Of a stretch of DNA of 64,000 nt, positions 1 to 64,000 are shown piece after piece; the stretch's first letter is position 1; every line of letters starts with the position of its first letter. The notes beneath the pieces are model-generated. The model ran no database searches, was not told where the DNA came from, and was given only the letters and a program-made list of their open reading frames with translations. The stretch covers positions 2,034,001 through 2,098,000 of the forward strand of contig BRXU01000006.1 of assembly GCA_030267565.1 (NCBI GenBank). Direction: 5' to 3'. This DNA is from Pleodorina starrii (lineage: Eukaryota > Chlorophyta > Chlorophyceae > Chlamydomonadales > Volvocaceae). The translations under genes were made by a program, and so were the position numbers.

Positions 1-770
1 TCCAGAGCTTTCCGGAGCCTTCCGGAGCCTTTCGGAATCTTCCGGCTTTTCCGGAGCTTTCCGGAGTTCCGGAGCTTTCTGGAATCTTCCGGAGTCTTCC
101 GGAGTCTTCTGGAGCCGTCCGGAGCCTTCCGGAGCTTTCCGGAGCCTTCCGGAGCTTTCCGGAGCCTTCCGGAGCTTTCCGGAGCCTTCCGGAGCCTTCC
201 GAAGTCTTCCGGAGTCTTCCTGAGCCTTCCTGAGGCTTCCGGACCCTTCCGGAGCCTTCCCGAGCTTTCCGGAGCTTTCCGGAGCTTTCCGGAGTCTTCC
301 GGAGCTTTCCGGAGTCTTCCGGAATCTTCTGGAGCCTTCCGGACCTTCCGGAGCTTTCCGGAGCCCTCCGGAGCTTTCCGGAGCCCTCCGGAGCCTTCCG
401 GAGCTTTCCGGAGCTTTCCGGAGCCTTCCGGAGCCTTCCGGAGCTTTCCGAAGCCTTCCGGAGCCTTCCGGAGTCTTCCCGAGCTTTCCGGAGCCTTCCG
501 AAGTCTTCCGGAGTCTTCCGGAGCCTTCCGGACCCTTCCGGACCCTTCCGGAGCCTTCCCAATTTCGGAGTCTTCCGGAGCTTTCCGGAGTCTTCCGGAG
601 TCTTCCGGAGTCTTCTGAAGCCTTCCGGAGCTTTCCGGAGCCTTCCGGAGCTTTCCGGAGCCTTCCGGAGCCTTCCGGAGCCTTCCGGAGTCTTCCGGAG
701 CTTTCCGGAGTCTTCCGGAGTTTCTGGAGCCTTCCGGAGCTTTCAGGAGCCTTCCGCACCGGAGCTTTCC
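1..770. repeat. Decamer minisatellite (TTCCGGAGCY)n
   Basis: The first 770 bases are a degenerate tandem array of a 10-base unit close to TTCCGGAGCC or TTCCGGAGCT, with frequent single-base variants (TTCCGGAGTC, TTCCGGACCC). The array is already running at the left edge, so its full length is unknown. No coding signal is visible in it. Confidence 0.93.
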
Positions 771-1029
771 GGATCATCCCGGCTGCACCACTCGCACCCT
801 GCTGCGCCTCCCAGAGTGCAGACCTGTAGTCCAGCTCAGCCCAGCATCCCAGCCTCTCCCTTTCTGCGGTTTCATCTTTCCCGTTAGATCCCAGCTGTCC
901 TTCATTACATATCCAGGATGCGACCCCGCCGCTGCCCCCGGAGATCCCCCAGGCCGCTGCCAACTTTCCAGCGCCCTCCTCAGCCCTCCAGCCCTGATCC
1001 GCTGCTCCCCGTCTTGACCTTCCCGGTCC

Positions 1030-1659
1030 TGGGTTTGGGGTTTGGGGTTTGGGGTTTGGGGTTTGGGGTTTGGGGTTTGGGGTTTGGGGTGTGGGTTATG
1101 GGGTTTGGGGTTTGGGGTTTGGGGTTTGGGGTTTGGGGTTTGGGGTTTGGGGTTTGGGGTTTGGGGTTTGGGGTTTGGGGTTTGGGGTTTGGGGTTTGGG
1201 GTTTGGGGTTTGGGGTTTGGGGTTTGGGGTTTGGGGTTTGGGGTTTGGGGTTTGGGGTTTGGGGTTTGGGGTTTGGGGTTTGGGGTTTGGGGTTTGGGGT
1301 TTGGGGTTTGGGGTTTGGGGTTTGGGGTTTGGGGTTTGGGGTTTGGGGTTTGGGGTTTGGGGTTTGGGGTTTGGGGTTTGGGTTTTGGGGTTTGGGGTTT
1401 GGGGTTTGGGGTTTGGGGTTTGGGGTTTGGGGTTTGGGGTTTGGGGTTTGGGGTTTGGGGTTTGGGGTTTGGGGTTTGGGGTTTGGGGTTTGGGGTTTGG
1501 GGTTTGGGGTTTGGGGTTTGGGGTTTGGGGTTTGGGGTTTGGGGTTTGGGGTTTGGGGTTTGGGGTTTGGGGTTTGGGGTTTGGGGTTTGGGGTTTGGGG
1601 TTTGGGGTTTGGGGTTTGGGGTTTGGGGTTTGGGGTTTGGGGTTTGGGGTTTGGGGTTT
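1030..1659 (+). repeat. Telomere-like array (TTTGGGG)n, about 90 copies
   Basis: This is a nearly perfect heptamer array, TTTGGGG on the + strand, about 630 bases long. Slips are visible near 1089-1100 (GGGGTGTGGGTTATGG) and near 1381 (TTTGGGTTTTGGGG). The unit resembles plant/algal telomere repeats (TTTAGGG, TTTTAGGG) with the A replaced by G, and the G4 runs are expected to form G-quadruplexes. It lies internally next to a minisatellite, so it is either interstitial or subterminal. Confidence 0.95.
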
Positions 1660-2280
1660 CCCCGTGGCACCCCTGCTGTCCCCCACCTGCTCCCCAACCC
1701 AACCCCCCAGGCCGCCGCCTCCCCCGTCTCCCTCCCTCGCCGCCACCCGTGCCGCGGACGCCACTGCCGCCGCTGCCGCCGCCGCCACCCTCGCCGCCAC
1801 CGTTGCCACCCCTGCCGCCGCCAACCCCTCCCCGCCCGCACCCTCCCCCACCCCCTGGTAACCTGGTTCGGATCATCCTGATAACGAATCGTCCGGATGC
1901 ATTCGGTCCCAATGAATGTAGGTAGGTATGTAGGTACACACACACCGTAGGGGACCGGCCTCCAGCCCTCCACCCGCAATGACCCGGGCACTCTAGCCCT
2001 CTGCACACCCAGAGCTCCAGCCGGTGTTACACGCCCTTCCCGCTAACGGTGGCCCCAACTGTACCGGTGGCCCCAACTGTTTTAACCAATTTACTTATTC
2101 CCCATTGAAATCAATGCAGTGCAGTGCGCGCGGCCAGCTGGGGCACGGACCGCCGACTCCCTGCCTCCGTCGGTTTGAGCTGCCGCGGTGTCAGCACTGC
2201 CGCAAGTCCGCATGCCAAACTCCCTCCCCCCGATGTCCCCCCCCTCTCCCCTCCCTCCCTCCCTCCCTCCCTCCCCCGCA
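1660..2280. other. GCC-rich low-complexity DNA, no gene seen
   Basis: A CCG/GCC trinucleotide-rich stretch at about 1735-1860 is followed by ordinary sequence and a short (CCCT)n tract near 2245-2275. I see no supported coding exon. Confidence 0.5.
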
Positions 2281-4130
2281 GGACCTTCCAACGAATGGCG
2301 GAGGGGCCGGTGGTGGTGGAGTCGGGTCGGGCCGTGTCCCCGCTGCCCCCCGACTTCAACTGCACCCTCTCCTCCCCGCCCACCGCCGGAGCCGCGCTCG
2401 AGGGGCTCTTTGGCAGTACGGCAGACGCGCAGTCGTACGTTTGCCAGGTACGGTATGCGAGACTCGAGTGCGTGGACAGGAGGGAACGCGATGTGGAGCG
2501 TATACACGGAGGACACGACCTCACAGAGATGATACCCAGAAGGGCTGATGGGGGCTGAATGGAGTGGACTCGTCCATCCGCACACTGGGTCAAACGGGCG
2601 GCTGCCCCGCCTGCCAACCACCGCAGTCGCACATCCAGGGGGGATCATGGCGCCTGGACATGAGGCAACTGAAGCAACGAACAAATAAACGAACAAACGG
2701 CCACACGGCCAAACGAACAACCACACATGGACAAACGAGCGAGCCGCGGCTCCCTCGCCCACTGCCTCCCGCCTCGCCCCCAGTACCGATACATCCCAGC
2801 GCGACGTTCTCGCCGTTCTCCGACCCCCCCCCGGGCCTCACCCCGGCCTTCCCCGTCCCCCCCCCCACACACACACGCCCTTCGGCGCGCACGTTGCTGT
2901 GCCCGCCACCGCTGGCACCCTCCGTACGGCACTAGGCCTGCCATGCAATACAACCGCCGTACTGTTTGCCGTATACTTCGCCGCCGGCCGCCCCCATCTC
3001 GCCCCGCCTGCTCGATGCCTCCAACACGCCCGAGCTGCGCTGCGCCGCACCGCCGTCACCGCCGCCGCCGCGGCGCCCGCCGCCGGCGCCGCCGCGGCCG
3101 CCATCACCGCCGTCGTCACCGGCCAACGAGTGCGTAGCCTCTCACGCGGGAGCCGGCGCGATGGCGGTGGGGCTGTTCGGCAGCACCGTGGAGGCGGCGT
3201 CGTACTACGACCAGGTACAGCAGCCGTACTATACCCTCTGTACGACAATGCGTGCTAGTGACTGCATCTGCCCTGCGGTTGGCCCGGGGGGCCCGGCGGG
3301 GGGCCCGGCGGGGGGCCCGGGGGGCACCGCGGGGGGACCGGGGGGCCAGCTAGCCAGGAAAGGGGGCGGATGGCCGGGGTGAGGCCTCTGCACAGATTGA
3401 CGGCCGGGCGGGGCACACGTTGTCGTACGGCTCTGAGGAGATGTTTGATATCCGGATACGCGTACGGCTCTGGAAAGTCAACCACACACTGTTATGGTAC
3501 GGTACGGTACGTGCTTATGCTGGATCGTGGGCGCCTTGCAGCTACCCTTGTCTCCCGCCGCACATCCATCTCGTGCGTTCCCAACCAGCCAACCAACCAA
3601 CCAGCCAACCAACCAATCAACCAACCAACCAACCAATCAACCAACCAACTAGCAACCAACTAGCAAACAATTAAATTAACCCACCTGCCGCGAACACCGC
3701 CACAGCTTCTTAAATCCGTCTAAAATCGTAAAATGCTGACAAACAGGCATAACGACCAACGGTCACCAACGGTCACCACCAACCACATGCCGCAGGTCGC
3801 AGCAAGCAGTACCGCCACGACGCTCCGTACGGTGCTCGGCCTGCCATGCCGCGTCAGCTCCCTTTTGTTCGAGCTCAACTCATCGCCCGCCGCCGCCTCT
3901 TCAACGCCACCAACACACCCGCACTGAGCTGCGGCCTAACGCCCTGGGCGCCGCCGTCGCCGTCGCCGCCGCCGTCGCCGCCGCCGTCGTAGCCGCCGTC
4001 GCCGCCGCTGACTGCGGCCGCTGTGGCGGCCGCGCTCACCTCCAGCGGCGCGGGCCCCGGTACCGACGTCATCGCCAGCGTCAGAGGCAGCGCCAGCGAC
4101 GGCTCCAGCGGCCCCTAGGCCCTAGCCCGG
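2281..4130 (+). pseudogene. Putative repeated-exon gene or gene remnant, Pro-rich protein
   Basis: I do not recognise the family. Three coding-like blocks recur. 2281-2448, after CCCCCGCAG and before GTACGG, ends in ...LEGLFGSTADAQSYVCQ. A block ending at 3213 contains NTPELRCAAPP, a PPPP-rich stretch and VGLFGSTVEAASYYDQ. 3401-3498, after CTCTGCACAG and before GTACGG, reads IDGRAGHTLSYGSEEMF and continues in phase with the previous block. A third block near 3890-4130 repeats the NTPALSC and Pro-rich pattern but has an in-frame TAG. The shared GLFGST and NTPxLxC motifs suggest duplicated exons of one extracellular Pro-rich protein. No start, no complete frame and no clean acceptor for the middle block were found, so it may be decayed. 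Confidence 0.3.
3583..3662. repeat. (CCAA)n microsatellite
   Basis: An imperfect tandem run of CCAA, CCAG and TCAA tetramers, about 80 bases, lies between the coding-like blocks of the repeated-exon cluster. Confidence 0.9.
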
Positions 4131-4139
4131 CCCGCGGCA

Positions 4140-5376
4140 AGCGAAGCAGCGCTGGCGGCTCCGCCGGCGGCCGGCGGGCCGATGTGTCGTACAATGCACT
4201 TCCGTCCGCTGGCAGCGGCCTGGTTGCGGCGGCGGCGGCGCAGGTGCATGGCAGCCGTGACGTCTCTGGGCGTCGCGGGGGTGGGGGTGCATGAGGGTGA
4301 AGCTCCAACGCGCGGGTATTCGTACGACAATATGCAGCGGTACGGCAGCAGCAAAGCAATACAGGGGGGTCAGGATCGGGCGGCGATCACAAGAATTGCG
4401 GCATGAGGCCTCGGTGGGCGGGTTGGCTGTGAAATAGGGTCAACCCGCCATGGCGTTTATGGCGGTTTCGGGTTTCGGAGCTTGGACAAGTCTGACAGAG
4501 TGGCCAGGACGGGAAAACGGACGGGACGGGGGGTTCAAGGAGTTAATGGCCGACAGTGCTGATGGCCAAGGGAGTGATCAACACTGACGGCCTACTCCGT
4601 CTGTGACTACTGTACGTGTGTGCGATTACTGGAGAGTGGAGACAGAGACAGAAGGAGAGGTGGTTACCGGAGACAGAGAAAGAGCGGAGGGGGAATGTGC
4701 TGCGGGCTATCGGGGTTCGGCAGGCGAGGCTTCTATCACGGGCGGCCTCGCAGCTTCCGTGCCTTCCCAGCTCATTCGCAACGATACGCGTGCACGCAGT
4801 GCGGCTGACGCTGTGGCGATTGCTGACACCGTTGTCGTTGTTACGGTGGGTTCTACACTCTGCGAAGGTCATTGGGAAGGTAGAGCCAGCGGGCCAGCGG
4901 GCCGCGCACTGCAGCGGACATGGCCAGGATGAAGGGTGTTCTCTCAAGGCAGGTGCGCTCGGCGGGGTTCGGTTTGTGCTACGGTATCCGCCGTTTAAGG
5001 TTCTGCCCTGCATTTGCGTCTGGTACTTGCAATTACAATCCTTCTAAGCTGCGCTCTATGTGTTCACTTGCCCCACTTGCCCCACTTGGGCCAGTGCGTA
5101 ATGTGCCCGACCTCGGGCCTGCCGTGCGGCGGTCGTTGGCTTAGGAAGGCGATGAGTCGTCATCCGCCACTTTACATCCTTTTGCCAGCTTGAAACTTTG
5201 AGACGTGTAGGTATTAAACTCGGGGAAGCTGCTGTGCGACGGACGGGAAACCATCGGGCTTACGAAAGTACGGAGTGCACCGGGCAAACTAACGAAATTG
5301 AGCTCGCTTGTGGGAGGTTGTCCAGAGAAGCAGAGCACCGGTTGTTGCACTGAAGTAAACACTCACGAGCAAAAAT
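4140..5376. other. No supported gene; upstream region of the SelM-like gene
   Basis: Open frames here are short, overlap on both strands and match nothing I recognise. The stretch presumably holds the promoter of the downstream selenoprotein gene, but I cannot point to a convincing TATA box. Confidence 0.4.
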
Positions 5377-5938
5377 ATGCGCAATTTATTATCTTTCCTG
5401 CTGCTTGCATTCCTGGTAGCCCCGCCCACGCTTGCGTGGGCGAAGGTAGCTACACGAGCAGAGTTTGTTAGTTGTCCTGGCTGACGCTTGAACCACCTGC
5501 CCGAGGTCCGTCTCTGCGTCCCGTGTCAATAATCTTGGACTGCCGCTTAACTTTAGCGAGCCGCTGCTGATCTGGTGTGATTCAGGTAAAGAAGTTCTTA
5601 CGAGGAGACATTGAGCAAGGAGCTTATCAGAACGTCTCCGTGAACTTGTAAGCGGACTGCGTTCTGGCTGCAGCACCGAAATGACAGCTCACTGTACAGT
5701 CCTGTTCGCGCAGCATTCCTGGCAGGATTCCCGAGCTCATCCTTTACGATGCAAGTAACGTTGAGGTGGGTGGCCTGTATGCACGTCTTGCCCTGCCGCA
5801 AGAGGTCCAACCACTACATCGAACGGCGGTGCGCAGGTTGAGCGCATGTTTGTGGACAAGCTCAAATATGATGAGCTTCACACGCTCATCCAAAGCAAAG
5901 GGTTTCGGAGGAAAGGTGAAGGTACGTGTCCCCAGTAG
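5377..5938 (+). CDS. Selenoprotein M/Sep15-family protein (CXXU thioredoxin-like), TGA read as Sec
   Basis: This is a small secretory-pathway thiol-redox protein. Four exons are supported: 5377-5505, 5586-5647, 5714-5765 and 5837-5938; phases agree and give about 114 residues. The N-terminus (MRNLLSFLLLAFLVAPP...) is a signal peptide. Next comes EFVSCPG, an in-frame TGA at 5482-5484, then RLNHLPE: a C-P-G-U redox motif where SelM proteins carry CGGU or CSGU. The rest (VKKFLRGDIEQGAYQNVSVN, IPGRIPELILYDASNVEVER, ELHTLIQSKGFRRK) follows the SelM fold, including the PELxLYD strand and the GFxRK end. I took the TAG at 5936 as the stop; a GTACGT donor at 5922 could instead lead to another exon. 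SelM/Sep15 proteins are ER oxidoreductases, so ER-lumen location is inferred. A conventional reading would call this a pseudogene, but conservation resumes directly after the TGA. Confidence 0.85.
5482..5484 (+). promoter_or_regulatory. In-frame TGA, probable selenocysteine codon
   Basis: Codon 36 of the SelM-like gene is TGA, at the U of the C-P-G-U motif. Homologues have Sec or Cys here. The reading frame and family similarity continue on both sides. Confidence 0.85.
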
Positions 5939-6465
5939 TTGCTATCCCGCGTGCTCACCTCGGCTTCCGCCTCGTAGGGGCCTTGGCTGGGCTTAGCTCG
6001 CACGGCCAATATGAGCTACTTGCACTGCACGTGTCTACTGCAAATAATTGTCACGCTTCCCCAAGGTCGCGCTGTTTCGGTGACAGGTCCCAGCGACGGA
6101 TGCCACGCAGGGGGCGCGGCTGCACGGCTGCGGACGTCTCGGCGCGCCCTGCAATCCCAAGAGTGATCAACTTCATCCTTAATACGGCTATCCAGTCCGT
6201 GTGCGCGCAGGGTGAGCTCGCGCGTGGGGCTGCGATGGGGGTCCGGGGGGGGGGGCACGTGTCACGTGAACAGGTCATGGTAGCGTCGGGGTTGCATGAG
6301 TGGTGGTTTCACGTATGGCCTGGGTCACGACACTGGCCGCCGGGGTTTGAATTAGTAAATGATTGTTTGAAACGGCAGATGGAAGATGTATGGTGGGGAA
6401 TCCACGTTATTGAATTGACCACTAAACCTCGTGGACCGTCCTCTCCAACCTGCGGACGCTGCCAT

Positions 6466-6470
6466 TGTAA
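6466..6470 (+). terminator. TGTAA, possible volvocine polyadenylation signal
   Basis: TGTAA is the usual polyadenylation signal of Chlamydomonas-type algae. This copy is about 530 bases after the SelM-like stop. If used, it would exclude the SECIS candidate at 6618-6677, so either this signal is not used or the SECIS call is wrong. The next TGTAA on this strand that I noticed is at 7453. Confidence 0.25.
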
Positions 6471-6617
6471 GGACCTGGAAGATTGACGGTCGTAACCCTT
6501 CAGTAGGAATGCCTCCCACTCCTGCACTCAGCAATCGCACGCGCACCGCGTTCCGTAAAACCCACTGTCCTCGTTACCCTCTCGTAATCCCCCGTTTCCC
6601 CCCAGCAACGCTGCTGC

Positions 6618-6677
6618 CACTGGTGCGTCATGACGGCCGAGGATCCCAAAACTCGCGGACTCGGGCCCGAAACCAGC
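6618..6677 (+). promoter_or_regulatory. Candidate SECIS element
   Basis: ATGA at 6630-6633 and CGAA at 6668-6671 can form the SECIS quartet (5' ATGA, 3' NGAN). Between them GGCC-GAG pairs with CTC-GGCC (one bulged G), and TCC pairs with GGA, leaving an apical loop with AAAA on its 5' side as expected. CTGGT before and ACCAG after can form part of helix I. It lies about 690 bases past the stop of the SelM-like gene. I found no better candidate nearer. Folding was done by eye. Confidence 0.45.
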
Positions 6678-6689
6678 ACTGCTGCGGCC

Positions 6690-9600
6690 AGGGGAGTGCT
6701 TTGCGCGCACGTCGCCCGCAGATGAACGCGGCCTCGGGCGCGAATAGCTGAAGGGTTAGGCGGGCGGGGGTTTCAGCCGTTACCTGTCGGCGGGAAGGAG
6801 GACAGGTGGGTCCCACTTGCTGCCATGTACAGGCTTGCGTGGTGGAGGACAACAGAGACCGCGACCCGTGCGTTAGGCATCTTCAGGAAAGGCGGCGATT
6901 TTCGGCGAGTCTGGTAACGACGACGATGCTTGTCCCCGACGACGGTCACTGTCCGGTGCGGGGTTATGTGCTGCCGGCACATTTGGGTTGTGGCACTGCG
7001 AAGGGGGGCCTCCAGGCCACAGGACACGCGCACCGCGATATGCTTACCTGGGGCCGGCGCAAATGGTCTTGGATGAAGGGGCTGGGCCCCTGGTGCCGAG
7101 TGAGAACATGTACGTCTTGTTGAACACGGCTGTTCAGCACTATGCGATGGCGTGTGATGTGCGTGAGGCAGGCGGGCGTGCTCTCAACAGAAACGATGGG
7201 GCTCTTAGCTCGAGTTGCGTGAGCAGGTTGCCCAAATCCTTCGTTCCCGTTTCCGGCCCGTGCTTTTCGCCCGTGGGCTGGTTGGGGTATTTAGGGTTTT
7301 GGAATTCGCAAACGTGATGCCGCCGCAGCCAGGAATCTAGGGTTCGCGCTTCCCTGCGTGTGCTTGCTCGCAGAAGGGGTGCCAACCGGTCGTTGTCGAT
7401 TGCAAGACCTGAACGAAGCTGCACTTGTTCCCCCTGCCCGGCGGGAAGTTCGTGTAATGCCTGGGCTTGGGACATCTCTTTTTACGTGCCGGGAATAATG
7501 CGTCTCGTGCGTGTCCTGGGGGCCTTACATTTGTCACGCAGCTTTGTTCGGGCCATGGCGGCTGTACTTTATTGTACCGCCTGGCACCGCAATGGAACCA
7601 AAGATACCGGTAGAAGGTCAAAACCGTGGAGGTAGGCCCCTAGCTACTAGAACATTCACAGTGCCACACTTTAAAAAAGGCAAACCCCGGGCGTCTGAGC
7701 ATCTCACACGTGTTGCAATGCGTGGAGGCTTGGCGCAGGCGAGCACAGACCACCCCTATCGAGCAAACACATACACGGCACCCTCGCACACACACCTATC
7801 TATGTGGTGAGCATGGGGCAGCACACCACTAGCGGGTATATGCGATCAACATACAAGCAAGATGGGACCGCGGCAGGCAGATGACCCACACGCCTGCATG
7901 ATGGGGGGGCACGCGCCCATCGACGACCAATCCTTTCGGGTCTACTGCAGAATGGTTCATTCAATACGCGCATCCGTACTGCACAGGAATATTCATTGGA
8001 GTCATTATACGAATTACGGTATGGTGTGTCAAGAAACGACGTACCCGTACAATAGGTGTTTCCGGTGTGGTAGCGATCGATGATAGCGCGCTGTCGAAAA
8101 AATAAACAGTGAGAAAACGTGGAATGCTGCGCGCACGCACGCGAGCGCGAATGCACGCACAGACACAAGAAGCAGTACAGTAAAGCAGTACTGTAAGCAA
8201 TCACGACTCCCTTAACAGCCCGCAATTTTCCTGGTCAGTCAGGGCACGCACACTCAGCACATGTATGCAGGCATGGAGTGGATGGCATAATAATGATAGG
8301 TAGGCCCCACACACGACGCGAGGCGCGAGGTAGGGGCGGAGTGCAGCGAACATACACATAGAGCCCGACAGCCCGCGCCGGTCAGATTGACGAACAACGC
8401 TGTGCGCCAATATGGACATCTCAGCTTTAACTTACTTGTCGGATCAGTTTACCGTCACCGGCAGTTTACCGTCCGTATTTCCTGTTATTGCGGATTTGCG
8501 TAGTTTGTTGGTTCTACGTCAGTCTTGGTTGTTCGCTTTCGAGTTCGTAACGTAGTATAGCTTACGTGAAGATCTCGGGAGTAGGATGTCGTACAGTTGT
8601 TTCGCGTATTTTAGTCGAGTCTTTGGCTTGTTGCCTTGTCTCGATTTGCTCTCAGGCAGTCGCCTGTGAGCAACTAGTAGGCCCCTTTCGTTAGGTTAAG
8701 GACCTGGCCTAGCGGAAGAGACATGTAAGGTCTTTCATCGTCACTCTTTTCCCTTGCCTGTGGCCGAGACACTTCCATCGTCCTCGTATTTGCACCATTT
8801 GTGCAGTACGGAGCATTATGTGGTCAGCCGTTCTGCGTGGAGCCGACTTCGCCAGCAGCCGGTGGATGATCCTATCTACGTTACGGTGACGCCTCGCCGC
8901 GAGTGTGCCGCATTGCCGTTGCCCCATTTATGTATATTTGGCGCATGTGAAACAGCTTTACTGGATGCAGCGCGATTTTCCCAGCAAATCGAGACCAGGG
9001 ACGACGACCAGGGCCCGGGACCCTGGCCAGGGACCCTGGCGACGCCTACCGACAGAGGTGACGCCAGAGCCCGGTAGCCAGAGCTATATCCCGGGTAGGG
9101 GCTAGGCCTGCGTGAAGTTTGCCGACTGAGGTGACGCTAAGCTGCGTTAGGTTGTCGTGCTGAACCCTGGCAGGAAGTAGGCGTCAGTTGAGGCGGGACC
9201 AGATCGCTTATGTTTTTGCGTAGTGCGTGGCTGTCCGTCGTGTTCCTCGCCCGCCCAACGTGAGCTGGCTGGGTGACGCGCAGGTGCTATATCCCGAGGC
9301 ACGTGTGGGGACCATTGCTGACGATGTCCGTCTGATGTGGTGACGCCCGAGCCAGAGCCCAGCCGCCAGAGCCAGTGCTAGATCCCGGGAATCGTTGAAT
9401 GCGATGTGTCCGTAGTGGGGTGATCCGCGGATGCTCATGCCGTCTTGTTGTTTGGCAGATCCGTGGTTAGGTGAGCGTGTTGGCGACCCGCTGCTGCATC
9501 GTTGGTTGTTTGTGGCTGGGGCACTTCTCCAGGTGTTTCCTGCTTGCGTGCAGACTTGGTGTTCACCGTACGTTTGACATTTTATCTTCTTGTCTCGGCC

Positions 9601-9770
9601 CTACCGACAGGACGCTTGGATTGTCGTGCGGTCATGGCTGGAACTGCTTCGCACCTGATTTCATGTGCACCCCTTCATTTCCAGCTTTGCTTTCTGCGTT
9701 GCACGCTGGGGGGGGGGAGTCCGGGGTAGGCACATGGTTCGTTCGTGTGCAGTCATGTGATCCGACATAC
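6690..9770. other. No supported gene
   Basis: Several frames of 60-140 codons exist on both strands, but none shows a recognisable domain or a consistent exon chain. Around 9000-9390 two related segments share GTGACGCC, GCCAGAGC and GATCCCGGG or ATATCCCGGG, so a degenerate local repeat is likely there. Confidence 0.4.
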
Positions 9771-9922
9771 TTCCAGCTTGTGGTAACTGAAATGTCCAGC
9801 GTGTCAGGAACTGTTGTGCTGACGCGATACTCAATGATGCCGGCCCGGAAGTCGCCGGCACGGGCCTGAAAGATGCCGGTCGCTAGAAGAGCGACAATCA
9901 GAGCGACCAAAGGGCGCATCAT
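9771..9922 (-). CDS. Putative first exon of a secreted protein
   Basis: On the minus strand ATG at 9922 opens MMRPLVALIVALLATG followed by FQARAGDFRAG, a good signal peptide with an Ala-x-Ala cleavage site. The exon would end at 9771 before GTATGTCGGA, a good donor, in phase 2. The mature part (IIEYRVSTTVPDTLDISV, then TTSW) looks like a short beta-rich extracellular segment; I do not recognise the family with confidence. No further exon could be assigned on the lower-coordinate side. The ORF read straight through the donor loses all protein-like character. Confidence 0.4.
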
Positions 9923-10254
9923 GGCGTTGATCCTACATGAATGTTAGTGATGCGTAATTCGCGTCCACAAGGGCCGCTGTAATGCGATGTATGTCCCGGC
10001 GCCCGGAAGCCAACGTCACAGTACCGACATGGCAACAACCTCGTTGCGCATGCTCGAAGTGGAGAAAATAGTAGCCTATCTAGCATTCCCGCAGTAACCG
10101 TTACCGTACCGTGCCTTACGCTGTACATTTACTGTACAGTATCTGATCTGATGTCGGGAATCGAAACCTACTACCTTGCAAAAGCGCTCTTGGATGCGTC
10201 GGTTGCGAAGTCTGTGTATTGGTGTACCAGTTCAACTGGTTACTCACGTTTTTC

Positions 10255-10383
10255 TACTACTCAGTGCAGTCTTACGTTTTCCTTTCTTGTCTGTGTTCTA
10301 GTTTTTCGGGTTCTAGTGGTCCTTGAACCTCCTGGCTCGTCTGGACCTTACGAGCTCAAAGCTTGTAACATCATCATCATCAC
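10255..10383 (+). mobile_element. 5'-truncated LINE relic, 3' end only, (ATC)n tail
   Basis: The block CCTCCTGGCTCGTCTGG ... GAGCTC ... AGCTTGTAAC followed by (ATC)n matches the 3' ends of the two larger LINEs in this window (56867-56943 and 27087-27150 reverse). Only the last 100 or so bases remain, with no coding sequence, which is typical of abortive target-primed insertion. Confidence 0.7.
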
Positions 10384-10389
10384 CTTGCT

Positions 10390-11865
10390 ACCCGGGAAAC
10401 GATAATTGGACATCCAACAAGTTTGTTGTCAGTTATAACGGGATAGCGCCAATTTAAGCTTCGGCGCAGGGATACAGCAGCACAGCGCAGATTCCGCTGC
10501 GGAAAAATATCGAATATATGAGTAGTCGTTGACAGCAATGAAAGGCTGCAATGGGCTCGTGACTTTTCATGTCCATCAGGCAGCCGTAACGCGCAACGTA
10601 ACGGATGGCGGGCAGGCGGGCCAGGGCGGGCGGGCGGGCAGGCGATGTTCGGTTGTCGGAATAATCCGCACGCCGCCTGACGCCGCGGAAAGTTTGTGAG
10701 GAGCCAGAATGGTTAATACAATTACAGAGGAGCTGGATAACAGACTACACATATTGACACACTCGCATTATCTTGACAACCAGAGCATCATTGGCCAAGC
10801 CGTTCTGGAAATTTATTCTACATATAAAGACTAAAAGGTTCATCAGCGGGACCTTTACCAAATACCAATCATGTGGTACCAGAATTTCGGTTGTGGTCTC
10901 GGAAACCTGCAAAGCAACACTAGAGCTAACGCGACCTTGCTAGACCTGTCTGATAAACCTGCTACCCTAGCAGATAGGGCTAGCTGATGGCCGCCGGGTT
11001 CAATGACGAATCGCATTCCCTGTGGGTGTGTCCCCCAATTTGGCGTGAGAGGTTCGATTATTACTCTTTCGCATCGATGTTGGACTTGGTCTCTGCATGG
11101 ACGGGAGACCCCAATCGTCCGAGCACATGAACTACCGTGATGCCCAGGACGCACTCATGGTGGCTGTGCGGGGAGAGCAACGTTAGTGGGGGACCGGTCG
11201 ACGCGCGACGGACATCGCACGCATGCCTGGCAAGTGCAGGCTCGGGTGTGGCGTTCACCGCAATCAAGTGAGCGTCGGTTTGCAAGTGGAATTATTGGTG
11301 CCCAGTGCCCTGTACGAGGAAAATTGTAACCTGCTCGTCTCGTGTCAACCGCTTCAACAACAGTGCAGGTCTGCAGGAAGTTTCTGATGAACGGACTGTA
11401 TAGGCAGTCGCTCTTGCTGTGACATTTCCAGGCAGGGCAGCCGCTCCTTTGCCCCAAATTGAGATGTTCTACTGACATGGATACGTAGACGTAGCACGGT
11501 GCACAATAGTAGTAGCGGAGGTCATGTCAGGACGTCAGGAAGCTTGGAGGCCGGCTGCTGTGTACAGCGCGCCCGCCCCGGAGGGTTCCCGCCTCGACCG
11601 CATCTACACCAACCAGCCCATGCTGCCATAAGTCGGCCACGCCGCCATCACCTAGGTATCCACACGCCGTTAGACCACACGAGCGCGGCGCTGCACCTGC
11701 GTGCTGACGCGCCGGGGTGAGGAGCGGGGCCGCCCGGGCATCCACCGCACTCGCCTCCGCAGCACACAAGGATCCGCAGTGAGTGCACGGACCCCACGGA
11801 GGCGCGCGCCATCGCGCCGAAGGCAATCTGGCAGGCCGGATTGCTTCGATCCCGCCAGTCTATCT
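10390..11865. other. No supported gene
   Basis: Mixed-composition intergenic DNA, with a G-rich (GGGC)n patch near 10600-10640. No coding exon or RNA gene is recognised. Confidence 0.4.
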
Positions 11866-11938
11866 GGGGAGGTATCTTAACGATAAATCACTCATCGAGA
11901 GGTGAGGAAGATCCTGGGTTCGAGTCCGGGCCTCCCCA
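11866..11938 (+). tRNA. tRNA-like sequence, pseudo-tRNA or SINE head
   Basis: Exactly 73 bases can be numbered as a tRNA: acceptor GGGGAGG pairs with CCTCCCC followed by discriminator A, and the T arm CTGGG-TTCGAGT-CCGGG has one mismatch and a good B-box (GGTTCGAGTCC). The D-arm region (TATCTTAACGATA) is a poor A-box. In the anticodon position the stem has a mismatch and there is no U at position 33, so no anticodon can be assigned. A decayed tRNA or the head of a tRNA-derived SINE is more likely than a working gene. Confidence 0.45.
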
Positions 11939-13344
11939 CCCGACCACGTAGGTCGGAATGACGAGATTATGGCTAGCTGTCGAGATTGTGGAATTGAGGT
12001 CGGTGTTGGAACGCTAGATTCGTACGCTTGATCGGTGGCGATGCTGAATCCTAAGAGTCCCGACGGTCGGGTGGTTGATGAGGGTTGTGGCCTACTGTGT
12101 ATCAGGCCCGGTGGTCAGTGCTAGCACGTGTAGCCGCCCTACGGGGTTAGCTCCCACTGTAACAAACCCGCATTCTATCTGGCCCACCGGCTCAACAATG
12201 CAGCATAACAGCGCAGGCAGCGGCCCGGCCCGGCCCGGCGCCAGCGCCCAGCGGTCCAGCTGCTGGCCCAGCAAGCAGTCGTTGCATGCACAGCACCCCA
12301 ACCGCTGCAGCAGGCCTCGAGTCTGAGACACCACCTGGGAATACCAGATCCGATGCTCCGGTTTGTACGATTTGACCTACGATCTGTCGGACCACCATGC
12401 ATCGCCTTCACTGCCCTAGCTTTTGTGCTCGGTGGCACGGCGCGTGGAAGTGTACAGCGAACATCGTCAAACTCTCATTGCATTCGACGCGGACGGACGC
12501 AATCAGGCTTGTCGAGCGGCATATTTAAAAGTTCAGAGCACGCAGTGGCATGCGGTTGGTTGCAGGTTCGCGTGCGAGCACCTTCCGTGCCAGGACTCAC
12601 AAGACAGGCGCTGAAGTCAAGCAGCCCAGTCACAAACCAGTCGGCCAACCAGCATCATCACTATGCGCGCTCTTGCAGGTATAACGTCGTGAAGCGTTAC
12701 GGGCCGGAGCCGCGGCTGCATATATAAACTGTCGGCTAACGTGTTCAAAGAAGAGTCCCATCATGCCGGCTTCGGCTAGGCTCGATCCCGTTCAGCCACA
12801 GGGGTACCGAGGACACATTTGTGATGAAACGTTCCATCAAGTGCTATGGCACAGGACCAGCTCATATACACTGCTACTAGTGAAAATCCATTGGACCGAA
12901 CATGGGAATATGGGCCGTCAAGAATGTCATACAGTCCGTGACGCCACAGGTTCCTGGCACCGGAACGGCTTGCGCGGCCACTCGACCAGCGCGGTCGGCC
13001 TCCCGCTAGCAAACATGCAGTCCTAACGCCTGCGGGAGACTGCGGCGAATGGCGCCGCCTATGATGAAGAGAGAAGGTCAGGTCCTTTCGCACGCGTGCA
13101 CGCCTAATCGTACGCCCCAGTCGACTTGGAAATAGAAAGAGCCAGGTAGGTCATGCAAAAAGCCAGGTAAGTCATGCCAAAGCCGGGCGCGTCGTTAACT
13201 GTCACAGCGCCGAGGGTGCACCACGCCGAAAGTGTTTCTTCCCCCCAGAGGTAAATACAGTCCCTCAGCTCACCCCAAGCCCCACTAGAAACCCAAATAC
13301 ACAGCCCAGTGTTGTTGCAAGGACGCTGGCGTTGTCTCCGCCGT
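11939..13344. other. No supported gene; 3' side of the SF-assemblin gene
   Basis: Short overlapping ORFs only. The stretch near 13100-13344 probably holds the 3' UTR of the minus-strand SF-assemblin gene; I did not find a TGTAA signal in that orientation. Confidence 0.4.
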
Positions 13345-16124
13345 TCATGCGCTAACGAGCTTCAGGCCCTCTTGCAGCGCTTTCGTGTAGTCGTTGACGG
13401 CCTGCAGGAACGAAACCACAAACACACGAATGGGCTCCTTGCGTTATCTTCGTCAATTGCTAGCAGCATGCACACGCAATGACTGACGCAGCCCATATAC
13501 CGGTATACCAACGAACGAACGCACAACGCGGGCTGCAGGCGCTTGCCTATAATTATGAGGGAATCCCATCATGAGAATAGGAATGCTACCAACTCTTTCT
13601 TATACCAGCCCCCATCCGTTTGAGCGCAGGTGAGTCTACTGTCGGGTTGCCTTGTCTGGGCGCTCGCGCCGTTCTTTGTGCTGTTGCGCGTACTCGTTCG
13701 TCTGGGTTGGTCTGACGGCGACGCGGTCGCTGCATTTACAGGTATGTTCGGTGAGTGTTGCTGGGTTTCGGGTCCGTTCGCTCATGCCGTCTCCGTTCCT
13801 TCGCTGCGGTATCTTGATTCTTACCCCCATCCGTTTGGGCGGCCCCGAAGCCAGCCCCTTAGCTCCCGATCACATCAGCCCCCAGGAACCCCACCCGTGC
13901 CCGACCGCATTTCCGCACCTGCACGATCTCGTCGTCCTCGGCAATGCGCTCCTCGCGCTCCAGCGCGAGCGCCGCCTTGAGGCCGGACACCTCGTCCAAG
14001 ACGGCGCCCTGGAGTAAGGAGTTCCGGACGCCACCAAACGTTTCACGATGCGGATGCTACTGGTGGATTTGTGCCTTGTGTGCACTGCTGCATATCCTTA
14101 ATCAGGAACTCTCGGTACAAGGACCAACGCGAAGAAACCTGCCTCGCGCGCTGGCTGCTGAACCCCCACCCACCGCCCCGGCCATCGGCACACCGAAACT
14201 GCCGCAAAGACTACGTCATGTATGTCGGCGCCTGGTGTCACGCGCGGCCTCGCTCACCTTAAACTGGTCATCGGCCAGGTTTCGGTTGCCGATGGCGTCG
14301 TGCACCTCCGAGCGCAGCGCCGAAAGCTCCGTTTCGCTATGGGGATGTGGGGAAATGCGGGTGGGCGTGCACGCCCATCTATGCAGGAGCTCACGGTCCT
14401 GTTATCAGGCGTTTGGATTACTACTCCACCGACAACTGCGTGGACAGCCATGAAGCACTTCTCAGTCGGGTTGTTCCGAGTCACAACGATGCTGTCACTT
14501 GCCACCAGCGCCGCCACAAACGGCACAATTCCACACGTAAGACACCCAAAGTTACGCATGGAAACGGTCACACCAGGCACTGCATTTCCAGCATTTGAGG
14601 GAATAGCAACCAGAATCGGCTAGGCAGATCAACCAGAGACAGATCAGATGGCCAAGGAGGGTCACGTACCGGGTGGTCTTCTCGATGTCCAAACGCTGCG
14701 ACAGAAGCATCAGGTCCTCGCCCACGCGCTTCATGGCCATCGTCTGCTCCTGCACCCGCCCGTTGCGCTCTGCGGGGTTAGCGAGAAAGGGGTATTTAAT
14801 GCGTTGCAACATTCAAAGGGGCTCCTCCCGGCGCATGACAGGGCGCCCCATCCTAATAAATCCTCATGTACGAAATCTCCCGCCTTAAAATCCGTCCTTC
14901 AATCCCCTGCTCCGCCGCCCATGTCAACGGGGTAGAGAACCATACTTTAACCCCAGGGTGTGTTCCGTGTCATTTGCATAGCCAAGGCAAGGATCATGTT
15001 AACAGGTATCAACGCAAGCGGAAAAGGTGGCTCATAGCAAGGATCCAGTCCCACCCAAGAATAACCCGATCTGGCCGCAGGGGCCTCCCTTCTGAAGCCT
15101 TTCTCGCAACTTAGGGACGTGGTGTAAAGGCTAAAACGCTCATAATCATACCTTCGTCGATCGCCGCCACGCACTCGTTGACCTTCCCGACCAGGTTGGT
15201 TGCCAGGTGCTCGATGTCGCTGCGTCGCGCGTCGCGCTCATCCCTGTGCAGCCGCCGCAAACACTCAGTCGCCATGGACGTCAGGACGAGGCAGCTCCCA
15301 AAAATGCATGACCACTTAGATGCACGCAAGCGACTGTCTGGTACAAGTTACCCAATGATTGACCGAGGTGTCTGCGTGTAGCCTGTGTAACCAGTCCAGG
15401 CTAGGACGACCGCTACGGCCATGTGGGTCCCGCCCATAAGAACAATACCCTAGCAGCATGTATTAGCGTAAAGTGGCATATTGAGGCTGCGAATAATGCA
15501 TGCTGCTAAGGTTTTGTCCATGTGGGTGGGACCCAGATTGCACGTTACCATACCCGACACGGGATCACCTCCCACGGCTTCGGACTACCCCTTCCACTGT
15601 TCCAGCCGCCCACCTGACTAGGGAATGCAAGTCTGTGATTCTCTGGTTGAGGCTCTCCACGGCTGACTTGAGTGCCAGCTGCAAGTCCTGGAACTGCTGC
15701 ACTTGCCGCTCCTGGAGTGTTTTGACCTCCGCCTCGAAGTGCGCCTGCAGCTGCTTGTCGGACTCCGCGCGCCGCTTCACCTCCGCCTATGGTGCGGGGG
15801 CTCCATCATTCAGCCCCAGACGCCCCGACAGGGGCTGTCAACCATCCCACACCCAGCTGTCAACTTCGCCGTACATGACCGGTCCTCTACTTACCTCCAC
15901 GCTCTTCTCTATCCGCTGCAGCGATTCCTGAAGGAGGCTGAAGCGAGTTGACTCCTGCATGCGCTTGTTCTGCAGAAGGCGAAGGACGTGGTGGGCACAT
16001 CAGGACCGAGAGACGGACAGCAATTCGTCCCTGAGAAGTGAGCTGCGCACCTGCTTCTCCTGCTCGAGGTCTGTCCACAACCCGGCAAACCTTTCCGTGA
16101 CATGTTCAAGCTTGGCACTTGGGC
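13345..16124 (-). CDS. SFA: SF-assemblin (striated fibre / system I fibre protein), 5' exon missing
   Basis: Coiled-coil protein that forms the striated fibres attached to flagellar root microtubules. Minus-strand exons: 16124-16051, 15969-15895, 15786-15614, 15243-15152, 14769-14670, 14336-14258, 14008-13919 and 13401-13345, with GT/AG borders and phases that agree. Diagnostic stretches are KLEHVTERFAGLWTDLEQEK, STRFSLLQESLQRIEKSVE, ESDKQLQAHFEAEVKTLQER, RRSDIEHLATNLVGKVNECV, IGNRNLADD, EREERIAEDDEIVQ, and the C-terminal NDYTKALQEGLKLVSA before TGA. Heptad-rich helix runs throughout. The first coding exon with the ATG and the non-helical head was not found; it should lie above 16124. The gene is divergent from the protease gene starting at 17472. 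Recognised from the known algal SFA family; very sure of identity. Confidence 0.93.
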
Positions 16125-17471
16125 CTGGCGGAGAAACGATCGACGGTCAAGAGGCTTCTCCCGGCGTGCTGACCGCAGCGCCTTTATTCTCAGCCACCGC
16201 CAACACGAGACACGTATGCTGGGAGAAGCCTACCAGTCGTGCCTGGCCGCGAGGGCGAGAAGTCCCGGCGTCGGGGAGAAAGCGAGTTTGACAGCGGAGT
16301 TTCAAAGGGCCGGAGTGTGGCTGCACGAAAGAAATGAAGCGGCTTGAAATCGTCCTTGTAACGCGTCTGTTAACGCTGATGCTTACAGATATTCATGGCT
16401 ACTCCTCGCCTAGCCGTAGTCCGCGACGTTCACCAAGGTCAGTCTTCTTCTCTGTAGATTTTGCGTGGCAGCACGTTCAAATGGCAACCTTACGGTGTTA
16501 GCAGACTTTGACAGGCATTAGCTTGCCTTGTACGTTGCGGTCTGGAAGGACTTAATTGTCGCGTTGAATATGCCGTACAAAGCAACCATGATGGCAACCA
16601 TGATGGCAACCAACGTACCACGGCAGATGCACATCACAGTTCACAAAACATGTATGACACAACTCACTGCAGGCAAAGGCAACGAGTTCTGCAGTATTCC
16701 AGCCTGGGGACCTTTGAATGCAGGCCCGAGCAACAACAAGTGTCAATTACTCCACAGCCTTTGTCATCAAAACACTTCCATGTCTTCGAGGCAAGGCGTA
16801 TATTACCCTCAATTGCCTGCAGTAGGTAGAACAACTTTGACGAACCAAGTGTCGATAAGTGACGCCGACAGCTTGAACCATGTGAACCCATTCCAGATGG
16901 CCTTGTCCAGCAGCTAAAGCTTTAGAAGATGGATATGTGCGGTGGCGTTGCTTTCATGGGCAGCGAATGGTTTCCTTTGGCTGTCGGTGGGGTTCCCAAC
17001 TGAACTTAATTCCCAACTGAACTTAATAAAGACGTTCCCACAAATGATTCTTGAGTCCAGTGCTCATCTGGGATAACTGGTTGCTCACGTGGCGTCGCTG
17101 CTGTCGGCCGACCCCTGGGGCCGCGACTGCCGCGAACAAGAACGTGCGTCTCGTCAATTAGAAACACGTCGTCGTTGATATATGGTAGCAATATGGTCCT
17201 TGGACGTATCCATGAAAGCCCAATAACCCTGGCCTTCGACATATTCCTGGTCAGGCATCCAGGCCGGTTCGCCGTAACGGTGAATCAGTGCTCGGGGGCA
17301 TGTATGTATACTTACAATAACCCAGACATAAATAATCACCTGCTCTGCGTCATGGACATCCGCCTCTCTCACATCGATTAACACACGGCAGCCATTTTAC
17401 GATATCGGTACCTCGGCAATCGCGCAACCAGCCCTTCTTGGTATGTGCATCCCATGAACACTGTTGAAAAG
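16125..17471. other. Intergenic region between divergent genes
   Basis: This should contain the missing 5' exon and promoter of SF-assemblin (-) and the promoter of the protease (+). A 17-base direct duplication TTCCCAACTGAACTTAA occurs near 16993-17026. Minus-strand frames near 17006-17384 look mildly protein-like but overlap in different frames and match nothing I know. Confidence 0.4.
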
Positions 17472-20400
17472 ATGCGTCAGGGAGGAGCTTTCGCCGCAGT
17501 GGCGTGGCTGCTGTGGCTGTTAACTGCTGGGGGCATGTCGGCAACGCCCGATGTCACGAGGCACGCGATGGCCAGCCCCAAGCCGCCCGTCTTCCCGGAC
17601 GTCTTCTCTCTCAAATACACATTTTCGATGCCGCACTTCTACCTCACACAGCCCAAGGGCCTCAGGTACAATGTCTGAGCACGTGGTGGCATGGATAGCA
17701 CGTGAAGTCACAGCCCCATCGACCGCGCTCACGATACCCACGCAGCCGCGCCACAAAAGCCACCTAATCCCAGCCAATGCGAATCCCACCTCCTCCTCCT
17801 CCTCCGCCTGTGAGGCTCCGGAGCATCATCACCCGTGCCCGTGCATTACGGCAGCCACTGTACGTCAAACAGGCAGCAATTGAGTCGGCAAGGGCCGAGG
17901 GACGCGGGAAGCCAGGCCTTTCGCACCTTGACTCGCACCCTCGCTTTATCCATCCACCCACCACCATGACGCCAAGCAACCCAAACAGAATGCCCGGGGG
18001 GGGGGTTCGCCACCGGGCCCCCTAGACAGTGAAGAACATGAAGGACACGAGGTCGTCAGCATGCAGTGCCCCACCCCACGCGTAACATGATGCAGGGCGG
18101 CCCAGCCCAAGCCCCCCCTCGCCCCTTTGCCCGCGTGCGAGCGTGGCAGCCAACCACCCGGCCTGCCCGACCAACCGCCTCCGACACCGGCGCCACGACC
18201 CTCGTTGCGATGCCCCCTTCCCCCTTTCCCCCTTCCTTCCCCTTTCCCTTCCCCCCCCCCGCCGCCGCCCAAATGTGCAGTTATCCTGTGTCAGTTTGGT
18301 ACGACGGCCCCAACAACCTGCGCCGCGTGGAGGCGTACGACGGCGAGGACTCGTGCGTCTCCGTGGAGGTACGGCCCGTACCGCTCAACAATGCACCACA
18401 CACACACTCGCTTGGGTGCAGGCAACGCGCCGAGAGCCGCCCGAGACCCGGCCCCGAAACCATCAGCCCTCCAAGCCGCCGCCGCGGGCCTGCGTCCACG
18501 ATGACGGCGGCGGCGGCGGTGGTGGTGGCCGATAGCTACGGTGTCTTTGATGTTGCCTGTCTGCCCCCCTCCCTGCACGCCTGGCCCCTTGCCTGCCCGG
18601 CTCCCCGCGCCCCCGGCCCCCAGCCCCGGCCCCAGAACCCACATCGCACCGTTGCCGCGAGTCCATTCCTCTGCGCCCTCTCCTCGCCAATGCCGGCTTG
18701 TGGGTCCGTTCGGCAACGTCGCCTCCATCCCTCCGCCGCGGTATCTCCTTGTCTTTACCCCCCGTCCCCATTGTTATATGAAGGAGCATATCACTCCCTG
18801 ACCCCCTGTGCCTTGTCCCCCAACCCGCTGCGACCTGGCTTCCATGTACCGTCCCCTTCCTGCGTGAGACTGCATCCCCTCACCTCCCCCCCCACGCGGG
18901 CGGGGCTCTGGGGCGGCCGGTCACGACCGCGCCCTCCCCTCCCCCAACAAACACACACACACACATATCCACACATCCATTCATCCACACATCCACGTCG
19001 TTCGCCGTTTGTCTGCTGCTCTGACCGGCTCCGGAACCGGTATCACCGCATCCTCCTCGCCGCCTGCCTGCCACCCCCGCCCAAAGTGCGACCATCGAGA
19101 CTCCTACTTGCGGCCAAAGCGAAACGTCAAACGTGATCCACCGAGACCAACGAGACTCAGGGTCTCCCCACACTGCCTTTACCGGCCGCCTATACGCGGA
19201 TGGGCAGCCCCCATTACCCCCACACCCAGTCACCCACACCCACGCCCACACACACACCCTCTCTCCCTCTCTTCCCCGGTTTCATTCTCGTTTCCCTGTT
19301 CCTGCTCCCCCCTACCCCCCCCCCACACACACACACTCCACTCTTCAGGGCATCGACTACACCGTCATTCCGCGCATAAACACACTGCAGTGCGACGTGT
19401 ACGGCGAGAAGGGGCGGAAGGTGTATCCGGTGGGTACGAATGAAGTGTGTTTGGGGGGGGGGGCGGCGGGGGGGGAAGGGGCTGCCGTACCACATGCTGT
19501 AGTGGAGGGTGGTGGGCGGGGGGAAGGGGCGCCGGGGCGTTCCGGAGTGAGAGGGGTTCCGGAGCGAAAGGGGGCCCGGAGCGAAAGGGGGCCCCCCGTG
19601 GCGACTGGTCATACACGGTTGAGGCCTCCTCTGGATCTCCGTCGGCGTTGGCATCAGTGAGGTGAGGTAGTCATCATCTCATCAATATAACGTCTGCGCG
19701 TTCCTTTTTGTACTGCATGTACGGCATGTGTACCGCAGCCGCTGCCGGACCTGAGCCTATGGGACTACGGCGGCTCGGTGGACTGTGAGGACGGCCGCGC
19801 GGCCGACATCTGGCAGCGTCAGATCAAGGAGTACGACAGGGTGTCGCAGTACACCATGTACGTCACGCCGGATGCCGTACCGCTGCGGCTGTACATGATC
19901 GGCATCAACTACCTCACCAACGCCCACTATGATGAGTGAGCGAATTGGAAGGGGGGAGAGGGGGGCGCAAAACGGGGGCGGCGCGGGTTTGAGTACGCGT
20001 ATGCGTACATGTGTGTGTATTGGTGGGGGGTGGGGGGAGGGAGGGGGCGGCGCGCGTTGCGGAAAAAGCAAAACCGGCGGAACGCGGGGGTGCTGGATTT
20101 GTTTTGGAAAAGCAAAGCACGCTAGCAGCCCCCCCTATACGTGCATAACCCCCCGCGGGGAATGCGGCTGGGGGACGGGGACGGGGGAGGGGTACAGCCG
20201 ATGCCGGACCGTGTGCCCAGCGCTCCGCCCGCGCCGCCCCTGGCCCCCACCCCGCGGCCCTCCTCCCTCTTCCCCCTACCGACATCAACGCCCCACCGGA
20301 ATCACCCATCCGCGCCCCACCCCACCCCGTGGATAGCCCCGCCCCGCCCTCAGCCCCTTTATCGCTTCCCCCCCAACAAACCACCACATACACACACATA

Positions 20401-23400
20401 TACGCATACACACATGCGTGTCACACGTCATCCGTCGTCGTACACCTTCCCCCGCCACCGCGCCACGTTTGCTTGCCGTACCGGTACTTTGCAGGTACCT
20501 GTACGACTACACCCACTTCCAGCCCGGCCTGCCAAACAACGCCTCAAACCTGTTCGCCATTCCACACATCTGTCGCCAACGGGCGGAGCAGGAGGAGGAG
20601 GAGCTGGAGGAGGAGCTGGCGGCGGCGGATGCCGAGGCGGCGGCGGCGGCGGCGGCGGATGCCGAGGCGGCGGCAGCGGCGGCGGCGGCGGATGCCGAGG
20701 CGGCGGCAGCGGCGGCGGCGGCGGATGCCGAGGCGGCGGCAGCGGCGGCGGCGGCGGATGCCGAGGCGGCGGCAGCGGCGGCGGCGGCGGATGCCGAGGC
20801 GGCGGCAGCGGCGGCGGCGGCGGATGCCGTGGCGGCGGCGGCGGCGGCGGCGGCGGATGCCGAGGCGGCGGCGGCGGCGGCGGCTCCAGGGCGGCGGCAG
20901 CACCCGGCGGCGCTGCAGCTGGGCGCGCTGCTGCCCGACATACAGGCGTACGACCGTGAGTATGTACGGCAGTGCATGTGGGGGCCGTCCGGCCGAGACT
21001 GGGCTTGTACCGCAAGTACGTACCTCTTATCGGACTGATCCGTACTTACCGTAATCCCTTCCCCGCTTCCCCCCTTTCCCCCCTCATGCCCCCCCTACAC
21101 GTGGATACACCCTCTCCCCCCCCGCCCCTCCCCTCCCCGCCCCCCTACCTGCAGACAACCGCGCGTACAACATCTGGTCCCGCGCGCACGGGCGGGTGCA
21201 TGAGGATGCGGACGAGTACGACATGCGTCTGGAGCGGTTCCGGAGCAACGTGGAGCGCATTCGGGTGGGTGTATGGGTGTATGGGTGGGTGGGTGGGTGG
21301 AGCTTAGCGCCGCTGCTGCCGTACAGCCGCGTCTCGGCGCGCGGTGCGACAATGCTTTGCAGCTGACCCTCGGGCCTCAGCACTCCGCAGCCGTCGCCAG
21401 TACCTGCCGTACTGCTTGCCGTACTGCTGCTGTACTGCTGCTGTACAGGGCATCCAAGTAGGCAGCCTCTCGCGTACCTTGTGCTAGTCGGTGCTGAATT
21501 CGGTGCTGGATTTTGTTGTTTTCTTTTGGGTGGCGGCCGGTTGTGCTGCGCAACCAGTGCGCAACCTCCCTCACCTTCCTTCCGCACCCCGCACCCCCCT
21601 CACCCCCTCACCCTCCCGCACCCCTCAGGCCCACAACTCCCGCCCTGACCGCGCCTACTCCATGTCCCCCAACCACTGGGCCGACTGGCACGACCACGAA
21701 TTCGTGTCAGAGATGCTGCCCAACAGGCGGCTGGTGGGCAAGAGCAAGGGACCCGAGGAGGCGACGGGCGGAGACGGAGACGGCGAGGGTGGCGGAGGCG
21801 ACAATGGCGGAGACGAGGGTGGGGAGGTGCTGCTTTCAGAGGTGCGAGACGTGTGTGTTTGTGTGTATGGGGGGGCGTGTGTGTGTATGGAGGGCGCATG
21901 TGGGCCGCTGGCGGAGTGGACCTACCCCTACCCCTGCCCCTTGCCACACCTTGTCAGCTTGCCTCCCGCTACCGTGCCTTCTCCGGTTCCATCCCACACC
22001 CCATCCCACACCCCATCCCACCCCCCACACACACCTCCATCCCTTCCTCACACTCCTCCCTTCCGCCCTCTTCCCTCCCGCCCCCTCGTGCGCCCATCAT
22101 GCGGTGCCTCCTCCTCCTCCTCCCCCTCAAAACCTCCTCCTCCCAGCTTCCCGGCCCCTACCGACCCATGGGTCAGCTGACTGGCGGCCTGTCCCGCCAC
22201 CAGCTGCCCTCCTCCGTGGACTGGCGGGGCACGGGGGCGGACCCGGGGCTCAAGGACCAGGGCATGTGCGGGAGCTGCTATGTGAGTGGGTGGGGGGGTG
22301 GGGGGGTGGGTTGGTGAGTGGGGCATATGGAGGGAGGTCAGGAGGAGGGGGAGGAAGAGGAGGAAGAGGAGGAGGAGGAGATTGAAAAGGGAGGATGTGG
22401 GTTCGTACTTCGTAGGCTGCCGTACTGGAGTACTGCTGGAGGGAGTGCGTGCTTGGGGTGGGTAGGTGGGTGGGCGTGATACCATCAACGTTACCAAAAA
22501 GGGAAAGGCTGCGTTGTGTGTCACGTGTATATCAACAAATGCATTTCGGTATGCACCAGATCTCCCCAAGTCAAAGTGCGGCTGCTGAAGTTGCTGCTAC
22601 CGCGCCAACTGATCGCTACACCCCTCCCCTTCCCCCTTTCTCTCCGCCTGCCCCCCTTCCTCCTCAGGCGTTTGCCGCCACGGGTGCCATGGACGGGGCC
22701 TGGTATGTGGCCACCGGCCAGCGCAGGTCCTTCAGCGAGCAGCAGGTGGGGGGGAGAGAGAGAGGGGCTGGGGGGGGAGGCAGGCGGAGGGGGGTGTACA
22801 TGGCGTGTGTGTGTGTGTTTGGTGGGGGGGTGGGCCGTGGGCGGCGGGGGGTTGGGGTTGGGGGGGGCGGGGAGGAGGAGGGCGGGAGGGCGCGTGTGGG
22901 ATGGAGGGATTGCTGAAGACGAGAGCGCCCGTCTAGCCAGTCGGCTTCGGCTCTCTCCCGTTCCGCTTCCCGCGCGCCCTCACCCGCTCTCACCCGTTCT
23001 CACCCGCCGCACCCGCCTAACTCGTTCTCACCCGTACTCACCCGCACGGAACGCCACCACTCCTATTCCCATGGAGGACCCACCTTCCACTGGGCCCTGT
23101 CGAGCAGCATGCCGTACACTCCCCAAACACACACCCCAAACACCCCAAACCCCCACCCCCCGCCCCAGATCGTGGACTGTGCCTGGGATTACGGCCCCAA
23201 CGGCTGCTTTGGCGGATACTACCAGCCGGTGTTCAAGTGAGGTTGGGGGGAGGGGGGAGGGGGGTTGGGAAGGGGGAGGGGGGTTGGGGAGGGGGAGGGG
23301 AGTACACAGTACTGACTGCTTGAGGCGACGTTGAGGGGGAGGGGGGGTTAGGTTGGAGCCAGCGTGCGTGCGTGCATGCTATACACGCCCGTCGTGCAGC

Positions 23401-25371
23401 CGCGTTGCGGGGCGTAGGTCTAAACCGGAATGTCGTACCTTGCCTGCCGTACCGCTTCTTTTCCGTACTGTGTACTGCAGCTATGTGGCTGACAGCGGCG
23501 GCATCGCTTTGGAGCAGGACTATTCGTACCGGAGCGAGGTCGGGTACTGCAGGTACGAATCGTCGCCCTCGGGCGGGTACGACAGGGCGGGTGGTGGGTC
23601 CGTGTACGGCACACAGCGTACGGCACACATGGCATTTTCGAAGCTTGCTAAAATGGCGGCAGCGGCAGCAGCAGCGGTCGCCACGGTTACGATCGCGCTG
23701 TTGGGGTCGTGCCTCGTGCAGCCGCACGCGGTTCGTGCTCCGAAACCTTACCGGTATTACAGATACGGCCGCTCCGCCCGAGGGCCCGCCAGGGGGGGCC
23801 CTCCAGCGGGGTGTGAGGGGATGTCCTCCTGTCGTTACCCCCGAATCCCCAACCCCTCGAAACGAACCCCAAGTGCACCCCTGCGCCCCCCATGTCATCT
23901 CCTCCCCTCCCCCCGGTACACTCTTGAGCCCCTTCCCCTCCCCCCGTACCCCCGGTTCCCCTCCCCCCCAGGTCCTCCAACCACAGCCTGGTGGGTCGGT
24001 TCTCCGGCTACTGGTCGGTGGAGAGTCGCAATGAGGTTGCGCTGATGGAGGCGGTGTGGAAGTACGGACCGGTGGCGGTGTCGGTGGATGCGGGTGAGGG
24101 GGGAGGGGGAGCGGGGAGGGGAGGGGAAGGGAGCGGGGAGGGGGAGGGGGAGGGGGGAAGGGAGGGAGGGAGGGGGGAAGGGACCCCCCCCACCACCACA
24201 CACAGTCCGGTCACACGGTGCAGCCTACACGGCCCCTCGCACCACAACGGACAATGCCAGCCCCCGCACAGCCTGTCGCGCTGTCGGCAGTCTCCGGGTT
24301 CGGGTGGCATGAACCCCCTTCGTCACCATCGTCCTGTTGTGTGCCGGGCGCCGCCCATACACACAAGACACAACCCCACGAATGCATTCCCCCCCGCTCG
24401 TCTCCCCTCCAGCCGCCACCCCCTCCAGCCGCCACCCCCTCCAACCGCCACCCCCTCCCTCCCCCTCCTTCCCCCCCCATACACACACACGCGACCGCAC
24501 CGCAACGCAGCCCCCGACACCTTCCGCTTCTACAGCGAGGGAGTGTACGACGAGCCGAGCTGCTCGTCCAAGATGAGAGATCTGGATCACACCGTGACGC
24601 TGTACGGGTACGGCACCACGCCGGACGGCAAGGACTACTGGCTGGTAAGGGCGTTGGGTTAGGGTTTTTGAGGTTGTGTTAAGGGTCTTAGGGTTTGGGC
24701 TACCGGGCGGGCGGCAGGAGGGGGGGACCGGGGGGCGGGGACAGGAGTGCGGGCGGTGTGTTTTATCGGCGCGGGGAGGGACTCTCTTCCTGATTGTGGA
24801 GAGAACTAGCAACCCCCTCTCGGCGTCATAAACTGGGAGGCGCCTGGCGGTGGTTGAGGGTGAGGCAGGGGGTAGGGGTGGTGGGTTGTGCACTGCGGTG
24901 TGTGTGTGTGGGGGGGGGGGGGGAATGAGGCGGCGGCGGCGGCTCCGGAACGACGGTTATCGGCCGTCGGGGCATTCGTTTGTTTGTTTGTTGGTCAGGG
25001 CGGTTTATTTAGTTGGCGGTAGCTTGGCACCCGTCGCGGTGCCGCCTGCTGAACGCTCCTGTTGCGGCGAGTTGCCTGTTTTGGAAACCCCCTCTCCCTG
25101 CCCCTCTCGCTCCCTTCCCCCCCCCCACCCCAACCCTCCCTCTATGCCGCAGGTGCGCAACAGCTGGGCCAAGTTTTTCGGCGAGGACGGCTACATCCGC
25201 ATCGCCCGGGGGGCCCGAGACTGCGGCATCGCCACCGACCCGGCGGTGCCCGTGGTTCCGGAGCAGTGGGTGGATGAGCGGGCGAGGGAGGCGGCGAGGA
25301 GGGAGGCGGCGAGGTGGCCGGAGGGGGACCGGGACCGGGCCGGAGGGGGAGGACCGGGTGCCGGGAGTTGA
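17472..25371 (+). CDS. Secreted papain-family (C1A) cysteine protease with CfaD-like N-terminal domain
   Basis: Fourteen exons: 17472-17665, 18281-18368, 19349-19429, 19739-19935, 20495-20955, 21155-21264, 21629-21841, 22147-22281, 22668-22745, 23169-23236, 23481-23552, 23972-24093, 24511-24644, 25153-25371; 2172 nt, 723 residues. Order: signal peptide (MRQGGAFAAVAWLLWLL); an N-terminal domain (YDGPNNLRRVEAYDG, YLTNAHYDEYLYDY) resembling counting-factor-associated protein D; an Ala/Asp/Glu-rich repeat; an I29-type propeptide (YDMRLERFRSNVERI, NHWADWHDHEF); then the catalytic domain. Oxyanion Gln and nucleophile Cys lie in KDQGMCGSCY, disulphide motifs in VDCAWDYGPNGCFGG, catalytic His in DLDHTVTLYGYG, Asn in VRNSWAKFFG. 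All key residues are present, so it should be active. An in-frame ATG at 17454 is an alternative start. Secretion or vacuolar targeting is inferred. Confidence 0.92.
20625..20885 (+). repeat. In-frame 33-bp repeat coding (DAEAAAAAAAA)n
   Basis: Within exon 5 of the protease a unit like GATGCCGAGGCGGCGGCAGC... recurs about eight times, mostly 33 bases, coding Asp-Ala-Glu then an alanine run. Length changes are multiples of three, so the frame stays open. It lies between the CfaD-like domain and the propeptide, preceded by an acidic EEEELEEEL stretch. Confidence 0.9.
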
Positions 25372-25890
25372 GGGCGGGGGGAAGGGCCGGGAGGGGGGGA
25401 GGGGTGAGGAGGGAGGTCGCAGCGGTGGGGAGCGGAGGCAACGTGCGCGAAGCCGGACCGGGCAGGAGTGGCGGGGACCGGGGGCCCTGGGGGCGGGGGC
25501 CCTGGGGGCGGGGTGGGGGGGGGGTTGTATCCACGTTTAGGGGCCGGAGCCCGTGAACGGTGGGGGTGGGGGGGGGTGGGGGGGGGGCCGGCGGGCTTCC
25601 TTCGGACATACGAGACTGCACGAGGACAGCGAGGCAGCGCCCGTGCAGCTCTCGACGGTCTGACCTCGGAAGCAGCAAATGGACACCTTTGAGTGCACGT
25701 TAGAGACACCTGCCGCCACAACGAGGCGAGGCCAAACAGAACACAATGAGGACATGAGCAGCAGCAATCCCCGCGCTCCTCCCTCCCTCCCTCCCCCTTG
25801 GCCACCGCCTCATCCACTCCGGCCCTCTCCCAGCCTCTCTGCGGGCACTTCGCTGTGCATGTTTCACAGCGTATTGTTGCGGTCCGGACG

Positions 25891-25892
<2 letters not shown>
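25372..25892. other. G-rich DNA 3' of the protease gene
   Basis: Purine-rich low-complexity sequence, then ordinary sequence to a (GT)n run. No exon is recognised. It probably includes the protease 3' UTR. Confidence 0.4.
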
Positions 25893-25924
<32 letters not shown>

Positions 25925-26124
25925 GTGTCGTTACAGTATCTGACCGGGCCCTGACGCTGGCCAGGGGCTGCTAACCCAGCCCCGACGGAAAGACCGCCTA
26001 AGCACTCTCCCCCTTGCGGTGGGAGAAGGGCGTGAGGGGCCGCTACCCCCTCCTGCTCGACGCAGAGCTGGCTGCGTCGTACACCCCATATACGGGCGTA
26101 CGGCGCAGCGGCTCCCCAAAGGCT
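25893..26124 (-). repeat. Dispersed repeat, copy 1, with (CA)n tail
   Basis: The 196 bases from 25929 to 26124 recur at 37658-37853 in the same orientation, with only two differences seen by eye. Both copies are directly preceded on the + strand by a (GT)n run. Read on the minus strand each ends ...ACTGTAACGA(CA)n, which resembles a LINE or SINE 3' end with a simple tail. No domain is recognised. Confidence 0.75.
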
Positions 26125-26299
26125 TGAGCTTACAGCCTGCCTTATACGGCAGCTGGGCCCTTCGTCCGCACAAACAGCAGTCGCGCCGGCGCACTACGCG
26201 GCGTCCGCGCTGTCCTGCCCGCCCTGAAGTCCTTGCAGCGCCGGGGCGCCCGGCCGGCCTGCTACCGGCTGGCGGTGCTCCTCTAGGCGCGAAAACAAA

Positions 26300-27076
26300 G
26301 CGCTGAGAACCTGCCCCGAGCTTGGTCCGGCTCGTGGGCGGTCAGCACCAAAGGAGAACCCAAGACAGCGCGCGCCCTACCCCTGCTACTACTCCTACTA
26401 CGACGGCCCCTCCGACGGGCCAGACCCGTAGACCCACGGGCCAGCCCCGTAGACTCGCGGGCCAGCCCCGTAGACTCACGGGCCAGCCGGGGGTGGCCCC
26501 TAGAGGCCGAGCTCCAGAGCGCCGCTTGGCCTCGACGCGGCAGGAGGTCGGGAGCGGGCCTTGCGGCAGCGGGCTAGGTGACGGAGCTATAGTTCGCACT
26601 AGGCTGTGACGGCGTTGAGGGCCGTCTGTTAGAGAGGTAACGGAAGGAAGTAATACAGAGGGGACGATGGCAGAGCGAGACGTTTTGGGGTGAGGGAGTT
26701 GATAGCGCTTGTGTGTGCACATTCGAACGCAGCGCCATCGGCGTCCGATGTCCGAGACCTATCCAGCAAGCATGGCTGCTTTGTGAAAAGTATTATGAAG
26801 CCTCGGCATCCGCGCTGCGCAAGCTCCGACCCTGCTTTGGCCTGAATTTTCGTGGACATGTACGGGCACGAAGCCTTTCATAATTCCGCAGACAGGGCAT
26901 TGATTGGGTGGATGCAATAATGATGACAATGCGCTGACTTTGTGTGCAATTCATTGAAAGGGGGATGTTAGACTGTGCGTCGATGGGCAAATCCTCTGCC
27001 CGGCGTTCCTATCATAATTGCATTAAAGGCCGGTAAATGAGCAGCAAAAAGTACGATGACATTGCTCTCCTGTGAC
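26300..27076. other. No supported gene; contains a 21-bp tandem repeat
   Basis: At about 26413-26490 a 21-base unit (ACGGGCCAGCCCCGTAGACT) is repeated about 3.5 times. The remainder has no recognised coding signal. It adjoins the 3' end of the LINE on the minus strand. Confidence 0.5.
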
Positions 27077-27271
27077 CGGAAGTTTGGATGGATGGATGTT
27101 ACAAGCTTCAGTGAGCTCGTACGGCTCAAACGAACCCGGAGGCTCATGAACCGCTTCAGTCGCGCAGAAAAAGATAAAGAAAAACAAAAACAAAATGACA
27201 GCACAAACGTCTCATAACGAAAGTGGTGCAATGGAACGTAAACTGTGTGAGATCGCACAAAAACAAACTTC

Positions 27272-30200
27272 TCAAGATGAAATGCGTTCTTGCCGCAGAC
27301 TGAACATCTCAAAGATAGCTTTCGCAAGGCCGCGCTGATCGTCGACTTGCATGACATCGTGAACACTCGCAGTATTGGGTACGCCTAAGTCCCAAAGCAT
27401 CTGCCGTGCTGACACAAGGGCAGAACACTCCAACAGAAAATGCTTCTCATCCTCGACCGCACCGTCAGAGCGACACGCTTTGCAAACACGGAGCTCCCTA
27501 GACCGGCTACTCTCGCTGTTAATCGCCAAAGCAGAAACACACAAACGAAAACGAAGTAAAGAACGATGGTGCGCCAGGGGGATGTAACCCTCAAAACGCT
27601 TCGGCAGCCCCATCCAATGTTTGTGGCGACACATCTTAACACCGGGCTTTCTACCGTCCGTAACGAAAGCGCTCGGGTCCACAGCCAACCTGTCGCTGCT
27701 CCAGTCGTCATTAACACGACCCCTGAGGGTGTCCATCAGCGCCTCAACATCAAGCTTGCTGGCCGCGTACCGCCTAACCCTAGCATCAATGCTACCCGCT
27801 GCTGCGTCCTCGCCCCAGACATGCCCTAAGAGGTTTAGAGCCCTGATGAGCTTGGAACCCCAACCGTCACCCTGCAGATTGGTTTCTAACGCCAACCGAA
27901 TCTCGTGACGAAAAGCACTGTGATACACGGTGCTAGTGACCTCCACCAGACTATTCCAGAAGCGAAAAACCGACTCGGCCCAGTGCAACTGCAAAGGCAT
28001 CTGACCAAGTTCCCTAAACAACAACTGAAGAGGCGGAACGGCGGCTCCAACCAATTGCTTCATAAATGAAATCTGGAGCTTGACCATCCGGTCTCGTATA
28101 GCCGCCTCAAAATAACAAGAGCGTGGAGCTTCATTGGCCGGGAAACCCCTCTCTAGCATGGCTAGGACCAAGTCAGCACCCCACAGCTGCGATCCGTACG
28201 ACAGCACGGAACGGACTTGCGCGTTAAAACATTTCATACCGACGGAAGGCAACAAAAGCCCCTGCCGCCGCAGTTTACTGAGCAGGGCAAACATGGCCCG
28301 CCGGCCCGCAGCATAGAGCTCATCCGTACAGGAGGCGAAGGTACTGCTAGGACCGAAATGCAGCCCGAGATAGCGTGCGCGAGACTTCCAAGTGATAGGC
28401 CGGTCCACCGGCAGCCCCTCCTCCATTACGCGCATGGTGACCAAGTCGCTGATCGCATAGAAGTGACTCCTAACCTGGTCGTTAGGGTAAAAGAACAACA
28501 GCTCGCACTTCTTCGCATTGACGGTGAGACCGAACGTTTCCGACCACTCTCGCAACGCTCTAAGCAGGCTCATTAAACGGCGTTTTGTCCCCGCGAAAAG
28601 ACTGAGGTCGTCCGCGTAAAGAGCCAAGGGCACGCGCCGACCTTCCACACTTGGGCATTCGGTGGCCGCCATGGCAGCCGGGAGCGCGACATCCAGGGCG
28701 TCCACATAATCCGCAAAACCCTCCACAAAGAAACCAAACAGCGTGGGGCTCATCGGGCAACCCTGCTTCACCCCCTGAGAGGAGGAAAAGGCCTCTCCAG
28801 TGGTGCCGTTCACTTTGACCCGCAGTTCCACCCGCTCATAGCAACGCTTCAGGGCATCCAAGGCAGCGCCATTTACTCCTCGTTCCTCAAGGCGAGCCCA
28901 CAACAAATCCCTATTCACCCGGTCAAAAGCCTTCTCGAAATCGATCTGACAAACAAAAAGCCCCTGACCGAGAGCGTTGGGGGGAGCCGTGCGACAGCGA
29001 TCCGTGAGATGCCGTAGCAAAAACAAATTATGGATGGTGCCGCGCTTCGACCGGAAGCCTCCCTGGTAGGGACTGCGCGCTCCGCAACCCTCTCCCCACG
29101 CCTTCAACCGCCGCTCCAACAAAAATGCGTAAAGCTTAGAGAGGGCCCCGCCGACAGCCAATCCGCGATAGTTGCTCGGGTCGCGCACGTCGCCCTTTTT
29201 GTGGAGTGGGGTGACGACCGAAACCTCGAACTGCTTGGGGTAGTCCCCGGTAGAACGTAAATGTTCCAACAGACGCAACAGGTACGGCGCCAGAACAAGC
29301 TCCTCTCTGCCCTCTACCCTACGAGTCGCGTACTTGTAGCATTCCGCGGGGGCCTGCTCGAGGCCTGGCGACTTATGGTTGCGAAGCGACTTCAGCGCCG
29401 CGATGACCTCGGCCAGAGTAAACGGAGCACTCAGGGATGCCGCCGCAACAACCCGCTGGTTTCGCGCTACGCTCTCGGTACCTGCCCAGTTGCGGGGCGC
29501 TTCGAGGGGGCGCCCGTTGATGAGGTTCAGAATATAGTCCGCCCTGACCTCACTAAACGGATTCACCTCATTATTGTACAATGCATCAAAATACTCGCGC
29601 CAACTGTTAACATCGCGGATCGGGCACTCGGGTTTCAAACCCTGGTTAAGCTGGCGCCACAGCGCACGGGGGTCGCCCTTGCATTCCTCCAAGAAAGACG
29701 TAAAATGAGCGACGCGATGCGAAGCGCAAGCATCCTTCCTGAGCCTCTGGTAGCGAGAGCGTAGCATGGTGAAGACTTGCCGCGCAGGTTCGTCCGCAAG
29801 GAGCCCATGTGCCCTCATGTGTGCCTTGTGCTGCAGCATCGCACTACGAGCAGCAGCGCACTCGTCAGTCCACCACGGCGCGTCCTTATCCTCTCTGACG
29901 CGCTGGACCCTGTTACGACGCCCCCTGAAAGCCTTCTCCAACGCCGCCGAGCACGCCTTCGTAAAAACCTCGACGACCGCTGTACTGTCCAAATCAGTGC
30001 CAAGCTTATCGACAGCATCCGCAATGCGACAGATGGAGGGCGCGTCATCAGCGGCAAAAAGGCTCTCGTATCTGGCTTTGCGCTGCACGTCGAAACGAGC
30101 TCTAGGGGTGCGCTTACCCACCGCAAGGGGGCCTTGCCGCAAAACCCGTAGCTCAAGCGACACCGGACAATGATCGCTCATGAGACTGCCCACCTTGTTC

Positions 30201-31063
30201 CCGGTTTGCGCGACGGGGATGTTCATAACGCGAAGACGATCCGCTCGAAAGAAAAGGGCCGGGGACGCCACAAACAGATCAATCATGCTACTTCCCTGCC
30301 CCGCAGGACTCCAAAACGTACACGCCCCTTGCGAATCACCTTGCACCCGACCGTTCAAGACGACGAGCTCCAGCTCCTGGCACAGGCCCACCAAAGCCCG
30401 CCCAAAAGCATTATCCGCGCTGTCTTCGGATCGGCGCGGTGGGATAGCGCGCAGAAGGTTGGAATGGCCCAGTTCCGCTTGCGTGAAATCCGCTAGCTCT
30501 GCATCGCCGTCTGCGTCTGGGAGCTCGCACAATCCAGCGACTCTGGAATTGAGGTCACCCAACAGCAAAACCTCGTCGCCCGGCTGTTGGAAACGCCGCA
30601 CCAGAGTGCGCACCCTATCCATGATGCGCCTTGTAATGCTGTCCTGCGAACTGCGCCCGCCCGACGTATAGACCCGAGATCCAAGAGGGGCAGCATACCC
30701 GGCGCCGATGATCAGCCCGTTGCCACCCAGATCGAGCGCGTCCCCCTGGAGCCTCAGCCACACGCTGTTCATGCCCCTGGGAGCGTCAGACGAGGTACAG
30801 TGCGTGACTGACTGCGCAATGCGCTGATGCACCCAAACACAAACACCTCCCCTCTCCCTAGATCTACCCGTACAAAAGCATCGAGACCCGTCTGGTATCA
30901 AACGTGACAACTCGCTCATAGCAGACCCATGTGTTTCTGTAAGCACAACAATGTCATACCGCAGCGCAAGCTGGAGCAATTCACGTTGCTCTAGCTTCCA
31001 ATCTGCCACTCCGTGCAGATTCCATTGAATAACACGAAGCGGCTCATACCTCCGGTCAGCCCC
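27272..31063 (-). CDS. LINE ORF2: AP-endonuclease and reverse transcriptase
   Basis: One open frame from the codon after a TAG (31066-31064) down to 27272, about 1263 residues. The N-terminal exo-endo-phosphatase domain starts LRVIQWNLHGVADW and includes VVLTETHGS, LLGDLNSRV and SDHCPVSLEL. The reverse transcriptase domain is in the middle: GGFRSKRGTIHN, DFEKAFDRVNRDLLW, GVKQGCPMSPTLFGFF and LYADDLSLFA (catalytic YADD). A C-terminal knuckle reads CKACRSDG...EDEKHFLLEC. No RNase H domain is evident. There is no ATG before residue 80 or so, so translation probably depends on ORF1: either readthrough of the in-frame TAG or reinitiation. It cuts genomic target DNA and copies the element RNA there. 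Confidence 0.9.
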   Translation of the reverse strand, partial: GADRRYEPLRVIQWNLHGVADWKLEQRELLQLALRYDIVVLTETHGSAMSELSRLIPDGSRCFCTGRSRERGGVCVWVHQRIAQSVTHCTSSDAPRGMNSVWLRLQGDALDLGGNGLIIGAGYAAPLGSRVYTSGGRSSQDSITRRIMDRVRTLVRRFQQPGDEVLLLGDLNSRVAGLCELPDADGDAELADFTQAELGHSNLLRAIPPRRSEDSADNAFGRALVGLCQELELVVLNGRVQGDSQGACTFWSPAGQGSSMIDLFVASPALFFRADRLRVMNIPVAQTGNKVGSLMSDHCPVSLELRVLRQGPLAVGKRTPRARFDVQRKARYESLFAADDAPSICRIADAVDKLGTDLDSTAVVEVFTKACSAALEKAFRGRRNRVQRVREDKDAPWWTDECAAARSAMLQHKAHMRAHGLLADEPARQVFTMLRSRYQRLRKDACASHRVAHFTSFLEECKGDPRALWRQLNQGLKPECPIRDVNSWREYFDALYNNEVNPFSEVRADYILNLINGRPLEAPRNWAGTESVARNQRVVAAASLSAPFTLAEVIAALKSLRNHKSPGLEQAPAECYKYATRRVEGREELVLAPYLLRLLEHLRSTGDYPKQFEVSVVTPLHKKGDVRDPSNYRGLAVGGALSKLYAFLLERRLKAWGEGCGARSPYQGGFRSKRGTIHNLFLLRHLTDRCRTAPPNALGQGLFVCQIDFEKAFDRVNRDLLWARLEERGVNGAALDALKRCYERVELRVKVNGTTGEAFSSSQGVKQGCPMSPTLFGFFVEGFADYVDALDVALPAAMAATECPSVEGRRVPLALYADDLSLFAGTKRRLMSLLRALREWSETFGLTVNAKKCELLFFYPNDQVRSHFYAISDLVTMRVMEEGLPVDRPITWKSRARYLGLHFGPSSTFASCTDELYAAGRRAMFALLSKLRRQGLLLPSVGMKCFNAQVRSVLSYGSQLWGADLVLAMLERGFPANEAPRSCYFEAAIRDRMVKLQISFMKQLVGAAVPPLQLLFRELGQMPLQLHWAESVFRFWNSLVEVTSTVYHSAFRHEIRLALETNLQGDGWGSKLIRALNLLGHVWGEDAAAGSIDARVRRYAASKLDVEALMDTLRGRVNDDWSSDRLAVDPSAFVTDGRKPGVKMCRHKHWMGLPKRFEGYIPLAHHRSLLRFRLCVSALAINSESSRSRELRVCKACRSDGAVEDEKHFLLECSALVSARQMLWDLGVPNTASVHDVMQVDDQRGLAKAIFEMFSLRQERISS

Positions 31064-31273
31064 CTAGGCCTCGCCCATGGCCGCGTCGCCGCCACGGCCG
31101 CCGCCGCCGCCGCGGCCGCCGCCGCGGCCGCCGTTGCCGTGGCCGCCATCGCGGCCGCCACCACGCCCGGGACCGCCACCGCTGCCCCGGCCGTTCCCGC
31201 CGGCTCCGCCGATTTCGGCGGCGTTGGCACCGGTCGCGGCGCCGTGTCCACCCTGCGGCCCAGCGGGCTGCCA
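31064..31273 (-). pseudogene. LINE ORF1 C-terminal fragment, Gly/Arg-rich
   Basis: The last 69 codons of ORF1 remain, from the element's truncated 5' end at 31273 to TAG at 31066-31064. The protein is Gly/Arg-rich with GRGG and GGRGG boxes and ends DAAMGEA. ORF1 proteins of LINEs bind the element RNA, and the RGG boxes fit that. The stop is in the same frame as ORF2, with no intervening base. Confidence 0.75.
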
Positions 31274-31283
31274 CGGAAGTTTG

Positions 31284-31768
31284 CGCCTGGAATGAGTTAT
31301 ACGGCGTGCTTTCACACGGGAGCGACCGGTAGCGCCGCAACAAAATTAGTAGACTACCGCTCGGTCATCAGCATTGTATGCAACCCACGAAATCCGCTGC
31401 CTTACTACCGTTGTGGTTCGTCGATGAGGTTGGTTTTATGGCGACTCGTATGTACAATTCGTAGGTATGGTTTCATCGCTGATATATACACAACAGTTCC
31501 ATTTAACTTACAAAAATGATAGCTTAGATACACTTCACTGGGGAAGGTCGTGCAAATGAGCAGGCTGTCGAGTCTTGCACTCTTGCTGGCGCCGATTGCC
31601 GTACGTGCCCGACGATCAGGCGTGAACGTCCGCAGTCTGTGTTTACATTAGGGACTTCGGGCGCATGTCAATAAATTCCATATCCAGACTATTAGTGTAC
31701 TCATGTATGCCTTTGGAAGCGGGTAGTGAACGCCGAAGTAGCCAGCAATATATTGTCGACGAAGTAAT
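31284..31768. other. Intergenic, upstream of the wall-protein gene
   Basis: AT-richer sequence, with no recognised exon. It probably contains the promoter of the secreted Pro-rich protein gene that starts at 31769. Confidence 0.45.
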
Positions 31769-34700
31769 ATGAGTGCGCTTACGTTAGCCTTTGTAATATT
31801 ATTGGCCATTGTTCCAATTGCCTACTCCCTTCCAAGGATATGGTACGCGCCCAGCGACATTTTCCCTTTCGGTCATAAATGCACAGACCACCCCAAAATC
31901 GCGTATGGCTATGCCCCGCACCATAGATACCCTATCAATGACCCGTAAGTAAGGATTGTATGTTAGCCTTGAAAGTCGGCCGACAAGCTATTCGGCGAGA
32001 AGCTGAACTGTCACACCTATCCCTTAAAAAGGCGTGCAGCTTGCGACGAGCTTTTGCCTTGCGCTCGCAGGGAAATTTCCTTCATATTTTCTAATGCAGC
32101 TAAGTCTACTGCGAGGAGCTTCTGTCCCGGAGCGACGTATAATATTCAGGTAGCGTACCTTCAACTGTTGCGGTTGCCTCGCTGCCGCCGCAGCGATCTA
32201 GGGCAGCCTGGGCAGCTCGTGTTTGCCCAGATAAACGAGTTTCGCCCCGCCAAAAGACGTGCTCTGCGGCCTTTGTGACCCTTTGTGTCGCCTCTCACAC
32301 TTCGCTGCGGGAGGACGGGCGCAACACCCCACAAATCATCTGGCCCGAGAGCGCCTGCATACGGAACCTCGCCATGTCTCCGATCTGTGCCTTCCCTGTA
32401 GAGGCCTTCCGCGAAACCGCGCCCCTTCCTCACCCATTCGCGCCCCGTTGCATGCCTTCCGTAACGAACACACCAGCAGCGTGGCGGGCGTTCCGCTACG
32501 CCGAAGGTCCCACCCGCACAGAGGCGGTTTGGTTTCGGAGGCCGCCAGGTCGCCGCTTCACTTTTGACCGCACCCATCTCAACCGCGCCACACGTCCCCG
32601 CTCCCCGCTTCGCCCCGACCACGCCCCCATGCCCTTCCGCACACCCCACACCGGGGCCGATCTCCACCCGTCCCCTAACCCGCCGTAACACCCATGTCGT
32701 ACATGTCGTGCAGCTGTCCTTCCCCAATGCTCGGCTGGCGCTGTTGTCGGCATCGCTGGGTACCTTCCTGGCGCCACTCTACACAGGCCCGAAATGGTGA
32801 GCGCTGACTGACGAGAAGGGCGAGAAGGGCGAAAAGAAGGAAAGAGAGAGAGAGAGAGGGTGAGAGGGAGAGAGAGAGCACTGGGCATGAAAGGGCCCTG
32901 TGGGCAGTAGTGGCCTCAGCAGCGGGTTGCCCAGCCAGCGGCGAGCGGCCCCCAGGGGGGGAGTCCCTTCTCGGGGGCCTCATTTCAACGGGGGATCCTT
33001 TCTCGTGGGAGAGGGGGGGACTTGGCGCAAGCCGCCCGAACCAGGTTGGACGAGCGAACGGCGGCAGCGGCAGCTGGGGACGAGCAACTGATTCAGAGGC
33101 CGCAGGCGTGCCTTGGGCCGAGCAGCCGTACATGAACCCGGGGGCCGAGCAGCCGTACATGAACCCGGGGGCCGAGCAGCCGCATCAACGGCATGTTGCC
33201 GTACATGTTAACGACGCGCTATGGGACCATCAGCTCTCCGCCGCCGCTGCGGCCCCCCCTTCCCCCCTCCTGTACCGCCGCCTGGCCCCGCCGGTTCATG
33301 GCAGCGACCACGTGTATATGTGTATGTGTATGTGCGGGGAATGGGAGGGGGGAGCGGAGGGCGGACCATACGCGCCCTCCCTCCTGCAGCGCAGCGTCAC
33401 GGTATGTCCACACGTGTATCCACACACACACACACGTGCATTCCCGTGCATCACTCCATCCTTCCCTGTTCCCGCCCTGCGTCCGCTCCTCTCCCGCCCA
33501 CCGCCACCAACCACCAATAATCAACCACCAACCACCACCTGCTCGCAGCCCCAACCGTGTGGATCTGGGCGGCTCCTCCCCGGATAACGTGTCGCGGTCG
33601 TACAGCATCGTGTTCCAGGTACCCTGCAGCGCAGCAGGTGGGGGCTGGGGCCGGGGCCGCGGAGCGGGGTCCGTGCGTGTGGGGTGTGGGTGTGGGTGGG
33701 GTGGGTGGGGTGGGGTGGGTGTGGGTGTGTTTGGGGGGCCGGTTTGGAGAGGACCGCAGCCAGTCAGGCAACGGAGGCGGACGATGTTGGCGCCGGGGGA
33801 TGTCGGGGGTTTCAGGGGTGGCGGCGCTTGGACCCCCCGGGGCGCAGGAAACGTGGGGCGGGTTGTCCTGGCTGAGAGGCGTGGTGCTCCACCAGAGGGG
33901 TGATGTGGGGAGTGGGAGGGTGGGAGCCGGGAAGGGCTGGGGCTGGGGCTGGGGCTGGGGTTCCGCTACCAGGGGCGGGGCTTTGGAGGGGCTTTTGGGG
34001 GCTCCGACGGGCTTTGGAGGGGCATTTGCTGTAGCTGTGGGTCAGTGGGTTGGCTTAAGCCTAGGGGTTCAGGGTAATTAGGGGTTTGGACTCGTTTCGG
34101 TTCGGGAGGATGAGTGCCGTATCGGGCTGGAGCTTGGGGTCATGCCCCAAGCCCCCCCCACACACACACTTAAACACAGATTACGGGGCTCCCTGACCCC
34201 CCACACACTTAAACACAGATTACGGGGCTCCCTGACACCCCCCACACTTACACACAGATTACGGGGCTACCGGTATGGCCGATGGGTCTTGTGGCTTGGG
34301 TCGTGGTGGCTCAGCCTCGGCTGGGGTCACACGGATGGGGCAGTCGGGCAGTTGGGTAGTTAGGCAGTTGGGAAGTTAGGCAGTTGGGCAGTTGGATTCG
34401 GGCCAGCACGGGGACGCCCCGCTCCCTCCTCGCCTGCCTTTGTCCCCTCACTCCTCCCGCCGCGCCTTGGCCCGCCGCGCCGCTGAGCCCCGCGGGCACC
34501 CAACCTTATTAACCCCACTCCACCGATTATGACATCACAACGCCCCCTTCAGCACCCACCTCGCACCGTCCCGCTTCTCCTCCTTTCCCCCTCCCCCTCT
34601 TCATCCTCTTCATCCTCTTCCTCCTTCCCCTCCGCCTGCGGCCACCCACCCAGACCCGGCGCCCGACACCACCACTACCAACAACAACACCAGCAGCAGC

Positions 34701-36804
34701 GGCTCTGACGACGCCGCATCGGACGGCACAGCCGCTGCCGCGGCCCCCACCGCCGCCGCTGCCGTCAAGAGCATTACCTTCAAGGTCACCTCCGCGGCTC
34801 GTATCCCCAACGCGCAGTGGCGGCAGTCCTCTGTGACGATTCCCCTGGAGGCCGACTGCCGGGCACCCGCATGTGCGTGGGGAGGAGTTGGGTTGGGGAG
34901 GGGAGGGTTGGGCTGGGTTGGGAAGGGGAGGGGAGGGGTAACAAAGGAGATATAGTAGCGGAGGGACGGAGACGGCGGCGGGGAGGGGAGGGGAGGCGAG
35001 GGCCCACCGCTGACCCGACCCGACACGACCTGATATGGCTATGAAGCGTGTGGGCGGCGGCCGCGGCGGTGGGGCGCACTTGACCGTAGCTGCGGCGTCG
35101 GAGGGGGGCCGTGAGTGCCCCGGCCATGTGCTGTGGGCCGTGCGTGTTGTCGGGTTGGGTCGGGTCGGGCCGGGCGCGATTCGGGCGGGCGTGAGTCGGA
35201 TCGGGTCCGGGTCGGGTTAGGTCCGGGTGTAGGATGATGGTGGCGGGTGCTGCTGCACCGTAAATATCCCATTCATAAAAAAAGTCAAGTGTGTATGTGT
35301 GTGTGATCCCTCCCCAACCCCTCGGGGCTGGGTCCGGGGCCCGGGTGCAGCCTCTCCCCCTCCCCGTAGGCACCCTTCCACTAACCCGAAGACGCTTAAA
35401 CCCTTAAACCCTAAAACCCTAAAACCCTAAAACCCTCACCCCGCAGGCACCATTCCGCCCCCCACGGCGCCGCCTAGCCCCTTCCCCCCCTACCCCCGCC
35501 CGCCGCCAAGGTCCAAGCAGCCCTCCCGGCAATCGCCCTCCCGCCCGCCCCTCCCGCCCGCGTCGGATGCTTCGGATCCGGATTCACCGGTGCAGGCACA
35601 CGGGGACCAAAGCCAAGCCGTGCCGGGGTTATCCAAATCACCGCCGCCACCGCCACCATCCCGTCCGCCCCCGCCGCTGCCACTCTTGCCTCCGCCGCCG
35701 CCGCCGCCAGCATCGCCACCGCCGCTGCCTCCTGCGCCGTCGCCGCCGCCACCGCCGACACCCATGCCGCCGTCGCCATCGCCAAAGTCGCCGCGGCGTC
35801 CTAACCGACGGATGTCACCGCCGCCGCCGCCGCCCCCGCCGCCGCTGCCGCCGACGTCGCTGCAGCCGTCGCCGCCGTCGCCGCAGTCGCCGCAGTCGCC
35901 CAGGGCACGCCGCCCTCCGTTCCCCCCTCCCAGGCGCCGGGCGCAACCTCCAAAGCTCCCGTCGCCGCCTCCCAAGCGCCTGCCGCGGCCCTCGCCGCCG
36001 CCTCCCAGACTCCCGCCTCCGTCTCCAAAGCCTTCGCCGCCGCCCCCCCGGCCCCCGCCCCCCCAGCCCCCGCCACCGCCTCCGAAGCCCTCTCCCCCTC
36101 CCCCCAGACCCCCACCACCTTCTCCAAAGCCTTCGCCGGCCCCCCGGCCCCCGCCCCCCCAGCCCCCGCCACCGTCTCCGAAACCTTCACCGCGGCCCCC
36201 TCCGCCGCCCCCACCGTCTCACGCACCTTCTCCTTCGCCTCCCTGGCTCCGTCCGCCGTCTCCCAAACCCTCGCCTGCTCCACCCAGACCCCGACCGCCC
36301 TCGCCCAGGCCGTCCCCCCAGCCCCCCCGCCCCCGGCCCTCGCCCAAGCCCCTTCCGCCCTCTCCCCCTCCGCTGCCGCGCTCTCCCAAGCCGCCGCCCT
36401 CCCCCCGGCCTCTCCCACCATCTCCCAGGCCCTCACCCCCCAAACTCCCACCACCGCCTCCCGCACCCCGCTCCTCCTCCTCACCTCTACAACCGTCGGT
36501 ACTGTCCGCGACCAGACCACCCCCCTCGCCCCGCCCACCACGCAAACCGGGCACTCCTCCGCGGAGGCCCTCCCGACCCCCCGCCCCGCCGCCCAGACCC
36601 CCGGCGCGGCCGCCTCGCAACCCGCCCAGACCACCGTCGCCACCGCCGCGACCCCGGCCCTCGCCGCCGCCGCGGCCACCGCCACGGCCCATTCGCAAGC
36701 CTCCGTCGCCGCCTCGGTGGCCCGGAAGGCCTGAGCGCCCGCCGCCGGCGCCGCGGCGGCCCCCCCCAGCCCCCCGGTGGCCTCCTCTGAAGCCGCCGAA
36801 GTGA
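31769..36804 (+). CDS. Secreted hydroxyproline-rich glycoprotein with N-terminal globular domain
   Basis: Six exons: 31769-31944, 32071-32149, 32714-32796, 33549-33637, 34654-34872, 35447-36804; 2004 nt, 667 residues, all phases consistent. Signal peptide MSALTLAFVILLAIVPIAYS. A globular domain of about 200 residues follows, with motifs CPGATYNIQLSFPNARLALL, SASLGTF, KCPNRVDLGGSSPD, then a Thr/Asn/Ser/Ala linker, ITFKVTSA and WRQSSVTIPLEADC. The pattern (PGxxYxIxLxF, SASLGTF, later ITFKVTSA) recalls Reeler-type extracellular domains, but that is a guess. The last exon codes about 450 residues rich in SPPP, PPPP and PSPKSP, the substrate of prolyl hydroxylation and arabinosylation in algal walls, and ends in KPPK. 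Role as a cell-wall or extracellular-matrix structural protein is inferred. The exon 4 end at 33637 was chosen because it fits the phase of exon 5; a donor at 33619 does not. Confidence 0.82.
34163..34270. repeat. Intronic tandem repeat, about 38-42 bp, 3 copies
   Basis: The unit CACTTAAACACAGATTACGG followed by GGCTCCCTGACCCCCCA occurs three times in the intron between exons 4 and 5 of the wall-protein gene. A decamer run (GGCAGTTGGG) follows near 34340-34395. Confidence 0.85.
35398..35436 (-). repeat. Chlamydomonas-type telomeric repeat (TTTTAGGG)n in an intron
   Basis: About 3.5 tandem copies of CCCTAAAA (TTTTAGGG on the minus strand), preceded by CCCTTAAA variants, lie 10 bases before the acceptor CCCCGCAG of the last exon of the wall-protein gene. 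Confidence 0.9.
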
Positions 36805-37636
36805 CCGGATCGGAGGCTTCGGAGCCCGCCCGCAGCCGGGGGTCCGCGGGTGGAGCCGTGGGGAGGGCTGCAGGGCAGGGCAGCCCCCCAAGCAGTCCAG
36901 GCCAAGGCAGGGCAGGCCAGTGGCACAGGGCGTGTGCTGCATACTGGGGCCGGGGCACCGGGGCTGGGGTCAAATGTCTTGGATGTGGGAATCGGCGGGT
37001 TTCGGGGCCCCCACCTTCCCCCACCTTCCGACCCTACCCGGGGCGTACTCGTGGCCTGCTCCTTCCCGGTCCCTGCCATGCCTTCCTCCGGCTATAGGCC
37101 CGGCCGGTTGTGTCGTGTCGTCGAGTCGTGTTGCAAGGGTTCCTGTCGGCCCGGCATGGCCCGGCCCGGCGCGGCGCGGCCCGGTGCGAGAAATTGTAGT
37201 TCGTAAATGGATGAGTTCCGGCTGGCCACCGGCGTTCGGGCGGTCGGTGGTTGGTGGTTGGTGGATGGGTGGGTTGGTGGGTTGCCTGCGCCAGACCCCT
37301 GGATGGCTGCCTCCTCTCGGGCAACGACTTGACCCGGCTGCTTGGCTGCCTGGCTGCTAGGCTGCTTGGGGCGTTATCCACGTACCGTATAGGGGGGGGG
37401 CCGGAGCATTGTTATCACAGGCGCCAACAAACAAACACTCAATGGACGAAAGTAGAAAAGAAACCCACGTAGTGTACTTTCACGGACTACCTACCTGGTC
37501 CCTACCTGGCGCCCCTGTACGATGGGCAGCCCTGCTCCTTTAGCCGTCCACCCAGCCGGGTGACGACCTGATTGCGCCTGGTTGCGCGTGTGCACATGGA
37601 TGGTCGCTCGCTCGCGCGCGGGAGCGTGCCTTGGTG
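36805..37636. other. No supported gene
   Basis: 3' flank of the wall-protein gene, with GT-rich and GGTTGGTGG-type simple sequence near 37240-37280. No further exon is recognised. Confidence 0.45.
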
Positions 37637-37853
37637 TGTGTCTGTGTGTGTGTGTGTCGTTACAGTATCTGACCGGGCCCTGACGCTGGCCAGGGGCTGC
37701 TGACCCAGCCCCGACGGAAAGACCGCCTAAGCACTCTCCCCCTTGCGGTGGGAGAAGGGCGTGAGGGGCCGCTACCCCCTCCTGCTCGACGCAGAGCTGG
37801 CTGCGTCGTACACCCCATATACGGGTGTACGGCGCAGCGGCTCCCCAAAGGCT
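37637..37853 (-). repeat. Dispersed repeat, copy 2, with (CA)n tail
   Basis: Second copy of the 196-base repeat (37658-37853), again preceded on the + strand by (GT)n from 37637. The match to the first copy stops after CCCCAAAGGCT, as expected if the two are differently 5'-truncated copies of one minus-strand element. Confidence 0.75.
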
Positions 37854-40332
37854 GTGTGTGTATGTGCTCGCACATGGCGGGCGGGTTGCGCTCCCCAAGC
37901 GCTCCAAACACGGTAGTGGGACCGGGGGATGGGGTATTCTGCCAAGGGGGGGAGGGGGTGTTCTTCCAGGCCAGCAGTGCAGATGCCGGCCGGAGTGCAG
38001 GTGTGTGTGTGTGTGTGCACGCGCGCAGGATTCGAAAGTGGCGATGGTAGCAGCTACGTGGGTGGGTGGGGCTTGCGTGCAGACACACACGAAGAGTCTG
38101 CAGATTGGATGAGGTTGCGGCTGCGCGTGTGTGTGTGTGTGTGCGCGCGCGTGCGGCCGTGCGACCGTGCGACCGTGCGTTATTTTGCGGCTGTGGAAGG
38201 AGCAGCTCGGGAGAAGGTGCATCTGGATGGGGTGCGGGATGGGGGAGATGGAGGATGGTGCGAGTGCAGCATCAGGCAGCAACTCGACTTTGAGCTCTGT
38301 GTTTTTCTATTTGGAGCTGGTGCGCGGCGCATGTGGATTGGTGTGAGCTCTGGCCCATCTCGATCTACGCAGGTGCACACACCCATCCAATGGAGGGATC
38401 GGGGGACATCTTGAAGACGACAACGACGACGATGACGTCGTTGTGTCCTTATGCGCGTGGGTGCGCATGGCTTGTGCTTGTGTTTGTTTGTCTGTGTATG
38501 TGCTTACGAAGTACTGTACTGCATTATACGGCGTGCACCGGTATTTGGGGCTCATGGATGGCGTGAAGGGCGTGGGGGCGGTCACATGCATTGCTTGATC
38601 GCGTCAAAAACGGGGGGTGGGCGGGGGAGGGGCCATGTCCCCCTGTGTACATACGCGGGTCGGGGGGTCATTCGGGGGCAACTGGCTGGTCTTTGGGTGG
38701 AGACTGGAGAGAGCGCTTTGAATGCGTGTTCAAGGTCAGGGCGCCCTTCGATATTGGCTGGGCGAAGTTAACGGGATTACAGGCGTGGGGGCAGCGCGCA
38801 GAGGTGCGTCAGGCAACCCTTAATGAGCATTCAAGCAAGAGGCAAGACAAGACTTGAAGGCTGCAGCAGCAGCAGCAGCAAATACCGTAGCAGAAGTAGC
38901 AGCAGGAGCAGGAGGAGGAAATGCCTGCTGCTGCTACTCCGTCCGGATGGATGGCGTTGCAAGAGGGTTGATGGCCAGAGGGTTGCTTGCTAACGGGCAT
39001 GTACGACTTACGGGCATAGTACGACGACGGGACGGGGTGAGATCCCCTGGCGGGCGAGAGCGGTTTCGAGCGATTCCGGATTTGGAATGTTGGATGCAGG
39101 TACCGCTTGTGGGGGGACACTTTCCTTGCGCAAGTTGCTGGAACAAGCGACGGATGGCGGCGCCCCCCCCCCCAACTTTCATCGGTCGGCATCGGAGGGC
39201 TCGGGATCCTGCGGTCCTGAAATGGACCACATCCAGATCCCAGGGCGATGCCGGCGTGCATTCGACTGTTGCCCGCTGAGATGGCGGGCGGCCATCAGGC
39301 TCCTCTTGCGTGCGTGTGCGGCTGCCCACACACACACGTGCAATCCAATGTGTGTGATGGGCCCCCGCAGCCAGTTCCCATTTTCTGACTGGGAGTGGAC
39401 ACGCGCATTGGTTTTGTTACACGGCACGTCTGCGGTCTGGTGGTGGTGTGTTACTCGGCGGCGTCGAAAGGGCGCCCCAGCGACCCATGGGTCGGTCGGG
39501 TCGGTTGTCGAACGTGCGCATCCGTGCGGAGGGCAGCATTGGTTATGCGTGCGCGCGCAGGGAGTGCGCGCACGCGCAAGGTTAGGTAAGGTGTAGCTGG
39601 TAATGTAGGCGTCAGGTTGTCAATTTGTTGGTTAGTCGGTTAGTGGCGGTTTGACGGTACGGCGCATCCTCGCGCGCCTCCTCCTCCTCACCCCAAGCCG
39701 GTGTCCACAGGTTGCGCGCGTGCTTGCGTCCTTTCCACAGCTCGTGGAGAGAGGTGGTGGTGGTGGTGGTGGTGGTTGGTTTCTGGTAGTAGTACTTGTC
39801 AACAGTAGACTCCAGGCCCCCGGAGGGGTAGAGCCGGCGGGCCATCCGGCCTGGCACTGCCGAAAGACTCTTCGCCAGTGGGTCCTCTACCCGGACCAGA
39901 CACAGCACGAGCTACTACCCGGTACCCGCCCAGGAACGACCGAGCCTCGCGGGAACAGACCGTAAGCCGCAGCAACGGGGGTTTGGCCTCTAGACTTCCC
40001 ATACTGCTGCAAACTGCTGGCTGACAGACCCACAACTACCGTAGGCCCGTTCGCTGGCCGGACAGTGACCCGCGGGCAGCAACCAGGGAAGGCATGTGCC
40101 CAGCGAGCCCCAAGCAAAAGGAGACGGAGCCTGCTTCTTACGCCTCAGCCAGTAGGGGCCCCTGCGGGACGCAAACCAGCTCCCCCTCTGTTCCTCGCAA
40201 AATTGGGTGGTGTGGGCCAACAGGGTCCCACCCTTTCCGCGGGAGGCCCGGGACCCCGAACCCCTCCAGGCGACTCCAAACGTCGACCCCCGGCCCGGAG
40301 TATCCTGGTGTGATGTACACACACGCAGACAT
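37854..40332. other. No supported gene
   Basis: Contains (GT)n runs near 37998-38020 and 38125-38145, a (GCA)n-rich patch at 38863-38930, and a (GGT)n patch near 39750-39775. Open frames are short and unlike known proteins. Confidence 0.45.
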
Positions 40333-40337
40333 TTACA
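40333..40337 (-). terminator. TGTAA polyadenylation signal of the IMP-family gene
   Basis: TGTAA on the minus strand (TTACA on +), about 295 bases downstream of the stop at 40632. Distance and orientation fit a volvocine 3' UTR. Confidence 0.45.
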
Positions 40338-40631
40338 TACCGGTACACGCACACCCCATGACGTCCGCTGGATCCTCGGCGCCTGCTGCAAACCCACCCC
40401 CTGACACACGCCGAAAAGGCGCCATGGCCCTAAACAGCAACCGCAGGTAGATCACCCCTCCCTCCCTCCCAGGTCAGCGCCACTCTTCCAACGCTTCCTC
40501 TGCTCTCGCGCTCACGCGCACCCACGCTCACCCAGCGACTGCAAGCTGCTGGAAACCGTGTACACCCCACCACCCCCCAACTATCTTAACACCAAGCCCC
40601 TCCCCTCCCTCACTCCAGCCCACCCACCCAC

Positions 40632-43600
40632 TCACTCTCTCCCGCCCGCCGCCTCCCCCACCGCTGCCTCCCCCTCCCCCGCCTTGTCGCGCAGCGACGC
40701 CCCCGCGCCCGCCCCCAGCGGCCCCACCTCCCCGCTCCCAAGCTTACACCCCCCCAGCACCGCCGCCACCGCGCCCGCCAACTCCCCCGTGCCAGCCGCG
40801 AGCACACGCCGCGACATGACGTGCCAGGGCCCGCCCGCCGGGTCGCGCACGGCGCCGCCCGCCTCCGAAACCATCAGCGCGCCCGCCGCCGCGTCCCAGC
40901 AGCCGCCGAACCCGATCTCGAAGAAGGCGTCCAGGCGGCCCAGTGCCACGGAGCACAGCCCCAGGGCGCATGAGCCCATGCAGCGCAGGGAGCGGGCGCG
41001 GGCGGTGAGGGAGCGCATGCGGCCGAACATGGCGTCCAGGGTATCCTCCTCGCGGGAGGTGCCCACCTGGGGGGGGAGGGGGATTATAAGGAAATACCGC
41101 AGCGGAGACGGCAAGGGGGAGGGGGTGGGTTCCAAGTTAGCGGCCCAAGTCCGTCCTTCGTTGGAACACGCCAGGAGGGGCCGGGGCGGGGCGGGGCGGG
41201 TCGGGGTGCTGGATGGAGGTACAGGGAGGTAACAAAGCTGAAACCGTAGCGAGGTGCAGGGAGAGGGGGAGGAGGGAGGGTTAAGCATGTGGCCGCCCGC
41301 ATGTGAGCGCCCCTGCGCGAGAGTGAGAGTGCGTTGGCCGACGGACATCCCGCCTGCGCGGCCCGCTGCTGTGCCCCCCTCTCCCCCTCCCCTCCGCCCG
41401 CGTCCTGCCGCCCTCCCATACCCTGTGTTCCGCGCCTCGCCTCCAAACCTTACTCGCTTTCGGGTCGGAAATCCCCTCATTCCTCTGGCGTTGCTTGCCG
41501 CCGCCCCTCATCCCCCGCCCCTCCCCGCCTCTCCCTCTCCGCCCCACCCGCCTCCCCTTCATCCCTTGCCCCGCCCCGCCCCGCCTCCCGCCCCGCCTCC
41601 CACCTCCGTGCCCAGCACCGCCCCCGCCAGCTGCGTCTGTCGCGACGCCTCCAGCCTCTCCCCGTTGAGGAACGCCCCGCCTCCCTCCGCCGCCACAAAC
41701 AGCTCCCCCAGCACCGGGTTGTGAACCACACCCACCACCACCACCCCGCCAATCGCTAGGCCGATGCTGGGGCGGGAGGGCGGCGGGTGAGGGAGGGGGG
41801 TTGGGGGCGGGAAAGGGAGGGAGAGGGAGGGGGGAAGGGGGGGAAAGGGGAAGGTAAGTCGTCTGTGAGGAGCAAGGGGTAGACCAGGTAGCAAGGGGTA
41901 GACCAGGTAGAACCAGGAGGGGGCAGGTGGAGGCGGAGGTGGTGGTGGGTGAACGGGGCTGGAGGTGGAGGTGGAGGTAAGGGCAGGTGGGCCCGGGACA
42001 AGGCAGAGCGCGAGCAAGTGGGGGCACGAGCAGGCGGGGCGAGGGGTGGAGAGGGAGGCTTGGGGAGGGGGGCGCTGCTTGGGCGGCGCCCACAGCCGTG
42101 ACCCAGTTGCTTGACGACTGCCGGTGACTCCATCACCCGTTCTTTACTTTCGCTGTTCCCTCACATCACTCACCCTTGCTGTCCCAAAAGTCATTTCGAA
42201 GAGGAGGTAATCGCCTCGCTCGCTCACTCGGATTCCGCCTCCCGCCCTCCCGCCCGCCCCTCGCTGCCCTCCTCACTCAATCCCGCCATCCCATCCCATC
42301 CCATTCAAGCGCAGCCTGCAAACCTCTCAGCACCCAGACAACCAGGCAGGCTGGCAGCCGGTCTCGAGCTCTCTACCCTACCCCAACCCACCCTACCCTA
42401 CCTAAACCCCACCCTATCCTACCCTACCTGGTGCACACGAACGGAAACCCGTGGACGAAGTTGGTCGTACCTGGTGCACAACGGAAATACGGCATACCGC
42501 TGGTCAATGACTTGAGGTGCATGATGGCGCCCAAGCTTGTTACTACTTGGAGGGATTGGGGGCCTTTCAGAGGTGCGTTGTTTTTTAACGAATGAGGGGT
42601 TTGTCCGGTAGGGTTAGGGGTAGGGGTGTGTGTGTGTGTTACGCACAAACAGCCACACAGTCCTAGTCCGTTCCTTTCCTCGCTCTCCTCTCCTCTCCGT
42701 TGCATCCTCCGCCCCCCCCCCCCATAGGCCCACCCTCACACCCAGCTAAGCACGGAATCGACCGCATCCACGCGCTCATCCCCCCTACCACCGAGCCAAC
42801 CACCAAGCCACCAAGCCAGCCACCCACCATCGAGCGGATCCACCATCCAGGTGGGGGAGTCGCTCAGGCCGCACGCATTGTCAGCGGCCGCCGGATCCGG
42901 ATTCGCGGAGGAGGAAGCGGCGGCCGCGGCTGCTGCCGCGGAGGAGGACTCCTCTCCAATGAATCGGTGGTCGGGGAAGGAGCGCCGGATACGGCTGAAA
43001 ATGAGGTCCTAGGATGGGGCGGAGCGAGCGGGAAGGAAGGAGGGAGATCGGGGGTGGGGGAGCAAGGGAGGACGCAAGGCGGAAGGGGCCAAGTGGGGCC
43101 CCAGGGGATGAGCGGGGTGCAGCGGGCAGCGGGAAGGGAGGCCGGGGGGGGGGGTTGGCGCATGCCCCACAGCTGGAGATCTCGATGTATGTGGCGTGTA
43201 CGGGATTGGACGAGCTTGATTCGCGTGCGGTGCAGTGCGGCGCTGCCCCCAGGTGCAGCGACGGCTACTGCTGGTGGCTGCGAAGGAAGGCATGCTGGTG
43301 TCCTCACGGTTCTTGTGTAGCTGGTGGGCGCGGGCGGCGATCATCTGGCACGCGGCTGGATGTCGTTTCGGGGTTGGGACGTCTGAGGTGACTTGTCGCG
43401 TGAGCGCGGTCGCCGGCTGGCCCACGGGTCCACCACCCACGGTGGCCTGAACGGTGGTTTGACCTTCCCTGATGCATCAATAATTGCGCGTCACTTCACA
43501 GAGTAGCTGATTATTGTTTGGGTCTTGACGCGCGTTAGGAATGGAGGTTGTCCCGAAGGGAGGGGGGCCGCTTCAGCTCGGAGTAAGTCCCTTCTTCCCA

Positions 43601-43822
43601 CAAGGCCCCACATCCTTAGCGTAGCCCTTGTACCTCGGCAGCTTTATCCGTAGCCGTGACCAGGTCCGCATGATTCAGCTTTTCTGCGACCTGTTTGTTC
43701 GTAGAAGGCTGTTTGAAGGCATGTCTAATGATTTCACCAGCTTTCAAGGCAGCATCAACCGCTACGCTAATGTAATCTGCATATTTGTGATCTAAAAGTG
43801 GGGAGGGGACAGATTGGGCCAT
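40632..43822 (-). CDS. Inositol monophosphatase-family phosphatase
   Basis: Mg-dependent phosphatase; in plants this family includes inositol-1-phosphatase / L-galactose-1-phosphate phosphatase (VTC4), so inositol recycling or ascorbate synthesis is the likely role. Five minus-strand exons: 43822-43634, 43008-42828, 42470-42428, 41766-41604, 41066-40632; 1011 nt, 336 residues. Metal-site motifs are all present: IGEES, DPLDG/TTNFVHG (split by the intron ending at 42471), and WDAAAGALMVSEAGG. VVGVVHNPVLGELFVA, GTEVGTSREEDTLDAM and IGFGGCWD also fit. The N-terminus (MAQSVPSPLL) shows no clear transit peptide. An Ala/Ser-rich insert of about 20 residues follows IGEES in exon 2, and the C-terminus has a Gly/Ala/Glu-rich tail beyond the usual family length. 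Exon 3 is only 43 nt. Confidence 0.92.
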
Positions 43823-45074
43823 CGGGTGTGTGAACCTACAGTAGCGAACAAAAAAATTAGGGCTTAGGTAGATCTTTGGTCAAAAGAGGAATATATTATC
43901 TTTGGCCATTGATAGGCCCTGATGCTTGGCCGGTGGCCGCCGTGCTCCCGTGCAAGTCGTCGTCCACTTAGTCAGATTGGCCGTTTCCCTCCCTTCCACT
44001 GATGCCAAACATTACCCTAGGAACAATCGGCAACATACAGTACATTTGCCCACCAACCCAACCTAGCTCGCGCTTTGGGTGGCCATTAGTAACTGAAGAT
44101 GCATACGTGTTGACGATTACCAGGCAAGCTTGGGTGATTCGTGCGCACAGGCATTTTGAGCCACGCCGTTCAGACCACTGTGGATTTCCCTTAGCGGCCT
44201 TAGAAGTAGTATAGGTAACTCCGTACATCCGTGTCGGCGGCATCTGGGCTCCAAACTAAATCGATTCTATGCAATAGTGTATGCAATCGAATTATTTGGC
44301 ATGCGCACGTCAAGATGATCAAGGATGATTGTCATCAACAGCTTAGGGACGGCGGAAGGGCCGTCCTGTTCGTGTTTCGCCCAATCTTGCCCGCTTTGCC
44401 TGTCGCTCCGACAGGCAACAACACGTCCAGCCGTGTGAGGGGCGAATAGTTGCACAGAAACGGGGGATGCGTGTCCGGGAGGGGCCCAGCTTGTTCTCCA
44501 TAGCCCTGCTGGTGTGTGCGTGTGTGTGTGTGTGTTGGGAGGGGACGGCCCATCATGGGCGTTTCTCAACAGTTATTGCCGTGCCCGCGCCCTCAAATGA
44601 CCATATATAGAATGTCACAGCAATGAAACGTCGCGCCGCGTGACGGTGGGCCGTGGGGGCGTAAGCCTTTTGCCCATGGCCCGGCTGCGAACAAGACCCA
44701 AAGGGCAGTTCGCCTTTTGCGATCTGCCAACGGCAAGCAGGGCTACTATAGAGCTCTGGTAAGGTCGCCGCCTGAGCCTCCGGCAATGGCGTAACAACGT
44801 CGTGAGGCCCTAATACCTTCCGCGTCCTCCAAAAGCAATAGGGATAGACAGGCTATGCGGCTATCGGGAAGGTCTTGTTTGATGTGTGTGCGTGTGTGTG
44901 TGTGGGGGGGGGGGGGAGGGTGTAGGGCCTGGGGCTTTACCTCGTCGTATCTTCTCGTGCATCCATATTCTTTCCTCCCAGCGTCATACACACAGCGTCA
45001 TATATCTTGTATGTCTGGTATGTCGGGGCGACGTCCCTCGGAAGCGCGTGGCATCTATACTCGGAGGCCGTCAA
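43823..45074. other. No supported gene; upstream of the IMP-family gene
   Basis: No exon is recognised. A short perfect hairpin GCCTGTCG-CTCC-CGACAGGC-like sequence sits near 44397-44417, and (GT)n(G)n simple sequence near 44516-44536 and 44885-44915. Confidence 0.4.
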
Positions 45075-45185
45075 CGTAGCATCCGAACATGACAGCCGTA
45101 TGTGGCACCCGTACCGGCGGCAAAAGTGGGACGAGTTATCCTAGACACACATACCTACATACGGCTGTCACGTACGGATGCTACG
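45075..45185. repeat. 29-bp inverted repeat with 53-base loop
   Basis: Left arm 45075-45103 starts CGTAGCATCCG and ends CAGCCGTATGT. Right arm 45157-45185 is its reverse complement with two mismatches. A transcript could fold into a hairpin of about 29 pairs. Confidence 0.8.
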
Positions 45186-46373
45186 GTATGTCGACCGGCC
45201 TCCCAGTACAGATGCCAGACGCTTCCAAAGGACGCACGCACGCACGCACGCAAGATGCACACGCAGGCAGCAGCAGGCTGGAGGAACTAAACCGGTACGC
45301 TGAGAAGCATGTGCTTCATTCACGTGTGCTCGTCATGCTCATCCTCCTCTCGTCCCACTTCTGGGTGATCCATCCGCACGCCCGTTTTGGACCGTATTTC
45401 GTTCTGCACGCGGCCCCTCCATCTTCGGCTTGGGCTCCTGCGGACCCGGATCTGGTTCTGGTGCTCAGTTTCGTTGCTGGAGCGAGGACGCGGCACGCTG
45501 GAGCGACCGAAGCTGCCAGTCAATGTGGACCTCTTGCAAGCCTTATGCAGCTACGTACTAGCTAGGTCATGTAGGTTGTCATGGCATGTCTGTGTGTCCC
45601 CACAGTGTCCTGGGGGCTTGCAGGTGTTCGCTGCGTCAAGGAGGCGATGGGCTACTCCGACGCTCTCCTCCCAGTAGGACTGCCGGGTGTTCTGCTACTG
45701 CGTTCGGCTCTTGGTCGGGGGGGACTCGGGCCACGTGCCAGAGCTCGTGGCCTCTGGCCTCGGTCGCGGCGTCTGGTAGTAGGATTGTCCTGCGGCCTGC
45801 GGCCTGGCTTGCCCGCAGCGTTCGTGTTGCTTGGGGTGCCCTGTCTGTTGATGGGGCTCGGCTTCAGGCCCGGGTCCTGTTCTCAGAGTTGCTTGGTCGC
45901 GAGTCGTGTTCTTGGTTGGGGTTGGGTTATCCTGCTTGTCCAGGGTGCTGGACCGGCAGCACCCCCGTGTGGGGCACAGGGGGTGCATCCCTTCTCATCC
46001 CTGCATGTCGCTTGCGGACTCTCCTGGTCAGGCCAGCCATGGCACCCCGCGGGGTTGCCCCTGCTTGGGGTAGGATGCCCAGTCCGTCTAGCCGGTACGG
46101 CTAGCGACCGGCGTGAAAGCTGGTTTGCCTTCTTAAGATCGCATCTAAACGAAGTCAATGACACACACGACCCCTAAGTAGGCCCGAGGCAGAGCAGCAT
46201 TCGCTCCCCCTTTCAGTCGGCACAGAGCCTGTGTCGTCGAACAACGCCCTAGATTAGCCAGTCGTGAAGGCTATAGGACATAACTCCTATTTACGCTAAC
46301 GAGGGTAAACCTGACTTTCATAACGGCGAAACGAATGCGCGTTTGTGATGTTGAGGACGGAGAGCTTTTTCGA
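45186..46373. other. No supported gene
   Basis: A 198-codon + strand frame at 45581-46177 and an antisense frame over it are both open, but neither resembles a known domain. Nothing else is seen before the LINE. Confidence 0.4.
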
Positions 46374-47864
46374 GTGGGTTAGATAGCGTCCCGGCCGAAT
46401 GTTATAAGTACGCCAAGCGGGAGGTTGAAGGGCGTTTCTTTAATGTGCTCACACCCCATGTCCATCGCTTGTTTGAACACATCCGCAGTACTGGTGACTT
46501 CCCTGCTCAGTTCGAGGTGTCCTGTCTTACGCCTATCCATAAGAAGGGCGATGTTCACGAAAAAGGCAACTATCGCGGCCTGGCGGTAGGTGGGGCCTTA
46601 GCAAAGTGCTATGCGGCCATTTTGGAGCGGCGGCTTAGTCGTTGGGGGGAATTGGCGCAGGCTCGATCTCCGTTTCAGGGTGGCTTTCGCGCGAAAATTG
46701 GCACTATCCACAATCTGCTGTTATTGCGTCATCTCATCGACAGGCATAGGACAGGGCCCCCTAGTAGCACTCCGCTTTTTGTTTGCCAGGTTGATTTTGA
46801 AAAGGCCTTTGATCGCGTTCCACGTCAGCTACTCTGGCAGCGTCTTCGTGAGCGTGGATTGCACGGGGCTATGCTCGACGCCCTGATGGCCGGTTATGAT
46901 CGGGTTGTTTTGCGTGTGAAGGTCAATGGCAAACTTGGCGACCCCTTTGAGGCTATGCAAGGTGTCAAACAGGGCTGTCCCCTTAGCCCCACTCTATTCG
47001 GGTTTTTCGTCGAAGGGTTTGCGGACTACGTAGAAACTAAGGATAAACTTGCCCCGGCCGCCATGTGTGCTAACGAATGCCCGGTAGTTGATGGGCTGCG
47101 CGTTCCTCTCATCCTTTACGCCGATGATCTCAATCTTTTTGCGTTTAGCCACCGCCGTCTGATGTGTCTCTTGCAGGCGTTGTCTGAGTGGTGTACTGCC
47201 TTTGGTCTGACGGTTCACACCCGTAAGTGCGAGGTTGTGTATTTTCACGCGTCCCAGAACTTACGAGACCTTGCGTACCGTTTGGTTAAGGTTGGCATGA
47301 GGCGTATAGTAGGCAACACGATCCGCTTTGAGGAGATGGAGTGGGCGCGTCGCGCTAGGTACCTAGGGTTACATTACGGTCCGGAGGCACCTTTCGAGGC
47401 ATGCACAGACGAGCTATTCGGTGCGGGACAACGTGCGGTTTTTGCTCTCGTTAACAAGCTTCGTAGACGTGGTTTGTTCGTTCCTAGGGTCGCCCTCAAG
47501 TGCTTCGACGTGCAGATCTGCGCCATCCTTTCCTATGGGGTACAGGTCTGGGGCCCGTCGTACATTCTGCAAGTGGTCGAACGTGATCGCGATCCCCAAG
47601 GTCGGTACTGCTATTTTGAAAAGGCGCTAGAGAATCGGATGGTTGGGCTGCAACGCATGTACTTGAAGATGCTCGCGGGTCTGCGCAAGATTCCGGACAA
47701 CAAAATCCTGTTCAGGGAATTCGGGCAGCGCCCGTTGCATGTTCACTGGGCTTCTCTCATCTACCGTTTCTGGAACAAGCTGGTTGATGCGAAGGGTTCG
47801 GTATTCCATAGAGTGTTTCGTGAGGAAATTCGGCTTGCCCTTCAATCAGACCTGTCAGGTCATG

Positions 47865-48265
47865 TGTAATGAATGAGATTCTATCTTAGTCTGCCGAGTG
47901 GCAGACCTGTGCGGAAGCGTGGATCTTTATACCTTAAGCGAGTGAGATGTAAACGGAAGTATGGGCCTAGCCAGGTATTGAACCTGGACCGCAGTGTGTA
48001 AGCAATGGCACCATGCCCTAGCCCGACGAGCTTTTCTACTTCACGGCCCTCGCCAAGCCGCGTGCCGTATCGTGATACGACAGATCAAGTATCTTCTGTG
48101 TTCTCTCTGAGAACTCCTCCAACTAGTGACACACCACACTAGTCTTTGGACTGTATTAATATTTATTATTAATATGTCTGATTCTGTTACTTTGAAGGTT
48201 CACGTTGTTACGTGACCAACGGGTCGGACCCGCGCGTCGCGCTAAGTCCGGAATCCCCTCTTACA
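47865..48265 (-). repeat. 3' LTR of the chromovirus
   Basis: 401 bases. Identical by eye to the 5' LTR except for one base four positions from the U5 end (TTACA here, CTACA there). Confidence 0.95.
47962..48026 (-). other. tRNA-like segment inside the LTR (3' LTR copy)
   Basis: On the minus strand a 65-base segment has a perfect T arm CCAGG-TTCAATA-CCTGG with a full B-box (GGTTCAATACC), an acceptor-like pairing of GGGCTAG with CTAGGCCC (one bulge), and a tiny D-like hairpin GGCA-TGG-TGCC. It is shorter than a tRNA, so a decayed or captured tRNA is likely. The same segment is in the other LTR at 55866-55930. Confidence 0.45.
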
Positions 48266-48312
48266 TTCCCCCCCCTCTGAAGCGAGCGTCCCGAGAGCTC
48301 CGTAGTACGGAT

Positions 48313-49437
48313 TTATCTTCTCTTCAGCCGTTTGGACCGTCGAAGCGGTTGGTTCGGCTGTTCTTGTTCGGGAATGTGCCGCTTTTGGGTTTGGGGTTGG
48401 GGCTGGGCAGGTGCATTCCTGCAGCTTTTGTACTCGTCCAAGAGGGTCGCATGGCGCGTTCCCTTGCGCTGCGCCTCTGGGAGTTTTGCTTCATATGCCT
48501 CCAGCTCGTGTTCCACGGGTGCGGACTCGCGAAGATTCGCTTCAGGCTCCCAGCTGTTATCCGTAGCTGGAAAGCCGTGCCATTTGACAAAGTATTCCCG
48601 CCGGTGCTTGCCGCGACCGATAGGAACGTCTTTGTGATCCACAATGGCCTCAACCGCCCAATAGTCTTCGCCGCCTAGATTGAAGGCTGGCGGTGGGGGT
48701 GTTCTGCCGTCCGACTTGTAGTGTCGCAAAAGCGAAACGTGAAACACTGGGTGTACGCGCATCTCAGGAGGCAAGTCTAGCTTCGCTGCTACCGGGGTAA
48801 CCATTTTCAGAATGCGAAACGGCCCGATGTAGCGCGGCATGAGCTTGCGCGTTCCAGGGGTTTTGAACGTAATGTTCTTGGTGTGGAGCAACACTTCTTG
48901 ACCCTCGGCGAACACGATCACCTTCCGGCGGCGGTCAGCGAACGTCTTTTGTCGTTCCTGCGCAGCTTGCAGGCACGCCTTTGCCTTCGCGAGTCGTTCG
49001 CGTAAGTTGGACTCAAAAGATGCGGCAGCCGGCACTTTGGTAGGCAATTGGAGATCAGCCGGGGTGCGTGGCTGTCGTCCACCATTCAGCATGAACGGAG
49101 TTGTGCCTATCGATACCTGCTTGGAGCTGTTTATGGCAAACTCAACAAGCGGTAGATGTTTGTCCCAGTCGTCTTGCAACGGGGAAATGTAGTGCCGTAG
49201 CGTCTCCTCGAGGAGACGGTTCATCCGTTCCGTCTGGCCATCGGTTTGTGGATGAAACGCCGTGCTCATGTAAAGTTGAGTACCAAGTAGGCGTGTTACT
49301 TCTGTCCAAAACTTGCTCGTAAACCGAGGATCACGGTCCGAAACAATGTTTTTGGGTAAACCGTGTTGCTTGAAGACAGTTGACACGAACAGGTGCGCCA
49401 AGTCTTCTGGCTGTGACGGATGTGTGTGTGGCAGCAA
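48313..49437 (-). CDS. Chromovirus Pol, C-terminal part: integrase core and chromodomain
   Basis: Frame shifted by +1 relative to the upstream Pol frame. It carries the rest of the integrase catalytic core (SDRDPRFTSKFW with the second Asp; STAFHPQTDGQTERMNRLLE with the catalytic Glu), the GPFRILKMV/HPVFHVSLLRHY region, and a chromodomain (VEAIVDHKD, EYFVKWHGF, NSWEPEANL). The Arg/Lys-rich end RRSKRLKRR could be a nuclear localisation signal. Chromodomains direct such integrases to histone-marked chromatin. The first 10 or so codons before the shift point are not integrase-like. Confidence 0.88.
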   Translation of the reverse strand: MLPHTHPSQPEDLAHLFVSTVFKQHGLPKNIVSDRDPRFTSKFWTEVTRLLGTQLYMSTAFHPQTDGQTERMNRLLEETLRHYISPLQDDWDKHLPLVEFAINSSKQVSIGTTPFMLNGGRQPRTPADLQLPTKVPAAASFESNLRERLAKAKACLQAAQERQKTFADRRRKVIVFAEGQEVLLHTKNITFKTPGTRKLMPRYIGPFRILKMVTPVAAKLDLPPEMRVHPVFHVSLLRHYKSDGRTPPPPAFNLGGEDYWAVEAIVDHKDVPIGRGKHRREYFVKWHGFPATDNSWEPEANLRESAPVEHELEAYEAKLPEAQRKGTRHATLLDEYKSCRNAPAQPQPQTQKRHIPEQEQPNQPLRRSKRLKRR

Positions 49438-52400
49438 AGTGGGTCATCTTGCTGAGCCGGTCCACAAACACTACAATCGCGTCGTGCCCATCTTGCGTGG
49501 TTGGCAGCTGTGTAATCAGATCCATTGATACGCTTTCCCACACTCCCTGCGGGATCGGGAGAGGTTGCAGTAGACCCCCCGGCTTCTGATTAAGGGGTTT
49601 GTTGCGCTGGCACTTTGGGCAGGAAGCAACATACTGTTGCACGTCTGTGTGGAGACCAGGCCACCAGAACCGTTTTGCGATCGCGTCTTGGGTGCGGTGT
49701 GCACCGGGATGCCCACTGAACGGAGTGTCATGGTACTCCCTCAGGATTTGCGTGCGCAGCTGTGGGACATTGGGTACGACTATCTGGTTACCGTGGTACC
49801 AGAACCCGTCCTTTCGTTTTAACTGCAACCGTGCTGCCTTCGGTTTCTTAAACCAGGGATCTCCAGCATATCCCTCACGAATGAGTCTGCCAATGTCGCT
49901 ACCCGTAAGCGCAGTGGCAAGCACCGATAGCACTGCCTCATGTACCCTGCTTAGTGGGTCTGCCACGTTTGTTCGACCCGGACGGTACTCCCACTTCATG
50001 CCACTGAAGCGCTGTAAGTACTCCATCCACCTTGCTTGTCTCCGCGACAGCAAGCCAGCTCCGCGCTGCTCATGCAGATACACCAGGGGGTTGTGATCGG
50101 TCAACAGAAGAAATTCACTTCCCTCTAGGTAACAGCGCCACTCTTGGAGTGCGTGAATTACTCCAAGGCATTCCTGATCCGTGGTCGTGTAGTTGTATTC
50201 TGCACTAGTAAATTTCTTACTAGTGTAGGCTACGGGGTGGCCGTTCTGCATAAGTACGGCGCCCGTTCCGTTAACCGACGCGTCGGACCAGACCTCGAAA
50301 GGTTTGTCGAGCTGTGGTAGGGCGAGGACAGGTGCGTTGCTCAAGGCGAATTTGATGCCATCAAATGCAGCTTGGCATTTGGGCGACCAGATGAAGGGCA
50401 CTTTCACACTGGTTAAAGCTGTCAAGGGCGATGCCAGCCCCGAATACCCCTGTATGAAGCGTCTGAAATAGTTGGCAAGGCCTAGGAATTCGCGCAATTT
50501 GCGAACATCTTTGGGAACAGGCCAATTTTGTACTGTTGCGATTTTAGAATCGTCGACTTTCAGACCTTCGCGGCTCACAATGTGGCCTAGGAATTTCAAC
50601 TGTGGCTTGTTGAATTCACATTTGGACAGCTTTGCCTTGAACTGGTGCTCTCTGAGCAGTTGAAGCACGGTACGAAGGTGCCGTACATGCTCTTCTGGTG
50701 TTTTGCTGAACACCAGAATGTCGTCTAAGTATACCAGCACAAATGTGCCGATATGCTTAGCAAATATGCCATTCATCACTGACTGAAATGTTGCAGGCGC
50801 GTTGGTCAGTCCAAAGCAAAGCACCCTGAATTGGTACTGACCCATTCCCGGAGCGATAAAGCCCGTCTTCTCGACGTCTTTATCAGTAATACGGATCTGA
50901 TAATAGCCTTGCTGGAGGTCAAGCGAGGAAAACACTCGCGCACCTTGTAGCGTATCGAAAATTTCAGTGATGTTAGGCATGGGATACCGCCGTTTCACCG
51001 TGAGCTTATTTAACGCCCGGAAGTCAAGGCACAAACGGAGCTCGCCGTTTGGTTTCTGGACGAATAGGATTGGCGCCCCAAAGGGAGAATTGGAGGGCTC
51101 AATGAAACCTTTCGCCAGAAGATCTGTGACCTGTTTTCGTACCTCTTGCATTTCATTTGGTGAAAGCCTGTACATACGTTTGGCCGGCGGTTCCGCGTTT
51201 GGCACGAGAGGAATTGTGTGACCAATACCGCGGTCTGGCGGCAGTCCTTGGAGCTCTTCGAAAACGTCCTTGTATTCATCAATTAGCGCCTGTATATCCT
51301 GGTCCGGTGCCAGGTCGTCGGGAGCACTGCCCGGTGTGCTCTGGACTGCTGCGGCGAGCGTAGCATCGCCGTTGGACGTCGGCTCCTTGCGCACTATCAT
51401 GAGATAACTGCGCGCTCCTCGTGCAATACTCTTGGCTGCTTGTTTTGCCGAGAGTATGTTGGTAGCTGATTCTGACAGCTGAGGTAATGCCACATTAAGC
51501 CACGGGTCTCCAAAGTCGGAGCCTTCCGCCCCGTGCTGGGCATACTGCGGGGTGAGGGTGAGGTTTGCGCCGTTGTGCGAAATTGTGAGGGTGTCCTTGC
51601 TGTAGTCGAGCTTGGCTTGCCTAAGCTTGAGCCAGTCTGTGCTCAGAATAATCTGCACCCCTGGGACGCCCTCTTTCAGCACGAGCAGAGTAATCCGCTC
51701 CGTGTGTTTTCCAATTCGCAAGCGCAGTCTGACTTCTCCGAGAAGTCTGGTCGTTTCGCCTGACGCAACCCGTACGGAGGATATGCGTGACGAACGAACC
51801 CTGAGGACTAGCTGTTTAACGGTCGTTTGATCGACGAAGCCGTGCGCTAACCCGTTGCAACAAGCACCGCTGTCGACGAGAATATTTACGGGTTTTGCTT
51901 CCGCGTATCCGTCGAAAGTCATTGTGTAAGAGCTTCCTGGTCGCAGTACGTTGAGCTTCGCTGATTCGGTTGGTGGATCCCACCAGAGTTGAATCGGCCA
52001 TAAGCTTTCTGGCAATTCCTTTCGCACTCCCTCTGCGTCAGGAACCGAAAGCAACTTTGAGCCCGGAGCGTAGGTTTTATAAAGCCTATATCCCGCTGCT
52101 CGAAAAAATTGCTCAACATGCGGCCATTGAGGCGCGACAAACATCGCTGCCGTACTGCTCGGTGCTTTTGCTTTGCACTTGGTGTAATGCTGCTGCCATT
52201 CCCGGATTTGAGTATAGGGAGGGTGAGCCCAAACGATTTCCCCCGAGACATCTTGGTCGAAGAAGGAACGTTCAGGACAGGCAAAGCGGTTACACAAGCT
52301 ATTGCTGCCGTCATTGTTCGCCGCGGCATCGTATGTGAACTTCTTCTCCAGTTCACCCTCAATCCGTCGAAATTCATCCAACGAAAACATACGATCCGAA

Positions 52401-52555
52401 AATTCGCCTTGCGGCGGTGGCGGAAGCAAATCACTCGTGTCGGCTACAGCTTGCACGGTCTGTGGCACCCCATCCTCAGAGGTTTCACGCGCCAACACCG
52501 CCGCAAGCTTAGGTTCGTCTGAACCCGCCGCTCTCCCTTCACGCTTGCCGGACCC
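49331..52555 (-). CDS. Chromovirus Pol, N-terminal part: protease, RT, RNase H, integrase start
   Basis: Open from the codon after the Gag TGA (52558-52556) and in the same frame. Aspartic protease: ILVDSGACCNGLAHGF. Reverse transcriptase: LRLCLDFRALNKLTVK and FVLVYLDDILVFSK (catalytic YLDD). RNase H: FEVWSDASVNGTGAVLMQ and LLTDHNPL. Integrase zinc finger H-H-C-C in SGHPGAHRTQDAIAKRFWW and SCPKCQRNK, then the first catalytic Asp in VSMDLITQLP and VVFVDRLSKMTHFAATHTS. After about 49409 the frame leaves integrase homology because of a 1-base shift and ends at 49331. No ATG lies near the start of this frame, so synthesis as a Gag-Pol fusion is likely. Confidence 0.93.
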   Translation of the reverse strand, partial: GSGKREGRAAGSDEPKLAAVLARETSEDGVPQTVQAVADTSDLLPPPPQGEFSDRMFSLDEFRRIEGELEKKFTYDAAANNDGSNSLCNRFACPERSFFDQDVSGEIVWAHPPYTQIREWQQHYTKCKAKAPSSTAAMFVAPQWPHVEQFFRAAGYRLYKTYAPGSKLLSVPDAEGVRKELPESLWPIQLWWDPPTESAKLNVLRPGSSYTMTFDGYAEAKPVNILVDSGACCNGLAHGFVDQTTVKQLVLRVRSSRISSVRVASGETTRLLGEVRLRLRIGKHTERITLLVLKEGVPGVQIILSTDWLKLRQAKLDYSKDTLTISHNGANLTLTPQYAQHGAEGSDFGDPWLNVALPQLSESATNILSAKQAAKSIARGARSYLMIVRKEPTSNGDATLAAAVQSTPGSAPDDLAPDQDIQALIDEYKDVFEELQGLPPDRGIGHTIPLVPNAEPPAKRMYRLSPNEMQEVRKQVTDLLAKGFIEPSNSPFGAPILFVQKPNGELRLCLDFRALNKLTVKRRYPMPNITEIFDTLQGARVFSSLDLQQGYYQIRITDKDVEKTGFIAPGMGQYQFRVLCFGLTNAPATFQSVMNGIFAKHIGTFVLVYLDDILVFSKTPEEHVRHLRTVLQLLREHQFKAKLSKCEFNKPQLKFLGHIVSREGLKVDDSKIATVQNWPVPKDVRKLREFLGLANYFRRFIQGYSGLASPLTALTSVKVPFIWSPKCQAAFDGIKFALSNAPVLALPQLDKPFEVWSDASVNGTGAVLMQNGHPVAYTSKKFTSAEYNYTTTDQECLGVIHALQEWRCYLEGSEFLLLTDHNPLVYLHEQRGAGLLSRRQARWMEYLQRFSGMKWEYRPGRTNVADPLSRVHEAVLSVLATALTGSDIGRLIREGYAGDPWFKKPKAARLQLKRKDGFWYHGNQIVVPNVPQLRTQILREYHDTPFSGHPGAHRTQDAIAKRFWWPGLHTDVQQYVASCPKCQRNKPLNQKPGGLLQPLPIPQGVWESVSMDLITQLPTTQDGHDAIVVFVDRLSKMTHFAATHTSVTARRLGAPVRVNCLQATRFTQKHCFGP

Positions 52556-55353
52556 TCACTCCTGCATCTGGGATGGGTCCTGCCGACCCTGGCCTCGGCC
52601 TCCCCGGCCACCACCGCGCCCGCCCCCGTTGCCGAACCGGCCGCCACCGCGGCCTCCCTTCCGCTCGTTGTGGTTAAACCGCGGCGGCTTGCCCGCGATT
52701 TGAAGAACGCGGTCGCACTCGCCGCTCGCCTTATGGGCCTTGATGTCATCTCTCAAGAGCCCACAGTCGCGGCAGTTAATTGGCGGCCGCTTTTGCTGGC
52801 GGTCCTGTTTTTTGGACAGTTTGTTACGGGGGGTGGAAACAAAATTTAAGTTCGCGGATTTCAAGTTAGCGACTCGCATCCGGATTTCCTGTCCCAGGGC
52901 GAACTCAATTAAGTCATCCAGGCGTTTCCAGTCGCGACCGGCTGCGTCGGTAGCGCACCATTTGCGCATCGACGGAGGAAGGCCGTGCACGTACCAAGTG
53001 ACCATTTCTACTTGCGTCATGCTACGCGCATCTCGAATAATATCGCGGAAACGCTGCGTGTACTCTTGCACGCGTTCGCTAGATTTCATGTTATGCTCCC
53101 CGGCAAACAAACGGTCGCGCACTTCTTGCTCGGTATGACGGCGCACATCCCCATATTGCAAAAGGAATGCAGCTCGCAATGCAGGCAAAGTGAGGACCTC
53201 ATTTTTGTCGGTGTACGACTTTAGTAATGCCTGGCCCCACTCCTGCGCTTTTCCCGTCAACCAGAAAACGAAGTGCTGAGTCGGTGCCAGCCCGCTAGTT
53301 TCCATGTATTGAACGAGGGAATCAAACCATGTCTGTGTGCACGAAATGTGCGTGTCGGTTTTCCCGTGGAACTTAACAGGGACAGGCAATTTTCGACCCG
53401 AGCCCACCTCACTGTGGGTGCCGTTCATGTTGCCGGAAGCCTGGGCGCGCCCCGCCACCTGGGCGTAGTTGGGCGGCAACGGCAGCTGCGCCGCCGGAGC
53501 TGCGGCGTGGCCCGCGGCCGGCTGCTGCTCCAGTGGCTGCTGCTGCAACCTGGGCTCGAAGAACACCGCCGGCGGCATGTCCGGGTTCGCCGCCGCGGCC
53601 GCCTGCAGGTAAGAGACGGCCGGCCGCGGAGCGCCGTTGCTGGGCCCTGGGCCGCTCTGGGCGCTCTGGTGCGCCTGCTTCCGGTTGTCCAGGGCCCGGA
53701 ACGTCTCCTTGCGTGCCCAGGTAACGAACTCGTCGTCCGGCTTGCCGTGGATGCCGGACTGCCGGAGTCCCTCCACCACCGATTCCCAGATCAACCTGAA
53801 CGCGTCGCTGAACGTCGTGTCGTACAGCAGGTCGGCCATCCGCCAAATGTCGCGGACGGCGAGGGGACGGATCTCCCTGATCTGGGCGGCGTACAGGCCG
53901 CGGGTGGTGGGGTACCGCGGCTGCTCGGGCGCGGAGCCCTCCCCGGGGGAGCCCGCAGCCGCCTGCTGCTGCACGCCGCCCGCCTGAGCCGCGGCGCCGT
54001 TGCTGGGCGCTGCGTTCTGGGGCGGCTGCTGCACGTTGTTGCCGGCCGGCTGCTGTCCGTCGGGAAGCTGCTCCCCGCGGTCGCTCCCGCCCTGGCGGCG
54101 AGCTGGGCTCGCCGCCCGGCGGCGAGCCTCCTCCTGGCCCGCCCCCGCGTTCCATGCCTGCTGGTCCTTCAGCAGCGCGTCGAACTCGCGCTCCGCCTGC
54201 CGCTGCGCCCGCTTGGCCAGCTTCGAAGCCTTGCGCCGCTCCTTCTGGGAGCGCTTGGCCTTGCCGTCCTGCGACGAGGACGAGCTGCTGGCGGTCTCAG
54301 CGGAGTCCGACACGATGGACGAGGCTGATGCCGAGGTAGTTGGAGCCGACTTGTCCGCCTTGCGCTTGCAGCGCTGGCGGGCTTCGGCGTCCTTGCGCCG
54401 CTTCTCCTTCAGCTTCTTGATCTCCCTGGCATTGTTGTCCTGCTGCACGAGGAGCTTCTTCACCATCGCCATGAGCTCAGCGACGGTGTGGGTCTCCTGA
54501 CCCTCAGCGGCCTGGTTATCGGCCAGGCCGAGCTCCTTAACAGCGTTGGCCAACTCGGAGGCCTCCTGTGGGTCGTCCGAAAGAATATTGCCATCATCAG
54601 AGAAGCGAATATGTTTCTTAGGAACGGCTTTGGCCCGCCTAGCGGGACTATGCTTGTAACGCCGAGGTCATAGGTGCCGTACAGTCGGCTAGCATAAAGC
54701 CTAAGAAAGGCGTCGCACAGCATCTCGAGTAGCCTTTGCTCCGCCCAAGCACTACATTGGTATCGAGACCAGTACTGTCGTACAGTCTCTCAGAGGTCGT
54801 CAGTTCGATCCCTGGTACTCGCGGAAAGGCTTCCACTCCAGAAAACCTTGCAAATTAAGGCTAGAGGCATGCATGCCGCGGCATGACCTGACTTGGGAAG
54901 TTGTCCACCCCAATGCCGAAGACCTGGCTAAGACCCCAGGCATGCAAAGGTGGTGAAAGGCGGAGTGGACTGTGCACAGACACTGCGAGGACGCAGTGAG
55001 GACCGAGGACGTTCCCTTCAGAGGGGGGGGAATGTAACGCCGAGGTCATAGGTGCCGTACAGTCGGCTAGCATAAAGCCTAAGAAAGGCGTCGCACAGCA
55101 TCTCGAGTAGCCTTTGCTCCGCCCAAGCACTACAATGCTTGTGATCGTCGGCGATCACGCGACTGGACTTGACCCTCGCTCGGGTCTTAGCGTAAAGCGA
55201 ACCAATGGTTTGCTTTTTGATCTGCTTTTTGCCCTTCTTCTTTTTGATGGGCCTCACCGGAGCGGGGTTGAGGTCGGCGACCTCAGCCGACTCATCGGCG
55301 GCGGCGCGCGGCGCGGCCGCGAGCTCGCCCGTCTCCTTGGAGTGAGAAGACAT
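52556..55353 (-). pseudogene. Chromovirus Gag, interrupted by a TRIM
   Basis: ATG at 55353 opens MSSHSKETGELAAAPR and a Lys-rich stretch (RPIKKKKGKKQIKKQ). The frame is cut at 55139 by the TRIM at 54655-55134 and its AGCAT duplication (ATGCT on +), and continues in the same frame from 54654 (SPARRAKAVPKKHIRFSDDG). It has a coiled-coil, then a retrotransposon Gag core near HFVFWLTGKAQEWGQALL, then a Cys/His knuckle of unusual spacing, CRDCG...AHKASGEC (C-x2-C-x9-H-x5-C), and an RGG-rich tail ending SQMQE before TGA. An ATG at or near 54553 could start a shortened Gag. Confidence 0.85.
54655..55134 (+). mobile_element. TRIM (miniature LTR retrotransposon), intact, nested in gag
   Basis: 480 bases. 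Identical 102-base LTRs at 54655-54756 and 55033-55134 start TGTAACGCC and end CACTACA. Target duplication ATGCT at 54650-54654 and 55135-55139. A primer-binding site TGGTATCGAGACC begins one base after the left LTR, and the polypurine tract CAGAGGGGGGGGAA directly precedes the right LTR. No coding capacity. The inside also holds a B-box-like GTTCGATCC near 54803. It lies in the opposite orientation to its host element. Confidence 0.92.
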
Positions 55354-55389
55354 CGCAAAGGTAACCTGGATACGAGGATACCACTGTAA

Positions 55390-55768
55390 TGTAGTGCTTG
55401 GGCGGAGCAAAGGCTACTCGAGATGCTGTGCGACGCCTTTCTTAGGCTTTGTGCTAGCCGACTGTACGGCACCTATGACCTCGGCGTTACATCTCCCCCC
55501 CCTCTGAAGGGAACGTCCTCGGTCCTCACTGCGTCCTCGCAGTGTCTGTGCACAGTCCACTCCGCCTTTCACCACCTTTGCATGCCTGGGGTCTTAGCCA
55601 GGTCTTCGGCATTGGGGTGGACAACTTCCCAAGTCAGGTCATGCCGCGGCATACATGCCTCTAGCCTTAATTTGCAAGGTTTTCTGAAGTGGAAGCCTTT
55701 CCGCGACAACCAGGGATCGAACTGACGATCTCTGAGAGACTGTACGACAGTACTGGTCTCGATACCAC
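55390..55768 (-). mobile_element. Second TRIM copy lacking one LTR, at the chromovirus LTR/leader junction
   Basis: On the minus strand the order is primer site (GTGGTATCGAGACC) directly against the chromovirus 5' LTR, TRIM interior (55768-55492) and one TRIM LTR (55491-55390). The interior is nearly identical to the intact TRIM. The left TRIM LTR is missing. TTACA follows the right LTR and equals the end of the chromovirus LTR, so a TTACA target duplication followed by loss of one TRIM LTR explains the arrangement. Confidence 0.8.
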
Positions 55769-56169
55769 TGTAGTGAATGAGATTCTATCTTAGTCTGCCG
55801 AGTGGCAGACCTGTGCGGAAGCGTGGATCTTTATACCTTAAGCGAGTGAGATGTAAACGGAAGTATGGGCCTAGCCAGGTATTGAACCTGGACCGCAGTG
55901 TGTAAGCAATGGCACCATGCCCTAGCCCGACGAGCTTTTCTACTTCACGGCCCTCGCCAAGCCGCGTGCCGTATCGTGATACGACAGATCAAGTATCTTC
56001 TGTGTTCTCTCTGAGAACTCCTCCAACTAGTGACACACCACACTAGTCTTTGGACTGTATTAATATTTATTATTAATATGTCTGATTCTGTTACTTTGAA
56101 GGTTCACGTTGTTACGTGACCAACGGGTCGGACCCGCGCGTCGCGCTAAGTCCGGAATCCCCTCTTACA
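55769..56169 (-). repeat. 5' LTR of the chromovirus
   Basis: 401 bases, matching the other LTR except for one base at the U5 end, which is the point of fusion with the TRIM remnant. It contains the same tRNA-like segment at 55866-55930. Confidence 0.95.
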
Positions 56170-56943
56170 TCATGGGTGGGGAGCCTTGGTTTTGCGAGGA
56201 CTCAGGTGTTTGGGACAGGACCACTGGCCGGAGCCCCCGCCGGGTCTTGATTTGGAGGGCCAAGTCGACTTTGTTGCGTCGCGTTCGCTTAATATTGGGA
56301 ATTTGATTTGGACGTTGGAGCAGAGGTTTGATGAAGACTGGCTTAACAGCAGGCTTCTCACGCCCCCGCGTGAGTTCGTTTCTGATAATCACAAGCCCGG
56401 TGTGAAGGTGTGTCGGCACACGCACTGGATGGGGATGCCGAAACATACGGCTGGGTATATCCCCCCCAAACCCTATGCTTCTCTTTTGCGTTTTCGTCTA
56501 GGAGCCTGGCCTATTGAGAATAATCGACCTGCTGGACGGCAGAGGTCTGAGCGTACTTGTAGGGTCTGTGATAGTGGTACTGAAGACGAATATCATGTGC
56601 TGATGGAGTGTTCGGCGTACGACGATATACGTCAGGGTTTTAGTACCCTAGGTGTCATTTTAGGCGAGTACGTTTCACCGCCTATGCTTGCTGTTACGGG
56701 CGCGGACAATCAACGCGGCTTAGCTGAATTAGTTCACAACATCTGGGTACGGCGGTCTTCTATGCTAGTTTGAATGTTTGTTCATTTTACCTGTTTTCGT
56801 TGTGATCCTGCTTTAGTTTCTGCTTGGCGACATAGTTCTTAGCTCCTTTTTGACCTGCCTATTCTCGCGGTCCATGAGCCTCCTGGCTCGTCTGGGCCTT
56901 ATGAGCTCTCGAGCTTGTAATACAATACAATACAATACAATAC

Positions 56944-58761
56944 GGTGCCACAAAGATGTAAATACTTATCCACAAACTCGCGAGGAAGAAGGATAGGCTT
57001 TCGTAATTATGGGGGCGTAGTGTCGCCCACACTGGATTGCGTCCGACAGGGTTCCTCAGGGTCCGACCTCCGACGCTCACCCGAAGCTTCCTCCTACCTC
57101 ATATCGCCAATGTTTGATGAAGCATTACTGCGCTTAAAAACGAAAATGCTTCAAGACCTTTCCAAGTATTGCCCTGTATGGTCAAGCCACTGCCCCATTC
57201 GATACCGCTACCCTCCACGACATGTTTGCCCGCGATTTTAGTGTGATGCGTGTGATTAATTGCTGCTAACTGCTTGCTCGGCCACTACTTCGTCAATGCT
57301 CCGCCGTAACCGGTGCAGCCTTCTATTGCTTGCCCACATCAAAGGAAAGCATATGCACGACAACATATTATAAACAAGGCCGGGCTGTGTTTCGTTCAGT
57401 GTCGGGCGCATCGGCCAGCTCGGCCGCTAGCTCGTCCGCTGTTCGGCATCACTGAACAGGGTGCGAGCTTCGGCCTCGAAGGTCGTTCATCATTTTGCTG
57501 AAATGGCGATTACCGCACATGGACTCATGGAGCCATCGAAAATGGGGAAATGCAGCATCTCGGACCAGCTCGGACGAATCGAACGGATTCCGGTGACGAA
57601 TCGATTTGCCCGTAATGCCGAATAGTTCATCACACATGAGCGTAGTTACATATTGCCTAATTCTATTCTTGCATTCATTGCAATTACTGTAAGATATGGC
57701 TGGCACAGAGCGGGGCCACTTGGCCCTCCCCGGACAAACTGTGGATTTCGCTGTCTTCGGCCAGCGATTCATGCATATCTTAACAAGACCTTTGTTATCT
57801 TAACAGAGATTCATGCATATCTTAACAAGACCTTTGTTATCTTAACAAGACCTTTGTTAGAGGTGCAAGCTCCCACTAACTCCTTGCCGACCCGCGGGCG
57901 CGCACAAAGTCATGCAAACCCACGAGCCTCTCCCTCACACTGGCTGCAGCTGCGCTATCCCTGCTTAATGGGTCGGCTGGGGCGCCACGTTCTGCTCCAG
58001 CCGGCCCAGCAGGTTCGGCCGCGAGGCTCCCTCCCTGTACTCGCTGTTTCGTGTTTCCCTCTTCTTTGTCACTGCTGCCCTTGCGCGCCCCTTGCCCCTT
58101 CCTGTCCTGCTCGTTCGGCTGGTTGGTTGGTCGATTTGTCGGTCGGTGAATCGGTTGGTTTGTCGGTTGAATTCCTCGCCTCAGGTGACCCCGTCTGGCC
58201 GGGCTGGGTTGGCCTGCTGCTTGACTGTGCCGCCGCCGCCCTGCAGTTCAGGCCCATGTGCAACAAACCTAATCCTCGAGAATCAGTGCACTCTAGTGCG
58301 GTTCGTGGCTTCTTGCGCGGCTCACGGCCCAGCCGATGACGCCGCTTCAGCCCCGGGTCCAGATTTCTGTAATACCTTTATTATGGGCCGTCACATAGTG
58401 TGCTAATCGTTAGAGTCGTAAAAAATGTTCCTGTCTCTTTTGTTGTTGCATAGAGCTCTTGTTTTTTAATTTTGTCGTCCTTCACGAGATGGGTTTGGCT
58501 TCGGTTTGGTCCTCGCTTTATGTATGCGTCTGTTGATTTAAGGTTAATTCTGGGTATTCGACTATTTGTGGCTATAAGCTGAGCATATTACAGCTGTAAA
58601 GCTTACAGTTTGGACGTTCACACTTTCTTTGCCGCAGAGTCCTTTGCCGCCCGTGCCCGGTAGGCCCAAGTCGTAATTAGGCTCGACTTTCAGCTAAAGG
58701 AGAAGCACAGACACCGCAGTACTTACATCTACCCCCGGATCACTCATAGCCATGGTTTTTT
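56944..58761. other. No supported gene
   Basis: Contains a tandem duplication of about 42 bases at 57766-57860 (GATTCATGCATATCTTAACA followed by AGACCTTTGTTATC). No protein recognised. Confidence 0.45.
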
Positions 58762-58802
58762 GGGCGGGGCCCCAGCGCGAAGCGCCCAGGGGGGCCCCGC
58801 CC
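58762..58802. repeat. Perfect 12-bp GC hairpin
   Basis: GGGCGGGGCCCC (58762-58773) and GGGGCCCCGCCC (58791-58802) are perfect reverse complements around a 17-base loop that itself contains GCGC-GAA-GCGC. The 12-mer GGGGCCCCGCCC recurs at 59542-59553. Confidence 0.85.
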
Positions 58803-59845
58803 TGTAGGATTGCCCATGTCCGTGCGTGTGTGGGAAGTAATTGGACAAGTGTGGACTTTCGGCCAACGGAAAGTCTGCATAAGTAAAAGATTACGTTCTT
58901 TATTGCACGGTAAATTAATTATTGGAACCCAACCTCGTATGAGAAAAACCAGTTTGGCAGTCTCCATGGACCGAGGCCGAGGTCAAACCAACACCTCTCG
59001 GCCTATAATTAATTCCAGATGATTCATCGTTCCTTAAGGTGGGATTCTGACATGACGGCGTGAAATGAATCTTCGTTTCGGCAAGCAACCAACTATGTTT
59101 GCATTGCGAACATTCTTCTCGCGACCACACCACAGCAGCTCTGCTAGCCGGTCCGATCGTCTTGACGCATATTGCTATTACAAAGGTTGCAAGGTGCAAA
59201 CCATGAGGGGCAAAATGCTGGTTGTTGGACGCCAAGCCGCCGATGCACGCACGATACAGTCGGCAACCTAGGGGACTTCCACAGTCCCGGTCCTAATGTT
59301 AAAATTGTCAAGCCTGCTCTACGATACGGCAAATACCTCGGTAGTGAAGCCTGTGCACTCTCGCCGGCAAGTGCATGTCGTCGCGGCCCTCGCAAACAGT
59401 TCCATCCGCTGTCCTTCTATTTGCAAGTCAGCCTGCGTAATATGTGAATGATACGCTCCATGTTTACTGTCAAATAACATCAGCCAATGCGCTTGCCGGA
59501 AGTAGAGCCCTAGCACTCAACTTAATCCGTACGGATTGAACGGGGCCCCGCCCTTTTTCCGGCTTCAAGGAAGCCGACACCAACCCCTTGTCACTTATGT
59601 GCGTGTCCATTCATCGTACTCGTGCCCGAACATTGCTAGTCGATGTTGCTACAGGTATGAAAAAATGGACAGACTGCATGCACAAGGGCCAGCAGCGGAA
59701 TGTAGCACATTTTCCTGCCCGTTGCGCGTCCCACCTAATTATGGCGGGCGGGCGTCCTTGCGAACCTGTACGTTTCAAATGCGTGATCGTCTGACCGTAC
59801 CTGGCCGATGTTGCGCTGAGGTTTCGGAGGCATTTCCGAGATTTG
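58803..59845. other. No supported gene; upstream of lipoxygenase
   Basis: Short frames on both strands with no recognised domain. Confidence 0.4.
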
Positions 59846-59852
59846 TATATAA
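59846..59852 (+). promoter_or_regulatory. TATA-like box of the lipoxygenase gene
   Basis: TATATAA lies 130 bases before the lipoxygenase ATG. A second candidate TATTTAA is at 59913. The choice between them depends on the transcription start, which is unknown. Confidence 0.35.
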
Positions 59853-59981
59853 CCATCGGGATTTAACCTGATCAATCGTGGAAGAAGTTGCGCATACGAC
59901 TTCCGCCTTCGGTATTTAAGGAGGTGTGGAAGATCATCTAAAAAGCGGCTGAAGTTGTCTTTCGTGACCTCGACACCGACC

Positions 59982-62900
59982 ATGGCCTCAGTAACTGGCA
60001 GGACTGCCTGCATTGGCGATAATGCTCTGAAAAGAGCGAATCGGGCTGCTTCCTCGGCGCATAAGTTCCAGCTTACCCGGAGTACTGGCGGATCGCTGCG
60101 AAAGTACCGTGTCCCGTTTCAGCAAACCCCGCCGACTTGGCAGGGCCGCGCCATTATTACTCCTGGTGAGTCGGCTCAGGCGGAAGAGGCCGCGAAGGGA
60201 TTGCGGAGCGGAGCTGCCTTGGCCGGCAACGGGTCCGCGACTGGCGTCACCTGGAAGTGCTCAATTCGATCAACGGCGCCGCTGCTGGGGTGAGTTATCC
60301 CTAAGAGCGTTTTATGCGCTTTTATTATGGTTCAACTGGCTTCACAACATTGACTCTTAGTACCGATCGATTACACTTTTTTTATCCGCTAAATGTTTCG
60401 GCCTCACCTACCTACCACCGCAGGGATACCGGCGCGCGGCTTTCCATTGTCATTATTGATACTTACAGTGAGCTGCAGAGCGAAGTGATCAGCCTTGACT
60501 CGTGGAAGCCCCCGAAGGAGGTCGCCCGCAGCGATGGCACCGTCGGCTGGTTGCGCGAGGGCGCGATCACCCTGCCCGCCGAGCTGAAGGATCCCGGGGC
60601 CGTGTTGGTGCGCAAGCAGGCCGAAAAGAATGGCGCCCAGTCCCAAGACTATATCGACTCCATTCAGCTGCTCAAGTAAGTACCGACACTGCTCTTGTGC
60701 TCTGTGTGTGGGCGTCGTTATCATGCGTGCCTACTTATGTGGCCGCTCAACTGTCGGCATCTTCTTTTGCGGTGGCTGATTGCCGGCATTGCGGAGGCAT
60801 TAGTCCTTCTTCGCCCGTGGATGGATAGATACCGGTGTGTGTGCGTGTTTGTGTGTGGGGGGGGGGCACCGGGACTGCCGGCGTGCGGCGAAGGAAGCCC
60901 TTTATCTCTCGCCTTGTAACTCCTGTCAACCGGAGGTAACTTGGTGCGGGAGCAGGACCGGCCATGGTCCGTCCAAACTATGCGCTAACGTTTCTTTTCT
61001 CTTCGCCCTGGTGTTTGCGAACCGCCGTGGCACCTACCCCCAGCGCCTCCTCGGTCCACACCATCAACGTCAACAGTTGGGTCTCTTCTGAGCAGGGCTG
61101 GCGCGTCTTCTTCTCCGGACGCGCTTACCTGCCCAAGGACACGCCCCCGACCCTTCTGGATGAGCGCCAGAAGGAGCTGAAGGACCTGCAGGTGCGTGTA
61201 CGGCCGCTGGTCGATAGTGTACGGCATACGTCATATTGCCGAATTCGCCGAATTCGTAGTGCCCATACTTAACAACACAATGGCAGGTCTTATCGCATTC
61301 CATCTAAGCCGTGCAAGTAAGAGCTATCCAGTCCCCTTATCCATCGGGTTGCCATTCACAGCTGTGTCAGTACATACCCGGGCAGCTCAAAGCCTCAAAC
61401 ACTGCTATGCCAGTCCCTGTTTCCACACCTTGTTTTCACACTCCAGCTCATCGAACGGCAGCTATACTGAAGCTCGTAGATTGCCTGTGTCAGTACATGC
61501 ATGGGCAGCTCAAAGCGATAGGTGACGCCCCGGCCTCTATGAAAATTTTAAAACCCTAAAACCGGCATCAATGCTGTCCGGACTTGCCTATCTAGACCGT
61601 CATCGTGTCTTTCTCCGTCCGCCGCAGGGCACCCCGGAGACCCGGCTTGAGGAGCGCAAGGGCGCTGACCGCATCTACTGGTACCAGGTGGGGACTGATA
61701 TGAGGGGGGGAGCGAGGGAAGGAAAGGGGGGCGGGACGCGGGAGGGCGGGCAGGGGACAGAGGCAGGGGATGCCAGGAGAGAACGGGGGCGCTTGAAGGC
61801 TTCGGGAAGCGGCAGCCCGCCCAGGGCCTGTAGAGGGACGGGTAGGTGGTAGGAGGCCACGGGCGGGGCCTGGGTGACGATAATTCTTTCGGTGCCGTGT
61901 CAAGAAGTGATCTGTCGATGTATGGCGGCGATGTCCTTGGAACAAGCTGCTCCCGGTTGTTGTAGTCGGCAGAACGAAGCAGCAGTATCGGCGCGGCCTC
62001 GTCGCAAGCTGAAGTCGCCATTGGCATCGAATCACATATATGTATATCGCGCTTGTGTTTGTGTCCGTAGGTGTACAACGACCTGAGCTCCGGCCAGACT
62101 GGCAAGCTGGTGCGCCCGACGCTGGGTGGTTCCAAGGAGCTGCCGTACCCTCGCCGCCTGGCCACCAACCGCGGCAACGAGCCCGACGGCCGAGAGAAGC
62201 CGCCAGCCAAGGGCGAATCGATCTGGCTGCAGCTCGGTGAGCAGATGTGCAGCAGGGCATCCATGAACAGTGTGCCATGGCAAGTAGCCCCGCCTGCGGG
62301 TAGTTGTTGCAATCGTCGGCGGGGCGCCGCCTTAAGCCTCTTACTCCCCAAGTTCCCACAAATTACCCAGGCCGCCCCCCATTCATGAGCCGCAACTCCG
62401 CACGTTCCCACTGTCGCCGTAGCGCCCTGTAGCCTGCGTTACAACATACACGTGTAACGGGTACATGAACACTTTTGTTCTTGATCGAATGCGTAGCTGG
62501 ATGCCAGTCGTCGCTTCCGTGTGCTTTGACCCAAAGCACGGACGTGTTTTTCCTTGGCCCTTGCCTGCTTGCTCGGTATGTGGATGGATTCGCGCTGCCA
62601 CAATCTGTATCGCTCGACTGCCTCAGACGACCGGTTCAGCTTCGACAAGAACGTGGACTTCAACGGAGGCGCTCTTCAGAGCGGTCTGGCGGCTGCGCTG
62701 GGCGCCATTGCGGTACGTTACCGTCGGGGGGGGGGCTGGCAAGGATTGCTTCTGTAGCATCCTGGGTTAGTATCCGAGGTGTCCCACGACACTATGCGGT
62801 GTGACGCCCTATGTATGTACCTGCTGATGTACGGTATGTGTGTGTGTATGTGCAGGAGCTGGCCGGCCACAGGGACCGGTCGATCATCTCTCTCGTCCCT

Positions 62901-63878
62901 TCGCTGGTGGTTGGGGCGGCTCGTGAGCTGTTGGGCTCCCTCATTCCTGGCTCGGCGACCAAGCCGCTGGACAACTACGAGGACTTCACGGACGTTCTCA
63001 ACATGTTCAAAAAGGTTCGGAAAGGGCCTTAGCTGGGAAGGGGCGCAGGGGCGCGAAGGGAGAGCGGGAGGGGGGAAAAGCCGGATGGGGTGAAAGGTGG
63101 AAGGCAGGTGCCATGCGGGGCTCGAGAGGGAGGGGCGCTGGATGAGGTGGCGTCCGCGGCCGTAGCCCGGCCGGCAGAACGCCAGTCCCAAGCAAGACTT
63201 GAACGATAGCTGAGAGTTCGTTCTAATGGGGCACTGAAGTGCCTCCTTAGCACATCTGCCGAAGCTGCGCACCCATGCCCATCTACGTTATCACCCCCCA
63301 GCCTACGTACGTTGCTTCGTTGCATGCCGGCCTGATGGCCCGATGGTTCCTTCGTCTCTCCTTCCCTCGTCCGCAGGCCAGCGGCCCGGCTTTCCAGAGC
63401 CTGCTGCCTACCAACCTCTACCCCGCCGCCTCGCCGTCGTCCAGCAGCAGCAACGGCGCCGCCGCCGCTACCACAGCCGCCGCCGCCTTCAAGAAGGCAG
63501 ACGGTACGCACGCACGCACGGCGGGCGCAGAACCCGCAATCCGTCTTAATTGCCTGTCCAATCACAAGCGGGTTGCATCAGCGCGCAATCCAGCGCGCGC
63601 CAGATCGATAATATATAGTCCTCGCGCCGCGCTGTGTTTTCAGCATGGCCGCATTTCCCTTATGGAAAAGGCACGCACGTCTCACACATCGGCGGCCTCG
63701 TGTTCTTTCGTAGTCTGCCGATGTTCGGCTCAGGTCGTGACCCTGAACGGACCGTTTGACCCAACGCTGCGACTGCTTCCTGGCTGGATGTGTGTGTATG
63801 TCCTGATCAGGCGCCTGGGACTTCCAGCTGCCCGAGGGCGTGGCCGCCAAGATCGACGCAAGCACCGCCGACCAGCGG
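59982..63878 (+). CDS. Plant-type lipoxygenase, N-terminal part (gene continues past the right edge)
   Basis: Dioxygenase that adds O2 to polyunsaturated fatty acids, giving oxylipin precursors. Nine exons: 59982-60289, 60424-60675, 61044-61191, 61628-61687, 62071-62236, 62627-62712, 62856-63014, 63377-63503, 63811-63878; 1374 nt, 458 codons, phases agree. The N-terminus (MASVTGRTACIGDNALKRAN) is rich in Ser/Arg/Ala and resembles a chloroplast transit peptide. A PLAT/LH2-like beta-barrel follows (TGARLSIVIIDTY, VNSWVSSEQGWRVFFSGRAY). Then lipoxygenase signatures: LPKDTPPTLLDERQKEL, KGADRIYWYQVYNDL, RPTLGGSKELPYPRR, GESIWL/DDRFSFDKN, NYEDFTDVLNMF and AWDFQLPEGVAAKID. A Ser/Ala-rich insert sits in exon 8. 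The iron-binding His/Ile part of the catalytic domain lies beyond the window. Confidence 0.92.
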
Positions 63879-64000
63879 GTGAGTGAGTGAGTGGGCACTG
63901 CTGGTGCTGACACTGCTGGCTGGTGTGTTGTGGTATGACCGCCGGCGGGGCTGATGCTCTGCCGCCCTTGTCGTCATTGTGCCGTATTGTGCTGCCGGTG

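Follow-up and report, generated by a model that had tools for sequence, protein, structure and literature searches.

Hybrid insertions within single target-site duplications suggest that a gene-less TRIM is mobilised by a chromovirus in Pleodorina starrii

Most TRIMs have no known helper. In the stretch of Pleodorina starrii DNA analysed here (the window, 64,000 nucleotides), a TRIM lies inside a chromovirus with which it shares short replication signals, and the question raised by this locus is whether that chromovirus family supplies the machinery by which the TRIM moves. The host element occupies positions 47865-56169 on the minus strand, and its two LTRs (TGTAAGAGG...TTACA) differ from each other at one position. 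Its frames matched the Pfam families Retrotrans_gag, RVT_1, RT_RNaseH, Integrase_H2C2, SH3_Tf2-1 and Chromo, with Asp_protease_2 below the cut-off; gag, the order protease-RT-RNase H-integrase and a C-terminal chromodomain identify it as a chromovirus (Ty3/gypsy). A search with gag returned one relative, from ENA. The coordinates of all features are collected in Table 1.

The complete TRIM (54655-55134, locus L096) lies in plus orientation inside gag of this minus-strand element. As the preliminary description had it, this is a gene-less element of 480 bp, well under 1 kb: two identical, short direct LTRs (TGTAACGCC...GCACTACA) enclose a 276-bp interior without an assigned ORF of at least 180 aa, a primer-binding site (PBS) follows the 5' LTR, and a polypurine tract (PPT), CTTCAGAGGGGGGGGAA, precedes the 3' LTR. 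Copies occur at many loci with a target-site duplication (TSD), and the window copy, having its own, is an ordinary later insertion. A genome search for further copies yielded at least 44 matches with an identity of 97% or higher, including 40 full-length ones (40 of 227 candidates were scored). The LTR-PBS pattern CACTACANTGGTATC matched 100 times against 0 for its control and the PPT pattern TTCAGAGGGG-N{0,8}-TGTAA 112 times against 0, so these patterns are not chance matches. The insertion breaks gag, as had also been stated: the frame stops after 111 codons, compared with at least 571 open codons, to the end of the locus, in copy L011. The wider claim that the parasite disables its supplier holds for the window copy, whose pol frame is also shorter (1074 aa versus 1413 aa in most relatives), but not for the family. 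An open 1413-aa frame was present in 13 of the 27 chromovirus copies with RT identity of at least 94%, and the family is therefore not disabled.

Table 1. Features of the window and structures of nine TRIM/chromovirus hybrids elsewhere in the genome.
Feature	Position	Strand	Remarks
Chromovirus TSD TCATG	47860-47864, partner 56170-56174	.	
Chromovirus 3' LTR, 401 bp	47865-48265	-	ends CATTACA
Chromovirus PPT CTTCAGAGGGGGGGGAA	48266-48282	-	
Chromovirus pol	48313-52498	-	two overlapping frames, broken in window copy
pol frame with chromodomain	48313-49437	-	
pol frame with RT, RNase H, integrase zinc domain	49331-52498	-	
Chromovirus gag, main part	52556-54553	-	Pfam Retrotrans_gag
TRIM TSD ATGCT	54650-54654, partner 55135-55139	.	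complete TRIM
TRIM 5' LTR, 102 bp	54655-54756	+	
TRIM PBS TGGTATCGAGACCAG	54758-54772	+	15 nt complementary to the genome's initiator tRNA-Met
TRIM PPT CTTCAGAGGGGGGGGAA	55016-55032	+	
TRIM 3' LTR, 102 bp	55033-55134	+	
Chromovirus leader and gag N-terminus	55140-55384	-	own PBS TGGTATC at 55377-55383
TTACA between TRIM LTR and chromovirus PBS	55385-55389	-	last 5 bp of chromovirus LTR, or TSD left by a previous TRIM insertion
TRIM LTR of recombinant piece	55390-55491	-	
TRIM internal region of recombinant piece	55492-55768 (PBS 55753-55767)	-	joined to chromovirus 5' LTR at G-TGGTATC
Chromovirus 5' LTR, 401 bp	55769-56169	-	ends CACTACA
Hybrid, TSD CCCAT	C15		complete TRIM, then PBS, gag, pol, 3' LTR
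Hybrid, TSD TGGAC	C5		inverted 55-bp TRIM LTR end
Hybrid, TSD TACGC	C20		inverted complete TRIM on 5'-truncated chromovirus
Hybrid, TSD GATGG	C44		inverted TRIM
Hybrid, TSD CAACA	C82		TRIM LTR variant replaces 5' LTR
Hybrid, TSD CGGGC	C41		TRIM LTR and interior, switch into leader of a copy 84-88% identical there
Hybrid, TSD ACTCG	C4		chromovirus, CCCTAAAA-like repeats, TRIM
Hybrid, TSD CGAGC	C6		rearranged chromovirus, 3' LTR, tRNA-like 14 nt, TRIM
Hybrid, TSD TGATG	C1		TRIM, then pol from inside

Two TRIM copies had been counted in this one host, but a second complete nested TRIM was rejected on inspection. Positions 55390-55768 contain a single TRIM LTR besides the TRIM interior, the TRIM 5' LTR being absent; the chromovirus 5' LTR precedes this piece, the chromovirus PBS and leader follow it, and its left join falls at the shared TGGTATC. 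On the minus strand, the chromovirus 5' LTR is followed in turn by G, TGGTATC, the TRIM interior beginning at GAGACC, the TRIM PPT, a single TRIM LTR, TTACA, G, TGGTATCCTCG and the gag leader, where chromovirus copies of ordinary structure have CATTACAGTGGTATCCTCGTATCCAGG. What was taken for a second TRIM in the window is a TRIM/chromovirus recombinant. A pattern for the chromovirus LTR end, whose fixed last base class lets LTR ends with other letters escape, matched 24 times in the genome (control 0): 16 ends were ordinary (CCTCGTATCCAGGTT), one was a close variant, one was of another kind and six carried TGGTATCGAGA. Of these six, the ends in the window and at C28 lead into TRIM interior and one at C6 into a TRIM LTR, the remaining three being followed by other DNA.

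We then compared the replication signals of the two elements. CTTCAGAGGGGGGGGAA followed by TGTAA is identical in the TRIM (55016-55037) and the chromovirus (minus strand, 48266-48282 and the LTR start), both PBSs begin with TGGTATC, and the LTR bodies differ, all in agreement with the preliminary description. The PBS identity spans just those 7 nt: the TRIM continues with GAGACCAG and the chromovirus with CTCGTATCC, and complementarity to the initiator tRNA-Met is 15 nt for the TRIM and 7 nt for the chromovirus. A pattern derived from the TRIM PBS had exact matches in tRNA genes of C2, of C18 and of a large C36 array; three fetched matches were called tRNA-Met(cat) by ARAGORN, and their T loop, ATCGAAA, is of the initiator type. 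The complement of this tRNA with CCA added begins TGGTATCGAGACCAGGTTTCG. Chromovirus ends at C3, C5 and C6:1989400 (TGGTATCGAGA), and at C6:408655, match the tRNA complement over 11 to 14 nt; these stretches could have been copied from the primer tRNA, although at such lengths a TRIM PBS would serve as source just as well. Pairing with the tRNA beyond the PBS did not exceed that of shuffled sequences (162 of 1000 were as good for the TRIM and 662 of 1000 for the chromovirus leader), and TTCGATCC in the TRIM interior was rejected as a Pol III B box or second tRNA-complementary block on the same 162 shuffles.

Searches of the genome revealed that such signals are not peculiar to the two elements. 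TACA-NN-TGGTATC matched 136 times against 9 in the control, and among the 100 listed of these, tallied by hand and then counted, the PBS continued with GAGACCTA in 28, GAGGGTCAG in 17 (a family of 74% RT identity, here the 74% family), GAGACTCGG in 12 and GAGTTCTAGG in 6 (the 72% family); the continuation GTCGG had spacer CT in 17 and other spacers otherwise. The PPT core TTCARAGGGG..TGTA, with most TRIMs excluded, matched 110 times against 2 in the control, and the LTR starts that follow it among the 100 listed, tallied in the same manner, were TGTAGCAGC (38), TGTAACGATA (27), TGTAGCAAG (19) and TGTAAGCTT (9). The exact form TTCAGAGGGG(G)n..TGTAA gave 112 matches, against 0 for the reversed control, in a pattern whose last letter leaves out most chromovirus copies. 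All of the 100 listed have TRIM-type LTR starts except a chromovirus-type start (C27) and a TRIM/chromovirus joint (C1), and the exact form is thus confined, among those 100 of 112, to the TRIM and the window chromovirus. The TRIM PPT is closest to that of the window chromovirus, yet common to the clade. Since TGGTATC-type PBSs and near-identical PPTs occur in several other families, PBS and PPT together were rejected as sufficient proof of partnership; the signals therefore indicate a shared clade of machinery and not tailoring to one element. The preliminary description had named recurrence of the same PBS and PPT in many unrelated LTR families as contrary evidence, which is partly what is seen, and had argued from tailoring to a non-autonomous element running on chromovirus machinery. 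That argument is weakened, but its conclusion is supported by the nine hybrids and their common 5-bp TSDs described below. As a separate observation, the LTR family starting TGTAGCAGC has a closely related PPT, is not tied here to a coding element, and may be another non-autonomous rider.

Insertions in which the two elements are physically joined provided more direct evidence. Chromovirus-leader loci were matched at 33 sites, of which 30 were fetched with 1.5 kb per side (3.1-3.3 kb). TRIM sequence of at least 50 bp was present in ten of the 30 (L015, L016, L021, L023, L028, L031 and L035-L038), which amount to eight independent loci, since C3 and C10 are both represented twice; an eleventh locus has a 32-bp TRIM piece. 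From leader loci and LTR matches together, nine hybrids had both outer ends known, each ending in TRIM on one side and in chromovirus on the other, and these were used for the TSD comparison, with the C3 and C10 hybrids outside it. The outer 5-bp flanks were identical in all nine, compared with 0 of 72 mismatched pairings, the match at C82 weighing less as its flank is a repeated minisatellite. Six ordinary chromovirus copies, examined as a control, had perfect 5-bp TSDs. Since a single 5-bp target duplication surrounds both kinds of terminus in each hybrid, the hybrids integrated as single molecules; as far as genome sequence can establish it, this shows that the TRIM and chromovirus DNAs had already been fused when one integrase reaction inserted them.

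Other joints add to this picture. At C28, where both ends are chromovirus and the flanks match at 4 of 5 positions (CCGAA/CCGAG), the join chromovirus LTR-G-TGGTATC-TRIM interior is the same as in the window, and an inverted TRIM repeat is also present. The junctions TRIM-TTAA-TRIM and TRIM-TTAA-chromovirus-LTR occur four times in the genome, all at C3 (control 0), and look like joined unprocessed cDNA ends because TT and AA adjoin the LTRs in the TRIM. Filler was seen at junctions in C20, C10 and C4. At C4:6543800-6543980 (L076, L080), CCCTAAA/CCCTAAAA repeats lie between chromovirus pol and TRIM within one TSD, as if telomere-like sequence had been captured before integration; repeats like these would fit a chlamydomonad alga.

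TRIMs were also sampled for TSDs, 40 being taken at even spacing from 99 LTR-PBS matches, with the window recombinant left out. A perfect 5-bp TSD was found in 26. Among the 14 others, four are joined to the window chromovirus (L089, L090, L109, L112), and L102 (C10:1336219-1336819) is an inverted, 3'-truncated TRIM that separates the LTR end from the interior in a chromovirus of the 72%-RT-identity family. L117 and L119 belong to tandem arrays, L098 and L120 are truncated, L099 has two extra T at the U5 end before GATAG, and L111 has one TSD mismatch; for L100 and L118 no explanation of the absent perfect TSD was found. In L088 (C2:8684001-8684601) the TRIM is folded back on itself, an LTR and part of the interior being followed by an inverted TRIM LTR piece, so that two U3 ends were integrated; its outer flanks, CTACG, match by eye.

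Could the hybrids have arisen after integration, by insertion of TRIMs into chromoviruses and subsequent deletion or unequal recombination that removed parts of both? Nested TRIMs with their own TSD do exist, as at 54655-55134, and in the order TRIM LTR-TTACA-PBS at 55385-55389, TTACA could be the TSD left by a previous insertion where LTR and PBS meet. Such an origin, however, predicts unrelated outer flanks, and the matching flanks in nine of nine hybrids make it very improbable. Misassembly is less probable still: although TRIM and chromovirus are young, high-identity repeats apt to confuse assembly, misjoined reads would neither give nine sites the same 5 bp on both sides nor place the junctions at LTR ends and PBS. 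We therefore favor fusion before integration, and estimate at roughly 85% the probability that the TRIM is mobilised in trans by the machinery of the window chromovirus family.

How far this family is the only helper is a separate matter. The TRIM might be a general hitchhiker of the whole chromovirus clade, with the window family merely its most active helper at present, and we consider this a serious possibility, if somewhat short of an even chance. It would be consistent with the PBS type and PPT core common to several families, with the position of L102 inside a copy of the 72% family, and with a match at C10:1331434 at the same 1595-bp distance to RT as L102. The L102 joint, however, has no shown outer TSD, and among the 100 LTR-PBS matches 12 lie in or at window-family copies, two at the 72% family and none RT-proximal to the 74% family, on a by-eye comparison of positions. 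The search for hybrids began from the window chromovirus and so under-samples other helpers. Exclusivity to the window chromovirus is accordingly unproven, one TRIM joint (C10) involving the 72% family.

If the window family is indeed the helper, TRIM RNA would be packaged with chromovirus RNA in shared particles, initiator tRNA-Met would prime reverse transcription of both, and the integrase would presumably be the chromovirus's own, whose terminus shares a molecule with the TRIM. The PBS joins of the window and C28 could have formed by transfer of plus-strand strong-stop DNA from one element to the PBS of its partner, while the remaining joins resemble template switches, fold-backs and end-to-end joining of unprocessed cDNA ends; the inverted TRIM repeat at C28 is as expected of a fold-back copy. 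The hybrids suggest that the parasite may often spoil helper cDNA, which is testable. It is a more speculative and rather unlikely extension that the TRIM behaves like a defective interfering genome, whose 15-nt PBS, matching the primer tRNA better than do the 7 nt of the helper, captures primer and strand-transfer steps in shared particles and diverts much helper cDNA into hybrids. If so, the parasite would limit its helper during reverse transcription and not by inserting into it.

TRIMs and template-switch complexes were known already. Gao et al. 2016 (PMC4717578) give a related larger element for 11 of 289 TRIM subfamilies, with the proviso that the interactions need verification. Our TRIM resembles those described there in size, short LTRs, PBS, PPT, non-coding interior, some tandem copies and young insertions. 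There, helper candidates were found by the sequence similarity of a larger element to the TRIM, whereas here the link is made by hybrid insertions, which point to a helper unlike the TRIM in its LTRs and in its interior, the interior ends excepted. The literature covered also included the ant TRIM paper (PMC3532108) and work on Cassandra arrays (PMC7215508). Fused elements within one TSD were interpreted by Sabot and Schulman 2007 (PMC1950507), for Triticeae LTR retrotransposons, as having arisen during reverse transcription, ahead of integration; BARE-2 and long Veju elements are named in the same paper. The present hybrids are alike in that fused elements are flanked by one TSD, in nine of nine cases. 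They differ in that the Triticeae complexes join two members of one family through a third, shared LTR, with outer LTRs alike, whereas here a TRIM is joined to a chromovirus of unrelated sequence, in both orientations, with one TRIM and one chromovirus end. BARE-2 and long Veju, which are non-autonomous or hybrid, have been attributed to template switches between RNAs packaged together; they became element families, whereas the hybrids here are mostly single loci with different structures. In the open-access literature searched, with subscription papers mostly outside it, we found no report of TRIM/helper hybrids within one TSD, nor direct physical evidence linking a TRIM to a dissimilar helper. 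From hybrids of this kind it can be read which elements came together in a particle and were taken by the same integrase, and any assembled genome can be searched for them without expression data.

Several minor observations concern the surroundings. The start of the pol frame 49331-52498 (minus strand) has a weak Pfam Dam (N6-adenine methyltransferase) match at residues 46-104, with an E value of 4.3e-05 but 23.7 bits against a cut-off of 28.1. ARAGORN found no tRNA gene in the window, and an Rfam scan of it gave one weak match at chance level. The chromovirus splits a non-LTR retrotransposon with an RVT_1 domain (46445-47869 and 56186-56773, plus strand), whose RT frame ends at 47869; ATACA-type repeats lie near 56919-56943, 3' of this interrupted element. 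The array at C36:423259-536917 is a long tandem repeat of units of about 1.14 kb that terminate in the 3' part of initiator tRNA-Met, one unit being confirmed by ARAGORN.
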